Source: Erysipelotrichaceae bacterium (GTDB taxonomy: Bacteria > Bacillota_I > Bacilli_A > Erysipelotrichales > Erysipelotrichaceae). From it: a DNA stretch of 45,431 nucleotides. The stretch covers positions 1 through 45,431 of the forward strand of contig JAFRCV010000019.1 in NCBI GenBank assembly GCA_017404205.1. Reading direction: 5' to 3'. This document shows, piece after piece, positions 1 through 45,431 of this stretch. The notes under the pieces were generated by a model. It did no database searches, had not been told where the DNA came from, and worked only from the letters and a program-made list of their open reading frames with translations. The number at the start of each line of letters is the position of its first letter. The first letter of the stretch is position 1. The position numbers were made by a program, and so were the translations under genes.

Positions 1-2
1 AG

Positions 3-68
3 AATGCCGCTATCAACATCTTACGTGAAGGACTACGTATACTGAACGAGTCTTTCAAAGCAGCCTAA
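3..68 (+). CDS. tnpB: TnpB C-terminal end (partial, runs off the window start)
   Basis: The first 21 complete codons read NAAINILREGLRILNESFKAA and end in TAA at 66-68. The NAAxNIL...G pattern is the usual end of the RuvC/zinc-ribbon region of TnpB, the RNA-guided nuclease carried by IS200/IS605 elements. Only the tail is in the window, so catalytic residues cannot be checked. The hairpin-bearing element end directly downstream supports the assignment. Confidence 0.75.
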   Translation, partial: NAAINILREGLRILNESFKAA

Positions 69-207
69 ACTAAATATTACAGTAGGGATGGAATAGCCCA
101 AACTAAACGCCTGTGGACACTGTGTAAGACTAGCCAGCACGGTTATGTGCAGCCTAGCAGTAGTGGTTGAATCAGGAAGCTCGGTTACTTGTAGCCGAGC
201 AGTTCAC
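69..207 (+). mobile_element. IS200/IS605-family right end with probable omega (reRNA) region
   Basis: The 140 bases after the tnpB stop hold no ORF and end in a subterminal hairpin at 179-200: arms GCTCGGTTA and TAGCCGAGC, nine pairs with one G-T, loop CTTG. It is preceded by GTTGAATCA, a layout typical of IS605 right ends, where the transposase TnpA recognises a hairpin and TnpB uses an RNA transcribed from this end. The exact boundary is inferred to be near the TTCAC at 203-207. Sequence after it would serve as the guide in such an RNA. Confidence 0.65.
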
Positions 208-361
208 ATATCCATGTAAATAAAGAAGACGTACAAGAATTGTTAAAAAAAGATGGTTATTATGAAGCATATCATATGAATAAAAATCATGGATAACTAT
301 AATCTTTAATGATTCTTTAAGTGATGATGAAATAATTGAATTAATTAAAAATAGTTATTAA
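208..361 (+). pseudogene. Remnant of an MmcQ/YjbR-family gene, cut by the IS605 element and frameshifted
   Basis: From 213 one frame reads HVNKEDVQELLKKDGYYEAY, then HMNKNH to 290, and hits TAA at 294-296. Starting at 293 another frame continues with ITIIFNDSLSDDEIIELIKN, SY and a stop at 359-361. Joined, this is the C-terminus of the MmcQ/YjbR (CyaY-like fold) family, whose members have YHMNKxHWI at this place. Loss of one T from CATTGG near 290 would explain both the missing Trp and the frameshift. The N-terminal part is absent because the IS605 end abuts it. Confidence 0.7.
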
Positions 362-369
362 AAATAGTT
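344..369 (+). repeat. 13-bp perfect tandem duplication at the end of the mmcQ remnant
   Basis: ATTAAAAATAGTT occurs twice back to back (344-356 and 357-369). The first copy holds the last codons of the remnant and the second lies beyond its stop. It is probably a slippage product. Confidence 0.8.
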
Positions 370-393
370 ATATTAGTGTAAGATAAATATTAA

Positions 394-402
394 TGTTATA
401 AT
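394..402 (+). promoter_or_regulatory. Extended -10 promoter of the 409 gene
   Basis: TGTTATAAT at 394-402 is a perfect extended -10. Only six bases separate it from the ATG at 409, so transcription should start at or next to the start codon. No ribosome-binding site is present. Confidence 0.6.
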
Positions 403-408
403 TTTTTC

Positions 409-1215
409 ATGTTTTCATTTAAGAAGATAGTGGAACAAATAAAGACAAATAAGAAGAATTTTGTTATATATTCTATTCTTCGATTATCGGTTCTTATTAT
501 TTTAATAAGAACTTTAATAGTTAAGAATTATGAAGCTTCTTTTGTCTGTATACTTTCATTAATATTATTTTTAATTCCTGCTTTTATTGAAACTAATTTT
601 CATATTGATATACCTAATGGCTTAGAAATAACGATATATTTGTTTATCTATGCGGCTGAAATACTTGGAGAGCTTGGCAATTTCTACACACATTTCTATT
701 GGTGGGATACAATGTTGCATACAATTAATGGCTTTATTTGTGCAGCTGTTGGATTTTCATTAGTTGATTTATTAAATAAAAACAGTAAAGAAATTCATTT
801 AACTCCGTTGTATTTATCAGTGGTGGCTTTTTGCTTTTCAATGACTATTGGTACACTATGGGAATTTGGCGAATATGCATTAGACCATATTAGTAAAAAT
901 GATGCCCAAAGGGACATTGTCATAAAAGATTTTACTTCTTATGATTTAGATGATAGACATTTAGATGCTAAATACAGTGGAATAATTGATCACACAGAAA
1001 TTTTTCTTGAAAATGGTGAAACTATTGTAATTGAAGATGGCTATTTAGATGTTGGCTTAAATGACACAATTAAAGATATGTTTGTTAACTTTGTTGGTGC
1101 TATTATCTTTTCAATAATTGGATATTTTTATGTTGAAAAAAGGCGTAATAAAATAATAATTGATACTTTAGTTCCAAGAACTATAAAAGATAATAAAGAT
1201 AAAGAAAATGCATAA
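409..1215 (+). CDS. DUF2238/YjdF-like multi-pass membrane protein
   Basis: This 268-residue protein has about six hydrophobic segments. Its conserved core, GNFYTHFYWWDTMLHTINGF around residues 88-107 and then a TIGTLWEFGEY block near 148-158, resembles the DUF2238/YjdF family of membrane proteins, whose biochemical role is unknown to me. A hydrophilic stretch (about 160-215) precedes a final TM helix and a lysine-rich tail. The start is set by the extended -10 six bases upstream and there is no Shine-Dalgarno. A terminator overlaps the stop codon, so it is probably monocistronic. Family membership is recognised from motifs only. Confidence 0.75.
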   Translation: MFSFKKIVEQIKTNKKNFVIYSILRLSVLIILIRTLIVKNYEASFVCILSLILFLIPAFIETNFHIDIPNGLEITIYLFIYAAEILGELGNFYTHFYWWDTMLHTINGFICAAVGFSLVDLLNKNSKEIHLTPLYLSVVAFCFSMTIGTLWEFGEYALDHISKNDAQRDIVIKDFTSYDLDDRHLDAKYSGIIDHTEIFLENGETIVIEDGYLDVGLNDTIKDMFVNFVGAIIFSIIGYFYVEKRRNKIIIDTLVPRTIKDNKDKENA

Positions 1216-1228
1216 AGCATTTTTTCTT
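1205..1228 (+). terminator. Intrinsic terminator overlapping the stop of the 409 gene
   Basis: AAAATGC (1205-1211), loop ATAAA, GCATTTT (1217-1223), followed by a T-rich run. The stop codon TAA lies in the loop. Confidence 0.7.
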
Positions 1229-1263
1229 TATGAATGAAACAAGACAAGCTACAACCGATATAT

Positions 1264-1269
1264 TATAAT
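1264..1269 (+). promoter_or_regulatory. -10 element of uvrB, leaderless spacing
   Basis: TATAAT at 1264-1269 lies seven bases before the uvrB ATG at 1277, with AAGACA 17 bases further upstream as a weak -35. No Shine-Dalgarno fits between them. Confidence 0.6.
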
Positions 1270-1276
1270 TAACAAG

Positions 1277-3250
1277 ATGGAAGAAAGAAAATTTAAAATT
1301 GTTTCTGATTATAGTCCAAAAGGTGATCAGCCAAAAGCAATAGATGCTTTAGTTGATGGCTTAAATTCAGGAAAATATGAACAAGTGTTATTGGGAGCTA
1401 CTGGCACGGGTAAAACCTTTACAATTGCCAATGTAATAGAGAAAGTTCAAAAACCAACTTTAGTTTTTGCTCATAATAAGACTTTAGCTGGACAATTATA
1501 TTCTGAATTTAAAACACTATTTCCTAATAATGCTGTTGAATATTTCATATCTAATTTTGATTATTATCAACCAGAAGCTTACATGCCAAAAACAGATACA
1601 TATATTGAAAAAAATGCCGTAACTAATGATGAAATCGATATGTTAAGAATGTCAACATATAATTCTTTATTAGAAAGAAAAGATGTTATTGTGGTAGCAT
1701 CTGTAGCTTGTATATATGCATCTTCTAATCCTAAAGATTATGGGGATATGTTTTTTACTTTAAAAGTAGGAGAACATATTGACAGACAAGAATTAATTAG
1801 AAAACTCATTTTAAGACAATATCAAAGAAACGATATGGACATGGTGCGCGGCAGTTTTTCAGTAAGAGGAGATGTTATTGAACTTGTGCCAGGACATAAT
1901 GATCGCATTATTGTCCGTATTGAAATGTTTGATGATGAAATTGAAAGAATAACCGAAGTTGATCCTCTAACAAAAAACATCATCAATGCATATATGTTAT
2001 ATGTCTTTCCACCAGCAACAGGTTATGCAAGAGATATGAATGATATTAATATAGCTTGTGATGAAATTGAAAAAGAATTAGAAGAAAGACTTAAGTATTT
2101 TAAGGAAAACAACAAGCCAGTTGAATATGAAAGACTTGAACAAAGATGTCGCTATGATTTAGAAGCATTAAGAGAAACAGGCATGTGTTCAGGAATAGAG
2201 AACTATGCTATGCATATAGATCATCGAAAACCAGGAGAAAGACCATATAATTTGTTTGATTATTTTCCTGATGATTTTTTAATTGTGGTTGACGAATCAC
2301 ATGTTTCTTTGCCACAAATTAGAGGAATGTATAATGGCGACCACGCTAGAAAAGAAACATTAGTTCAATATGGTTTTAGACTTCCAAGCGCTTTAGATAA
2401 TCGTCCATTAAAATTCGATGAATTTGAAGAAATAAAAGCTCCAAGAATATATATTAGTGCTACGCCTGGCGATTATGAATTAGATAAAGTTAACAATAAA
2501 CCAGTTGAACAGATTATCAGACCAACAGGCCTACTTGATCCACAGATTGAAGTAAGACCTACAATGGGACAAATTGATGATTTATTGGAAGAAATTGGTA
2601 AACAAATTCAAAAACACGAAAGAACATTAATTACAACCTTAACTGTTAGAATGGCTGAAGATTTAACCGAATTCTTAAAAAAACAGGATTTAAAAGTTGC
2701 CTATTTGCATCATGAAACAAATACTTTAGAAAGAAGCGAGATAATTCATGATTTAAGAATGGGAACTTATGATATTCTTGTTGGTATTAACTTATTAAGA
2801 GAAGGCTTAGATTTGCCAGAAGTTAGTTTAATAGCGATATTAGATGCTGATAAAGAGGGCTTTTTAAGAAGTGAAAAGTCGTTGATTCAAACTATTGGTA
2901 GAGCAGCAAGAAATGCTAATGGACGTGTAATTATGTATGGCGATGTAATGACTGATTCAATGAAAAAAGCAATCGAAGAGACAAATAGACGTCGCACCAT
3001 TCAAGAAGCTTACAACAAAGAACACGGCATCATTCCAAAGACCATTATCAAAGAAGTTCAAGAGGCAATTCATGGCAAGGAAACAAAAGAAGCTACTTCT
3101 AAATATCTAAAGAAGAAAAATCACACAGTTAAAGATAAAGATAAATTGATTGCATCACTTGAAAAAGAAATGAAAGATGCAGCACGTGAACTTAATTTTG
3201 AAAGAGCAGCAGAATTAAGAGATATAATTATAGAGATTAAGGCGGAATAA
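1277..3250 (+). CDS. uvrB: UvrABC excision nuclease subunit B
   Basis: UvrB is the DNA-loading, damage-verifying helicase subunit of nucleotide excision repair; it works with UvrA and UvrC in the cytoplasm. The 657 residues are full length for the family. Visible are Walker A GATGTGKT (40-47), the YYQPEAYMP hairpin region, the DESHVSLPQ Walker B box, helicase motif VI (QTIGRAARN) and a C-terminal UVR motif that binds UvrC. uvrA is not next to it, unlike many Firmicutes. The start is supported by homology ([19 protein letters not shown]) and by the TATAAT seven bases upstream, which suggests a leaderless message. A YczE-like gene follows two bases after the stop. Confidence 0.97.
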
Positions 3251-3252
3251 TT

Positions 3253-3858
3253 ATGGGTAAAGAAAATATTAAAAGTATGTTATTAGCAATACTTGGTGTA
3301 ATAGTTATGGGCTATGGTATTGGAGCAATATCAAAAATTGGTTTAGGTGCAGATCCATTAACAGCTTTATATTATGCACTTATGAATATCACTGGACTTA
3401 CACTAGGCACAATAACAGCTATCTTTAATTTAGGAATGTTTATTATTGGTTTTGTACTAAATAGAAAGAATGTTGGTATCGCAACAGCTTTATTTATTTT
3501 TATTTCCAAATGGCCAGTTGACTTTGGATTTAGACATGCAATCGTAAGTGAACACTTTGCTGTTAATGTAATTTTATGCATTTTAGCTTTATTTATAATT
3601 GGTCTTGGAGCCGCTTTCTTTATTGTTTCAGGACTTGGTGCAAACGCATATGATTCAATTGTTTTAGGTATCTGTGATCGTTTAAATAAGCCAGATAAAT
3701 TTGTTGTTGTTAAATATATTCTAGATGGTATTGCTTTAGTATTAGCTATCATATTAAAAGGTACTATTGGCATAGGAACATTGTTGTCATTCGCCTTAAT
3801 TGGTGTCTTTACAAAAATATCACAAAAGGCTCTAATTAAAATATTTAAACTTGATTAA
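3253..3858 (+). CDS. YczE/YitT-type membrane protein
   Basis: A 201-residue integral membrane protein with about five TM segments. Two internal copies of a GLGAxP/GLGANAYDS motif (near residues 30-36 and 127-134) mark the two-fold repeat seen in YczE/YyaS/YitT membrane proteins. Their function is poorly known; some are linked to secretion of peptides or metabolites. The ATG is two bases after the uvrB stop, so the gene is almost certainly co-transcribed with uvrB and translationally coupled. It ends before a clear terminator. Confidence 0.8.
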   Translation: MGKENIKSMLLAILGVIVMGYGIGAISKIGLGADPLTALYYALMNITGLTLGTITAIFNLGMFIIGFVLNRKNVGIATALFIFISKWPVDFGFRHAIVSEHFAVNVILCILALFIIGLGAAFFIVSGLGANAYDSIVLGICDRLNKPDKFVVVKYILDGIALVLAIILKGTIGIGTLLSFALIGVFTKISQKALIKIFKLD

Positions 3859-3884
3859 AAAAGATAATAAAATATAAATTTGTC

Positions 3885-3908
3885 AAGGCTAAATTTTAGC
3901 CTTTTTTT
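3885..3908 (+). terminator. Intrinsic terminator after the uvrB-yczE unit
   Basis: AAGGCTA... and ...TAGCCTT form a hairpin of at least seven pairs followed by a run of T (3902-3908). Confidence 0.8.
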
Positions 3909-3919
3909 ATTAATAACAA

Positions 3920-3933
3920 TGTAAACGGTTTCA
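3920..3933. promoter_or_regulatory. Candidate cre (CcpA) operator upstream of the giant glycosidase gene
   Basis: TGTAAACGGTTTCA matches the catabolite-responsive element consensus TGWAANCGNTNWCA at every defined position. It lies 68 bases before the ATG at 4001 and covers the -35 region of a possible promoter with TATCAT at 3946-3951. The expected role is carbon catabolite repression of the secreted glycosidase. CcpA itself is not in the window. Confidence 0.6.
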
Positions 3934-4000
3934 TTGTGAAAATAGTATCATTAAATTAGATAAGTGTATCGATATTTTTTACGTATAAGGAGCAAGTTAT

Positions 4001-7000
4001 ATGAAAAAAATTAAATCATTATTAACTTTAATATTAACGCTAATGTTAGTATTAACATCTTTTGGCATTAATACTCAAAAGCTTAGTGCTGTTTCTTTTG
4101 ACTCTTCTGGTTTCTATAGAGAAAACACCAATTATAGCAATGTAGTAGAAATTGTGAGAGGCTTAGGAAGGACCGCAGGAACTGCTTCAACTACGGCAGA
4201 TATTCTCAAATTTGATCGAACAAACGATGGCTTATATACATATTATGGTTTTAATAATGGCGTAACTGTGCCTGATTCAAGTACAACAACAAGACGCTAT
4301 CAGCAAGCTACGCAAGGCGGATATAAGACAACTAGCGTAGATTTGTATTATGGCAATGATGTATTAAAAGGTGTAACTTGGAGTAATTCATCAAGTTTTA
4401 CAAATACAATTTATTATACAAATTCAGGAGAATTAACTACTATCGCTTCTGGAAATACAAAACTGTTGGCTTTATCATTTGCATCAACTTTTACTGCGAG
4501 ATTTGTGAATGTATATGATAATTTTGTAATTGTTCAACATTACGATAATGAACACAAATTAAATATTAACAATGTTTCTAGTACAAGTTTTGCCAATTCA
4601 ATTGATGAACAGTATGATAAGTATTTTTCAACTAAAGATACTTCAAACAATTCAACTTCAACAATAATTTCAAATAATTATTCTAATTCTAATGGTTTGA
4701 TTCAAAGCTTTGAACCATTAACTGAAAATCCATTAGCTAACGCTTCTGTTGGCATAGGTTCAAATAATGTTTCAACAGAAAATGCTAGTGGTATTCATTA
4801 TCTATCAAGTTCTTATACATTCTCTGATACACATGCAAGTGGCGATATCTTAGCGATAGACTTTGATAATAATCAAATTATTTATTATGTAGTAAATAAT
4901 GATATCAGTATTAATTTTGTATATAACACAAATGTTACTTACGATGTATCTTTTGTAGTAGGTGATACACAATATGGTGAAGTTCAAACTGTTAGTGATG
5001 GAGCTACAGCTACAAAACCATTAGATCCTGAAATACCTGAAGGATACAATAGATTTGTTGGTTGGTATTTAGAAAATTCTGATGAAGAATTCTCTTTCAA
5101 TACACCTATAACTTCAAATACAACTTTATATGCAAGATTTGCACTTTATTATATAGCTACATTTAATGATGTAACTGATGTTTCTAGTTCTGCATGGGAA
5201 ACTAATGTGGGTGGAACAACTTTTGAATTAGTTGATGGCTCTTATGTTGCAACTACAAATGGTGTATATAGTGTAACACCTAGTGATTCTACAACTGCAG
5301 GCTTTCAAATTAGATTTGATTATAATAATGCAATAGAAGGTGCAACAATTGAATACGGAAATTTTGTTGCCGAATTAAGTCAAGAAGATTTGGTCAATAC
5401 TTGTATTAAATATTTAGATTCAAATGGCACTTGGCATGATAGTTTAGAAACACTAGAAGAGGGAACATATTTATTTAAATATGCTCATACAAAAAATCAA
5501 AGTTATGCCTTCTTTAGAGTATGGACAATTGATAATGATTTGACTTTCACAGCTAACATTCCAGATAGAGTTGTTACATTCACTAATTTTGGACACCGTT
5601 ATGGTTCAAATTCAGGTACATATTTAAATACCCCATATGTATCAATAAGTGCAACAGAATTAGCAAGAACAAATAATGGAAAATTATTTGCAACTCCACA
5701 ATCTGTTATTAATGAAAATGGTGTAGATAGCCATAATGAACCATATAAATTTGATGCATATCTTACTAATCGTGGTGACTTTTCTAATACCTCTGGTGTT
5801 GGTGGCTCTGTACTTACATATTTAGAAGATTTAGATAAAATAACATTTACATTTGAAGGACATGATCCAATTGTTTTAGATTGTCGAGATGCGGATAACA
5901 ATTTAAATCTACTTGGAACAGCATGGCATATCGATTCAAATTATCAACTTCAAACAGGACAAGGATCTTCAAGCGATATATTAAGATGGGTTATAAACAC
6001 AACTTCCAATAATGCTACTAACACGGTGACAATAAGCTTTAGGTTCTTCAAGATTACAGAAAATGTTGATATAAGTGCAACATATGTTAACCAACATTCA
6101 ATTGTTTTCGTCAATGCTGGTAATAACAATCATGAAGATAAGATATGGGTTGGTGCATATTCAAATAGTTCGACAGCTGGCGGAACAACCCTTAGAGTTT
6201 GGAATCCATATGGCTCAGGTACTAGCAATTCACTTAGAAATGGTGGTTCAATTGATTATAAGAATGGTATAGCGACAGTTTACGGAGATTATAAGAATAC
6301 TTATGGTGCAGGTGCAGCTATCCTTACTTACATTGACCATAATGTAATTGATAGAGTTGTTGTTCATTATGGAGCATACGAACCATTTGTTATTGATATT
6401 TCTACTTATCAAGAAGCTCAAATAAATAAGTCATTATATGTGCATGAAGATGGCACTTTAGATGATAATTCGGAAAACGGAACAAAGGTTGCTCAATTTG
6501 TTCATAATCAAAATGCTGAGTTCTATAATGTAAGATTTTATGAAATAAAATATGATTACTCATTTGAAGCAACAACAGAAAACGCTACAGAACATACAGT
6601 AAAAATTAATAATGCGAGCGCTGTATCTGCATCTGAGTGGGCAACAAAGACATATGGCGTTGGCTTCACTAATATTGGCAATAATGAATTTAAAGCAACT
6701 ATTCCATTTGATTATAAAAATACTTCTTATACAGATAAAGATGGTGTAAGAGGATTATTCTATATGAATTTAGGCGATGTAGCTGGTGTGACATTTAGCT
6801 TTGATGATGTTGAATATTCATTAACTGCCGAGGATTTTGAAGCAAGTAAAATATTTTATTTAGATTCAAATGGTGAAGTATTTAATGATGCTAGCGATAT
6901 AGAAAAAACATACATCTTTAAATTTGCATATTCAAAAGGGGATTTGGGATTCTATCTTCGATTCTTTAATATTACTACTGATATCAATATAACGATTCAT

Positions 7001-10000
7001 TATGAAGAATTCATCAATATAAAATTTATCTACAACAATGAAGAAATTTCTTCACAAACTATAGAAGCGGGTGAGTCTCCACTAGTACCAGATGATCCAT
7101 ATCACGAAGAAGGTAAGACTTTCATGTGGTACTCAGATGAAGAATGCACAAAATTAGCTAATCCAGAGGCCAGACTAACAAAATCAATTGCTTTCTATGG
7201 CGGTTTAGCTGAAAATATTCATAAAGTTTATATGACAGGTTTAGGTTTCCAATATCGCAGTGTATCTACTCCTGCAGCATACTTGTCATGCTCAACTTGG
7301 GAAAAGAATACTAAAGGATTTGTCAATACTGAGACTGGTTATTTTGTTTCTAATGGCGATTATGTAAGTGAAAGTGGCACTTTGGCTATTGGAAGAACAA
7401 GCAACTATTATGTAGATAAAGTTGAATTTAGAGTAGGTGATGCTGAACCAGTTTATTTATCATCTAATTCAAGCGATAATAATTATTTTATAACAACAGA
7501 ATCAAGTGGTAATTATTGGTATTTAACAAGCCAAGGAACACTTGAAAAACGTGCAAGCAAAGCAGAAGGCGACATACTTCGCTTTAGAGTTATTAGTAAA
7601 AGTGATACTGCTGTCAATGTTACTTACTATAACATTACTGAAGACATTCATATTACTTTATTCTATAAGATGTCAATGAAAGTCGTTATTAATAACGATG
7701 GATCATTAGACATGAATATTTGTTCGTATGTTCCAAAGACGGTAAGAAATGAAGCAGCTTATGCGATAGTTAATGATCAAAAAGTTATGCTTAGCGATAT
7801 GGACTATATAGATTATGGTGTAGGTGATAGACTTTATTCTTATACTTTAGCTAAAATAGCTCCAAAACAAGTTGCCGATGAAACTACTGTTCAATTCTTT
7901 GACAGTTATGATAATTATCTAAACACCAAAAAGACAATAAGCGTTAAGCAATATTTAGAAACAATTATTAGTGATAGTTATGAATGTAGTAATAATCTAA
8001 AACAATTCGCTAAAGATTTATTAAACTATGCTGGCGAATCACAAACATTATGGAATTATAATACAGATAATTTAGCAAATATCGAATTATCTAGTGATGA
8101 TAAAGATTTGTCTAATATTACTTCAGAAACTCTTGAACCATATAAAGTTCAAATTAGTGGTGAAACAGAAGGCATCAGAACAGTTGGACAATCTTTAAGT
8201 ATCAACAAGAATACAGATTTTAAATTATATTTTGTCACTAATAATGATATCAATGATTATGTATTTATGGATGGCGCAGAAATTGTTGAACCTACACGTT
8301 ATGGCAATTATCAAGGTGAAAAATTATATTATGTAAGAATTAGTGGTGTTGCTGCACCAGATCTAATTAACATGCATGATATATCTGTTAAATATAATGG
8401 TGAAGGAGATTATTTAGTATCTTGTAATGTATTGACATATGTTGGCTTATGTATAAGAGATAATGATGAATATACAATTCCAATGAAGGCATTGTATAAA
8501 CTTGCTGTTAGTGCTGCTGCATTAAAGCAAGAAGTTCATGTACAATCAACTATTTTTGATAGCATTACACCATATGATGGCAAAGAATTAAAAGTTGCCT
8601 TTGTTGGTGATTCAATTACATTTGGATATGCTTCAACTGATCCTGCTGTAAATTCATATCCTAGTGTATTAGATTCATTATTAGGAAATAAATTTAATAT
8701 TGGTAACTTTGGAATGTCAGGATCTTATGTATTAAATCCATATAAATATCCAAATTATTCAAGCTATGTTAGCGACAATGGCACATTGAGTTCAACTAAC
8801 GCTAATAAATTTTATATGAATACATATCAATATGAAAACAGTATTGCTTTTGAACCTGATATTGTAATTGTTATGGAAGGTACTAATGATCAAAGAAGTA
8901 TTGCCAGATATGGTGATAACGCAAAAGCAGCATATAAGGAAGGTTTAACAGACTTAATTGAAGCTTATCAAGCTTTACCATCTGTTTCAAAAGTTTATGT
9001 AATGACAAGCATCATTGTTCATCCAGATTCTACTCCTGAAGCAAGCACCGGCTTATCATATAATGATGTAGCAGATGGAATTCTCTGTGATTTACAGATT
9101 GAAGTTGCAAATAGTGTTGAAAATTGTGGCTTAATTGATCTTCATCATTTAACATATGAAGAATTTGGTGGAGATAATTATAGAAATTATTTTGCAGGCG
9201 ATTTGTTACATCCAAACGATGTAGGATATCGTTTAATGGCTGAAAGAATTTATGGTGTTATCACTGAAACTGCCAGGCAACTAAGTTATAGAAGCTATGA
9301 TTCAAATTCTAAAGCTGTAAATAAAGAATTATTTTATACAAACGAAACAACTGAATGGGGTGCAGATCCAACTGTAATTTATATTAATGACGGATCTAGT
9401 GAAGATGGCTATTTCTATTTGTATGCTACTTCAGGATATATTAATTCAAATGGTATTGAATGTTGGCGTTCAAAGAATTTAACAGATTGGGAATGTATGG
9501 GCGCCGCCTTCTTGCCTGACACTGATGAAGATTGGGCATATAAAGGAATATGGGCACCAAGCATAACATACAACGAAACAACTGGTCTTTATTATTTGTT
9601 CTATTCGGCAGCAAAAGAAACCAAGACAATGAAGGATGCCAACGATGTTGATAGAAATGTAACGTATCGTTACGATTCATATGTAACTTCTACAACTCCT
9701 TATGGCCCATTTGTTAATAGTGATTATAAAGATGAACCAATGTTAAAATTTGAAGACCATGTTGATGAAATAACAAATACATATTATTTAAATACATATT
9801 TAGATTATGAAAGTGCTGATGGCAAACCAGGCTATGTAAAAGCAATAGGCCCTAGAATATTTGTTGATGATGATGGCCAAACATATTTATTCTTCTGTGC
9901 TGATTTAGATCCTTATGGTTTAATAGCTCCAAATAAATCTTGTGCATATGCACTTAAATTAGATTTAGTTGGTAGTAAATATGTTCCAGATTATTCTTCA

Positions 10001-11632
10001 TTAACAAAGATTACAGAATATGGAAAAAAGAAATTCCCTGAATCATATAGTGGTCAATATAATGTTGCTGAATTTGGCAATACAAACGAAGGCCCTGTAT
10101 GTTTCAAATATGGTGATAAATATTATCTAACATTCTTAACATCAACATATATTGATGAAAAATATCAAACAAGACTAGCAGTAGCTGATAATGTTTTAGG
10201 ACCATATACAAAATTTGCTCCATATGATGAAGGCGTTGTTGCAAAGACATATAGTGGCATGCAAAGAATATGTATAGGTGTTAGAGATATCTTCAAGGTT
10301 TCTGGAAGTGATTCTGATTCTGATAAATATTATGCAGCTTACATGACATTCTGGAACAATGAAACTTATACACCACAAAGCATTCGTAAATTCGCAATAG
10401 ATGAGATAGTCCCAATTAAAAACGATAATGGAGATACAGTATTCCAAGTTAATGGTCCATCGGTTACTCCTCAAGAATTGCCATCAGGTATTAGTGGATA
10501 TAAGAATTTGGCTCAGTTGTCTTCTCCTAAACTTACGGTAAGTTCAACAAGTTCTAATGCATCAACAGAATTATTGACTGATGGCTTAATCCCATATAGT
10601 GATAGGCAATTAAATTATGCTGCTTATAGTGCATTATCAACTGAAGAAAAAGGCGCTTCTAAAGCCTTTGCTGCAAAAGAAGAATATTATTTTAGTGAAG
10701 ATAGCATAACAATAACATTTGACTTTGCGAATTATGTAGATTTAAGATCAGTAATGGTTTATAACTCAAAAGATAACGAATATAAATTTGATGTTGTTGA
10801 TTCAATTACTTTAGCTTATAAGAAAAATGGTCAAACTGGCGAAGTCACAATGACCTCAGTAAAATTTAATAATGATTATTATGTAGATGGAAAATATACA
10901 ATTGGTGCAGCGGCAATTACAGAATTTGCAGATATTGCCGTCAATAAAGTTAGCATCAAAATATCTAAACCATCAGGCGTAACAAAGGTAGGAATTCCGG
11001 AAATTAAATTATTAGGAAAAGAAGATATACCTAATGATGTTTTAACTGGAATACATGGCGCATTATATGATACGTATGCAATTAGTAATCAAAGTGTTTC
11101 ATATAACGATTGGAAGAATTGTGATTCTTTAATTCCAATTGACTGTGAAAAAGAAAGCGTTTATACTTACGTTGCAACTAATTCTAATGCTGCTATTTAT
11201 TCATATAAGGGCGAAGATGGTGTATATATTTTCGCTGATATTAATGACAATTCAGTTCAAGATTATACACAAGAAATAGCTAGCGGCAGATACAATGTTG
11301 ATAAACATAGTCATTTCGCATTATTGCTAGGTGAAAGCAAATATACATCTTTAAATAAAAATGTAGTTGCGTTTGTTGTCGATGCATTTAATGAAACATT
11401 TAGATATAAAGGTGCATCGTCAGAAAATTCTTGGATAAGATCTTGGGTTAAAGGTGCAAGCTCAGCTAAGATAAAAGATGATTATAGTGGCTATTTTGTT
11501 GAAATATTTGTACCTTATAGTGAACTTGGCGGCATTGATTCTAGTGCGACATTGAGAATGATTGCTACAAGAAAATCAAGCAGTGGCATCTCTTCAACTA
11601 ACCCAAGCACATTTACATTTGAAGTTAAATAG
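4001..11632 (+). CDS. Giant secreted SGNH esterase + GH43 glycosidase with repeats and carbohydrate-binding modules
   Basis: 2543 residues with a Sec signal peptide (1 to about 30, ending LSA). Domains in order: unique N-terminus; InlB B-type repeat (314-380); four imperfect repeats of 140-170 residues (about 383-1003), each ending like DINITIxY; a second InlB-like repeat (about 1006-1070); a fifth repeat (1074-1225); a linker domain with a KDLLNYAGE block; an SGNH hydrolase (about 1525-1760: GDS 1536-1538, GTND 1627-1630, D1734/H1737); a GH43 five-blade propeller (about 1775-2150: base D1789, acid E2030 in EGP); an F5/8C-like module (about 2170-2343); a CBM9-like C-terminus. No sorting signal is visible. 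It probably deacetylates and debranches plant polysaccharide such as xylan or arabinan outside the cell; the substrate is inferred. AAGGAG precedes the ATG. Confidence 0.85.
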   Translation: MKKIKSLLTLILTLMLVLTSFGINTQKLSAVSFDSSGFYRENTNYSNVVEIVRGLGRTAGTASTTADILKFDRTNDGLYTYYGFNNGVTVPDSSTTTRRYQQATQGGYKTTSVDLYYGNDVLKGVTWSNSSSFTNTIYYTNSGELTTIASGNTKLLALSFASTFTARFVNVYDNFVIVQHYDNEHKLNINNVSSTSFANSIDEQYDKYFSTKDTSNNSTSTIISNNYSNSNGLIQSFEPLTENPLANASVGIGSNNVSTENASGIHYLSSSYTFSDTHASGDILAIDFDNNQIIYYVVNNDISINFVYNTNVTYDVSFVVGDTQYGEVQTVSDGATATKPLDPEIPEGYNRFVGWYLENSDEEFSFNTPITSNTTLYARFALYYIATFNDVTDVSSSAWETNVGGTTFELVDGSYVATTNGVYSVTPSDSTTAGFQIRFDYNNAIEGATIEYGNFVAELSQEDLVNTCIKYLDSNGTWHDSLETLEEGTYLFKYAHTKNQSYAFFRVWTIDNDLTFTANIPDRVVTFTNFGHRYGSNSGTYLNTPYVSISATELARTNNGKLFATPQSVINENGVDSHNEPYKFDAYLTNRGDFSNTSGVGGSVLTYLEDLDKITFTFEGHDPIVLDCRDADNNLNLLGTAWHIDSNYQLQTGQGSSSDILRWVINTTSNNATNTVTISFRFFKITENVDISATYVNQHSIVFVNAGNNNHEDKIWVGAYSNSSTAGGTTLRVWNPYGSGTSNSLRNGGSIDYKNGIATVYGDYKNTYGAGAAILTYIDHNVIDRVVVHYGAYEPFVIDISTYQEAQINKSLYVHEDGTLDDNSENGTKVAQFVHNQNAEFYNVRFYEIKYDYSFEATTENATEHTVKINNASAVSASEWATKTYGVGFTNIGNNEFKATIPFDYKNTSYTDKDGVRGLFYMNLGDVAGVTFSFDDVEYSLTAEDFEASKIFYLDSNGEVFNDASDIEKTYIFKFAYSKGDLGFYLRFFNITTDINITIHYEEFINIKFIYNNEEISSQTIEAGESPLVPDDPYHEEGKTFMWYSDEECTKLANPEARLTKSIAFYGGLAENIHKVYMTGLGFQYRSVSTPAAYLSCSTWEKNTKGFVNTETGYFVSNGDYVSESGTLAIGRTSNYYVDKVEFRVGDAEPVYLSSNSSDNNYFITTESSGNYWYLTSQGTLEKRASKAEGDILRFRVISKSDTAVNVTYYNITEDIHITLFYKMSMKVVINNDGSLDMNICSYVPKTVRNEAAYAIVNDQKVMLSDMDYIDYGVGDRLYSYTLAKIAPKQVADETTVQFFDSYDNYLNTKKTISVKQYLETIISDSYECSNNLKQFAKDLLNYAGESQTLWNYNTDNLANIELSSDDKDLSNITSETLEPYKVQISGETEGIRTVGQSLSINKNTDFKLYFVTNNDINDYVFMDGAEIVEPTRYGNYQGEKLYYVRISGVAAPDLINMHDISVKYNGEGDYLVSCNVLTYVGLCIRDNDEYTIPMKALYKLAVSAAALKQEVHVQSTIFDSITPYDGKELKVAFVGDSITFGYASTDPAVNSYPSVLDSLLGNKFNIGNFGMSGSYVLNPYKYPNYSSYVSDNGTLSSTNANKFYMNTYQYENSIAFEPDIVIVMEGTNDQRSIARYGDNAKAAYKEGLTDLIEAYQALPSVSKVYVMTSIIVHPDSTPEASTGLSYNDVADGILCDLQIEVANSVENCGLIDLHHLTYEEFGGDNYRNYFAGDLLHPNDVGYRLMAERIYGVITETARQLSYRSYDSNSKAVNKELFYTNETTEWGADPTVIYINDGSSEDGYFYLYATSGYINSNGIECWRSKNLTDWECMGAAFLPDTDEDWAYKGIWAPSITYNETTGLYYLFYSAAKETKTMKDANDVDRNVTYRYDSYVTSTTPYGPFVNSDYKDEPMLKFEDHVDEITNTYYLNTYLDYESADGKPGYVKAIGPRIFVDDDGQTYLFFCADLDPYGLIAPNKSCAYALKLDLVGSKYVPDYSSLTKITEYGKKKFPESYSGQYNVAEFGNTNEGPVCFKYGDKYYLTFLTSTYIDEKYQTRLAVADNVLGPYTKFAPYDEGVVAKTYSGMQRICIGVRDIFKVSGSDSDSDKYYAAYMTFWNNETYTPQSIRKFAIDEIVPIKNDNGDTVFQVNGPSVTPQELPSGISGYKNLAQLSSPKLTVSSTSSNASTELLTDGLIPYSDRQLNYAAYSALSTEEKGASKAFAAKEEYYFSEDSITITFDFANYVDLRSVMVYNSKDNEYKFDVVDSITLAYKKNGQTGEVTMTSVKFNNDYYVDGKYTIGAAAITEFADIAVNKVSIKISKPSGVTKVGIPEIKLLGKEDIPNDVLTGIHGALYDTYAISNQSVSYNDWKNCDSLIPIDCEKESVYTYVATNSNAAIYSYKGEDGVYIFADINDNSVQDYTQEIASGRYNVDKHSHFALLLGESKYTSLNKNVVAFVVDAFNETFRYKGASSENSWIRSWVKGASSAKIKDDYSGYFVEIFVPYSELGGIDSSATLRMIATRKSSSGISSTNPSTFTFEVK

Positions 11633-11641
11633 GAGGCAATT

Positions 11642-11746
11642 ATGAATAGACCAAAAATTGAAATTATCGCAATAACTAATCAAGACGTTTTAACTGAAAG
11701 TGATGAATTTGGTGATGATCCACCATTTAAACCATTTGAAGAATGA
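11642..11746 (+). CDS. Small acidic 34-residue protein
   Basis: An ORF with a perfect AGGAGG (11632-11637, overlapping the upstream stop) starts at ATG 11642 and ends TGA at 11744-11746. It begins MNRPKIEIIAITNQDVLTES and ends DDPPFKPFEE, with no TM or signal sequence. The EIIxI...DVLTxS pattern resembles short peptides I associate with secreted-protein loci of gut Firmicutes, but I cannot name a function. Its end overlaps the next ATG by four bases (ATGA), so it is translationally coupled. The acidic DDPPFKPFEE tail resembles the DPTFVKFEDEE motif of the two following proteins. Confidence 0.65.
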   Translation: MNRPKIEIIAITNQDVLTESDEFGDDPPFKPFEE

Positions 11747-12114
11747 ATAAAAAATTATTGGTTGTTGTCATTGCTATGTTTGTTTTGGCAAGTATTCTTG
11801 GTACATTTATGTTAATAAACGATAAAAGAAGTGACAATCAAGAATTAGATGAAGCTACAAACATTCATGAAAATGAAGATATAGAAGAAATTGAACCAAC
11901 ATTTGTTGATTTTGATGAAGATAGTAAATCAACAAACAATTCAGCAACTTATCATTATTTAAATAATTCTATTTCTCAAAAAACTTATAATGATAGCCAA
12001 TATACTACCATCAATAAAGTTGATGATACGAATAATTCATCTGAACATTCAAATGAATTAATTTCCGATGGTAATGGCAATTATTCGTTGCCAGAAATAA
12101 CATTAAGTGATTAA
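11743..12114 (+). CDS. Small membrane-anchored or secreted acidic protein (paralogue 1)
   Basis: 123 residues: an N-terminal hydrophobic helix (about 4-26; signal anchor or signal peptide) followed by a low-complexity Asn/Ser/Asp/Glu-rich exterior. Two motifs are shared with the next gene: EPTFVDFDED (about 51-60) and a C-terminal block SDGNGNYSLPEITLS. There is no known domain. The ATG overlaps the upstream stop, which makes it part of the operon with the giant glycosidase. I do not recognise the family; an envelope-associated or processed peptide role would be speculation. Confidence 0.7.
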   Translation: MNKKLLVVVIAMFVLASILGTFMLINDKRSDNQELDEATNIHENEDIEEIEPTFVDFDEDSKSTNNSATYHYLNNSISQKTYNDSQYTTINKVDDTNNSSEHSNELISDGNGNYSLPEITLSD

Positions 12115-12173
12115 AGGACTGCTTTATTAGACTTGATTCCATGTGATAAAATTAAGAAGAAGGAATTTTGGTT

Positions 12174-12647
12174 ATGAAAAAGACTGAAAAAATTGCATTA
12201 ATTATTGTTAGCATATTGCTGCTTTGTGCAGTTGTAACTGTTGCAACTATCAGTATTGTTACAAAAGGGAAACGTGGAAATGTTTCTAGTGATATTGAGG
12301 AAGCTAATGTTGGTGAAAAAGATGATGATGCAGTAGATGTAGATGATCCAACATTTGTGAAATTTGAAGATGAAGAAGAAAATAATTCATCTTCTTCAAA
12401 TAATGAGGGAAATAGTCAAAACACAAATGGTGGAAGCGCAAACACCAATAATGGAGATTCAAACACAAATACAGGTGGCAATGAACCGGTAGATAGTAGT
12501 CCATATAACAATATTGGTAGTGATGAAGAAATTCCTAGTGACAATCCTGGCGATTCGCAAGGATCAGGTGATACATACACACCAAATGATGGCATGACTT
12601 CCAATGGCGATGGCAGTTATGATTTGCCAGAAATACCAATTAGTTAA
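12174..12647 (+). CDS. Small membrane-anchored or secreted acidic protein (paralogue 2)
   Basis: 157 residues from ATG 12174. This start sits nine bases after AGAAGGA (12157-12163); a TTG at 12168 is too close to that site. A hydrophobic helix (about 7-30) is followed by basic residues, an acidic segment with DPTFVKFEDEEE, a long Asn/Ser/Gly/Thr linker, and the C-terminal block SNGDGSYDLPEIPIS, which matches the tail of the preceding protein. The layout (anchor, acidic FxxF motif, disordered linker, conserved terminal LPEI) suggests a displayed tail. Function unknown. A strong terminator follows at once. Confidence 0.7.
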   Translation: MKKTEKIALIIVSILLLCAVVTVATISIVTKGKRGNVSSDIEEANVGEKDDDAVDVDDPTFVKFEDEEENNSSSSNNEGNSQNTNGGSANTNNGDSNTNTGGNEPVDSSPYNNIGSDEEIPSDNPGDSQGSGDTYTPNDGMTSNGDGSYDLPEIPIS

Positions 12648-12674
12648 AGTGAACCTAGTTCACTTTTTCTTTTG
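12648..12674 (+). terminator. Terminator closing the giant-glycosidase operon
   Basis: AGTGAAC (12648-12654), loop CTA, GTTCACT (12658-12664), then a T-rich tract. It starts at the base after the stop codon. Confidence 0.85.
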
Positions 12675-12700
12675 AGATATATGAAACACTGAAAAGCGTG

Positions 12701-12709
12701 TGCTATAAT
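12701..12709 (+). promoter_or_regulatory. Extended -10 promoter of rapZ-yvcK-whiA
   Basis: TGCTATAAT at 12701-12709 is seven bases before the rapZ ATG (12717). No Shine-Dalgarno is present, so the transcript should be leaderless. Confidence 0.65.
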
Positions 12710-12716
12710 ATGTAAT

Positions 12717-13559
12717 ATGAAAAGAATAATAATAATTAGTGGTATCTCAGGAGCAGGAAAAACTACTGCATCTAATATTCTTGAAGATGATGGCTATCGT
12801 TGTATTGACCAATATCCTCCAGAATTATTTTCTGATTTAATTGAACTCATTGAACATGACGATAGTTCAAAATATGAGAACATCGTTTTAACTATTTCTT
12901 TAGTTGACTTATTAAAATATAAAGATTTATTAAGTAATATTGATATTAAACCAACCGTTATTTTAATTGATGCTGATAAAGAGGAAGTTATCAATCGTTA
13001 TAAATTTACTCGAAGAGTTCATCCATTATTAATTTCTAATGTTGCGAGTTCATTATCAGAAGCTGTCGATATTGAAAAAAACATTATGAAAGAATTTGAT
13101 AAGATAGCCAAAATTATTGATACTTCAAAATTAAATAAAAAAGATTTAAAAGAAAAAATATATAAAGCAATTGGTGATACCAAGAAGGAAAATTTAACTC
13201 TTAGCTTTATATCATTTGGTTTTAAAAATGGTGTTCCTAGTGATGCTGATAATATTTTTGATGTTCGTTTTTTGGATAATCCATTTTATGATCCTAAATT
13301 AAGAAATAAGACCGGCAACAATAAAGCTGTAAAAGACTTTGTTTTAAATTCAAATAAAACACAAAAATATTTAAAGAAACTTGTGACATATTTAGACTTC
13401 ATGTTTAAATCATATAATACTGAAGAAAAAAGACATTTAACAGTATGTATTGGTTGCACTGGTGGGCAACATCGTTCAGTTGTTGTAGCTAATTATTTAT
13501 ATGCATATTATAAAGATAAATATACTTGTTATATATCTCATAGGGAAATAAAGAAATGA
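12717..13559 (+). CDS. rapZ: RNase adapter / nucleotide-binding protein RapZ (YvcJ)
   Basis: A P-loop protein; in enterobacteria RapZ controls glucosamine-6-phosphate synthesis through small RNAs, and in Firmicutes YvcJ has GTPase activity. The 280 residues have the usual length. Walker A GISGAGKT is at 9-16; the C-terminal domain has GCTGGQHRS (246-254), the family signature for its ligand-binding site. The start follows an extended -10 by seven bases. The stop TGA overlaps the yvcK ATG (ATGA), the conserved rapZ-yvcK-whiA order of Firmicutes. Confidence 0.95.
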   Translation: MKRIIIISGISGAGKTTASNILEDDGYRCIDQYPPELFSDLIELIEHDDSSKYENIVLTISLVDLLKYKDLLSNIDIKPTVILIDADKEEVINRYKFTRRVHPLLISNVASSLSEAVDIEKNIMKEFDKIAKIIDTSKLNKKDLKEKIYKAIGDTKKENLTLSFISFGFKNGVPSDADNIFDVRFLDNPFYDPKLRNKTGNNKAVKDFVLNSNKTQKYLKKLVTYLDFMFKSYNTEEKRHLTVCIGCTGGQHRSVVVANYLYAYYKDKYTCYISHREIKK

Positions 13560-14494
13560 AAAAAGTAGTAGTTATTGGTGGTGGGCATGGCCAATCAACC
13601 ATTGTAAGAGGCATAAAAGATATTAATGATATAAATCTTAAATGTATTGTTACAGTAGCAGATGATGGTGGTTCTACTGGTAGGCTTAGAGAATTATATA
13701 ATATTCCAGCTGTTGGCGATATTCGCAATGTTTTGTTGGCGATGTCTGAACAAGAAGCTTCAATTCATAAACTATTAGATTATCGTTTTGAAGGGGACAG
13801 CGAAACAGATGTTGTTGGCCATTCATTTGGCAATTTAATGATGGTTGCACTGATGAACTTAAATAATGGCTCTTTAGTTTCAGCTATTAAAGAAATAGGA
13901 AAACTATTAAATGTTAAAGGACGGGTTTTTCCATCATCTTTAGAAGTTTTGACTTTATATGCCGAAAATATTGATGGCACGATTACTCGTGGAGAGGCTA
14001 ATATACCAAAGGCTAAAAATAGAATCAATAGAATCTATTATGACCACGATGTAAAGGCTGATGATGATGCGATAAATGCCATTTTAGAAGCTGATTTATT
14101 GATTTATGGAATTGGTTCTTTATATACATCAATTGCGCCTATAACAGTAATTAACGAGATAGGTGAAGCATTAGACAAAACTAAAGCTAAAAAAATATAT
14201 TTCGCTAACTGTATGACACAAAAAGGCGAAACATACGATTATGATTTAAAAGATCATATTGATGCTTTAAAAAAGCATAACGCAAAGATTGATTTAGTTA
14301 TTAGACACAACAATCCTATTCCTCAAGAAATACTTGAGCGTTATTATGCTGAAGATAGTATTGAAGTAGTTAATAATCGCAAAGTAGATGTTCCTGTTAT
14401 TGAAAGAGATTTGTTGGATTTTTCAAAGAATAATGTTCGACATAGTCCTGACAAAATAAGAAGAGTTGTAGAAGAAATATTGGAGGATTGTTGA
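13556..14494 (+). CDS. yvcK: Gluconeogenesis/cell-wall factor GlmR (YvcK, CofD-like)
   Basis: A 312-residue CofD-like fold protein that binds UDP-GlcNAc and stimulates GlmS in Bacillus, needed for normal shape on gluconeogenic carbon. The N-terminal GGGHG loop (8-12) and DDGGSTGRLR (36-45) are the family's nucleotide-sugar binding signatures. Translationally coupled at both ends: ATGA with rapZ and TGATG with whiA. Position between rapZ and whiA confirms the identity. GlmR is also written glmR. Confidence 0.95.
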   Translation: MKKVVVIGGGHGQSTIVRGIKDINDINLKCIVTVADDGGSTGRLRELYNIPAVGDIRNVLLAMSEQEASIHKLLDYRFEGDSETDVVGHSFGNLMMVALMNLNNGSLVSAIKEIGKLLNVKGRVFPSSLEVLTLYAENIDGTITRGEANIPKAKNRINRIYYDHDVKADDDAINAILEADLLIYGIGSLYTSIAPITVINEIGEALDKTKAKKIYFANCMTQKGETYDYDLKDHIDALKKHNAKIDLVIRHNNPIPQEILERYYAEDSIEVVNNRKVDVPVIERDLLDFSKNNVRHSPDKIRRVVEEILEDC

Positions 14495-15426
14495 TGTCCT
14501 TTTCAACAGATATAAAAAAAGAATTATCATCAATTGAATTAGATGACTGTTGTAAAAGAGCTGAGCTTAGTGCTTTAATTCAACTGACATCATCTTTATC
14601 TATTGTTGACAAAAAAATGCAACTAGTTGTTAAAAGTGAAAATCCAACTACTGCTAAAAGAGTTGTTTATTTATTAAAAAAACTATATAAAGCACAAACA
14701 GAATTAAGCTATATTCAAAAGAATAATTTAAAGAAAAATAAAATCTATCAAGTAACAGTTCATGAAGATGCAAAAAAGATATTAGAAGATTTGGGCTTAT
14801 ACAATGAAAACAAAGGCTTATTGAATCATCCTGTTTATTCAATACTTGTTAAAAACTGTTGTGCAAAAAATTATTTAGCTGGATGTTTTTTGGCATATGG
14901 AGCATGTAATTCACCAAATAATAAGAATTATCATTTAGAAATTGCACTTAATGATTTAGATTATGCTAACTATTTAATTAAAATAATAAGTCGTTTTAAC
15001 ATATATGCTAAGATTTCCAAAAGAAGAAATAAATATGTCGTTTATCTTAAAAAAGCTGACGATATATCTGACTTCTTAAGAATTATCAATGCCTCAAATG
15101 CTTTATATGAATTTGAAGATACAAGAATCGGCAGAGATATGAAGCATAGTATTATTCGTGTAGATAATTGTGAAATAGCTAATGAAATGAAAATTTTAAA
15201 AGCTGCTGAGGAACAGGTCAATTATATGAATAAGATTAAAGAAAGTGGAAAATATAAAGACCTAGATCCAAAACTACAACATATTATTGATATAAGACTT
15301 AAATATAAAGATTATTCTTTAAAAGAATTATGTGATGCATATTTTTCTAGTTATGGAGAAGAATTATCAAAGTCTGGCTTAAAACATCGACTAAATAAAA
15401 TAGAAAGTATTGCAGGAAATCTATAA
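14494..15426 (+). CDS. whiA: DNA-binding protein WhiA
   Basis: WhiA couples an N-terminal degenerate LAGLIDADG homing-endonuclease fold to a C-terminal helix-turn-helix. It affects sporulation in actinomycetes and cell division or chromosome segregation in Bacillus. The start is ATG 14494, preceded by GGAGG (14482-14486) and overlapping the yvcK stop by one base; upstream TTG codons are less likely. This gives 310 residues, the family norm. The C-terminal HTH reads YSLKELCDAYF...LSKSGLKHRLNKI. The next gene starts directly after the stop. Confidence 0.95.
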   Translation: MSFSTDIKKELSSIELDDCCKRAELSALIQLTSSLSIVDKKMQLVVKSENPTTAKRVVYLLKKLYKAQTELSYIQKNNLKKNKIYQVTVHEDAKKILEDLGLYNENKGLLNHPVYSILVKNCCAKNYLAGCFLAYGACNSPNNKNYHLEIALNDLDYANYLIKIISRFNIYAKISKRRNKYVVYLKKADDISDFLRIINASNALYEFEDTRIGRDMKHSIIRVDNCEIANEMKILKAAEEQVNYMNKIKESGKYKDLDPKLQHIIDIRLKYKDYSLKELCDAYFSSYGEELSKSGLKHRLNKIESIAGNL

Positions 15427-16203
15427 ATGAAAACTGTATTAATAACTGGGGCAAGTTCAGGAATTGGAAAACAGTGTGCAATATTGTTTGCGCAAAAAGG
15501 CTTCAATCTTGTTTTAATATCAAGGAATACCGAAAGTCTTAAAGAATTGAAAGAAGATATTCAAAAAAGTAATGATATTGAAATTGATTGTTTTTCTTGT
15601 GATTTATCTAAAGAAGATGGACCAAATCAAGTTTTTGAATATTGCAAAACAAATAATATCAAAATTGATGTATTAATTAATAATGCTGGGTTTGGCGATT
15701 ATGGAAAATTCATAGATGGTGATATTAATAAATATACAAATATGATTGATCTAAATGATCGCAGCTTAGTCAAAATGTGTTATTTATTTATGAGTGATCT
15801 AAAAAATGGTGGGCATATCATAAACATAGCTTCAATAGCAGCATTTATGCCAGGACCATATATGGCTGTGTATTATGCATCTAAAGCCTTTGTCTTAAAC
15901 TTTTCTTTAGCAATCAATGAAGAATTAAAAAAGGATAATATTCGTGTAAGCGCTATTTGTCCAGGCCCAGTCAGAACATCTTTTTGGCAAAAAGCTAATG
16001 CTAGTATGAGCGAGACAAAAGAAAAGTATTTCGCTAGAAGTCCAAAACAAATCGCCAATACTGTTTTTAAAGCATATGAAAAAAGAAAAGTTGTAATTGT
16101 TGATGGTTTTATAAATAAAATTATTGTTTTCTTTACACGTTTTATTGGAAGAGGACTATTAAGCAAGATTGTTTCAAATGCACAAAATAGACTATTAAAA
16201 TAG
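15427..16203 (+). CDS. Short-chain dehydrogenase/reductase (YqjQ/DltE-like)
   Basis: Classical SDR of 258 residues with NAD(P)-binding TGASSGIG (7-14), NNAG (85-88), catalytic S136 and YxxxK (Y149-K153), and a PGPVRT block after the active site. This subfamily acts on unspecified carbonyl or alcohol substrates; a C-terminal hydrophobic stretch (near 222-242) hints at membrane association. The ATG abuts the whiA stop and an AGGA lies inside the whiA end, so it is the last gene of the rapZ operon. Substrate unknown. Confidence 0.85.
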   Translation: MKTVLITGASSGIGKQCAILFAQKGFNLVLISRNTESLKELKEDIQKSNDIEIDCFSCDLSKEDGPNQVFEYCKTNNIKIDVLINNAGFGDYGKFIDGDINKYTNMIDLNDRSLVKMCYLFMSDLKNGGHIINIASIAAFMPGPYMAVYYASKAFVLNFSLAINEELKKDNIRVSAICPGPVRTSFWQKANASMSETKEKYFARSPKQIANTVFKAYEKRKVVIVDGFINKIIVFFTRFIGRGLLSKIVSNAQNRLLK

Positions 16204-16245
16204 TCATTATATTTGTGATAAATTCAAAATAATTAACAATTTTTT

Positions 16246-16270
16246 AAGAAGCTTTGCTTCTTTTATTTTT
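16246..16270 (+). terminator. Terminator of the rapZ-whiA-SDR operon
   Basis: AAGAAGC (16246-16252), loop TTT, GCTTCTT (16256-16262), then TTTATTTTT. Confidence 0.8.
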
Positions 16271-16282
16271 AATTAAATAATA

Positions 16283-16314
16283 TATAATATTAGTGGTTAT
16301 ATAAAAATAGGAGG
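16283..16314 (+). promoter_or_regulatory. gap promoter -10 and strong ribosome-binding site
   Basis: TATAAT at 16283-16288 and a perfect AGGAGG at 16309-16314, eleven bases before the ATG. Unlike the leaderless genes of this window, this highly expressed gene has a conventional leader. Confidence 0.65.
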
Positions 16315-16325
16315 AAAAAATATAT

Positions 16326-17396
16326 ATGGCTGTTAAAGTTGCAATTAACGGATTTGGTAGAATTGGTAGATTAGCTTTCAGACAAATGTTTGAAGATTCA
16401 AATTATGAAATCGTTGCTATCAATGATTTAACTTCTCCAAAGATGTTAGCTACATTATTAAAGTATGATTCAGCTCAAGGTGGCTTCTGTGGAAAATTTG
16501 GTGAAAACTTACATATAGTTTCTTACAAAGAGCCTGAATTAGAAGAAGATGGTAAAACAATTAAAGTTAATGGTTCAATTACTGTTGATGGTAAAGAAAT
16601 TACTATTTATGCTGTTCCTAAGGCAGAAGAACTTCCTTGGGGTGAATTAAAGGTTGACGTAGTTCTAGAATGTACAGGTTTCTATACTTCTAAAGCTAAA
16701 GCTGAAGCTCATATCAAAGCTGGTGCTAAGAAAGTTGTTATTTCTGCTCCTGCTGGTAATGATCTTCCAACTATCGTTTACAATGTAAACCACAAAACAT
16801 TAAAGGCTGAAGATACAATTATCTCTGCTGCTTCTTGTACAACAAACTGCTTAGCTCCAATGACTAAAGCATTAAATGATTTTGCACCTATTCAATCTGG
16901 TATCATGACAACTGTTCATGCTTATACTGGTGACCAAATGATTCTTGATGGTCCACAAAGAAAAGGTGATGTTCAAAGAGCTAGAGCTGGCGCTGTCAAC
17001 ATCGTTCCAAACTCTACTGGTGCTGCTAAGGCTATCGGCTTAGTTATTCCTGAACTTGCTGGTAAATTAATCGGTGCTGCACAAAGAGTTCCTACTCCTA
17101 CAGGATCAACTACAATTCTTCATGCTGTAGTAAAAGGCAATGATGTTACAGTTGAAGGTATCAACGCTGCTATGAAAGCTGCTACTAACGAATCATTCGG
17201 TTATACTGAAGAAAAATTAGTTTCTAGCGATATTATCGGTATGAGATTTGGTTCATTATTTGATGCTAACCAAACAATGGTATCTAAGATTGATGACAAC
17301 ACTTATCAAGTACAAGTTGTTGCTTGGTATGATAACGAAAATTCTTACACATCTCAAATGGTAAGAACTATTAAATACATGGCTGAATTAGCTTAA
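16326..17396 (+). CDS. gap: Glyceraldehyde-3-phosphate dehydrogenase (type I)
   Basis: Catalyses NAD-dependent oxidative phosphorylation of glyceraldehyde 3-phosphate in glycolysis. The 356 residues carry INGFGRIGR (8-16), the active-site SAASCTTNC with C171, and the downstream HAYTGDQ catalytic histidine motif. Slightly longer than the usual 335 because of an insertion near residues 65-105. Codon use (many GCT, GTT, GGT) differs from neighbours as expected for high expression. It is a single-gene unit between two terminators; pgk and tpi are not adjacent. Confidence 0.97.
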
Positions 17397-17420
17397 TTAT
17401 TTAATAAGAATTAAAAAAAG

Positions 17421-17455
17421 AAGGACAAGTTAATCAAAACGCTTGTCCTTTTTGT
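17421..17455. terminator. Terminator between gap and the convergent membrane-protein gene
   Basis: AAGGACAAG (17421-17429) pairs with CTTGTCCTT (17442-17450), followed by T on the plus strand and preceded by an A-run, so it can act on both strands. The stop of the minus-strand gene lies in its loop. Confidence 0.85.
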
Positions 17456-18920
17456 TTGCTTTGTTGTAGATATTATCAAGCCCATAAATGGCCAATATAA
17501 TAATCAAAGGAACATTACTAAATAAATAACGCGCTCGTGCTTCAAAAAGTGTAACGAATAAAAATAATCCAAAAAAACTTAACATCAACATATCTTTTTC
17601 TTTGTTCACACCTTTTAAGGAAAAGCCGCAACATATTAAAGTTAAAATCCATATACCATAAACCACACTACTAAATATGTTGTTATATTTTCCAGTGTCA
17701 TAATATATATTTCTTAAAAAGGGTGAAAGAGTATTGTTCTTTGTATCAACAATTTCTTTATAGAAATTTCCTTCTTTCCCCCATGCAAAGCTTCCATCAT
17801 TATAATTAATAAGTGTCTTTTTGATTATATGAATAGGAAGATTAATTGTTTTTAATCTTTTAATTGCTTCTTGATAATTAGCTATATCTCTTTGTTTTTT
17901 GCTATCAAAACTTGAAGAAAAAATAACATCATCATAATTATATGTTCCACCATTATTGTTTAATCCCATCATAAGATAATGAGCCATTCCAAAACGATCT
18001 TCGCTTTTGATTATACTTTCATATTCACTTGTTTGCTCTTTAATATTATTGATTCCATAATTTGTGATTAAAAATGAAAACAAAATTCCCAATATAGTAA
18101 ATAATAAACTTATCTTTTTTATCTTGCTAGAAATTAAATCAAAAAAATAAAAGATAATAAAGACAATAAAAAAGACAAAAGATTGAGGCTTTAGATTATA
18201 TGCAATTAAACTAATTAAAGATATAAAGAAATATTTTAAATTATTAGAATAAGAAATATAGATATAAAACATTGAAATTGGAAATATTAATGCTAAAGTA
18301 TCTGAATAGGGTATAGAAATCCATGGTGATAATAACACTAGTAATAAATAGATAAAATATGCCAAATATGCATAACTTGATTTATTAAAAAGCTTATTTA
18401 CACTTTTGTATAATAGAATTCCAGCTAAATTAGATAAAACAACATTAACAACAATAAGGAAAGCATGCTCATATCCATGAAAACCTATATTATGAATTAA
18501 TAGTATTAAATACTTATAGATAAATACTAAGAATAAATTATTAGGACACATAGAAAAATAAGAAACATCATAAACATAATCTTTATGTGCCATATGACTA
18601 GAAAATTGATATATATAATCAGCATCCCAACCAGTATAGAAAAAATAATTATATATAAATAATAATTGAATAATAAAAACAATAATTGAAATTAAATAAA
18701 TCATTTTATTGTTTTTTGGATTAACAAAACAAATGATTAAATATGAAAAAAATATAAATATGATAATCCCAATAATGAGAATTAATATATCTATATTTAC
18801 TTTATTTATATTTTGGATTGAATTGAAACAAGTAATAGAAAGTAATATTGTTATGATACTTAATGAAAACAAACAACCAATAATAATATGCAATATACTT
18901 TTAAATTTACTATCTATCAT
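17430..18920 (-). CDS. GT-C-like multi-pass membrane protein, probable polyprenyl-linked sugar transferase
   Basis: 496 residues with about eleven TM helices. Between TM3 and TM4 a large loop carries GWDADYIYQFSSH and YFSMCPNNLFL; later come PYSDTLAL, the NLKPQS loop and a C-terminal FEARARYLF. This pattern matches Firmicutes membrane proteins assigned to the GT39-like/GT-C superfamily, which transfer sugars from lipid carriers at the outer face. The acidic WDAD would be the catalytic position in that model. A TATAAT lies at 18938-18943 on this strand and AGGTAG before the ATG. No partner gene is adjacent, so the acceptor is unknown. Confidence 0.6.
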   Translation of the reverse strand: MIDSKFKSILHIIIGCLFSLSIITILLSITCFNSIQNINKVNIDILILIIGIIIFIFFSYLIICFVNPKNNKMIYLISIIVFIIQLLFIYNYFFYTGWDADYIYQFSSHMAHKDYVYDVSYFSMCPNNLFLVFIYKYLILLIHNIGFHGYEHAFLIVVNVVLSNLAGILLYKSVNKLFNKSSYAYLAYFIYLLLVLLSPWISIPYSDTLALIFPISMFYIYISYSNNLKYFFISLISLIAYNLKPQSFVFFIVFIIFYFFDLISSKIKKISLLFTILGILFSFLITNYGINNIKEQTSEYESIIKSEDRFGMAHYLMMGLNNNGGTYNYDDVIFSSSFDSKKQRDIANYQEAIKRLKTINLPIHIIKKTLINYNDGSFAWGKEGNFYKEIVDTKNNTLSPFLRNIYYDTGKYNNIFSSVVYGIWILTLICCGFSLKGVNKEKDMLMLSFFGLFLFVTLFEARARYLFSNVPLIIILAIYGLDNIYNKANKKDKRFD

Positions 18921-18937
18921 AAAATAACTACTACCTA

Positions 18938-18943
18938 ATTATA
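18938..18943 (-). promoter_or_regulatory. -10 element for the GT-C-like gene
   Basis: TATAAT on the minus strand, 17 bases upstream of the ATG, with AGGTAG between them as a possible ribosome-binding site. Confidence 0.5.
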
Positions 18944-19018
18944 ATACAAATGGTTGGCTTCTATTTTTATTGTGATAATAGCACAACATATTGTGTCTAC
19001 TTTTATCTTACAAGTTCA

Positions 19019-20416
19019 CTATTTTTCAAACTTCTTTAATAAATTAAATTTCTTTTGATTATATGGTTGTTCTCTTAAATTCATATTAAAGTGAGTGTAT
19101 CCCTTTAAAACAGATTCAGGATGAGTGAATTCTCTAAAGCCCCATACTCCATGATAGGCACCCATACCTGAATGACCTGTACCATTAAATGGAACGCCTT
19201 TAACCATCATATGAATACATACTTCATTTATACAACCACCACCATATTGTAGTGACTTCATTATTGAATTAGACCACTTATGATCTTTAGTAAATAAATA
19301 TAAAGCTAATGGATGTTCTCTTTGTTTAATGATTTCAATAATTGAATCTACTTCATCATCTTTAAATGGAACTATTGGTAATAAAGGATTAAACAATTCA
19401 TGCATAACTATCTCTTCATCATTATTAACAGGATAAATAATAGTAGGTTCAAATTTTAATTTATCTTTATCACCATTTCCACCATAGACGATTCTATCTT
19501 TATATAAAGATGCTTCTTTTATACATTTATCATAAGCTTTTTCATCAATTAGTTTAGGATAATCAAGATTATTCAATGGATCATTTCCTATTTGATTTTT
19601 AAAAGCTTTTTTAAGTTCTTCTATGAAGTCTAAAGCTACTTCTTCAGCTACAGCTATTTGATTTATATTTATACAAATCTGTCCTGAATTTAAGCTTTTA
19701 AAGAAAGCTATTTTTCTAGCTGCATCTTTTAAGTCAGCATCTTTTCTAACAATTGCCCAGTTACCTGTTTCACCACCCAGTTCAAGCGCTACAGGTGTTA
19801 AATTATCACTAGCCATCTTTAAGACATGTTTACCAACTTTAGGTGAACCAGTATAGAAGATTTTATCAAATCTTTGACTTAAACAAATATTGGCTACATC
19901 ATGTCCACCTTCAACTAGGACTATATATTTTGAATCAAAGTATTCATCAAACATTCTTTTTAAAACGGAAGTAGTACTTTTAGATTTAGAACTAGTTTTA
20001 ATAATAGCTGTATTACCTCCAGCTAAGCTGTAAGCTAATACACCAATCGTTAAATATACTGGAAAATTAAAAGGTGAAATTACTAAAGTAACACCATATG
20101 GCATTTTATAAACACGAGTAAATAAAGAAGGGAAGCACATTAAACCAGAATAATGTAATTCAGGTTTAGCCCACTTTCTTAAATTAGCTATTATTTCATT
20201 AATTTCCATAATAGATGGTCCTATATCACATAGATAAGCTTCCATCTTACTTCTGTTTAGATCGTCATATAAAGCATCTTCTAATTCTTCTTCATAATCT
20301 AAGATAGCTTCTTTTAATTTATTTAATTGTTTAATTCTAAAATCTAGGTCTAAAGTAGCCCCAGTATTAAAGTAAGTTCTTTGATTATCTACTAATTCTT
20401 TTATTATTCTTTCCAT
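19019..20416 (-). CDS. Aldehyde dehydrogenase (class 3-like)
   Basis: NAD(P)-dependent aldehyde oxidation. 465 residues, near the length of ALDH3/coniferyl-type enzymes. Visible: SPFNFP (114-119), KTSSKS (140-145), YTGS/VGK (188-196), ELGG with E212, and the catalytic-cysteine box SGQIC with C248. ELGGETGNW replaces the common ELGGKSP. AGAAAGG precedes the ATG. It is a single gene between divergent and co-directional promoters, so the natural aldehyde is not indicated by context. Confidence 0.88.
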   Translation of the reverse strand: MERIIKELVDNQRTYFNTGATLDLDFRIKQLNKLKEAILDYEEELEDALYDDLNRSKMEAYLCDIGPSIMEINEIIANLRKWAKPELHYSGLMCFPSLFTRVYKMPYGVTLVISPFNFPVYLTIGVLAYSLAGGNTAIIKTSSKSKSTTSVLKRMFDEYFDSKYIVLVEGGHDVANICLSQRFDKIFYTGSPKVGKHVLKMASDNLTPVALELGGETGNWAIVRKDADLKDAARKIAFFKSLNSGQICININQIAVAEEVALDFIEELKKAFKNQIGNDPLNNLDYPKLIDEKAYDKCIKEASLYKDRIVYGGNGDKDKLKFEPTIIYPVNNDEEIVMHELFNPLLPIVPFKDDEVDSIIEIIKQREHPLALYLFTKDHKWSNSIMKSLQYGGGCINEVCIHMMVKGVPFNGTGHSGMGAYHGVWGFREFTHPESVLKGYTHFNMNLREQPYNQKKFNLLKKFEK

Positions 20417-20503
20417 ATACGGATTACCTTTCTAATAGAATATTAACATTAAAAAAGACTATTTATGAAATTAACACCTTTGTGTATATTTAGTGAAAGT
20501 AAG

Positions 20504-20525
20504 TGGTATAATGTAAGTGCTTACA
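20504..20525 (+). promoter_or_regulatory. Extended -10 promoter with overlapping palindromic operator for the ABC operon
   Basis: TGGTATAAT (20504-20512) is an extended -10. It runs into TGTAAGTGCTTACA (20512-20525): arms TGTAAG and CTTACA are perfectly inverted about a TG centre and cover the likely transcription start. The sequence differs from a canonical LacI/CcpA cre (TGTAAGCGCTTACA) at one central base. The position implies repression, by a LacI-family regulator or CcpA. Confidence 0.6.
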
Positions 20526-20551
20526 TAAATGTGAGATAAAAGGAGAATTAT

Positions 20552-21889
20552 ATGAAAAAACTTTTGCTTGTGTTACTAAGCTTATTAATGGTGCTTTCAT
20601 TAGCAGCATGTCAAGGCGGTAACAACAATGGTGGAGGCGAAGAAGAGCTTTCTAATGTTCAAAAGATCATCGCTGAAGCACAAACAATGACTCTCGAAGA
20701 GCTTGCTAAAAAGGCTATCGAAGAATCAAATGGTAAGACATTCTATGGTGTAGGTAACTCTAGCCGTGGTAAATCTGCATTACCTCTATTCATTGAATAC
20801 TTACAAACTATTGATTCTAGCTACACTTTAAACTTTGAGTGGCAACAACCAAAGAACAACAAGATTTTCGATCAATTAACTGCTGATAGTTTGAAAGAGA
20901 CTGGCACATTCGCTATGACTCTAATTCAAGATGGTAACCAAATCGAAACTAAGATGGTTCAAACAGGTATCCTAGATACTTTCATTCCAAAAGAGTGGGC
21001 AGAAGCTAATGGTACAACTCCAGATGCTTATGAAGGTTACTTAGCTCTACAATTATTAAACAAGATCTTCGAATACAACTGTGTAAATCCAGATAAGACT
21101 TACACTAACTGTTGGGATTTCGTTAAAGAAGGTGAACATGGTCTATTCATGGACATCGATTCTGAAATCGTTGGTAAGAACTTCTTATACATGTTAACTA
21201 AACCTGAATATGCTCTTGTATTAAAAGATGCATATGATAAATTAGATGATACTTCTAAAGCATACTTCCAACCTACAGTTGATGCTATGGCTAAAGAAGC
21301 TGCTGATTTAGGCTTAGATGAAAATGGCAAATATGCTCTAGCTTGGATTAAATTATGGGTTAACAGCTACAATGCTGTAACTGATGATGGTCCTATCTGC
21401 AATACATTAGTAGATGCTAGTGCTGTTGATAAATTCGGTTTATTAGTTTACTCTAAAGTTCGTTCAGTTGAAGAATCTGATACAGTATCAGTAAACAACA
21501 TTAAAGTTGCTGCATACCAACCAGGTTACCAAGGTTTTGGTGGTTATGGTTACTGCCATTACTTATTCGTAACTGACAACTCACCACTTCCTTGGACTGC
21601 ATGTGCATTCATCGCTTACATGACTGAAACTGTTGATGGTTTCTCTGCATGGGGTAAGGATATTGGTGGTTACTCTTCAAATCCAGAAGTTGCTAAGCTC
21701 ACTGAAGAAAAATTCCATCACTCAACTGGTGAATCTTCAAAAGTTGCTACAGAAACTACAATGGATAAGGGCCGTGACTGGTGGATCAATGAAGGTCATC
21801 TAGTAGTAGAAGATCCTGCATACTGCGCTTCAGTTGCATTCACAGTTGGCTCTTGGATTGAAATGCAAGATAAATACAAACCAGAATAA
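20552..21889 (+). CDS. ABC transporter substrate-binding lipoprotein
   Basis: 445 residues: a lipoprotein signal peptide with LAAC lipobox (C20), a Gly/Asn linker, then a periplasmic-binding-protein-like domain. It is the first gene of an importer operon (permease at 21980, ATPase at 23789). The permease and ATPase types are those of the Fe3+/thiamine/phosphonate/polyamine group, but the binding protein has no motif that lets me assign a ligand. An operator-like palindrome at the start site and a hairpin right after the gene suggest regulated initiation and higher expression than the permease. AGGAG precedes the ATG by six bases. Confidence 0.85.
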   Translation: MKKLLLVLLSLLMVLSLAACQGGNNNGGGEEELSNVQKIIAEAQTMTLEELAKKAIEESNGKTFYGVGNSSRGKSALPLFIEYLQTIDSSYTLNFEWQQPKNNKIFDQLTADSLKETGTFAMTLIQDGNQIETKMVQTGILDTFIPKEWAEANGTTPDAYEGYLALQLLNKIFEYNCVNPDKTYTNCWDFVKEGEHGLFMDIDSEIVGKNFLYMLTKPEYALVLKDAYDKLDDTSKAYFQPTVDAMAKEAADLGLDENGKYALAWIKLWVNSYNAVTDDGPICNTLVDASAVDKFGLLVYSKVRSVEESDTVSVNNIKVAAYQPGYQGFGGYGYCHYLFVTDNSPLPWTACAFIAYMTETVDGFSAWGKDIGGYSSNPEVAKLTEEKFHHSTGESSKVATETTMDKGRDWWINEGHLVVEDPAYCASVAFTVGSWIEMQDKYKPE

Positions 21890-21922
21890 TAGCTGATTAT
21901 TTATCTAAAGTAAAAAAACAAT

Positions 21923-21957
21923 AGTGCCTTTGTAGCATTATCTACAAAGGCACTTTG
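21923..21957 (+). terminator. Strong intercistronic hairpin between binding protein and permease genes
   Basis: AGTGCCTTTGTAG (21923-21935) and CTACAAAGGCACT (21942-21954) give 13 perfect pairs with a six-base loop. Only TTTG follows, so it is a leaky terminator or a 3'-end stabiliser that keeps the binding protein in excess. Confidence 0.75.
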
Positions 21958-21979
21958 TGTATAAGAAAAGAGGTTTATA

Positions 21980-23785
21980 ATGTCAAACTCTAATAAAATC
22001 AGAATTAATAACATTAAGACATTTCTTAGTAAGCCCCAAAATGTAATTTTAATATTGACTGGTATTCTAGTATCATTTACTACTATTGCACCAATTGTCG
22101 CAATCATTAGAGATACTATTACCATTCACCCTGGTACGATAGACCAATATTTATCTGGTAAAGCTAGTGGCTTTACTTTAGCTAACTATATTGATTTATT
22201 TACTAGTCCTTTAGCTAAAACTAATCTATGGACACCACTATTAAATACAACAATACTTGCCCTTGGTTCTTGTACATTCGCAATCTTGTTTGGTGGTATC
22301 TTTGCCTACTTAGTTACTAGAACTAATATGGCTTTTAAGAAATATCTTAGTTCGATATTTATTTTCCCTTACATCATGCCTCAATGGACATTGGCTGTTG
22401 TATGGCAACATTTATTTAACTCTAATGCAGTAACTGGTACTTCTAATGGATTATTAGCATCTTTGTTTGGTATTAATATGCCAGCTTGGTGGTGTGTTGG
22501 TTTATTCCCAAGTATTATTGTTTTGGGTATGCACTATGCACCATTCGCTTATATTCTAATTGGCGGTATCTTTAAAAACATGGATGCTAACTTAGAAGAA
22601 GCTGCTACTATTCTAGATACTCCTAGATGGAAGATCTTCTCTAAGGTTACTATTCCAATGGTTAAACCTGCAATATTATCAACTATTCTTCTTGTAGCTG
22701 GTTCAACAATTGGTTCATATCCTGTACCACATTATTTAAATCTATCTACACTTGCAACAAAATATGTTTCGATGAATGATAAGTATACTGGTGAAGCATC
22801 AATTATTGCGATTATCATGATGTTATTTGGTGTCGCAATCATGTATCTAAACCAACGTTCATTACATTCTCGTAAATCATATACAACAGTTACTGGTAAG
22901 TCTGGTCAAATCACTAAAGTTAACTTGGGTAGTGGTAAATATATTATTGCAGTTATCTTTATCGTAGTAACATTCTTTACATCTATCTTCCCAATTATCT
23001 CATTCGCCTTTGAAACCTTCTTACCAAATCCAGGAGATTATTCATTCTTCTATACTGGCAATGTTAATAACCTTACTACTAAGTGGTGGATTACTTCAGA
23101 AAACATTACTGAAAATGGTATGTATGGTCAAACTGGTATCCTATACAACAAGACAATCTGGCATGCCTTCCGTGGTACTATCGTAGTCGCTATTATCTGT
23201 TGTTTAACAGCTGGTACGATTGGTACATTAATCGGTTATGCCGTAAGTAAGAATAGACGTGGTAAACTATCAAGTTATGTTAACTCTATGGCTTTCTTGC
23301 CTTACTTAATGCCTTCAGTTGCTGTAGGTGCTGCTTACTTCATACTATTCTCTTCTGGAAAGATTAATCTATTTAATACTTACTTAGCTCTAGTTATAGT
23401 AGGTACTGTTAAATATATTCCATTCGCATCTAGAAGCTCATTAAACTCGATGCTGCAATTATCTAATGAAATAGAAGAGTCAGCTATTATACAAGATGTT
23501 CCTTGGATTAAACGTATGACCAGAATCATCATCCCAATCCAAAAATCATCAATTGTATCTGGCTTCTTATTACCATTTATGACATGTTTAAGAGAACTAT
23601 CTCTATTCATGCTACTTTGTGTACAAGGTTTCATCTTATCAACGACACTTGATTACTTTGATGAAATGGGTCTATATGCATTCTCAAGTGGTATTAACTT
23701 AATATTAATTGTTACGATTTTAATTTCTAACTTTATCGTTAATAAAGTTACAGGCGCTAGTCTAGATGAAGGAATAGGAGGATAA
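21980..23785 (+). CDS. Fused double ABC permease (FbpB/ThiP-type)
   Basis: A 601-residue inner-membrane protein with two complete permease halves, each about six TM helices. Each half has an EAA coupling loop: EEAATILDTPRWKIF (206-220) in the first and EESAIIQDVPWIKR (around 503-516) in the second. Such fused permeases occur in Fe3+, thiamine and related importers, where the single chain replaces a heterodimer. It is preceded by AGAGG and followed three bases later by the ATPase gene. The substrate is not identified. Confidence 0.9.
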   Translation: MSNSNKIRINNIKTFLSKPQNVILILTGILVSFTTIAPIVAIIRDTITIHPGTIDQYLSGKASGFTLANYIDLFTSPLAKTNLWTPLLNTTILALGSCTFAILFGGIFAYLVTRTNMAFKKYLSSIFIFPYIMPQWTLAVVWQHLFNSNAVTGTSNGLLASLFGINMPAWWCVGLFPSIIVLGMHYAPFAYILIGGIFKNMDANLEEAATILDTPRWKIFSKVTIPMVKPAILSTILLVAGSTIGSYPVPHYLNLSTLATKYVSMNDKYTGEASIIAIIMMLFGVAIMYLNQRSLHSRKSYTTVTGKSGQITKVNLGSGKYIIAVIFIVVTFFTSIFPIISFAFETFLPNPGDYSFFYTGNVNNLTTKWWITSENITENGMYGQTGILYNKTIWHAFRGTIVVAIICCLTAGTIGTLIGYAVSKNRRGKLSSYVNSMAFLPYLMPSVAVGAAYFILFSSGKINLFNTYLALVIVGTVKYIPFASRSSLNSMLQLSNEIEESAIIQDVPWIKRMTRIIIPIQKSSIVSGFLLPFMTCLRELSLFMLLCVQGFILSTTLDYFDEMGLYAFSSGINLILIVTILISNFIVNKVTGASLDEGIGG

Positions 23786-23788
23786 GAT

Positions 23789-25435
23789 ATGCCTAAAATT
23801 GTTTTAGAACATGTAACAAAACATTATGATAAATTCTATGCTGTTGATGATCTTAATTTAGTAATCGAAGACAATGCCTTTGTTACTTTATTAGGTCCAT
23901 CTGGTTGTGGTAAGACTACAACATTAAGAATGATTGCGGGTCTAGAAACACCAACTAGTGGTAAGATTACCATTGGCGATAGAGTAGTGTATGATTCTAA
24001 AGAAGGAATAAATATTCCAGCTAATAAACGTAAAGTTGGTTTCTTATTCCAAAACTATGCTTTGTGGCCTAACATGACTGTATATCAAAATATTTCTTTT
24101 GGTTTAACTAATGTTAATGAAGAAATGCTAAAGATTAATACAGATGCTAGAGCTAGCCAACAAGTTATTAATGCATTAAATAAATCTAATGAGATTGTAA
24201 AGATTATCAATGAATGTTATGACCGTAAAGGTAAATTAGATGAAAACAAGGCCATGATTAAATTAATTGATAATCATGAAATCTCTCAATATTCAGCTAA
24301 GAAAATCTTAGGATATAATCTTCAAAAAGCTAGTGATCCTACTTCTGAAGCTAATAAACACATTAACGAACTACAAGCTATCGTTAATAAAGCTAAAGAA
24401 GAAGCTAATGCTAAGGGCTTAGTTTTAAATGAAGACTTCACTTATTCTAAAAATGGTGAACAAGTTCTTGAGAAAAGAAAACTTACTAAAGAAGAAATTG
24501 ACTTAGCTGTAAGAAGAGTATCAAGAATCGTTAAGATTGGCATGTTCATGGATAGATATCCTGCAGAACTATCTGGTGGTCAACAACAAAGAGTTGCGAT
24601 TGCGAGAACTCTTGCACCAGAACCAACAGTATTATTCATGGATGAACCATTATCTAACCTAGATGCTAAGTTAAGACTTGAAATGAGATCCGAACTTCAA
24701 AGATTACATCTAGAAACAGGTTCTACATTTGTATATGTAACCCATGACCAAATGGAAGCTATGACCCTAGCTACAAGAATTTGTTTAATTGATAATGGCT
24801 TACTACAACAATATAATGCACCATTAGATGTTTATAATATGCCAAACAATCTATTTGTTGCAGACTTCGTTGGTAATCCAGCAATTAACTTCATTGATGC
24901 TAAAGGTAAACAAGAAGCTGATGGCTCATTATCATTAACTATCTTCGATGATAAACAAGTTAAATTTGTTCCAAACGAAGGCTTAGATATCAATAAGTGG
25001 TTTGAAGATGATGAAAAAACTCTTGAATTAGCTAAAGAAGAACTTGCTAAAAAGGCAGCTCAAAAGGGCTATGTTGAAAAGAGTAATAAAGAAACTAATT
25101 TTAGATATCATATTGCTAAAGTTGATGAATTTGAAGACTATGGCGATGAAGTTGAATTAACTAATGAAGACTTCGTTATTGGTATTAGGCCTGAATTCAT
25201 TGATATTAGACCTGATGCTAAATTAAAAGGTGAAATCTATTCATCAATGCCTACTGGTATGGAAACTACTGTCAGAGTCGCTATTAATAATAAATATTTA
25301 TTAACAGGCGTTATGTTCGGTGGTGTAGTATACAAGATTGGTGATAAGGCTGATATTGAATTTAAGGGTAATAATGTAATGTTATTCTCTAGAAAGAACG
25401 GTCGCCTAATTACTCTAGGTCATATTGAACAATAA
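23789..25435 (+). CDS. ABC importer ATPase with a ~120-residue helical insertion
   Basis: 548 residues; PotA/FbpC-type ATPases are normally about 350. Walker A GPSGCGKT (36-43), Q-loop Q88, signature LSGGQ (261-265), Walker B VLFMDEP (281-287) and a C-terminal TOBE-like region are present. Between NISFGL (101-106) and the signature, where relatives have about 35 residues, there are about 155. The insert (about 107-228) is hydrophilic, probably helical and frame-consistent with neighbours. An added charged segment also lies around 395-450. It powers the permease at 21980. Nothing in the motifs suggests loss of activity. Confidence 0.9.
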   Translation: MPKIVLEHVTKHYDKFYAVDDLNLVIEDNAFVTLLGPSGCGKTTTLRMIAGLETPTSGKITIGDRVVYDSKEGINIPANKRKVGFLFQNYALWPNMTVYQNISFGLTNVNEEMLKINTDARASQQVINALNKSNEIVKIINECYDRKGKLDENKAMIKLIDNHEISQYSAKKILGYNLQKASDPTSEANKHINELQAIVNKAKEEANAKGLVLNEDFTYSKNGEQVLEKRKLTKEEIDLAVRRVSRIVKIGMFMDRYPAELSGGQQQRVAIARTLAPEPTVLFMDEPLSNLDAKLRLEMRSELQRLHLETGSTFVYVTHDQMEAMTLATRICLIDNGLLQQYNAPLDVYNMPNNLFVADFVGNPAINFIDAKGKQEADGSLSLTIFDDKQVKFVPNEGLDINKWFEDDEKTLELAKEELAKKAAQKGYVEKSNKETNFRYHIAKVDEFEDYGDEVELTNEDFVIGIRPEFIDIRPDAKLKGEIYSSMPTGMETTVRVAINNKYLLTGVMFGGVVYKIGDKADIEFKGNNVMLFSRKNGRLITLGHIEQ

Positions 25436-25445
25436 TAATTAAATT

Positions 25446-25492
25446 AAAAGAATCTATTGCCTAATAACTATTATTCAATAGATTCTTTTTTA
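25446..25492. terminator. Bidirectional terminator between the ABC operon and the GNAT gene
   Basis: AAAAGAATCTATTG (25446-25459) pairs with CAATAGATTCTTTT (25476-25489), 14 perfect pairs flanked by A and T runs, so it serves both converging units. Confidence 0.9.
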
Positions 25493-25942
25493 ATTATGAA
25501 TATAAATTCTAGATTCATAATCTTCATAATCATTTTTAGCCATGCATAAGTATTTCCAGTTATACTTTTCATAAAAACCAATATGATCAGTTAATAAATA
25601 TAGGGGACTAATTCCCTTATTTTTCATTTCCGTTACTACAAGATTTAATAATTTACCAGCTATCCCTTGATTACGATATTCTTCTAATACATATAATGCG
25701 CATACATTAGGTTTTAAATCTTTACGACTATGAAAATCATTATCTATTACACCAAGTCCACCAATTATCTTATCTTCATCTTTACATAGATACCATCCAT
25801 ATGGGCTTTTATCTTCTAAATAAGCATTCATACATTCTAGATAGGCATCTATTGGTACACCCCATTTACCACTAAACCAAGAAGCTAATTCTTCTTTTAT
25901 TTGTGGTTCATTTTTTAAATCTAAATACTTAAATTCATTCAT
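25490..25942 (-). CDS. GNAT-family N-acetyltransferase
   Basis: 150 residues with the acetyl-CoA binding motif A, VLEEYRNQGIAGKLL (about 94-108), and motif B LLTDHIGFYEKYNW. It resembles small Firmicutes GNATs that act on unknown small molecules or proteins. The start codon is six bases after TATCAT (25949-25954, minus strand) and has no Shine-Dalgarno, matching the leaderless layout elsewhere in the window; a TATAAT further upstream is an alternative promoter. Confidence 0.85.
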   Translation of the reverse strand: MNEFKYLDLKNEPQIKEELASWFSGKWGVPIDAYLECMNAYLEDKSPYGWYLCKDEDKIIGGLGVIDNDFHSRKDLKPNVCALYVLEEYRNQGIAGKLLNLVVTEMKNKGISPLYLLTDHIGFYEKYNWKYLCMAKNDYEDYESRIYIHN

Positions 25943-25948
25943 ACTAAT

Positions 25949-25954
25949 ATGATA
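25949..25954 (-). promoter_or_regulatory. Possible leaderless -10 of the GNAT gene
   Basis: TATCAT on the minus strand, six bases from the ATG. A second candidate, TATAAT, lies 12 bases further upstream. Confidence 0.35.
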
Positions 25955-25993
25955 ATCGATTATAACGGTATTTTATAAGGCTTTTCTTTTTGC

Positions 25994-26032
25994 TATAGCA
26001 TGCTATAATAATATTGACTAGACTAACTAGAC
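25994..26032 (+). promoter_or_regulatory. Toxin-antitoxin promoter with palindrome and direct repeat
   Basis: TATAGCATGCTATA (25994-26007) is a perfect 14-bp palindrome overlapping the extended -10 TGCTATAAT (26001-26009). Two copies of ACTAGAC (26017-26023 and 26026-26032) follow between the -10 and the AAGGAGG at 26037-26043. Antitoxins of the Phd/YefM type autoregulate by binding palindromes at their promoter, so these are the likely operators. Confidence 0.65.
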
Positions 26033-26047
26033 CAATAAGGAGGTATC

Positions 26048-26293
26048 ATGACACAGTTTAATATGTATGAAGCAAAAACAAATCTCTCAAAGATTACTAA
26101 AATGTTAGAAAACAGAGAAGAAGAAGTTGTTTTAATTAGTAGAAACGGAAAACCAATCTTACAAGTAACTTTATATAAAAACAATGATAGGGCAAATCTA
26201 TTAGGATGTGCAAAAGGTATGTTTGAGATTCCTGAAGATTTTGATGACATTGACATTAGTAAAGATTTTGAAGAGGAGATTTTTCCTGAATGA
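26048..26293 (+). CDS. Phd/YefM-family antitoxin
   Basis: An 81-residue antitoxin. The N-terminal DNA-binding and dimerisation part (MYEAKTNLSKI...ISRNGKPILQVTLY) fits the Phd/YefM superfamily; the acidic C-terminus (DFDDIDISKDFEEEIFPE) should wrap and inhibit the toxin. AAGGAGG lies five bases before the ATG. Its TGA overlaps the toxin ATG (ATGA), the standard coupling of type II modules. Operator-like repeats precede the gene. Confidence 0.9.
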   Translation: MTQFNMYEAKTNLSKITKMLENREEEVVLISRNGKPILQVTLYKNNDRANLLGCAKGMFEIPEDFDDIDISKDFEEEIFPE

Positions 26294-26682
26294 AATATTT
26301 ATTAGATACGCATGTTATTATGTGGGCTTTAATTGATAGTCCAAAACTAAGTAAAGAAGTTAAACAAATATTATTTAATAATGACAATACTATATATTAC
26401 AGCACTGTTTCAGCATGGGAAGTTGAAATCAAACATTTAAAAAGAGAAAATTTTAAACTATCAGGAAAACAATTATGCTTCTTATGTGATCAAAACTATG
26501 TTTTAAATCTTCCAATACAAAACAAACATGTTGAAGAACTTGAGAATATCAACAAAGATACAAATCACAACGATCCTTTTGATAAGATGTTACTTGCTCA
26601 AGCGAAAGTTGAAAACATGGTGTTGATAACTCATGATAAAAAGTTTAAAGCGTATAACGAAAATAATATCTTATTTGTATAG
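26290..26682 (+). CDS. PIN-domain (VapC-like) toxin
   Basis: A 130-residue PIN-domain ribonuclease, expected to cleave tRNA or rRNA when released from its antitoxin. The acidic Mg2+ residues are visible: D6 (LLDTHV), E44 (SAWEVEIK), D95/D98 (NDPFDKMLLAQA) and D116 (THDKKF). The PhdYeFM-PIN pairing is common in Firmicutes and cyanobacteria. Appears intact. An IS3-family remnant starts 27 bases downstream, so the module lies in a mobile-element landing region. Confidence 0.9.
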   Translation: MKYLLDTHVIMWALIDSPKLSKEVKQILFNNDNTIYYSTVSAWEVEIKHLKRENFKLSGKQLCFLCDQNYVLNLPIQNKHVEELENINKDTNHNDPFDKMLLAQAKVENMVLITHDKKFKAYNENNILFV

Positions 26683-26708
26683 TTATTAAATTGAAATTAT
26701 TTTGAACT

Positions 26709-26862
26709 TGTCAACGAAAAGTAGACAGTTCTAAAAAGTCAGATGGAAGCCCTGTGAGAGTGTAAACTCTGCAGGGCTTTTGTATTTATGCTTATACATT
26801 GGTCTTTCATAGTTGTAATATTTGATATATTGATTTATGAATTCTTCCATACTTAAATGTAC
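26709..26862 (-). mobile_element. IS3-family remnant: transposase OrfB C-terminus and terminal inverted repeat
   Basis: The minus strand from 26862 reads VHLSMEEFINQYIKYYNYER and then PMYKHKYKSPAEF, stopping at 26731-26733. The INxYIxYYNxER pattern is the end of IS3/IS150 OrfB (rve integrase). TGTCAACGAAAAGTAGACAG at 26709-26728 looks like the element's terminal inverted repeat. Codons before 26862 cannot be followed as transposase, so most of the gene is gone. A hairpin at 26747-26779 (AAGCCCTG/CAGGGCTT plus AGAGT/ACTCT) lies within it and could end plus-strand transcripts of the toxin operon. Confidence 0.75.
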
Positions 26863-27016
26863 CTTTCTCATCCTCAATTACCTCCCAATAATAGATTACA
26901 TTATTAGGACATAATCGCTTTGGATTAGTCGGGACATTTTTCTTTTGGATTCACAAATACAAATGGTTCATTATGAAAAATTGATAACAATGTTATAATT
27001 AAAAGGGATTTTATAT
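26863..27016. other. Intergenic segment between IS3 remnant and the 27017 operon
   Basis: No ORF is supported. It may hold decayed mobile-element sequence next to the IS3 remnant. At 26991-26999 TGTTATAAT is a perfect extended -10 for the plus-strand gene at 27017, followed by AAAAGGGA (27001-27008) as ribosome-binding site. Confidence 0.6.
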
Positions 27017-27661
27017 ATGGTGATTGACATAGTTGAAGTATTTAAAAATAATTATTCTTATAAGATGATTGAGAATAAAGGATATCAATCATTTAAGATA
27101 TCTGGTTTGAAATTTAATTGTGAAGCATATGAACTTGAAGGTTTTGGTCGTTTGTCTATCATGAATGCTAAAGGTATGATGGGCTTAATGAAAATGAATT
27201 CAATAATCTTCAATCCTTTTGAAGTTGATTTACCTTTACTTTCAATTGATCGCATTATAGCTTTTGGCAATGATTCATTATATTTAGAAATGTATAATAC
27301 ATGTCTTAGCAATTTTGTTGATGAAAAAGATTTTTATATTATTAAAGATAAATATAAAGAATTAAATGATGTCATACAAAAAAGTCATTGGTATGATGAC
27401 ATTGAATATAAATGTTCAATTGTAAAGAAAGTTAAGAAAAATAATAGTGCTCTAATTGATGAATGCATCAATGATTATATAAATCTATATTTAGCTTTAG
27501 CTAAAAAAGCTGAAAAATGTGATTTCGAAGCTAAAAAAGCAAAAGCTAGAACATATAGTGATGGATTATTAAATAATGGTGGTCCAGCAACTGATGCCTT
27601 CTTGAAGACTTGGGGCAAAGATAAAACAAAAGATTTTTTTGATAAAGTTTTATTTGGATAA
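27017..27661 (+). CDS. Bilin-reductase-like (FDBR superfamily) protein, tentative
   Basis: 214 residues, no TM or signal, so cytoplasmic. Two blocks look like ferredoxin-dependent bilin reductases (PcyA/HY2/RCCR group, about 230-250 residues): VDLPLLSIDRI around 70-80, corresponding to the D(L/M)P-LS-D strand, and the C-terminal pattern of an aromatic/Gln-rich helix, a TxxFLxxWG-like segment and a terminal FFDKVLFG (FDBRs end in VLFD). Those enzymes reduce linear tetrapyrroles with ferredoxin electrons. The resemblance is from memory of family patterns and is distant; conserved catalytic Asp/His cannot be assigned. It starts a four-gene operon and has a normal ribosome-binding site. Confidence 0.4.
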   Translation: MVIDIVEVFKNNYSYKMIENKGYQSFKISGLKFNCEAYELEGFGRLSIMNAKGMMGLMKMNSIIFNPFEVDLPLLSIDRIIAFGNDSLYLEMYNTCLSNFVDEKDFYIIKDKYKELNDVIQKSHWYDDIEYKCSIVKKVKKNNSALIDECINDYINLYLALAKKAEKCDFEAKKAKARTYSDGLLNNGGPATDAFLKTWGKDKTKDFFDKVLFG

Positions 27662-27672
27662 GGAGAGAATTT

Positions 27673-28536
27673 ATGAAAATCTTATTAGCTGGTGCTTTTG
27701 GAAACTTGGGTTTTGAAATTCTAAAAGCTTTATGTGCTACAACCAATGAAATTGTTGCAGCCGATTTAAAAGAAAAGGAAAACAACGGTTTAGAAGGCAA
27801 ATATAAATTTGTTTCTATTGACGCAACTAATCCAAAAAGTTTGCAAGGTGTTTGTGATGGTGTGGAAACAGTTATTACAACAATGGGCTTAACTGGAGCA
27901 TCTGTTAAATTTACATCTTATGATATTGATTATCAAGGCAATTTAAATCTTTATAATGAAGCTAAAAAAGCAGGTGTTAAAAACTTCAACTATATTTCAG
28001 TTATAGCTTGTAGAGAAGCTGGTGCAGAAAAAGTACCAATGCTACATGCAAAAGCAATGTTTGAAGATGAAATAATGAAGGGTGAAATGAATTATGTTAT
28101 ATATCGTCCTACAGGTTATTTCTATGATATTTGTAAAGTATTTAAACCATACATTGATAAAGGTGAAATGCAATTACTTAAAGGTTATCACAATGTAAAA
28201 GCTAATGTAGTTGATTGTCCTGATTTTGCCAAGTATATTGTAGAACACATGAATGATAAAAATGCTATTTATGAAGTTGGTGGCAAAGAGACATATACAT
28301 ATGAAGAGATGGCTAAATTATGTTTTAAAGCTGCAAACAAACCTGTAATTATTAAAGATAGTCCTATTTGGATGTTTAATATACTTGCTAATTTACCAAA
28401 GATTAAAAAATCTGGAAGACATGATATTATTCTATTCTCTAAATGGACTTTATCTCATGATTTAGTTGGCAAAGATGTTGCAGGTGAGGCTTCATTTGCT
28501 GAATATATTAAAGATTATTTTGGAGGAAAACAATAA
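27673..28536 (+). CDS. NAD(P)-binding atypical SDR (NmrA/DVR-like)
   Basis: 287 residues with a Rossmann GAFGNLG (7-13) and an atypical/extended SDR layout lacking a clear YxxxK; a KAMFED/YRPTGYF region follows as in NmrA-like proteins, complex-I NDUFA9-like and divinyl-reductase-like reductases. It probably reduces a small molecule with NAD(P)H. AGGAGA precedes the ATG, twelve bases after the 27017 gene, and its TAA overlaps the next ATG (TAATG). The tight link to a bilin-reductase-like gene and a steroid-reductase-like gene suggests a multi-step reduction pathway; the substrate is unknown. Confidence 0.75.
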   Translation: MKILLAGAFGNLGFEILKALCATTNEIVAADLKEKENNGLEGKYKFVSIDATNPKSLQGVCDGVETVITTMGLTGASVKFTSYDIDYQGNLNLYNEAKKAGVKNFNYISVIACREAGAEKVPMLHAKAMFEDEIMKGEMNYVIYRPTGYFYDICKVFKPYIDKGEMQLLKGYHNVKANVVDCPDFAKYIVEHMNDKNAIYEVGGKETYTYEEMAKLCFKAANKPVIIKDSPIWMFNILANLPKIKKSGRHDIILFSKWTLSHDLVGKDVAGEASFAEYIKDYFGGKQ

Positions 28537-29363
28537 TGTTTAGTTTAGATCCAAGCTTTGTAGGTAAAGCATGGCCTTTATTTATGTGGACAATTACAAT
28601 TGTGGCAGCAATTGGTTGTTGTATGGGCTTTAAAGAATTTGTATGGTTTATGTCTGTGGGCTATGGCTTTGCGGTAATGTGCATTGGCGTTTTCCATTTA
28701 ATATTTGGATTAATTAATAGTTCACTAACAATTGCCACAGCAATTATTTCAATATTGTTTATTATTTATGGATATCGCTTAGGTGGTTACATTTTAAAAA
28801 GAGAATTAACAAACGCTCATTACAAAAAGACTCTTGAATCAACAGGTTCTACAAAGGCTATGCCTATTCCTGTTTCGATTATGATGTGGGCAATGATGAG
28901 CCTTTTATATACAGCACAAACATCTTCATTAACATATCGTGTTATAAATGGTGCTAAGGATAATTTCTTTGTTTATCTAGGAATTGTAATTATGATTCTT
29001 GCGATTGTAGGCGAAGCAACAGCTGATAAACAAAAATCAGCAGCAAAGAAATTAAATCCAAAAAGATTCTGTGATACAGGTTTATATAAAATCGTTAGAT
29101 GTCCTAATTACTTCTCAGAGATTTTATTTTGGGTAGGTGTATCCGTATCTGGTATTGGTGCTGTAAGTGGTAAACAATGGATTGTTGTTATTATCGCTTT
29201 AGTCATGATCACCTTTATCATGTATAATTCAGCACAAAGATTAGAATTAAGACAAGAGAAGAATTATGGTTTAGATAAAGAATATCAAAAATATTCTGAT
29301 ACTACGCCTTTGATATTTCCATTTACAAAACAATATCATTCTATGAAGGTATATAGGGATTAA
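28536..29363 (+). CDS. DUF1295 / steroid 5-alpha-reductase-like membrane protein
   Basis: 275 residues with about six to seven TM helices. The C-terminal third has the family signature: FCDTGLYKIVRCPNYFSEIL (about 180-199), then a hydrophobic pair and an RxExxY-P-F tail. DUF1295 proteins belong to the superfamily of steroid 5-alpha reductases and isoprenylcysteine methyltransferases, which bind NADPH or SAM at this C-terminal site and act on lipophilic substrates in the membrane. Overlaps the SDR by one base and is followed one base later by a six-TM protein, so it is in the same operon. Confidence 0.8.
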   Translation: MFSLDPSFVGKAWPLFMWTITIVAAIGCCMGFKEFVWFMSVGYGFAVMCIGVFHLIFGLINSSLTIATAIISILFIIYGYRLGGYILKRELTNAHYKKTLESTGSTKAMPIPVSIMMWAMMSLLYTAQTSSLTYRVINGAKDNFFVYLGIVIMILAIVGEATADKQKSAAKKLNPKRFCDTGLYKIVRCPNYFSEILFWVGVSVSGIGAVSGKQWIVVIIALVMITFIMYNSAQRLELRQEKNYGLDKEYQKYSDTTPLIFPFTKQYHSMKVYRD

Positions 29364-29364
29364 T

Positions 29365-29958
29365 ATGAAAGAATTTACTATTTCAATGGCTTTAGTAGAT
29401 TATATTCCAGTAATTTTATTTTTACTTGGAACCAATCTATTTGCTAAAGATTTTAAACACGCAATGTCTAAATTAACTTATTGTTTATTTAGAATAGGAA
29501 CTTTAATGGTTTTTATTGCAGGAGCAATTAAGGCAACTTATAAATTAACTTATGCTTTAGGATTAGGCGATTTTATATGGATGTCAAATCAATTCTTTTC
29601 TAATCAAGCATTTGGTTTTTTATTAGCTGGTATTGGATTAACCATTGCTGCTGTCAAATATAAAAAGAATAGGGCTTATGCATTGATTCCAACTATGGGA
29701 CTTGTAGGAATTATGATAATTGGTTTAGGAGCGATGGATGCATCTTTAGCTTATATTTCTTCAAAAATGAAGAAGCCTTCTGCACTTATTTGTTTCATTG
29801 TTTCTTTCTTTTTATCACTTGCTATGGGCTACTTATCAACAAAGAATTTTGATTCAGCAGCAATGAATTGGATAGCTCAATTTGTAAATATTTGTGGTCA
29901 ATTGTTGTTATTTGTTGGCTGTAAGATATTACATAAAGCAGGATTAAAGGATTATTAA
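29365..29958 (+). CDS. Six-TM membrane protein of unknown family
   Basis: 197 residues, almost entirely hydrophobic, with about six TM segments and a short basic C-terminus. No motif that I recognise. It begins one base after the DUF1295 gene and ends just before a terminator, so it is the last gene of the 27017 operon. It could be a transporter or membrane partner for the preceding reductase; that is inference from position only. Confidence 0.7.
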   Translation: MKEFTISMALVDYIPVILFLLGTNLFAKDFKHAMSKLTYCLFRIGTLMVFIAGAIKATYKLTYALGLGDFIWMSNQFFSNQAFGFLLAGIGLTIAAVKYKKNRAYALIPTMGLVGIMIIGLGAMDASLAYISSKMKKPSALICFIVSFFLSLAMGYLSTKNFDSAAMNWIAQFVNICGQLLLFVGCKILHKAGLKDY

Positions 29959-29961
29959 AAT

Positions 29962-29984
29962 AAAGCCCTAATGGGCTTTTTAAT
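29962..29984 (+). terminator. Terminator of the 27017-29958 operon
   Basis: AAAGCCC (29962-29968), loop TAAT, GGGCTTT (29973-29979), then TTAAT. It ends immediately before the next start codon. Confidence 0.75.
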
Positions 29985-30518
29985 ATGCTTATGAATTTTA
30001 TTAATAATTTAGATAATAAATATAAAGATAATGGTGTTTGGCAATTTATTAAATTCAATATTGTCAGTTTTACAATTACTTTAGTTCAATTATTGTTAGC
30101 TAATATATTGCCACTATTATTTGATGATTTAACAATTAAACTTCCAGTCTTCTTACAAGGAATATTTGATAGTAAAACTTTATTTAATGGCGATAGTAAA
30201 TATGTTATTGATGGCGTTGTAACTTGGGGCTATGTACTTCCGTTTTTCTTATCAAATCTAATAGCTAATATTTATGGCTATTTTGTAAATATGAAAGCAA
30301 CATTTAAAGGAAAAGGAAATAAAACAAGTTTGTTGATTTATTTTGTTGTCATCATAGTGTTAATATTATTTACAACTTGGCTTCAAGGTATCGTTGTAGG
30401 TGCTTTAGCAAATGGCAGTTTTGCATCTTTATCAAGGACAATTGCAGCATTATTAGCTGGCATAGTACAAACATTGATTATTTTTCCACTTGAAAAATAT
30501 GTGTTGTTTGCTAAATAA
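29985..30518 (+). CDS. GtrA-like membrane protein 1
   Basis: 177 residues with four TM helices spread as in GtrA-like proteins: a KFNIVSFTITLVQLLLANI first helix, an NxxANIYGYFVNMKATFKGK loop and a C-terminal FPLEKYVLF end. GtrA-like proteins are thought to flip or move polyprenyl-phosphate sugars or assist their transfer. A second GtrA-like gene follows 23 bases later. The start could be ATG 29985 or 29991; no ribosome-binding site precedes either, and the upstream terminator abuts them. Confidence 0.75.
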   Translation: MLMNFINNLDNKYKDNGVWQFIKFNIVSFTITLVQLLLANILPLLFDDLTIKLPVFLQGIFDSKTLFNGDSKYVIDGVVTWGYVLPFFLSNLIANIYGYFVNMKATFKGKGNKTSLLIYFVVIIVLILFTTWLQGIVVGALANGSFASLSRTIAALLAGIVQTLIIFPLEKYVLFAK

Positions 30519-30541
30519 TAAATAGTATATTGAGGTGCTTT

Positions 30542-30940
30542 ATGGAGAAGAAAGAAATACTAAGAGCAGTTAAATTTACATTATTTTCAATTAGCGCAGG
30601 TTTAATTGAAATTGGTAGTTTTGCGCTATTAAATGAAATATTTCATTTGGATTATTGGGTTTCTTATCTAACGGCCTTAATTTTATCTGTATTATGGAAT
30701 TTTACTTTAAATAGAAACTTTACTTTCAAGTCAGCAGGAAATGTTCCTAAAGCCATGCTAAAAGTTGCCTTATTCTACTTAGTATTTACACCAGCCACAA
30801 CTTGGTTAGAACATTATTTGACAAGTCTAGGATGGAATGAATACTTAGTTACAGGAATAAATATGGTACTAAATTTTGTGCTTGAATACTTATACCAAAA
30901 ATATTATGTATTTAAAGATTCAATTGATACAAAGGAATAA
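30542..30940 (+). CDS. GtrA-family membrane protein 2
   Basis: Start chosen at ATG 30542, preceded by TGAGGTG (30531-30537), rather than an upstream TTG; this gives 132 residues, the usual GtrA length. Four TM helices; the motif FTLFSISAGLIEIGSFALLN (helix 1), LWNFTLNRNFTFKS (after helix 2) and a final LEYLYQKYYVFK are classic for the family. Likely in lipid-linked sugar translocation for cell-surface glycans, paired with the preceding GtrA-like protein. Ends before a strong bidirectional terminator. Confidence 0.9.
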   Translation: MEKKEILRAVKFTLFSISAGLIEIGSFALLNEIFHLDYWVSYLTALILSVLWNFTLNRNFTFKSAGNVPKAMLKVALFYLVFTPATTWLEHYLTSLGWNEYLVTGINMVLNFVLEYLYQKYYVFKDSIDTKE

Positions 30941-30943
30941 GAA

Positions 30944-30975
30944 AAAAGAAGTTCAAATTTGAACTTCTTTTTATG
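30944..30975. terminator. Bidirectional terminator between gtrA-like genes and the ABC ATPase gene
   Basis: AAAAGAAGTTCAAA (30944-30957) is followed directly by its inverse TTTGAACTTCTTTT (30958-30971), then T. It ends both converging transcripts. Confidence 0.9.
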
Positions 30976-31756
30976 ATAGAACTATTGAATCATTTAATTC
31001 ACCATTTTCATTAAATAATTCTAATAAATCATTTATTGTAAGTTTTTCTTTTTCTTTTCCACTAACATCTAATATAATTTTTCCTTCATTCATCATAATT
31101 AGGCGATTGCCATATTTTAATGCATCACGCATATTATGAGTAACCATGAAGGCTGTTAAAGAATTCTTTTTAATTAATTCTTCCGTTAAATCAAGAACTA
31201 TCTTTGCTGTCTTAGGATCAAGAGCTGCAGTATGTTCATCTAATAATAATAATTTAGGTTTTTGTAATGTAGCCATTAAAAGAGTTAACGCTTGTCTTTG
31301 ACCACCAGACAACAATCCCACCTTGCTTGTTAAACGATTTTCAAGGCCTAAATTTAAGAGTTTTAACATTTCGATAAAGTGTTGCTTCTCTTCTGGCTTA
31401 ATTTGCCAAGAAAGACCTCTTTTTGCGCCTCTACGATTTGCAAGAGCTAGGTTTTCTTCAATTTGCATATTTGCTGCTGTTCCCATCATTGGATCTTGGA
31501 AAACTCTGCCTAGGAATTTAGCTCTTTGATGTTCAGCAAGGTTCGTAACATCAACCTCATCAAGAATTATTTGCCCTGAATCAACAAACCATGTTCCTGC
31601 AATGGCGTTTAATAATGTTGACTTACCAGCACCGTTGCCACCAATGATTGTTACAAAGTCACCATCATTCAATGTTAAGGATAAATTATTTAAAGCTCTT
31701 TTTTCATTTATGGAATTAGGATTAAAAGTCTTACTAATGTTTTTAATTTGTAGCAT
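30971..31756 (-). CDS. ABC ATPase of a TrpXYZ-type importer
   Basis: 261-residue ATPase with Walker A GGNGAGKST (about 39-47), signature LSGGQRQ, Walker B LLLLDEHTAALD and switch histidine VTHNM. It is the third gene of a minus-strand operon with an ABC_sub_bind-family binding protein and a LIV-H-like permease, the composition of the streptococcal trpXYZ tryptophan importer. The HT after Walker B (DEHTAALD) is usual for this subgroup. ATG overlaps the permease end by 14 bases. Confidence 0.92.
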   Translation of the reverse strand: MLQIKNISKTFNPNSINEKRALNNLSLTLNDGDFVTIIGGNGAGKSTLLNAIAGTWFVDSGQIILDEVDVTNLAEHQRAKFLGRVFQDPMMGTAANMQIEENLALANRRGAKRGLSWQIKPEEKQHFIEMLKLLNLGLENRLTSKVGLLSGGQRQALTLLMATLQKPKLLLLDEHTAALDPKTAKIVLDLTEELIKKNSLTAFMVTHNMRDALKYGNRLIMMNEGKIILDVSGKEKEKLTINDLLELFNENGELNDSIVLS

Positions 31757-32648
31757 CTTTTTTCTCCTTTTTCTTTATTTTTAAATGTGGCAATGATAAG
31801 AATATTGCAACAATTATGGCAGTGAATAATTTCATATCGTTTGTTGGAAGTTTTAACCATAATACAATGCCAATAAAGATGTAATAGATAACACCACCAA
31901 TCACAGCAGATCCAAGCAACAATAAGAAATTGTGTTCTTTTTTATTAGCACCAACAACAACCGTACCAATAATAATAGCTGCTAGGCCAATAACAATAGC
32001 ACCTCTACCAACAGATACATCAGCAAATCCTTGATATTGGGCAAGCAACGCTCCACCTAAAGCAACTATTCCATTTGATAATGCTAAGGCAGTTACTTTC
32101 ATTAAATTAATATTGATACCTTGAGCTTTAGCCATCTGTTCATTGCTTCCAGTAGCCCTTATAGCTGAACCAAGTTCTGTTCCAAAGAACCAATATAGAA
32201 TTAGCATTAAGGCAATTGCAAACAATAAAGCAACAAGAATCGATTTATTTGTATCTCTTAGAGATAACAATAAATGATATTCATTGACGTTGACAGCTTG
32301 ATTAGCTTTATTTCCTAATATATGAAGATTTATTGAATATAAAGCAATTTGAGTCAAAATTCCTGATAAAATAGGAGCAATTTTTAAAACAGTATGAAGT
32401 AATCCAGTTATAAGTCCAGCTATACAGCCAACAAGGAAGGCTATTATAACTGCCAATAATGCTGGTACACCGTTAATTATTAGCATTACACCAACAGCTG
32501 CACCAGTTGAGAAAGAGCCATCAACAGTTAAATCGGAAAAGTTAAGAATTTTATATGTCACATATAGACCTAAGGCCATAATGCCCCAAATCATACCTTG
32601 AGCGACATTGCCTGGTAGAGCTCTTAATAATGAAGAAAATGTCAGCAT
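31743..32648 (-). CDS. ABC permease of a TrpXYZ-type importer
   Basis: 301 residues with eight or more TM helices; the block FGTELGSAIRATGSNEQMAKAQ is the coupling loop of the branched-chain-amino-acid (LIV-H/M) permease family. Homologues of this binding protein/permease/ATPase trio import tryptophan or other aromatic compounds. It starts two bases after the binding-protein stop with only a weak ribosome-binding site, so translational coupling is likely. The tyrosine-rich leader upstream of the operon suggests tyrosine or a mix of aromatic amino acids as substrate. Confidence 0.9.
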   Translation of the reverse strand: MLTFSSLLRALPGNVAQGMIWGIMALGLYVTYKILNFSDLTVDGSFSTGAAVGVMLIINGVPALLAVIIAFLVGCIAGLITGLLHTVLKIAPILSGILTQIALYSINLHILGNKANQAVNVNEYHLLLSLRDTNKSILVALLFAIALMLILYWFFGTELGSAIRATGSNEQMAKAQGININLMKVTALALSNGIVALGGALLAQYQGFADVSVGRGAIVIGLAAIIIGTVVVGANKKEHNFLLLLGSAVIGGVIYYIFIGIVLWLKLPTNDMKLFTAIIVAIFLSLPHLKIKKKEKKDATN

Positions 32649-32650
32649 GA

Positions 32651-33592
32651 TTATTTAACTTCTATATAATCTGCAGGAACTTCAACATTGAACTTTTCAC
32701 ACAATGCGGCATTGTACATCTTAGACATTTCGTTTTCTTCTAATACTGGAAGAGTTGCAGGATCTTTACCATTTTCTAAAATATCATATGCCATTTCACC
32801 AGCCTTATAACCAATTTGGTAATAAGATAAGGAAACAGTAGCTACACCAATTCTTTTACAAATGCCTTCTTCTCCAGCAATTACAGGTTTAGAGAATTGA
32901 TCTGCACTTGCATAAGAAGCGATAGCATTATCAGTAGGTGCAAATACAACATCAGCCCACTCACAAGCATTAAAGGCAACTTGAGCAATATCATTACTAT
33001 CAGAGAATGTATATCTAGCTGACTGTAAACCAAGTTCTTCTAAATACACTTCAATTTCTTCAGCTTGAGCTACTGAATTAGCTTCAGCAGAAGAGAAGAT
33101 AATAGCTACTTTTTTGGCTTCTGGGAATAATTCAACTATTTGTTCAGCTTGTTTCTTCAATGCGCCAACAGCTAAATCACTAGTTCCAGTTACATTAATT
33201 CCTGTTGTGCCATTCCAATCATTGATTCCTAGTGCTGCAGCAAATGAAGTTACAGAAGTTGCGACAATTGGAATATCACCAGTAGCAGTTGCAGCTGCTT
33301 GTAAAGCTGGCGTAGCATTGGCAAAGATTAAATCAACATTGTTGGCAACAAATTGATTAGAAATAATAGAACAATTTGTTGGATCACCAGATGCATTTTG
33401 TTCATCAAAAACAACTCGATCACCAAGTTTATCTTTTAAAGCATCTTTAAAACCTTGTGTAGCCGAATCAAGTGCTGCATGTTGAACAAGTTGTAATACA
33501 CCAACATTGTAGGTTTTTTCACCATCTTCGTTTTTACTTCCACAAGCTGCAAGCATTAGACAAGCCAGTAGAATAAGAAATAATTTTTTCAT
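32651..33592 (-). CDS. Substrate-binding lipoprotein of a TrpX-like (ABC_sub_bind) importer
   Basis: The start is ATG at 33592 (minus), seven bases after AAGGAG; an upstream in-frame GTG lies inside the attenuator hairpin and is not credible. This gives 313 residues with a signal peptide and LAAC lipobox (C17). The body (YNVGVLQLVQHAALDSATQGFKDAL at the start, ANATPALQAA, TDNAIASY) is typical of the ABC_sub_bind/TrpX family, related to LivJ/LacI-type folds. First structural gene behind a tyrosine-rich leader peptide and a terminator-like hairpin. Probable ligand: an aromatic amino acid. Confidence 0.9.
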   Translation of the reverse strand: MKKLFLILLACLMLAACGSKNEDGEKTYNVGVLQLVQHAALDSATQGFKDALKDKLGDRVVFDEQNASGDPTNCSIISNQFVANNVDLIFANATPALQAAATATGDIPIVATSVTSFAAALGINDWNGTTGINVTGTSDLAVGALKKQAEQIVELFPEAKKVAIIFSSAEANSVAQAEEIEVYLEELGLQSARYTFSDSNDIAQVAFNACEWADVVFAPTDNAIASYASADQFSKPVIAGEEGICKRIGVATVSLSYYQIGYKAGEMAYDILENGKDPATLPVLEENEMSKMYNAALCEKFNVEVPADYIEVK

Positions 33593-33606
33593 AGATTTCT
33601 CCTTAC

Positions 33607-33643
33607 AAAATAAAAGCCGCACCACCTTTTGCTTCGTGCGACC
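33607..33643 (-). terminator. Attenuator terminator between the Tyr leader and the importer operon
   Basis: On the minus strand GTCGCAC (33642-33636) pairs with GTGCGGC (33622-33616), seven pairs with one G-T, followed by TTTTATTTT. It lies after the leader ORF and before the AAGGAG of the binding protein. An upstream segment on the minus strand, CTTTTGTGC within 33671-33662, can pair with GCAC...AAAAG in the terminator's 5' arm and loop, giving a competing antiterminator. Confidence 0.7.
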
Positions 33644-33673
33644 AACATTAATAAAAACAGTAGCACAAAAGCC

Positions 33674-33733
33674 TTACTTCATTATTCTAAAGTAATAATA
33701 ATAGTAATAACTTCTGTTTTCGTTTTTATTCAT
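33674..33733 (-). CDS. Tyrosine-rich leader peptide
   Basis: A 19-codon ORF on the minus strand, MNKNENRSYYYYYYFRIMK, stop TAA at 33676-33674. Six successive Tyr codons and one Phe are the hallmark of ribosome-mediated attenuation: scarcity of charged tRNA-Tyr stalls the ribosome and changes downstream folding. It lies 82 bases upstream of a TrpXYZ-type ABC operon with a terminator between. TTACTT and AAGTAA around the end of the ORF can pair as a 1:2 hairpin. The ATG is six bases after the -10, without a Shine-Dalgarno, so translation is probably leaderless. Confidence 0.75.
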   Translation of the reverse strand: MNKNENRSYYYYYYFRIMK

Positions 33734-33739
33734 ATTTAA

Positions 33740-33768
33740 AAGATACCATTACCATTGTTCTTTTGCAA
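33740..33768 (-). promoter_or_regulatory. Promoter of the Tyr leader and importer operon
   Basis: On the minus strand TTGCAA (33768-33763), 17-base spacer, TATCTT (33745-33740), with TGG before the -10. Transcription should start at or beside the leader ATG at 33733. Confidence 0.65.
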
Positions 33769-33859
33769 GACTATTGCGTAAATTTTACATAAAAATGAAA
33801 ATATTTTCATTTATTTAATAAAAGAGTGCTAAATTCAAGTAAAATTCACAAAATTACAA

Positions 33860-33865
33860 TATACT
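33860..33865 (+). promoter_or_regulatory. -10 of the zinc-ribbon gene, leaderless spacing
   Basis: TATACT six bases before the ATG at 33872; no Shine-Dalgarno between them. Confidence 0.5.
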
Positions 33866-33871
33866 TAAACT

Positions 33872-34270
33872 ATGTTAAATAGAATTAGAAATGCCATATA
33901 TAAGTTTATGTATGGTAGAAACGGATATGATGAACTTGGAAGATTTTTATTCATTCCAATTATTTTGTTAATGATATTATCGATAATAATAAGTGTTCCA
34001 ATTATAAAGATGATTTTTACACTTATTATTTGGATATTGATAATTTATATGTATTTCAGAATATTCTCAAAGAATATAGCGAAAAGAAAAGCTGAAAATG
34101 CAAAATATTTAAGTAAAAGAAATTATCTTCAAACAAGAATTAATCAAAGAAAAGAATATCGATTCTACACATGCCCTAAATGCAAAAAACATTTACGAGT
34201 TCCTAAGGGCAAAGGACGCATTATAATAACATGCAAGAATTGCGGTTATAAATTTGAAAGAAAGGCTTAA
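33872..34270 (+). CDS. Membrane protein with C-terminal zinc ribbon
   Basis: 132 residues: two TM helices (about 25-70), a basic linker, and a C-terminal zinc ribbon made by CPKCKKHLRVPKGKG and CKNCGYKF (about residues 101-127). Similar small proteins often sit beside J-domain genes and may serve as membrane adaptors, but no function is established to my knowledge. The J-domain gene starts at the base after its stop, so the two are coupled. Start supported by the -10 six bases upstream. Confidence 0.75.
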   Translation: MLNRIRNAIYKFMYGRNGYDELGRFLFIPIILLMILSIIISVPIIKMIFTLIIWILIIYMYFRIFSKNIAKRKAENAKYLSKRNYLQTRINQRKEYRFYTCPKCKKHLRVPKGKGRIIITCKNCGYKFERKA

Positions 34271-34705
34271 ATGACAGACCCTTATACAGTATTAGGCGTC
34301 AGTAAAGACGCAAGCGAAGAACAGATTAAAGATGCTTATCGTAAATTGGCTAAAAAATATCATCCTGATTTAAATCCTAATAATGAAGAAGCTGCTTCAA
34401 AAATGAAAGAAATCAATGCAGCATATGATCAGATAAAAAATCCTAGTCAATATCAACAACAAGCATACAATCAAAATAATGGAACGAATTATTATAATTT
34501 TTATAATGATCAAGACTTTGCAGAATTCTTCAAAAGAGCTAGCCAAAACTATTACCAAAACAATAGTCATGATACAAACAACTACAATAATTCAAATTTC
34601 CGCTTTTATACATATCGTCCAAGATTTTCATTCTTCAGACTACTTATTTCTTTTATCTTATTTTCAATTATTCTTAGAGGATGTTTCTTTTGGCTATATA
34701 TTTAA
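34271..34705 (+). CDS. J-domain protein with C-terminal membrane anchor
   Basis: 144 residues. An N-terminal J domain (about 1-62) has the HPD tripeptide ([15 protein letters not shown]) needed to stimulate DnaK ATPase. An Asn/Tyr/Gln-rich segment follows (about 65-115), then a C-terminal TM helix (about 120-143). The Gly/Phe and zinc-finger parts of DnaJ are missing, so this is a class C J-protein that would recruit DnaK to the membrane. Between a zinc-ribbon membrane gene and an NlpC/P60 gene in a tight operon. Confidence 0.88.
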
Positions 34706-34708
34706 TAA

Positions 34709-36031
34709 ATGAAAAATAAAAATAACTTTCTGATTTTAATAAGCACCATCTGTATAATAGCTATCGGTATTATCATTTTTGCATACAACACAAATATTAC
34801 TAACACAAAAATTCCATATGAAATTAATATCTTTTTAAATGATGATGATTTAATCGAAATAACATATAAAGGTCCAAGTGATGTCTATGTAATTGAAAGT
34901 GATCATTTAAATGTTGATTTAAATGATGAAGGCTTTCAAAAGATTAATGATCATTCAATTACTTTCACATTAAAAGACAATCTAAAATACTATTATTTAA
35001 AATATCGAAACAATTTATATGAAGTAGGTACAAATGAAGATTTATGTGCTGTTGATTTTAAGATTAACAATCACAATTTACATTATTTAGCGATAGGTGA
35101 AGAATATACTTATACATATCAATTAAATGTAAAAGGTTATACAAATAAAAAAGTTGAATGGGTGAATGATAATCCAGATATTATTTCATTGAATGATGGA
35201 AAGGTTATAGCTAAAAAGGTTGGTAAAGCTAAATTGACAGCATATTTTCTAAATCATTATGCAAGTAGAGAACTTATTGTAAGTGATTTAATAATAAAAG
35301 CACCGAAAGAATTTGATGATAATAAAGAAATGCTTCCTTGTGGCAAATATAGTGAAGAAGAAAATAATTTATTAGATGAAATATTAGCTAATCGTATTGA
35401 AGATGCTACATATCAAAGCAGGGCAGCAGTAGTAGAAGCGGCACGCTTTTTAACACTCAATTTTCCATATAAAATTAATTATTTTTATGAATGGGGAAGA
35501 CAAGATTTAGATTCAATTGATGGAGAAGGACGCTATTATTTAAAAGGTCTATATTTAGATGAAAGTCGTTATGACTTTTTAAAAGGTTCAAATACCAAAC
35601 CACAAACATGGGGCTGTTTATTGTATTCTGAAAATATAAAAGCAGTTGATTACAATGGCCTTGATTGTAGTGGCTTTGTGACATGGGCAATTTATAATGG
35701 TGGTTTTGATTGTGGAGACATTGGAGCGGGTTTTTCAAAATCTACTAAATCATTAACCGATATAGGTGAATTAAAAAGAGTTGATGATAAAACGATTAAA
35801 GATGTTAAAGTTGGTGATTTAGTACATAGCGATTATACTGGTGGCCATATTGGTATCATCATTGGAAAAGATGAAAACAATTTTTATATCAGTGAAGCAA
35901 CACCAAAAGATGATATATCAGCTTTAGTTGTTACAAAACTTAATCATGAAGAAATAAAAAAGGTTTGGGATGAATTTATCTTTATGGATACTTATTATCT
36001 AAATGATGGTAATTTAACAAATATGTGGTAA
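34709..36031 (+). CDS. Membrane-anchored or secreted NlpC/P60 protein with Big2-like domain
   Basis: 440 residues. An N-terminal hydrophobic helix (about 5-27) exports or anchors it. A bacterial Ig-like (Big_2) segment is seen near 135-190 (VISLNDGKVIAKKVGKAKLTAYF region is typical). The C-terminal part is an NlpC/P60 cysteine peptidase: C320 in LDCSGFVTW and H380 in GGHIGIIIG, with GDLV between. Such enzymes cut peptidoglycan stem peptides. Three bases after the J-domain gene, so co-transcribed. Its stop directly touches the stop of the convergent arginine deiminase gene, with no terminator between. Confidence 0.88.
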   Translation: MKNKNNFLILISTICIIAIGIIIFAYNTNITNTKIPYEINIFLNDDDLIEITYKGPSDVYVIESDHLNVDLNDEGFQKINDHSITFTLKDNLKYYYLKYRNNLYEVGTNEDLCAVDFKINNHNLHYLAIGEEYTYTYQLNVKGYTNKKVEWVNDNPDIISLNDGKVIAKKVGKAKLTAYFLNHYASRELIVSDLIIKAPKEFDDNKEMLPCGKYSEEENNLLDEILANRIEDATYQSRAAVVEAARFLTLNFPYKINYFYEWGRQDLDSIDGEGRYYLKGLYLDESRYDFLKGSNTKPQTWGCLLYSENIKAVDYNGLDCSGFVTWAIYNGGFDCGDIGAGFSKSTKSLTDIGELKRVDDKTIKDVKVGDLVHSDYTGGHIGIIIGKDENNFYISEATPKDDISALVVTKLNHEEIKKVWDEFIFMDTYYLNDGNLTNMW

Positions 36032-37123
36032 TTATTCTCTAATAAGAGGCATCGACATACAATGAGGTCCACCTCTTCCTTTTACAAGTTCCTTTGAAGG
36101 AAGTTCATAGACAACGGTGTTTAATTCTTTAAAGCGTTTGTTCATTTTTTTGTTAATATCATAAACAATGATTTTATTAGGACCTATGCATAATGTATTA
36201 CAAGCATCATTCCATTGTTCAATTTCATCATCACATATTAATAATTTAATATCGATGATGTTTAATAGTTTTTCCAATGTGATTTCAATACTTTCACTTA
36301 TATCAAAAATACCTTTTTCATTTATTAATTTTAGTTTTAAATTGTCATATATTTCTTTATAAATAACAAATTTATTTTCATCAAAACGTGTGAATACTGT
36401 ATCAAGATGCATACAAGCTCTTTTACTAGGGATTTCCATAATTAAAGATTGTTTAATGATACTATTGCTTATTAAACGTTCACTTAATTCTTTAGCAGCA
36501 TTTAGTGTTGTCCTTTCTGAAACACCTATAGCGATAATATCTTTATTCAACAAAATAACATCGCCACCTTCAATTTGATAATCAAAATTTGGTGCATAGT
36601 ATTTATGACCTTTAAAATCATCATGATATTTATTTATGTATTCACCATATATTGTTTCTCTTTTTCTTAAATTTGTATGCATATTATAGATGGCGATTCC
36701 ATTATCGATTATCGTGAAAGGATCTCTTGTAAAATACAAATTAGGTAAAGCCTGAAGCTTTCCATTTAATCCAGAGAAAGTATTTAACAATAACTCTTTA
36801 TTATCATTTATCTTTAAGAATTCATTATAGATTTTCTCATCATCACAATTAGCTTGTTTTAAGTAGTCTTTAATAAAAGATTCTTTAACATTATTTGAAT
36901 CTAAAACTTCTTTCATCAAATCTAATATATATACAACTTCTACATTATTGTCATTTAATATCTTTGAAAAATAATCGTGTTCCTTTTGAGCAATACTTAA
37001 ATTAGGCAACTCATCAAAAAGATATTCTTGTTTATTATTTTCATTTAAAACATTTAATTCAACATTTGGTCTATGCAATAATACTTTCTTTAAAGTATTA
37101 ATTTCGGAATTTACTTTCAACAT
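36032..37123 (-). CDS. arcA: Arginine deiminase
   Basis: Hydrolyses arginine to citrulline and ammonia. Family motifs are in place: FTRDPF with R133/D134, EGGDV (E185-D188), H239LD241 and the nucleophile C355 in GGPHCMSMPLIRE. At 363 residues it is about 40-50 shorter than usual (about 410), the shortening lying mainly in the helical region before FTRDP and in loops, not at the active site. No arcB, arcC or arcD is nearby, so ATP production from arginine would need genes elsewhere. The start is six bases after an extended -10 with no Shine-Dalgarno. Confidence 0.93.
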   Translation of the reverse strand: MLKVNSEINTLKKVLLHRPNVELNVLNENNKQEYLFDELPNLSIAQKEHDYFSKILNDNNVEVVYILDLMKEVLDSNNVKESFIKDYLKQANCDDEKIYNEFLKINDNKELLLNTFSGLNGKLQALPNLYFTRDPFTIIDNGIAIYNMHTNLRKRETIYGEYINKYHDDFKGHKYYAPNFDYQIEGGDVILLNKDIIAIGVSERTTLNAAKELSERLISNSIIKQSLIMEIPSKRACMHLDTVFTRFDENKFVIYKEIYDNLKLKLINEKGIFDISESIEITLEKLLNIIDIKLLICDDEIEQWNDACNTLCIGPNKIIVYDINKKMNKRFKELNTVVYELPSKELVKGRGGPHCMSMPLIRE

Positions 37124-37129
37124 ATGTTC

Positions 37130-37138
37130 ATTATAACA
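37130..37138 (-). promoter_or_regulatory. Extended -10 promoter of arcA
   Basis: TGTTATAAT on the minus strand (37138-37130), six bases before the arcA ATG at 37123. Confidence 0.65.
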
Positions 37139-37140
37139 AA

Positions 37141-37167
37141 CATAAAGAAAAAGCCTTAACGGCTTTT
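37141..37167 (-). terminator. Terminator of tRNA-Arg
   Basis: On the minus strand AAAAGCC, loop GTTAA, GGCTTTT and a T-rich tail (pairs 37161-37167 with 37149-37155). It separates tRNA-Arg from the arcA promoter. Confidence 0.8.
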
Positions 37168-37177
37168 ATCTTTTTAA

Positions 37178-37253
37178 TGGCGTCCTCGAAGCGATTCGAA
37201 CGCTTGACCTACCGCTTAGAAGGCGGTTGCTCTATCCACTGAGCTACGAAGAC
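37178..37253 (-). tRNA. tRNA-Arg (UCU)
   Basis: Cloverleaf on the minus strand: acceptor GTCTTCG/CGAGGAC, D arm TAGCTCAGTGGATAGAGCA, anticodon stem ACCGC/GCGGT with loop CTTCTAA (anticodon TCT), T arm AAGCG-TTCGAAT-CGCTT, discriminator G and encoded CCA. Reads AGA/AGG, the dominant arginine codons here. Confidence 0.95.
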
Positions 37254-37268
37254 ATTTCGTGCACTATT

Positions 37269-37297
37269 ACTTTATCATATTGAAAGATAAATATCAA
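37269..37297 (-). promoter_or_regulatory. Promoter of tRNA-Arg
   Basis: Minus strand TTGATA (37297-37292), 17-base spacer, TAAAGT (37274-37269), 15 bases before the tRNA. Confidence 0.5.
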
Positions 37298-37313
37298 TTT
37301 AATATTAACTTTA

Positions 37314-37322
37314 TGTTAAAAT
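37314..37322 (+). promoter_or_regulatory. Extended -10 promoter of argS
   Basis: TGTTAAAAT at 37314-37322, eight bases before ATG 37331. This decides the argS start, since translation cannot begin upstream of the transcript. Confidence 0.5.
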
Positions 37323-37330
37323 TTATGCGT

Positions 37331-38971
37331 ATGAATAAGATAGAAGAAAACTTAGTAAAGCTTATACGTGGGGCAATAAAAGAAGCTTATAGCTTAGATT
37401 TAGAAGAAGGGATGATCAATATCGAAATTCCTCGTGACAGTAATAATGGTGATTATTCAAGTAATATTGCCATGCGCCTTGCTAAAGAACTGAAAAATAA
37501 GCCCACTGATATAGCATTAAAACTAAAAGATTACTTAAATAGCAAAGAAATATTAAAGGTCGAAATTGCTGGACCTGGTTTTATTAATTTTTGGCTTAAG
37601 AAAGATGCAATGGCTGATGTTATCAATGTGATATTTGATAAACAAGGCGACTTTGGTCGAAGCAATGAAAAGAAAAAAGAAAAGATTTTATTAGAATATG
37701 TCAGTGCTAATCCTACAGGCATACTTCATTTGGGGCATGCAAGGGGTGCAGCGTGGGGCGATAGTGTAGCTCGTATTTTAAGATTTGCTGGCTATGAAAC
37801 ATTGAGAGAATATTACATTAATGATGCTGGCAATCAAATGAATATGTTGGCAGAATCAATCGATGCTCGTTATAAAGAAGCATTTGGTAAAGATTTTAAA
37901 TTACCAGATGATGGTTATCATGGTGAAGATGTTAAAAATATTGCTTTAAGAATAAAAGATGAATATGGCGATAAATGGTTAAATGTTCCTCATGAAGAAG
38001 CGTTAGCTTTCTTTAAAGAAGAAGGTTATCGTTTAGAGATGGAAAGAATTAGAAATGATTTATTGTATTATCGCTGTGAATTTGATTCTTGGATTTCTGA
38101 ACAAAAACTTGTTGATGAAGATCGTGTTAATAAAGCTATCAATACAATGGTTGAAAAAGGCTTAACATATGAAGCTGAAGGTGCTTTATGGTTTAAATCA
38201 ACATTATATGGCGATGACAAAGATCGTGTATTAAAGAAACAAAATGGATTTTATACTTATTTAGCACCAGATATAGCTAATCATGTTTATAAACTTGAAA
38301 GAGGCTATGATAAATTGGTTAATCTTTGGGGTGCAGATCATCATGGATATATTCCACGTATGAAAGCAGCTTTAATAGCTTTGGGCTATCCAAAAGATTG
38401 TATGGATGTTGACATCATTCAAATGGTTAGACTTGTAGAAAATGGTGTTGAAGTTAAGATGTCAAAAAGAACAGGCAACGCAATAACAATAAGAGAATTG
38501 TGTGATGATGTTGGTGTTGATGCCGCAAGATATTTCTTTTTAAGCAAGGCTTTAGATACTCAATTTGATTTTGATTTAGGTTTAGCTAGATCAAAGAGTA
38601 ATGAGAATCCTGTATATTATGCACAATATGCATATGCGCGCATATGCTCAATATTAAGACAAACAGAAGGTTTTAAGCGACTTGATAGTTATACATTATT
38701 AAATAACGAAAAAGAAACTAATATCTTAAAACATTTAAATGAATTTGGTGCAGTAATAGAAGATGCTGCAGTTACTAGAGCTCCAAATAAATTATGTAAT
38801 TATATTCAAAAACTAGCTCAATATTTCCATTCATATTATGGATCATATAAGATTATTGATGAGAATAATTTAGAATTAACTAATCAAAGGTTGTGTTTAC
38901 TTGAAGCAATTAGAATTGTTCTAAAGAATGCTTTCGATTTGCTTGGCATTGAAGCCTTAGAAAAGATGTAA
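37331..38971 (+). CDS. argS: Arginyl-tRNA synthetase
   Basis: Class I aminoacyl-tRNA synthetase charging tRNA-Arg. From ATG 37331 (MNKIEENLVKLI) it has 546 residues, the family length. A GTG at 37259 would add about 24 residues overlapping the tRNA promoter and is rejected. The N-terminal Add1 domain is followed by the HIGH-equivalent HLGH (GILHLGHARGAAWGD), the anticodon-binding DALR domain at the C-terminus, and KMSKR written VKMSKRTG. It sits divergent to the tRNA-Arg gene, which it charges. A cysteine-synthase-like gene follows two bases after the stop. Confidence 0.96.
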   Translation: MNKIEENLVKLIRGAIKEAYSLDLEEGMINIEIPRDSNNGDYSSNIAMRLAKELKNKPTDIALKLKDYLNSKEILKVEIAGPGFINFWLKKDAMADVINVIFDKQGDFGRSNEKKKEKILLEYVSANPTGILHLGHARGAAWGDSVARILRFAGYETLREYYINDAGNQMNMLAESIDARYKEAFGKDFKLPDDGYHGEDVKNIALRIKDEYGDKWLNVPHEEALAFFKEEGYRLEMERIRNDLLYYRCEFDSWISEQKLVDEDRVNKAINTMVEKGLTYEAEGALWFKSTLYGDDKDRVLKKQNGFYTYLAPDIANHVYKLERGYDKLVNLWGADHHGYIPRMKAALIALGYPKDCMDVDIIQMVRLVENGVEVKMSKRTGNAITIRELCDDVGVDAARYFFLSKALDTQFDFDLGLARSKSNENPVYYAQYAYARICSILRQTEGFKRLDSYTLLNNEKETNILKHLNEFGAVIEDAAVTRAPNKLCNYIQKLAQYFHSYYGSYKIIDENNLELTNQRLCLLEAIRIVLKNAFDLLGIEALEKM

Positions 38972-38973
38972 TT

Positions 38974-39894
38974 ATGATTTATGATTCAATATTAGATGCA
39001 ATTGGCAAAACACCACTTATTAAATTAAAACACTTAGTGCCTGTTGATGGTGGTGATATTTATGTAAAATATGAAGGCGTTAATATTGGTGGCTCTATTA
39101 AGACAAGAACAGCTTTTGAGATGATTAAAAAAGCCGAAGAAGATGGCATTCTTAATAAAAATATGGCAATAGTTGAAGCAACAAGCGGTAACCAAGGGAT
39201 TGGCTTGGCTTTGATTGGGGCAGTTAAAGGCTATAAAGTATTAATTATCATGCCTGATTCTGTGTCATTAGAAAGAAGAAAAATAATTGAAAGATATGGA
39301 GCTAAAGTTGAACTTATTCATGATGAAGATAATATTGGCGAATGCATTAGAAGATGTAAAAAACTAGCTCAAAAATATGCTGAAGATCCTTTATACTTCA
39401 TGCCTGGCCAATTTGATAATAAGGCTAATGTCTTAGCTCAAGAAAAAACCGGAAGAGAAATAATTGCTGATTTAAAACAAATAGATGGCTTTGTTTCAGG
39501 CATAGGTACTGGTGGCACTATTACAGGTGTTGGCAAGGTTTTAAAAGAAAACAATCCAAATATTATTATTTGGGCACTTGAACCTGAAAAAGCGGCCATT
39601 TTATCTGGAAGCAAAAATATTGAATCACATTTTCAAATGGGGATTGGCGACGGTGTTATTCCTTCAATATTAGACCAAAGCATCTATGATGAGATTTGTT
39701 TAATAAGCGATGAAGAAGCTATTGAAGTAGCTAAACAATTAGCTTTAAAAGAAGGCATACTTGCAGGTATTAGCTCAGGTACTAATGTTGCAGCAGCAAT
39801 CAAACTTTCTAAAAAACTTGGTAAAGGTAAAAATGTGGTTGCGATATTGCCTGATACTGGCGAAAGATATTATTCGACCCCATTATTTGATTAG
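38974..39894 (+). CDS. PLP-dependent cysteine synthase-family enzyme
   Basis: Fold-type II PLP enzyme of 306 residues. The Schiff-base lysine is K43 in NIGGSIKTR (usual form SVKDR), the substrate loop is TSGNQG, and the phosphate loop is GTGGTITG. The family includes O-acetylserine sulfhydrylase (CysK) and cystathionine beta-synthase-like enzymes; the length fits CysK, but the D-to-T change after the lysine leaves substrate open. Translationally close to argS (two bases), so co-expressed with it. No cysE neighbour. Confidence 0.85.
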   Translation: MIYDSILDAIGKTPLIKLKHLVPVDGGDIYVKYEGVNIGGSIKTRTAFEMIKKAEEDGILNKNMAIVEATSGNQGIGLALIGAVKGYKVLIIMPDSVSLERRKIIERYGAKVELIHDEDNIGECIRRCKKLAQKYAEDPLYFMPGQFDNKANVLAQEKTGREIIADLKQIDGFVSGIGTGGTITGVGKVLKENNPNIIIWALEPEKAAILSGSKNIESHFQMGIGDGVIPSILDQSIYDEICLISDEEAIEVAKQLALKEGILAGISSGTNVAAAIKLSKKLGKGKNVVAILPDTGERYYSTPLFD

Positions 39895-39936
39895 TTGCTC
39901 AGCTACCTTTTTCATTCAAAGCCTAAATGCTTTATA

Positions 39937-39945
39937 TGTTATCAT
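39937..39945 (+). promoter_or_regulatory. Extended -10 promoter of the heptose operon
   Basis: TGTTATCAT at 39937-39945, six bases before the ATG at 39952; no Shine-Dalgarno. An ATG at 39948 is out of frame and quickly stopped. Confidence 0.55.
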
Positions 39946-39951
39946 TAATGT

Positions 39952-41163
39952 ATGGAAATAAAGAAGATTAGACAGGCAGTAATCTTGGCTGGAGGCTATG
40001 GGACTAGACTTAAACCCTTTACCGACACAAACCCTAAGCCAATGTATCCATTTAATGGAAAACCATTTTTAGAATATTTAATTAAACAAGTTAAGAGTTT
40101 TGAAATAGAAGAAATAGTTTTATTACTCGGTTATTTGCCAGAAAAAATAATTGATTATTTTGGTGATGGATCAAAGTGGGGAATAAAAATTAAATATAGT
40201 GTAACACCAGTTGAATATGAAACCGGATTAAGACTATTAAATGGCCTTGAACTATATGATGATGATTTTTTATTTATGTATTGTGATAATTATTGTCCTA
40301 TTGATTTTAAAGGGCTTGTTTTGGATTATTTTAGAAATGATGCTTTAATAGAGTTTTCAGCTTATGAAAATAAGGATAACTACACAAAAAGCAACTTAAT
40401 AATTGAAGAAGAAACTGGAAAAGTTTTAACTTATGATAAAAAAAGAACTACACCTAATCTATCTGGTGTAGATATCGGCTATGCTTTAGTTAATAAAGAA
40501 GTTTTCAAATATATGCCAAATGAAAATGAAAACTTTGAAAAAATTGTTTATCCTAAACTTGTTGAAGAAGGAAAGTTATACGCAAAGCTAACTGCTCATC
40601 GTTATTATTCCGTTGGTTCATATGAAAGAATTGCTTTAACAGAAGAATTCTTTTCTAATAAAAAATATATGTTTATTGATCGTGATGGAACCATAAATGT
40701 GAGACCACAAAAAGCACGTTATATTATTGAACCCGAAGATTTTATTTGGCTTCCTAATGCTAAAGAAGCAATTAAAAAACTTGTCGATAATGGCTATGAT
40801 TTAATTATGGTGACAAATCAAGCAGGTATCGCAAGAGGTGTTATGAGCATTGAACAATTTGAAGCCATAAATAAGAAGATGAACGATGATTTAGGTGAAT
40901 ATGCAATTAAACACATTTATTATTGTCCTCATCATTGGGATGAAGGTTGTGATTGTCGCAAACCTAAACCAGGTATGTTTTTTAAAGCTCAAAAAGATTT
41001 AAATTTTGATTTAACTAAATGTTGGATGCTAGGTGATGATGAAAGAGATATGCATGCAGGAGCAGATGCTGGATGCAAATGTATGATGGTTTCGACTTCT
41101 CATCCACTTGAAGAAGCAGTTGATTATATATTGAAATTGGAGAAAGAAAATGATTGTCAGTAA
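39952..41163 (+). CDS. Fused D-glycero-D-manno-heptose-1-P guanylyltransferase / heptose bisphosphate phosphatase
   Basis: 403 residues. Domain 1 (about 8-230) is a sugar-nucleotidyltransferase with AVILAGGYGTRLKPF and a KP binding site, as in HddC. Domain 2 (about 238-400) is a HAD phosphatase like GmhB: nucleophiles D243/D245 (FIDRDGT), MVTNQAG, and the zinc loop CPHHWDEGCDCRKPKPG, ending GDDERDMHAGADAG. In separate-gene organisms GmhB removes the C7 phosphate and HddC adds GMP, so the fusion joins two consecutive steps. Followed by hddA and gmhA with overlaps. The nucleotide (GDP) is inferred from hddA. Confidence 0.85.
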   Translation: MEIKKIRQAVILAGGYGTRLKPFTDTNPKPMYPFNGKPFLEYLIKQVKSFEIEEIVLLLGYLPEKIIDYFGDGSKWGIKIKYSVTPVEYETGLRLLNGLELYDDDFLFMYCDNYCPIDFKGLVLDYFRNDALIEFSAYENKDNYTKSNLIIEEETGKVLTYDKKRTTPNLSGVDIGYALVNKEVFKYMPNENENFEKIVYPKLVEEGKLYAKLTAHRYYSVGSYERIALTEEFFSNKKYMFIDRDGTINVRPQKARYIIEPEDFIWLPNAKEAIKKLVDNGYDLIMVTNQAGIARGVMSIEQFEAINKKMNDDLGEYAIKHIYYCPHHWDEGCDCRKPKPGMFFKAQKDLNFDLTKCWMLGDDERDMHAGADAGCKCMMVSTSHPLEEAVDYILKLEKENDCQ

Positions 41164-42142
41164 AACACCTTTAAGAATGTCGTTTTTTGGTGGTGGTAGC
41201 GATTTAGCTAATTATTTTCAAAATACCGAAATAGGTTATGGTTCCGTTGTTTCAACGGCCATTAATATGTACATTTACATTACTATCAATAAAAGAAGAG
41301 ATAATAAAATTAGAATTGTCTATTATGGAAATGAACTTGTTGATAGTGTTGATGAAATTAAGCATGACATTATAAGAAATGCTTTAAAATTTTTAAATAT
41401 TGAAGGTGGATTAGAAATATTTTATTCTAGTGAAATATCCATATCTAATGCTGGTCTTGGGCTTTCATCAAGTAGCGCTTTAACAGTAGGCGTACTAAAC
41501 GCACTACATGCATTTAAAGGTGAAGAAGTTAGTCCTTTACAACTTGCTAAAGAAGCTTATCATATTGAAAGAGATTTAAATGGACAGCCTTGTGGAATTC
41601 AAGATCAATTAGCTGTGGCTTTTGGCGGTTTTAGAAAGTATCGTTTCTATGCTGATTGGACTTTAACAGCTGAAAAAGTTCCTTGTGATCCAAAAAATAT
41701 TCAAGCTTTAAAAGACAATTTATTATTATTTTATGTTGGTGTAAATTCGGGCAAAAGAAATAGTTTTAAAATACTTAAAGAACAACAAGATGCCAATAAT
41801 TCTAATCAAAAAAAGATTGATGAATTAGTAAGAGCGGTTGATCGCAATGTCAACTATTTAATCAATGGTGATATCGATTCATGGGGAGAAGAATTCGACA
41901 AAGCTTGGCAAATAAAAAAGACATTCTCAAAAGATGTTACAACACCTGAAATTGATGAATTATATGATCGAATCAAAAGACTTGGTGGTCTTGGCGGCAA
42001 AATACTTGGAGCAGGTGGCGGAGGCTTCTTGTTGGTTTATGTTCCAAAAGAAGCTAGAGAAAATGTTTTGAATAATGTTAAAGATTATGAATTGATTGAT
42101 TTTGAATTTGAAGAAAAAGGCAGTCAATTAATATATATATAG
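41150..42142 (+). CDS. hddA: D-glycero-alpha-D-manno-heptose-7-phosphate kinase
   Basis: A GHMP-family kinase of 330 residues: TPLRMSFFGGGSDL near the start, GLGLSSSSALTVG as the ATP loop, and a glycine-rich GGKILGAGGGGF near the end. In the GDP-heptose pathway HddA phosphorylates C1 of heptose 7-phosphate. The ATG overlaps the upstream gene by 14 bases, so the genes are coupled. Its presence (rather than hldE) indicates the alpha/GDP branch used for S-layer and capsule glycans. Confidence 0.88.
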   Translation: MIVSKTPLRMSFFGGGSDLANYFQNTEIGYGSVVSTAINMYIYITINKRRDNKIRIVYYGNELVDSVDEIKHDIIRNALKFLNIEGGLEIFYSSEISISNAGLGLSSSSALTVGVLNALHAFKGEEVSPLQLAKEAYHIERDLNGQPCGIQDQLAVAFGGFRKYRFYADWTLTAEKVPCDPKNIQALKDNLLLFYVGVNSGKRNSFKILKEQQDANNSNQKKIDELVRAVDRNVNYLINGDIDSWGEEFDKAWQIKKTFSKDVTTPEIDELYDRIKRLGGLGGKILGAGGGGFLLVYVPKEARENVLNNVKDYELIDFEFEEKGSQLIYI

Positions 42143-42150
42143 GAGAACTT

Positions 42151-42738
42151 ATGGATTACAGCACACAAATTAAAGATTATATAGATTTAGAAAGAAGCAT
42201 ATTGGAAAAACTTGATGTTGATGAAATTGATAGGGCATTAAATCTTTTAGTTGAAACCCTAAATAATGAAGGAACAATTTATATTTTTGGCAATGGTGGA
42301 TCAAGCTCTACCGCTAGTCATTTTGTGAATGATTTTAATAAAGGCGTTTCTGAACATCTTGAAAAGAAATTTAATTTCATTTGTTTAAATGATAATGTTT
42401 CAACATTGATGGCCATTGCCAATGATATTGGCTTTGAGGAAGTATTTAGATTTCAATTAAAAAATAAATTAAAAAAGAACGATATTATTATTGCTATTTC
42501 TGGTTCTGGTAATTCTAAAAACGTTATTAATGCCGTTGAATATGCAAAAGAAAATGGCAACCAGATTATTGGACTAACTGGCTATAATGGTGGCAAATTA
42601 AAAGAATTAAGTGATATTAATCTACATGTTCCAGTTAATTCTATGCAAGTAACCGAAGATATTCATATGATATTTGATCATTTAATGATGTCTATTTTAT
42701 ATCGCACATTATGTGGAATTGAACATTTAAAAGGATAA
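42151..42738 (+). CDS. gmhA: Sedoheptulose-7-phosphate isomerase
   Basis: SIS-domain isomerase of 195 residues that turns sedoheptulose 7-phosphate into D-glycero-D-manno-heptose 7-phosphate, the first step of heptose synthesis. FGNGGSSSTASHFVNDF, AISGSGNSKNV and the VTEDIHMIFDH block are the family's phosphate and active-site motifs. AGGAGAA precedes the ATG; four bases separate it from the next gene. With hddA and the fused hddC/gmhB it completes the pathway to GDP-heptose. Confidence 0.93.
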   Translation: MDYSTQIKDYIDLERSILEKLDVDEIDRALNLLVETLNNEGTIYIFGNGGSSSTASHFVNDFNKGVSEHLEKKFNFICLNDNVSTLMAIANDIGFEEVFRFQLKNKLKKNDIIIAISGSGNSKNVINAVEYAKENGNQIIGLTGYNGGKLKELSDINLHVPVNSMQVTEDIHMIFDHLMMSILYRTLCGIEHLKG

Positions 42739-42742
42739 TAAT

Positions 42743-43759
42743 ATGTCAAAAATATTAATAACAGGGGCTGCTGGTTTTATTGGCTCACAACTTGCGTATG
42801 CTTTATATAAAAAGGGCCACGATGTAACTTTATTAGATAACTTTTCTTATGGCAAAGAAGATAATTTGATTTTTGAAGACAAAACATTTAATGATGAAAT
42901 AATTAGAGATGACATTCTTCACAAAGATTTTATTGACAATTTAATAAAAGAAGGTAATTTTGAATATATTTATCATATCGCTGCTATTACACCACTTCCT
43001 GATTGTCAACTAAATCCAAGTTTAGCGATTGAAACAAATGTTGTTGGCACAATCAATATACTTGAAGCCGCAAGAAAATATGGTGTTAAAAAAGTGATAT
43101 TTTCAAGTACGAGTGCAGTTTATGAGAATACTGACATTTTTCCTTCACAAGAAGAAAAAGTTAATGATCCACATTTAATATATTCTTTAGGCAAATATTC
43201 AGCAGAAAGATTTTGTAAATCATATTGTGAAGTTTACAACATGAATGTAACTGTTTTAAGATTCGCTAATGTTTATGGACCACATCTAGATTGTTTAAGA
43301 TTACAACCACCAGTTGCTGGTTATTTAATTAGAGAATTATTTTATAATCGCTCTCCTGAACTTCATTCAACAGGTGAACAAAAAAGAGATTTTATTTATG
43401 TCGATGATTTAGTTGATTTAGCCATTTTGGCAATGAACAAAAGTGGGTTTGACATTATCAATGTAGCTTCTAATGAAACACACACAATTAACGAAATGTA
43501 TGAAATTATTAGAAATTATATGGGCAAAGATATAAAGGCTAAATATTTAGATACAAATCATTATTGGTTTAATTATCCAGGTCTTTATGAAGGTGCTTAT
43601 CCCATTAATGGTAAAGTTCTTGAACATGAAGTATTAAAATATACATTATTAGATAACACTCACGCAATAAACGATTATGGATGGAAACCAAAAGTAAGTT
43701 TTGAGGAAGGATTAAAAAGAACTGTTGATTATTCAATAAAGGTTTTAAAAAATGTATAA
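42743..43759 (+). CDS. NAD-dependent nucleotide-sugar epimerase/dehydratase
   Basis: Extended SDR of 338 residues with GAAGFIG (8-14), SSTSAVY (about 124-130) and YSLGK as the YxxxK catalytic pair. Similar to UDP-/GDP-sugar epimerases. Located after the complete GDP-heptose set, it may modify the heptose (for example epimerise GDP-heptose) or another sugar of the same glycan; the substrate cannot be told from sequence. Overlaps the following glycosyltransferase by eight bases. Confidence 0.8.
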   Translation: MSKILITGAAGFIGSQLAYALYKKGHDVTLLDNFSYGKEDNLIFEDKTFNDEIIRDDILHKDFIDNLIKEGNFEYIYHIAAITPLPDCQLNPSLAIETNVVGTINILEAARKYGVKKVIFSSTSAVYENTDIFPSQEEKVNDPHLIYSLGKYSAERFCKSYCEVYNMNVTVLRFANVYGPHLDCLRLQPPVAGYLIRELFYNRSPELHSTGEQKRDFIYVDDLVDLAILAMNKSGFDIINVASNETHTINEMYEIIRNYMGKDIKAKYLDTNHYWFNYPGLYEGAYPINGKVLEHEVLKYTLLDNTHAINDYGWKPKVSFEEGLKRTVDYSIKVLKNV

Positions 43760-44708
43760 AGTTAGTGTAATTGTGCCATGCTACAACAATGGCCAATATA
43801 TTGAAAAAGCTATTAGATCTTTAACTGATCAAAGTTTAGATGATATTGAAATCATCGTTGTTAATAATGGTTCAACTGATAATTCGTGGGATATTATTTT
43901 TTCATTAATGAAAGAATTTCCTAATAAAGTGTTTGGCTATATAAAGGAACATGGCAATGTCTCATCTAGCAGAAATTATGGTTTAAGTAAAGTACATGGT
44001 GAATATTTTGGCTTCTTAGATGGTGATGACTATTGTGATAAAGATATGTATGAATCTTTATACAACAAGGCAAAAGAAAACGATGCCGATTGGTGTTATA
44101 GCGATTATTATTTTACTTATGATGATCATGAAGTTGAATATAAAGAAGATGAGTATTCAAACAATAGAGAAATGATGGTTCATTTATATAGCGCCTTATG
44201 GAATAAGATATATAAGACATCTTTATTTAAAGAAATCGGTATTGAATTCAAAGAATCATATAACGAAGATGTTGTTTATTTATTTAAAAACGCTCCATAT
44301 ATTAATAATTTTTCAAAGGTAAATAAAGCCTTTGTTCATTATGTTCAAAGACCAGGTTCTTTAATCCATGTCTATGATGATAAAGTTAAACAGATGGTTT
44401 TTAATTGGCATACAATTTATGATTATTATAAAGAAAAAGAATTGTTTGAAAAATATCATGATGAACTTGAATATGCCACCATCAAATATATGCTGGGTCA
44501 ACCATTTAAACGCGCTAGTTTAATTTCTGGAAAAGAAAGAATTACAACAATTGACTTGTTATGGAATAATTTAAATGACAATTTTCCAAATTGGAAAAAG
44601 AATAAGTATTTAAAACAATTTAAAGATAACAAACATCGTTATTTTAGATTATTAAATAAACACAATTATCATTTATTCTCAAAAATATTTAATATTATTA
44701 ATAAATAG
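43752..44708 (+). CDS. Family 2 glycosyltransferase
   Basis: GT-A fold transferase of 318 residues: VSVIVPCYNNGQYIEKAIRS and IIVVNNGSTDNSW form the nucleotide-sugar site, LDGDDYCD carries the metal-binding DxD, and NEDVVY is the acidic ED motif. No TM helices, so it works at the cytoplasmic face. As last gene of the heptose operon it probably adds heptose or its derivative to a lipid-linked glycan. A perfect terminator overlaps its stop. Confidence 0.9.
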   Translation: MYKVSVIVPCYNNGQYIEKAIRSLTDQSLDDIEIIVVNNGSTDNSWDIIFSLMKEFPNKVFGYIKEHGNVSSSRNYGLSKVHGEYFGFLDGDDYCDKDMYESLYNKAKENDADWCYSDYYFTYDDHEVEYKEDEYSNNREMMVHLYSALWNKIYKTSLFKEIGIEFKESYNEDVVYLFKNAPYINNFSKVNKAFVHYVQRPGSLIHVYDDKVKQMVFNWHTIYDYYKEKELFEKYHDELEYATIKYMLGQPFKRASLISGKERITTIDLLWNNLNDNFPNWKKNKYLKQFKDNKHRYFRLLNKHNYHLFSKIFNIINK

Positions 44709-44740
44709 TTAATCTAATTGATTAACTATTTATTTAATTG
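44704..44740 (+). terminator. Terminator of the heptose operon
   Basis: AATAGTTAATC (44704-44714), loop TAATT, GATTAACTATT (44720-44730), followed by TATTTAATT. The stop codon is in the 5' arm. From here to 44880 I see no supported gene. Confidence 0.85.
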
Positions 44741-44880
44741 TCAACAAAGTATCTTTATAAGAAGTGTCTTTACATTCATTAAAACTATCTTTAATAACAC
44801 TTACGATGTCTTCTTTCAAAGACATTTTTAATTGTTTTTCATTAATAAATAAATTAAACAAAGTAGATATTGGGCAAGAA

Positions 44881-44902
44881 TAAAAAAACTCGCTAATGCG
44901 AG
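44881..44902 (-). terminator. Terminator of the tRNA operon
   Basis: Minus strand CTCGC, loop ATTA, GCGAG, then seven T (44888-44882). Confidence 0.9.
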
Positions 44903-44908
44903 AATAAA

Positions 44909-44982
44909 TGGAGCAGGTGATGGGAATCGAACCCACATAGTCAGCTTGGAGGGCTGAAGTTCTACCACTGAACTACACCTGC
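44909..44982 (-). tRNA. tRNA-Gly (UCC) with C at position 33
   Basis: Minus strand: acceptor GCAGGTG/CACCTGC, discriminator T, CCA encoded; anticodon stem TCAGC/GCTGA with loop CCTCCAA, so anticodon TCC. The base before the anticodon is C instead of the nearly universal T33. T arm has TTCGATT. Last tRNA of a four-tRNA operon. Confidence 0.92.
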
Positions 44983-44989
44983 GGTAAAG

Positions 44990-45065
44990 TGGTGACCCGG
45001 CGGGGAATCGAACCCCGGACCCTTTGATTAAAAGTCAAATGCTCTACCGCCTGAGCTACCGGGTC
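44990..45065 (-). tRNA. tRNA-Lys (UUU)
   Basis: Minus strand: acceptor GACCCGG/CCGGGTC, anticodon stem TTTGA/TCAAA with loop CTTTTAA (anticodon TTT), T loop TTCGATT, discriminator A and encoded CCA. Confidence 0.95.
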
Positions 45066-45068
45066 ATC

Positions 45069-45144
45069 TGGCTGGGATGGCTGGATTCGAACCAGCGCGA
45101 TGACAGAGTCAAAGTCTGTTGCCTTACCGCTTGGCTACATCCCA
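45069..45144 (-). tRNA. tRNA-Gln (UUG)
   Basis: Minus strand: acceptor TGGGATG/CATCCCA, anticodon stem ACAGA/TCTGT with loop CTTTGAC (anticodon TTG), T loop TTCGAAT, discriminator G and encoded CCA. Confidence 0.95.
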
Positions 45145-45151
45145 ACTAAAG

Positions 45152-45236
45152 TGGTGGAGGGGGGCAGATTCGAACTGCCGAACCCGTTGGGAGCTGATTT
45201 ACAGTCAGCCGCGTTTAGCCACTTCGCTACCCCTCC
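45152..45236 (-). tRNA. tRNA-Tyr (GUA)
   Basis: Minus strand: acceptor GGAGGGG/CCCCTCC, anticodon stem GCTGA/TCAGC with loop CTGTAAA (anticodon GTA), a long class II variable arm, T loop TTCGAAT, discriminator A and encoded CCA. First tRNA of the operon. Confidence 0.95.
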
Positions 45237-45249
45237 ATAGCGCTTATTT

Positions 45250-45278
45250 ATATTATCAAAAGTTAGAAGATTTGTAAA
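45250..45278 (-). promoter_or_regulatory. Promoter of the tRNA-Tyr-Gln-Lys-Gly operon
   Basis: Minus strand TTTACA (45278-45273), 17-base spacer, TAATAT (45255-45250), 13 bases before the tRNA-Tyr 5' end. Confidence 0.65.
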
Positions 45279-45391
45279 GAAAAGACTTCATATGTTAAGA
45301 TTTTTTGATTTTGTCACCTTTTGATTTTTTGAAAATGTCACCACCCATTTTTTTGTCTCTTGTATAGTAATTACAGGAGGTTTTTATATTT

Positions 45392-45431
45392 ATGTATAAG
45401 ATTTTGAGTAAAGAAAAGACTTTATCCCTTC
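45392..45431 (+). CDS. Start of a gene cut by the window end, possibly a transposase
   Basis: ATG 45392 follows AGGAGG (45375-45380) and opens 13 codons, MYKILSKEKTLSL. Just upstream TGTCACC occurs twice (45312-45318 and 45336-45342), which looks like the repeated end of an insertion sequence. The product cannot be identified from 13 residues. Confidence 0.35.
   Translation, partial: MYKILSKEKTLSL

Follow-up and report, generated by a model that had tools for sequence, protein, structure and literature searches.

Ribosome-mediated attenuation is known from the trpL and pheL leaders of Escherichia coli, in which a leader ORF with a run of regulatory codons is followed by a protector, an antiterminator and a terminator, and the position of the ribosome decides the outcome (PMC11802643). 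Among Firmicutes, His leaders occupy the place of T-boxes upstream of hisS/hisZ in Bacillus (PMC2965389) and have been predicted before his operons in Erysipelotrichales, Peptostreptococcaceae and the B. cereus group (PMC9413887), and the leucine-rich attenuator peptide of the Staphylococcus aureus ilv-leu operon has mutational support (PMC5794164). Leaders with aromatic codons include AroR of Corynebacterium glutamicum, whose Phe-Tyr-Phe codons respond to Phe and not to Tyr (PMC11802643), and the uORFC-13-1 motif upstream of aroF in Acholeplasma, a Phe-codon candidate (PMC8632094). On the importer side, trpXYZ of Streptococcus suis is preceded by a T-box (PMC9382623).

The locus analyzed here lies in a 45,431-nt stretch of Erysipelotrichaceae DNA (the window). 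Its layout is that of E. coli trpL and pheL, but the codons specify tyrosine, the target is an importer, the host is a probable aromatic auxotroph, and the leader ORF probably begins without a 5′ UTR. Like the His leaders it belongs to Firmicutes, indeed to an order in which they were predicted, and precedes genes which are T-box-controlled in relatives; unlike here, those leaders concern histidine and biosynthesis or synthetase genes (PMC2965389; PMC9413887). The S. aureus attenuator is likewise ribosome-mediated and in a Firmicute, but serves branched-chain biosynthesis (PMC5794164), while AroR (PMC11802643) and uORFC-13-1 (PMC8632094), although leaders with aromatic codons, both control DAHP synthase. 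The S. suis system shares the importer family and control by tRNA charging, but its sensor is a Trp T-box (UGG) with no leader peptide (PMC9382623). Finally, CD0873 of Clostridioides difficile (PDB 6hni) is of the same binding-protein family, with Glu-263 and a pocket Tyr conserved, but is a distant homologue for which the accessible part of the report describes no attenuator (PMC6816091). Leader-peptide attenuation as a kind is therefore known, as is the prediction of His leaders in Erysipelotrichales; what is new here is that the proposed sensor is specific for tyrosine, that its target is an importer, that it is exchanged with T-boxes and that its ORF is probably leaderless. No leader with a tyrosine run and no tyrosine-codon attenuator was found in the open-access literature searched, outside which most subscription papers lie. 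The features of the locus are collected in Table 1.

Table 1. Features of the leader region and the importer operon (positions in the window).
Feature	Position	Strand	Remarks
Predicted promoter	33768-33740	(-)	-35 TTGCAA 33768-33763, 17-nt spacer, -10 TATCTT 33745-33740
Leader ORF MNKNENRSYYYYYYFRIMK	33733-33674	(-)	ATG to TAA; relatives differ by silent TAT/TAC changes and by exchanges of Tyr and Phe
Protector 5′ arm ACAGAAGUU (region 1)	33717-33709	(-)	abuts the first Tyr codon on its upstream side
Tyr codons 9-14 of the leader ORF	33709-33692	(-)	
Protector 3′ arm GGCUUUUGU (region 2)	33673-33665	(-)	directly after the stop codon; doubles as antiterminator 5′ arm
Antiterminator 5′ arm GCUUUUGUGCUACUG	33672-33658	(-)	identical in three congeners
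Antiterminator 3′ arm GGUCGCACGAAGC	33643-33631	(-)	overlaps terminator 5′ arm; 12 pairs, -13.7 kcal/mol
Intrinsic terminator hairpin	33643-33615	(-)	
Terminator U-tract UUUAUUUUG	33614-33606	(-)	
Lipoprotein substrate-binding protein (ABC_sub_bind), tyrosine-type pocket	33592-32651	(-)	SD AAGGAG at 33603-33598
Permease (BPD_transp_2)	32648-31743	(-)	
ABC transporter ATPase	31756-30971	(-)	

A preliminary description of this DNA had claimed six consecutive Tyr codons and a Phe in a minus-strand ORF, followed by a terminator hairpin with a T-run and then an ABC_sub_bind importer operon, and all of these were recovered: the Phe is codon 15, directly after Tyr9-14, and the hairpin and T-run (33643-33606) precede genes for a binding protein, a permease and an ATPase. 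A short ORF with a run of regulatory codons thus lies directly upstream of an intrinsic terminator, and the terminator lies between leader and structural gene, as in leader-peptide attenuators generally. When the 1.62-Mb genome was screened by pattern and family searches, this was the sole short ORF with at least five consecutive Tyr codons. Five or more in-phase TAY codons occurred at four other sites, none of them a short ORF, namely a start-less bare repeat, an out-of-frame stretch in a lipoprotein-like gene, an isolated start-less stretch and the C-terminal Tyr cluster of a CpsD-like kinase. This tyrosine kinase (L144, about 1490-1530) ends in YYYYYYEY, the only other in-gene, in-frame Tyr run of such length in the genome. 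Dinucleotide shuffling of the upstream region yielded an ORF with a six-Tyr run in 0 of 1000 trials.

The fold of the leader RNA is far more stable than that of shuffled sequences (z = -4.2), and its central element, GCUUUUGUGCUACUG, is contested: either its first part pairs with ACAGAAGUU, which gives the protector, or the whole pairs with GGUCGCACGAAGC, which gives the antiterminator. The antiterminator in turn overlaps the 5′ arm of the terminator, such that the two are mutually exclusive. The antiterminator drawn previously was nearly right, the best pairing being that of GCUUUUGUGCUACUG with GGUCGCACGAAGC, and the 1:2 hairpin TTACTT/AAGTAA drawn with it is present, but only as the inner part of the longer protector ACAGAAGUU/GGCUUUUGU.

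From these alternative pairings we infer stalling and termination as follows. With plentiful Tyr-tRNA, the ribosome would reach the stop codon and cover GGCUUUUGU just after it; with GGCUUUUGU covered the antiterminator could not form, so that the terminator would form and transcription would stop. With scarce Tyr-tRNA, the ribosome would stall in the six-Tyr run and cover the 5′ arm of the protector, GCUUUUGUGCUACUG would then be free for the terminator 5′ arm, and the importer would be transcribed. In the absence of a ribosome, the protector would hold the GCUUUUGUGCUACUG segment and termination would result. The antiterminator would require GCUUUUGUGC, loss of which would be expected to leave expression low.

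This scheme was modeled by folding the RNA up to the terminator loop, the moment of decision, with a 30-nt ribosome footprint held single-stranded. On ribosome-free RNA the modeled probability of the antiterminator was 0.00; it rose to 0.84-0.85 when the ribosome occupied any one of Tyr9-14, and was 0.13 for a ribosome at Phe15 and 0.00 for one at the stop codon; in the folding model, therefore, a ribosome frees the antiterminator at the control codons and masks it at the stop. Tyr9-12 were permissive and the stop codon was off at all three footprint sizes, the downstream edge shifting by one to two codons, and under the standard model the last permissive codon of the window leader is exactly Tyr14, codon 14 being the last in the two congeners too. 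The full switch was reproduced by 0 of 400 shuffled window leaders and by 1 of 400 for each of two other leaders. For the leaders of L041, L185 and L186 the model lets the antiterminator form even when the ribosome sits at the stop codon. With the complete terminator included, at equilibrium, the terminator beats the antiterminator in most stalled states (0.22-0.98 for the window), which makes such folding uninformative and implies that antitermination would have to be decided during transcription, with the antiterminator forming first, as is standard in other attenuators.

The comparison of upstream regions of orthologous importers drew on 36 genomes from the genus, 196 from the family and a wider collection that contributed 80 loci. 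Nineteen importer loci, including some in other genera and in spirochaetes, have a Tyr/Phe-rich leader with its own terminator, most ending 65-125 nt before the gene and most with a matching antiterminator. The leader sequences diverge between lineages, yet the arm or loop of the terminator usually finds its complement close to the stop codon of the leader; examples are GUUGGC/GCCAAC (L036-L044 group) and GUUUGUGC/GCACAAAC (spirochaete locus L056). A test of the antiterminator partner against shuffles gave a combined p of 1e-5 over 11 representatives; in 7 of the 19 leaders (L036, L038, L042, L185, L100, L118 and L123) the pairing was not clearly better than in shuffles (p 0.1-0.44). Control codons are conserved in the homologues, with TAT/TAC and Tyr/Phe exchanges among them and an aromatic codon lost once in nine pairs compared. 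Alignment of the orthologous leaders, a check proposed in the preliminary description, showed that the in-frame aromatic run is kept while the flanks vary.

Aromatic-run leaders with their own terminators were seen at the spirochaete loci L056, L100 and L123 (e.g., MARNGYSYYYYYCVSVSSRVSNVL). Furthermore, four loci of one related genus (L039, L042, L043 and L044, in genomes G107, G155, G193 and G060) have two consecutive binding-protein genes, and a separate set of promoter, leader and terminator precedes each of them; the leader of the first is purely Tyr (e.g., MKIVSAYNVNYYYYYYSKK) and that of the second Phe-rich (e.g., MKTVLYNNAYFNFFFFYFNK), and codon content seems to be tuned to each module. 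Another 40 upstream regions, taken from importers at a greater distance (38-48% identity), yielded no convincing aromatic leaders except in the tandem-module genus, and many of them have a bare promoter. A covariance model derived from the three congeners and applied to the genus recovered nothing beyond these three loci except one match with E = 0.006 in genome G022; this was rejected as a further leader copy, since a hairpin with a T-run was all that could be seen around it, and no leader.

Taken together, comparison and modeling strongly support the interpretation of this locus as a ribosome-mediated transcription attenuator with charged tRNA-Tyr as its signal and a tyrosine ABC importer under its control, and we assign this reading a probability of about 0.88. 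The preliminary description had likewise read the locus as a tyrosine-sensing attenuator, and the homologous leaders and the covariance search both come out in its favor.

The substrate predicted for the importer has independent support. Among proteins of solved structure, the binding protein matches the tyrosine-binding C. difficile protein CD0873 best (1.5e-39). In CD0873, according to the accessible part of the report, Glu-263 hydrogen-bonds the tyrosine hydroxyl, the equivalent residue being Ala in VC_1101 and in the Trp-binding SP1069 (PMC6816091). The window protein has the Glu-263 equivalent as well as a pocket Tyr in place of the Gln of SP1069, and so carries both CD0873-type residues. 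Its score against the TrpX model (NF041285) is 215.7 bits, well below the tryptophan equivalog cut-off of 390, and this score together with the tyrosine-type pocket renders the earlier label "TrpXYZ-type" misleading. The earlier prediction of tyrosine as substrate fares better, being consistent with the CD0873-like Glu-263/Tyr pocket, with UAC T-boxes in congeners and with the failure to find two aromatic-pathway genes. Glu-263 is nearly universal among the collected orthologues, so that it favors tyrosine as the substrate of the group at large and cannot tell leader loci from T-box loci. Two orthologues, L009 and L012, have Asp at this site and both carry Phe (UUC) T-boxes, which suggests that the substrate may have changed together with the sensor.

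A broader specificity, in which stalling either at the run or at Phe15 would switch on an importer of several aromatic amino acids, is in our judgment unlikely. It would account for the mixture of Tyr and Phe in homologous leaders (L037-L039, L041, L043, L100 and L105), for the Phe inside the run of L002 and for the Phe (UUC) T-boxes on the same importer in some congeners, but all six control codons of the window are Tyr, and the permissive stretch of the standard model does not extend to Phe15. The nearest T-box relative reads UAC, the Tyr pocket residues are present, and the tandem modules, where pure Tyr and Phe-rich leaders go with separate binding proteins, likewise suggest tuned codons and hence favor a sensor specific for tyrosine.

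Neither a T-box (RF00230) nor any other Rfam family was detected at the locus, with nothing near the gathering score even at E up to 10. The preliminary description had contrasted the locus with the T-boxes of Firmicutes and proposed this covariance search; the lack of a T-box here was borne out, but the implied contrast goes too far, leader peptides not being foreign to Firmicutes (PMC2965389; PMC9413887). The presence of T-boxes at the same place in congeners, and a loose resemblance of the terminator region GGUGGUGCGG to the T-box motif, might point to a degenerate or atypical T-box which binds tRNA-Tyr directly, but we regard this as very improbable given the empty search, the mere ~128 nt from the ATG to the end of the U-tract, without a stem I, and the conservation of the Tyr reading frame in homologous leaders elsewhere.

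In the genus, a T-box motif stands in place of the leader at 25 of 30 loci, 12 of the 25 confirmed with Rfam and the others identified by motif alone. Specifiers of the T-boxes in the binding-protein tree, the ambiguous ones read from alignments, comprise 19 UAC (Tyr) and five UUC (Phe). In this tree L004, with a UAC T-box, is sister to the leader locus L003 (support 99/96) inside the leader clade of L001-L003 plus L031; L018, with a Phe T-box, is sister to L118, with a Phe-rich leader (support 100/100); and the starred branches cannot be explained with fewer than five changes of leader label. Most simply, one device would have replaced the other repeatedly, in one direction or the other, with the sensed amino acid kept; horizontal transfer of gene and leader may also have taken place. 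The window genome itself (G000) has 12 T-boxes (L128-L139), assigned by downstream ORF to alaS, metG, valS, leuS, thrS, ileS, pheS, lysS, serS, trpS, hisS and a methionine-type transporter. No tyrosine T-box was seen among these 12, and tyrS showed neither a T-box nor a Tyr leader.

The positions of the promoter hexamers are conserved in three congeners, and in the window, where the leader ATG has no SD, the -10 ends only 6 nt before that ATG, so that the A of AUG is the predicted first nucleotide of the transcript. In the three congeners and in L041 alike, no SD precedes the leader ATG, the -35 and -10 hexamers are 17 nt apart, and the -10 ends exactly 6 nt before the ATG; the hexamers of L003 are weak, and its best-scoring promoter pair lies elsewhere. 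Of the 19 leaders, 14 possess an SD together with a -10 whose end lies 20-37 nt upstream; L105 lacks both the SD and the 6-nt spacing, and a stricter consensus scan did not list the window promoter. From the hexamers we infer the 5′ end, and the leader ORF of the window is probably without a 5′ UTR. We tentatively extend this, at somewhat less than even odds, to a leaderless attenuator in which transcription would start at the A of AUG and the ribosome that loads at the mRNA 5′ end would serve as the tyrosine sensor, a design that would have arisen at least twice (in the window clade and at L041), along with repeated leader/T-box replacement on the same importer with the sensed amino acid kept.

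It is most improbable that the small peptide is itself functional, in the membrane or in trans, with the RNA switch secondary: trans-acting leader peptides are known, as the accessible part of a report on peTrpL describes (PMC7298713), but outside the aromatic run the present peptides share almost nothing across lineages, while their position relative to the terminator is kept. Equally remote is a chance TAY trinucleotide repeat before a terminator that merely ends an unrelated transcript, which the AT-rich genome and the nearly trinucleotide-repeat character of the run might recall, but which is rejected by the shuffles, by the uniqueness of the short ORF, and by the aromatic runs that homologues from other genera, spirochaetes included, have ahead of this gene, among them interrupted runs such as AYYYFFFSY that are no microsatellites.

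The window genome is 99.7% complete, and its closest named relatives are Erysipelotrichaceae MAGs from goat jejunum (76% binding-protein identity) and cattle duodenum (66%). Chorismate synthase and prephenate dehydrogenase were not found in this genome by searches which were positive in 14 of 14 control genomes; with neither gene found, the bacterium should depend on imported tyrosine and is probably auxotrophic for aromatic amino acids. Elsewhere in the window, a gene resembling arginine deiminase, with a score under the arcA cut-off, and a minus-strand tRNA gene stand back to back with a plus-strand argS (36032-37123, 37181-38971).

This clade constitutes a natural experiment in which two unrelated sensors of tRNA charging, proposed ribosome stalling and the T-box, precede orthologous importers in closely related genomes and for the same amino acid. 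The course of the exchange between the two devices, and the reasons for it, can thus be put to the test. The leader also provides evidence of substrate for a widespread importer family that is usually labeled as tryptophan or "sugar" transport. Moreover, our results suggest that gut Erysipelotrichaceae and rumen spirochaetes tune aromatic uptake by means of such leaders, and the tandem leader/binding-protein modules could let the uptake of Tyr and Phe be set separately.
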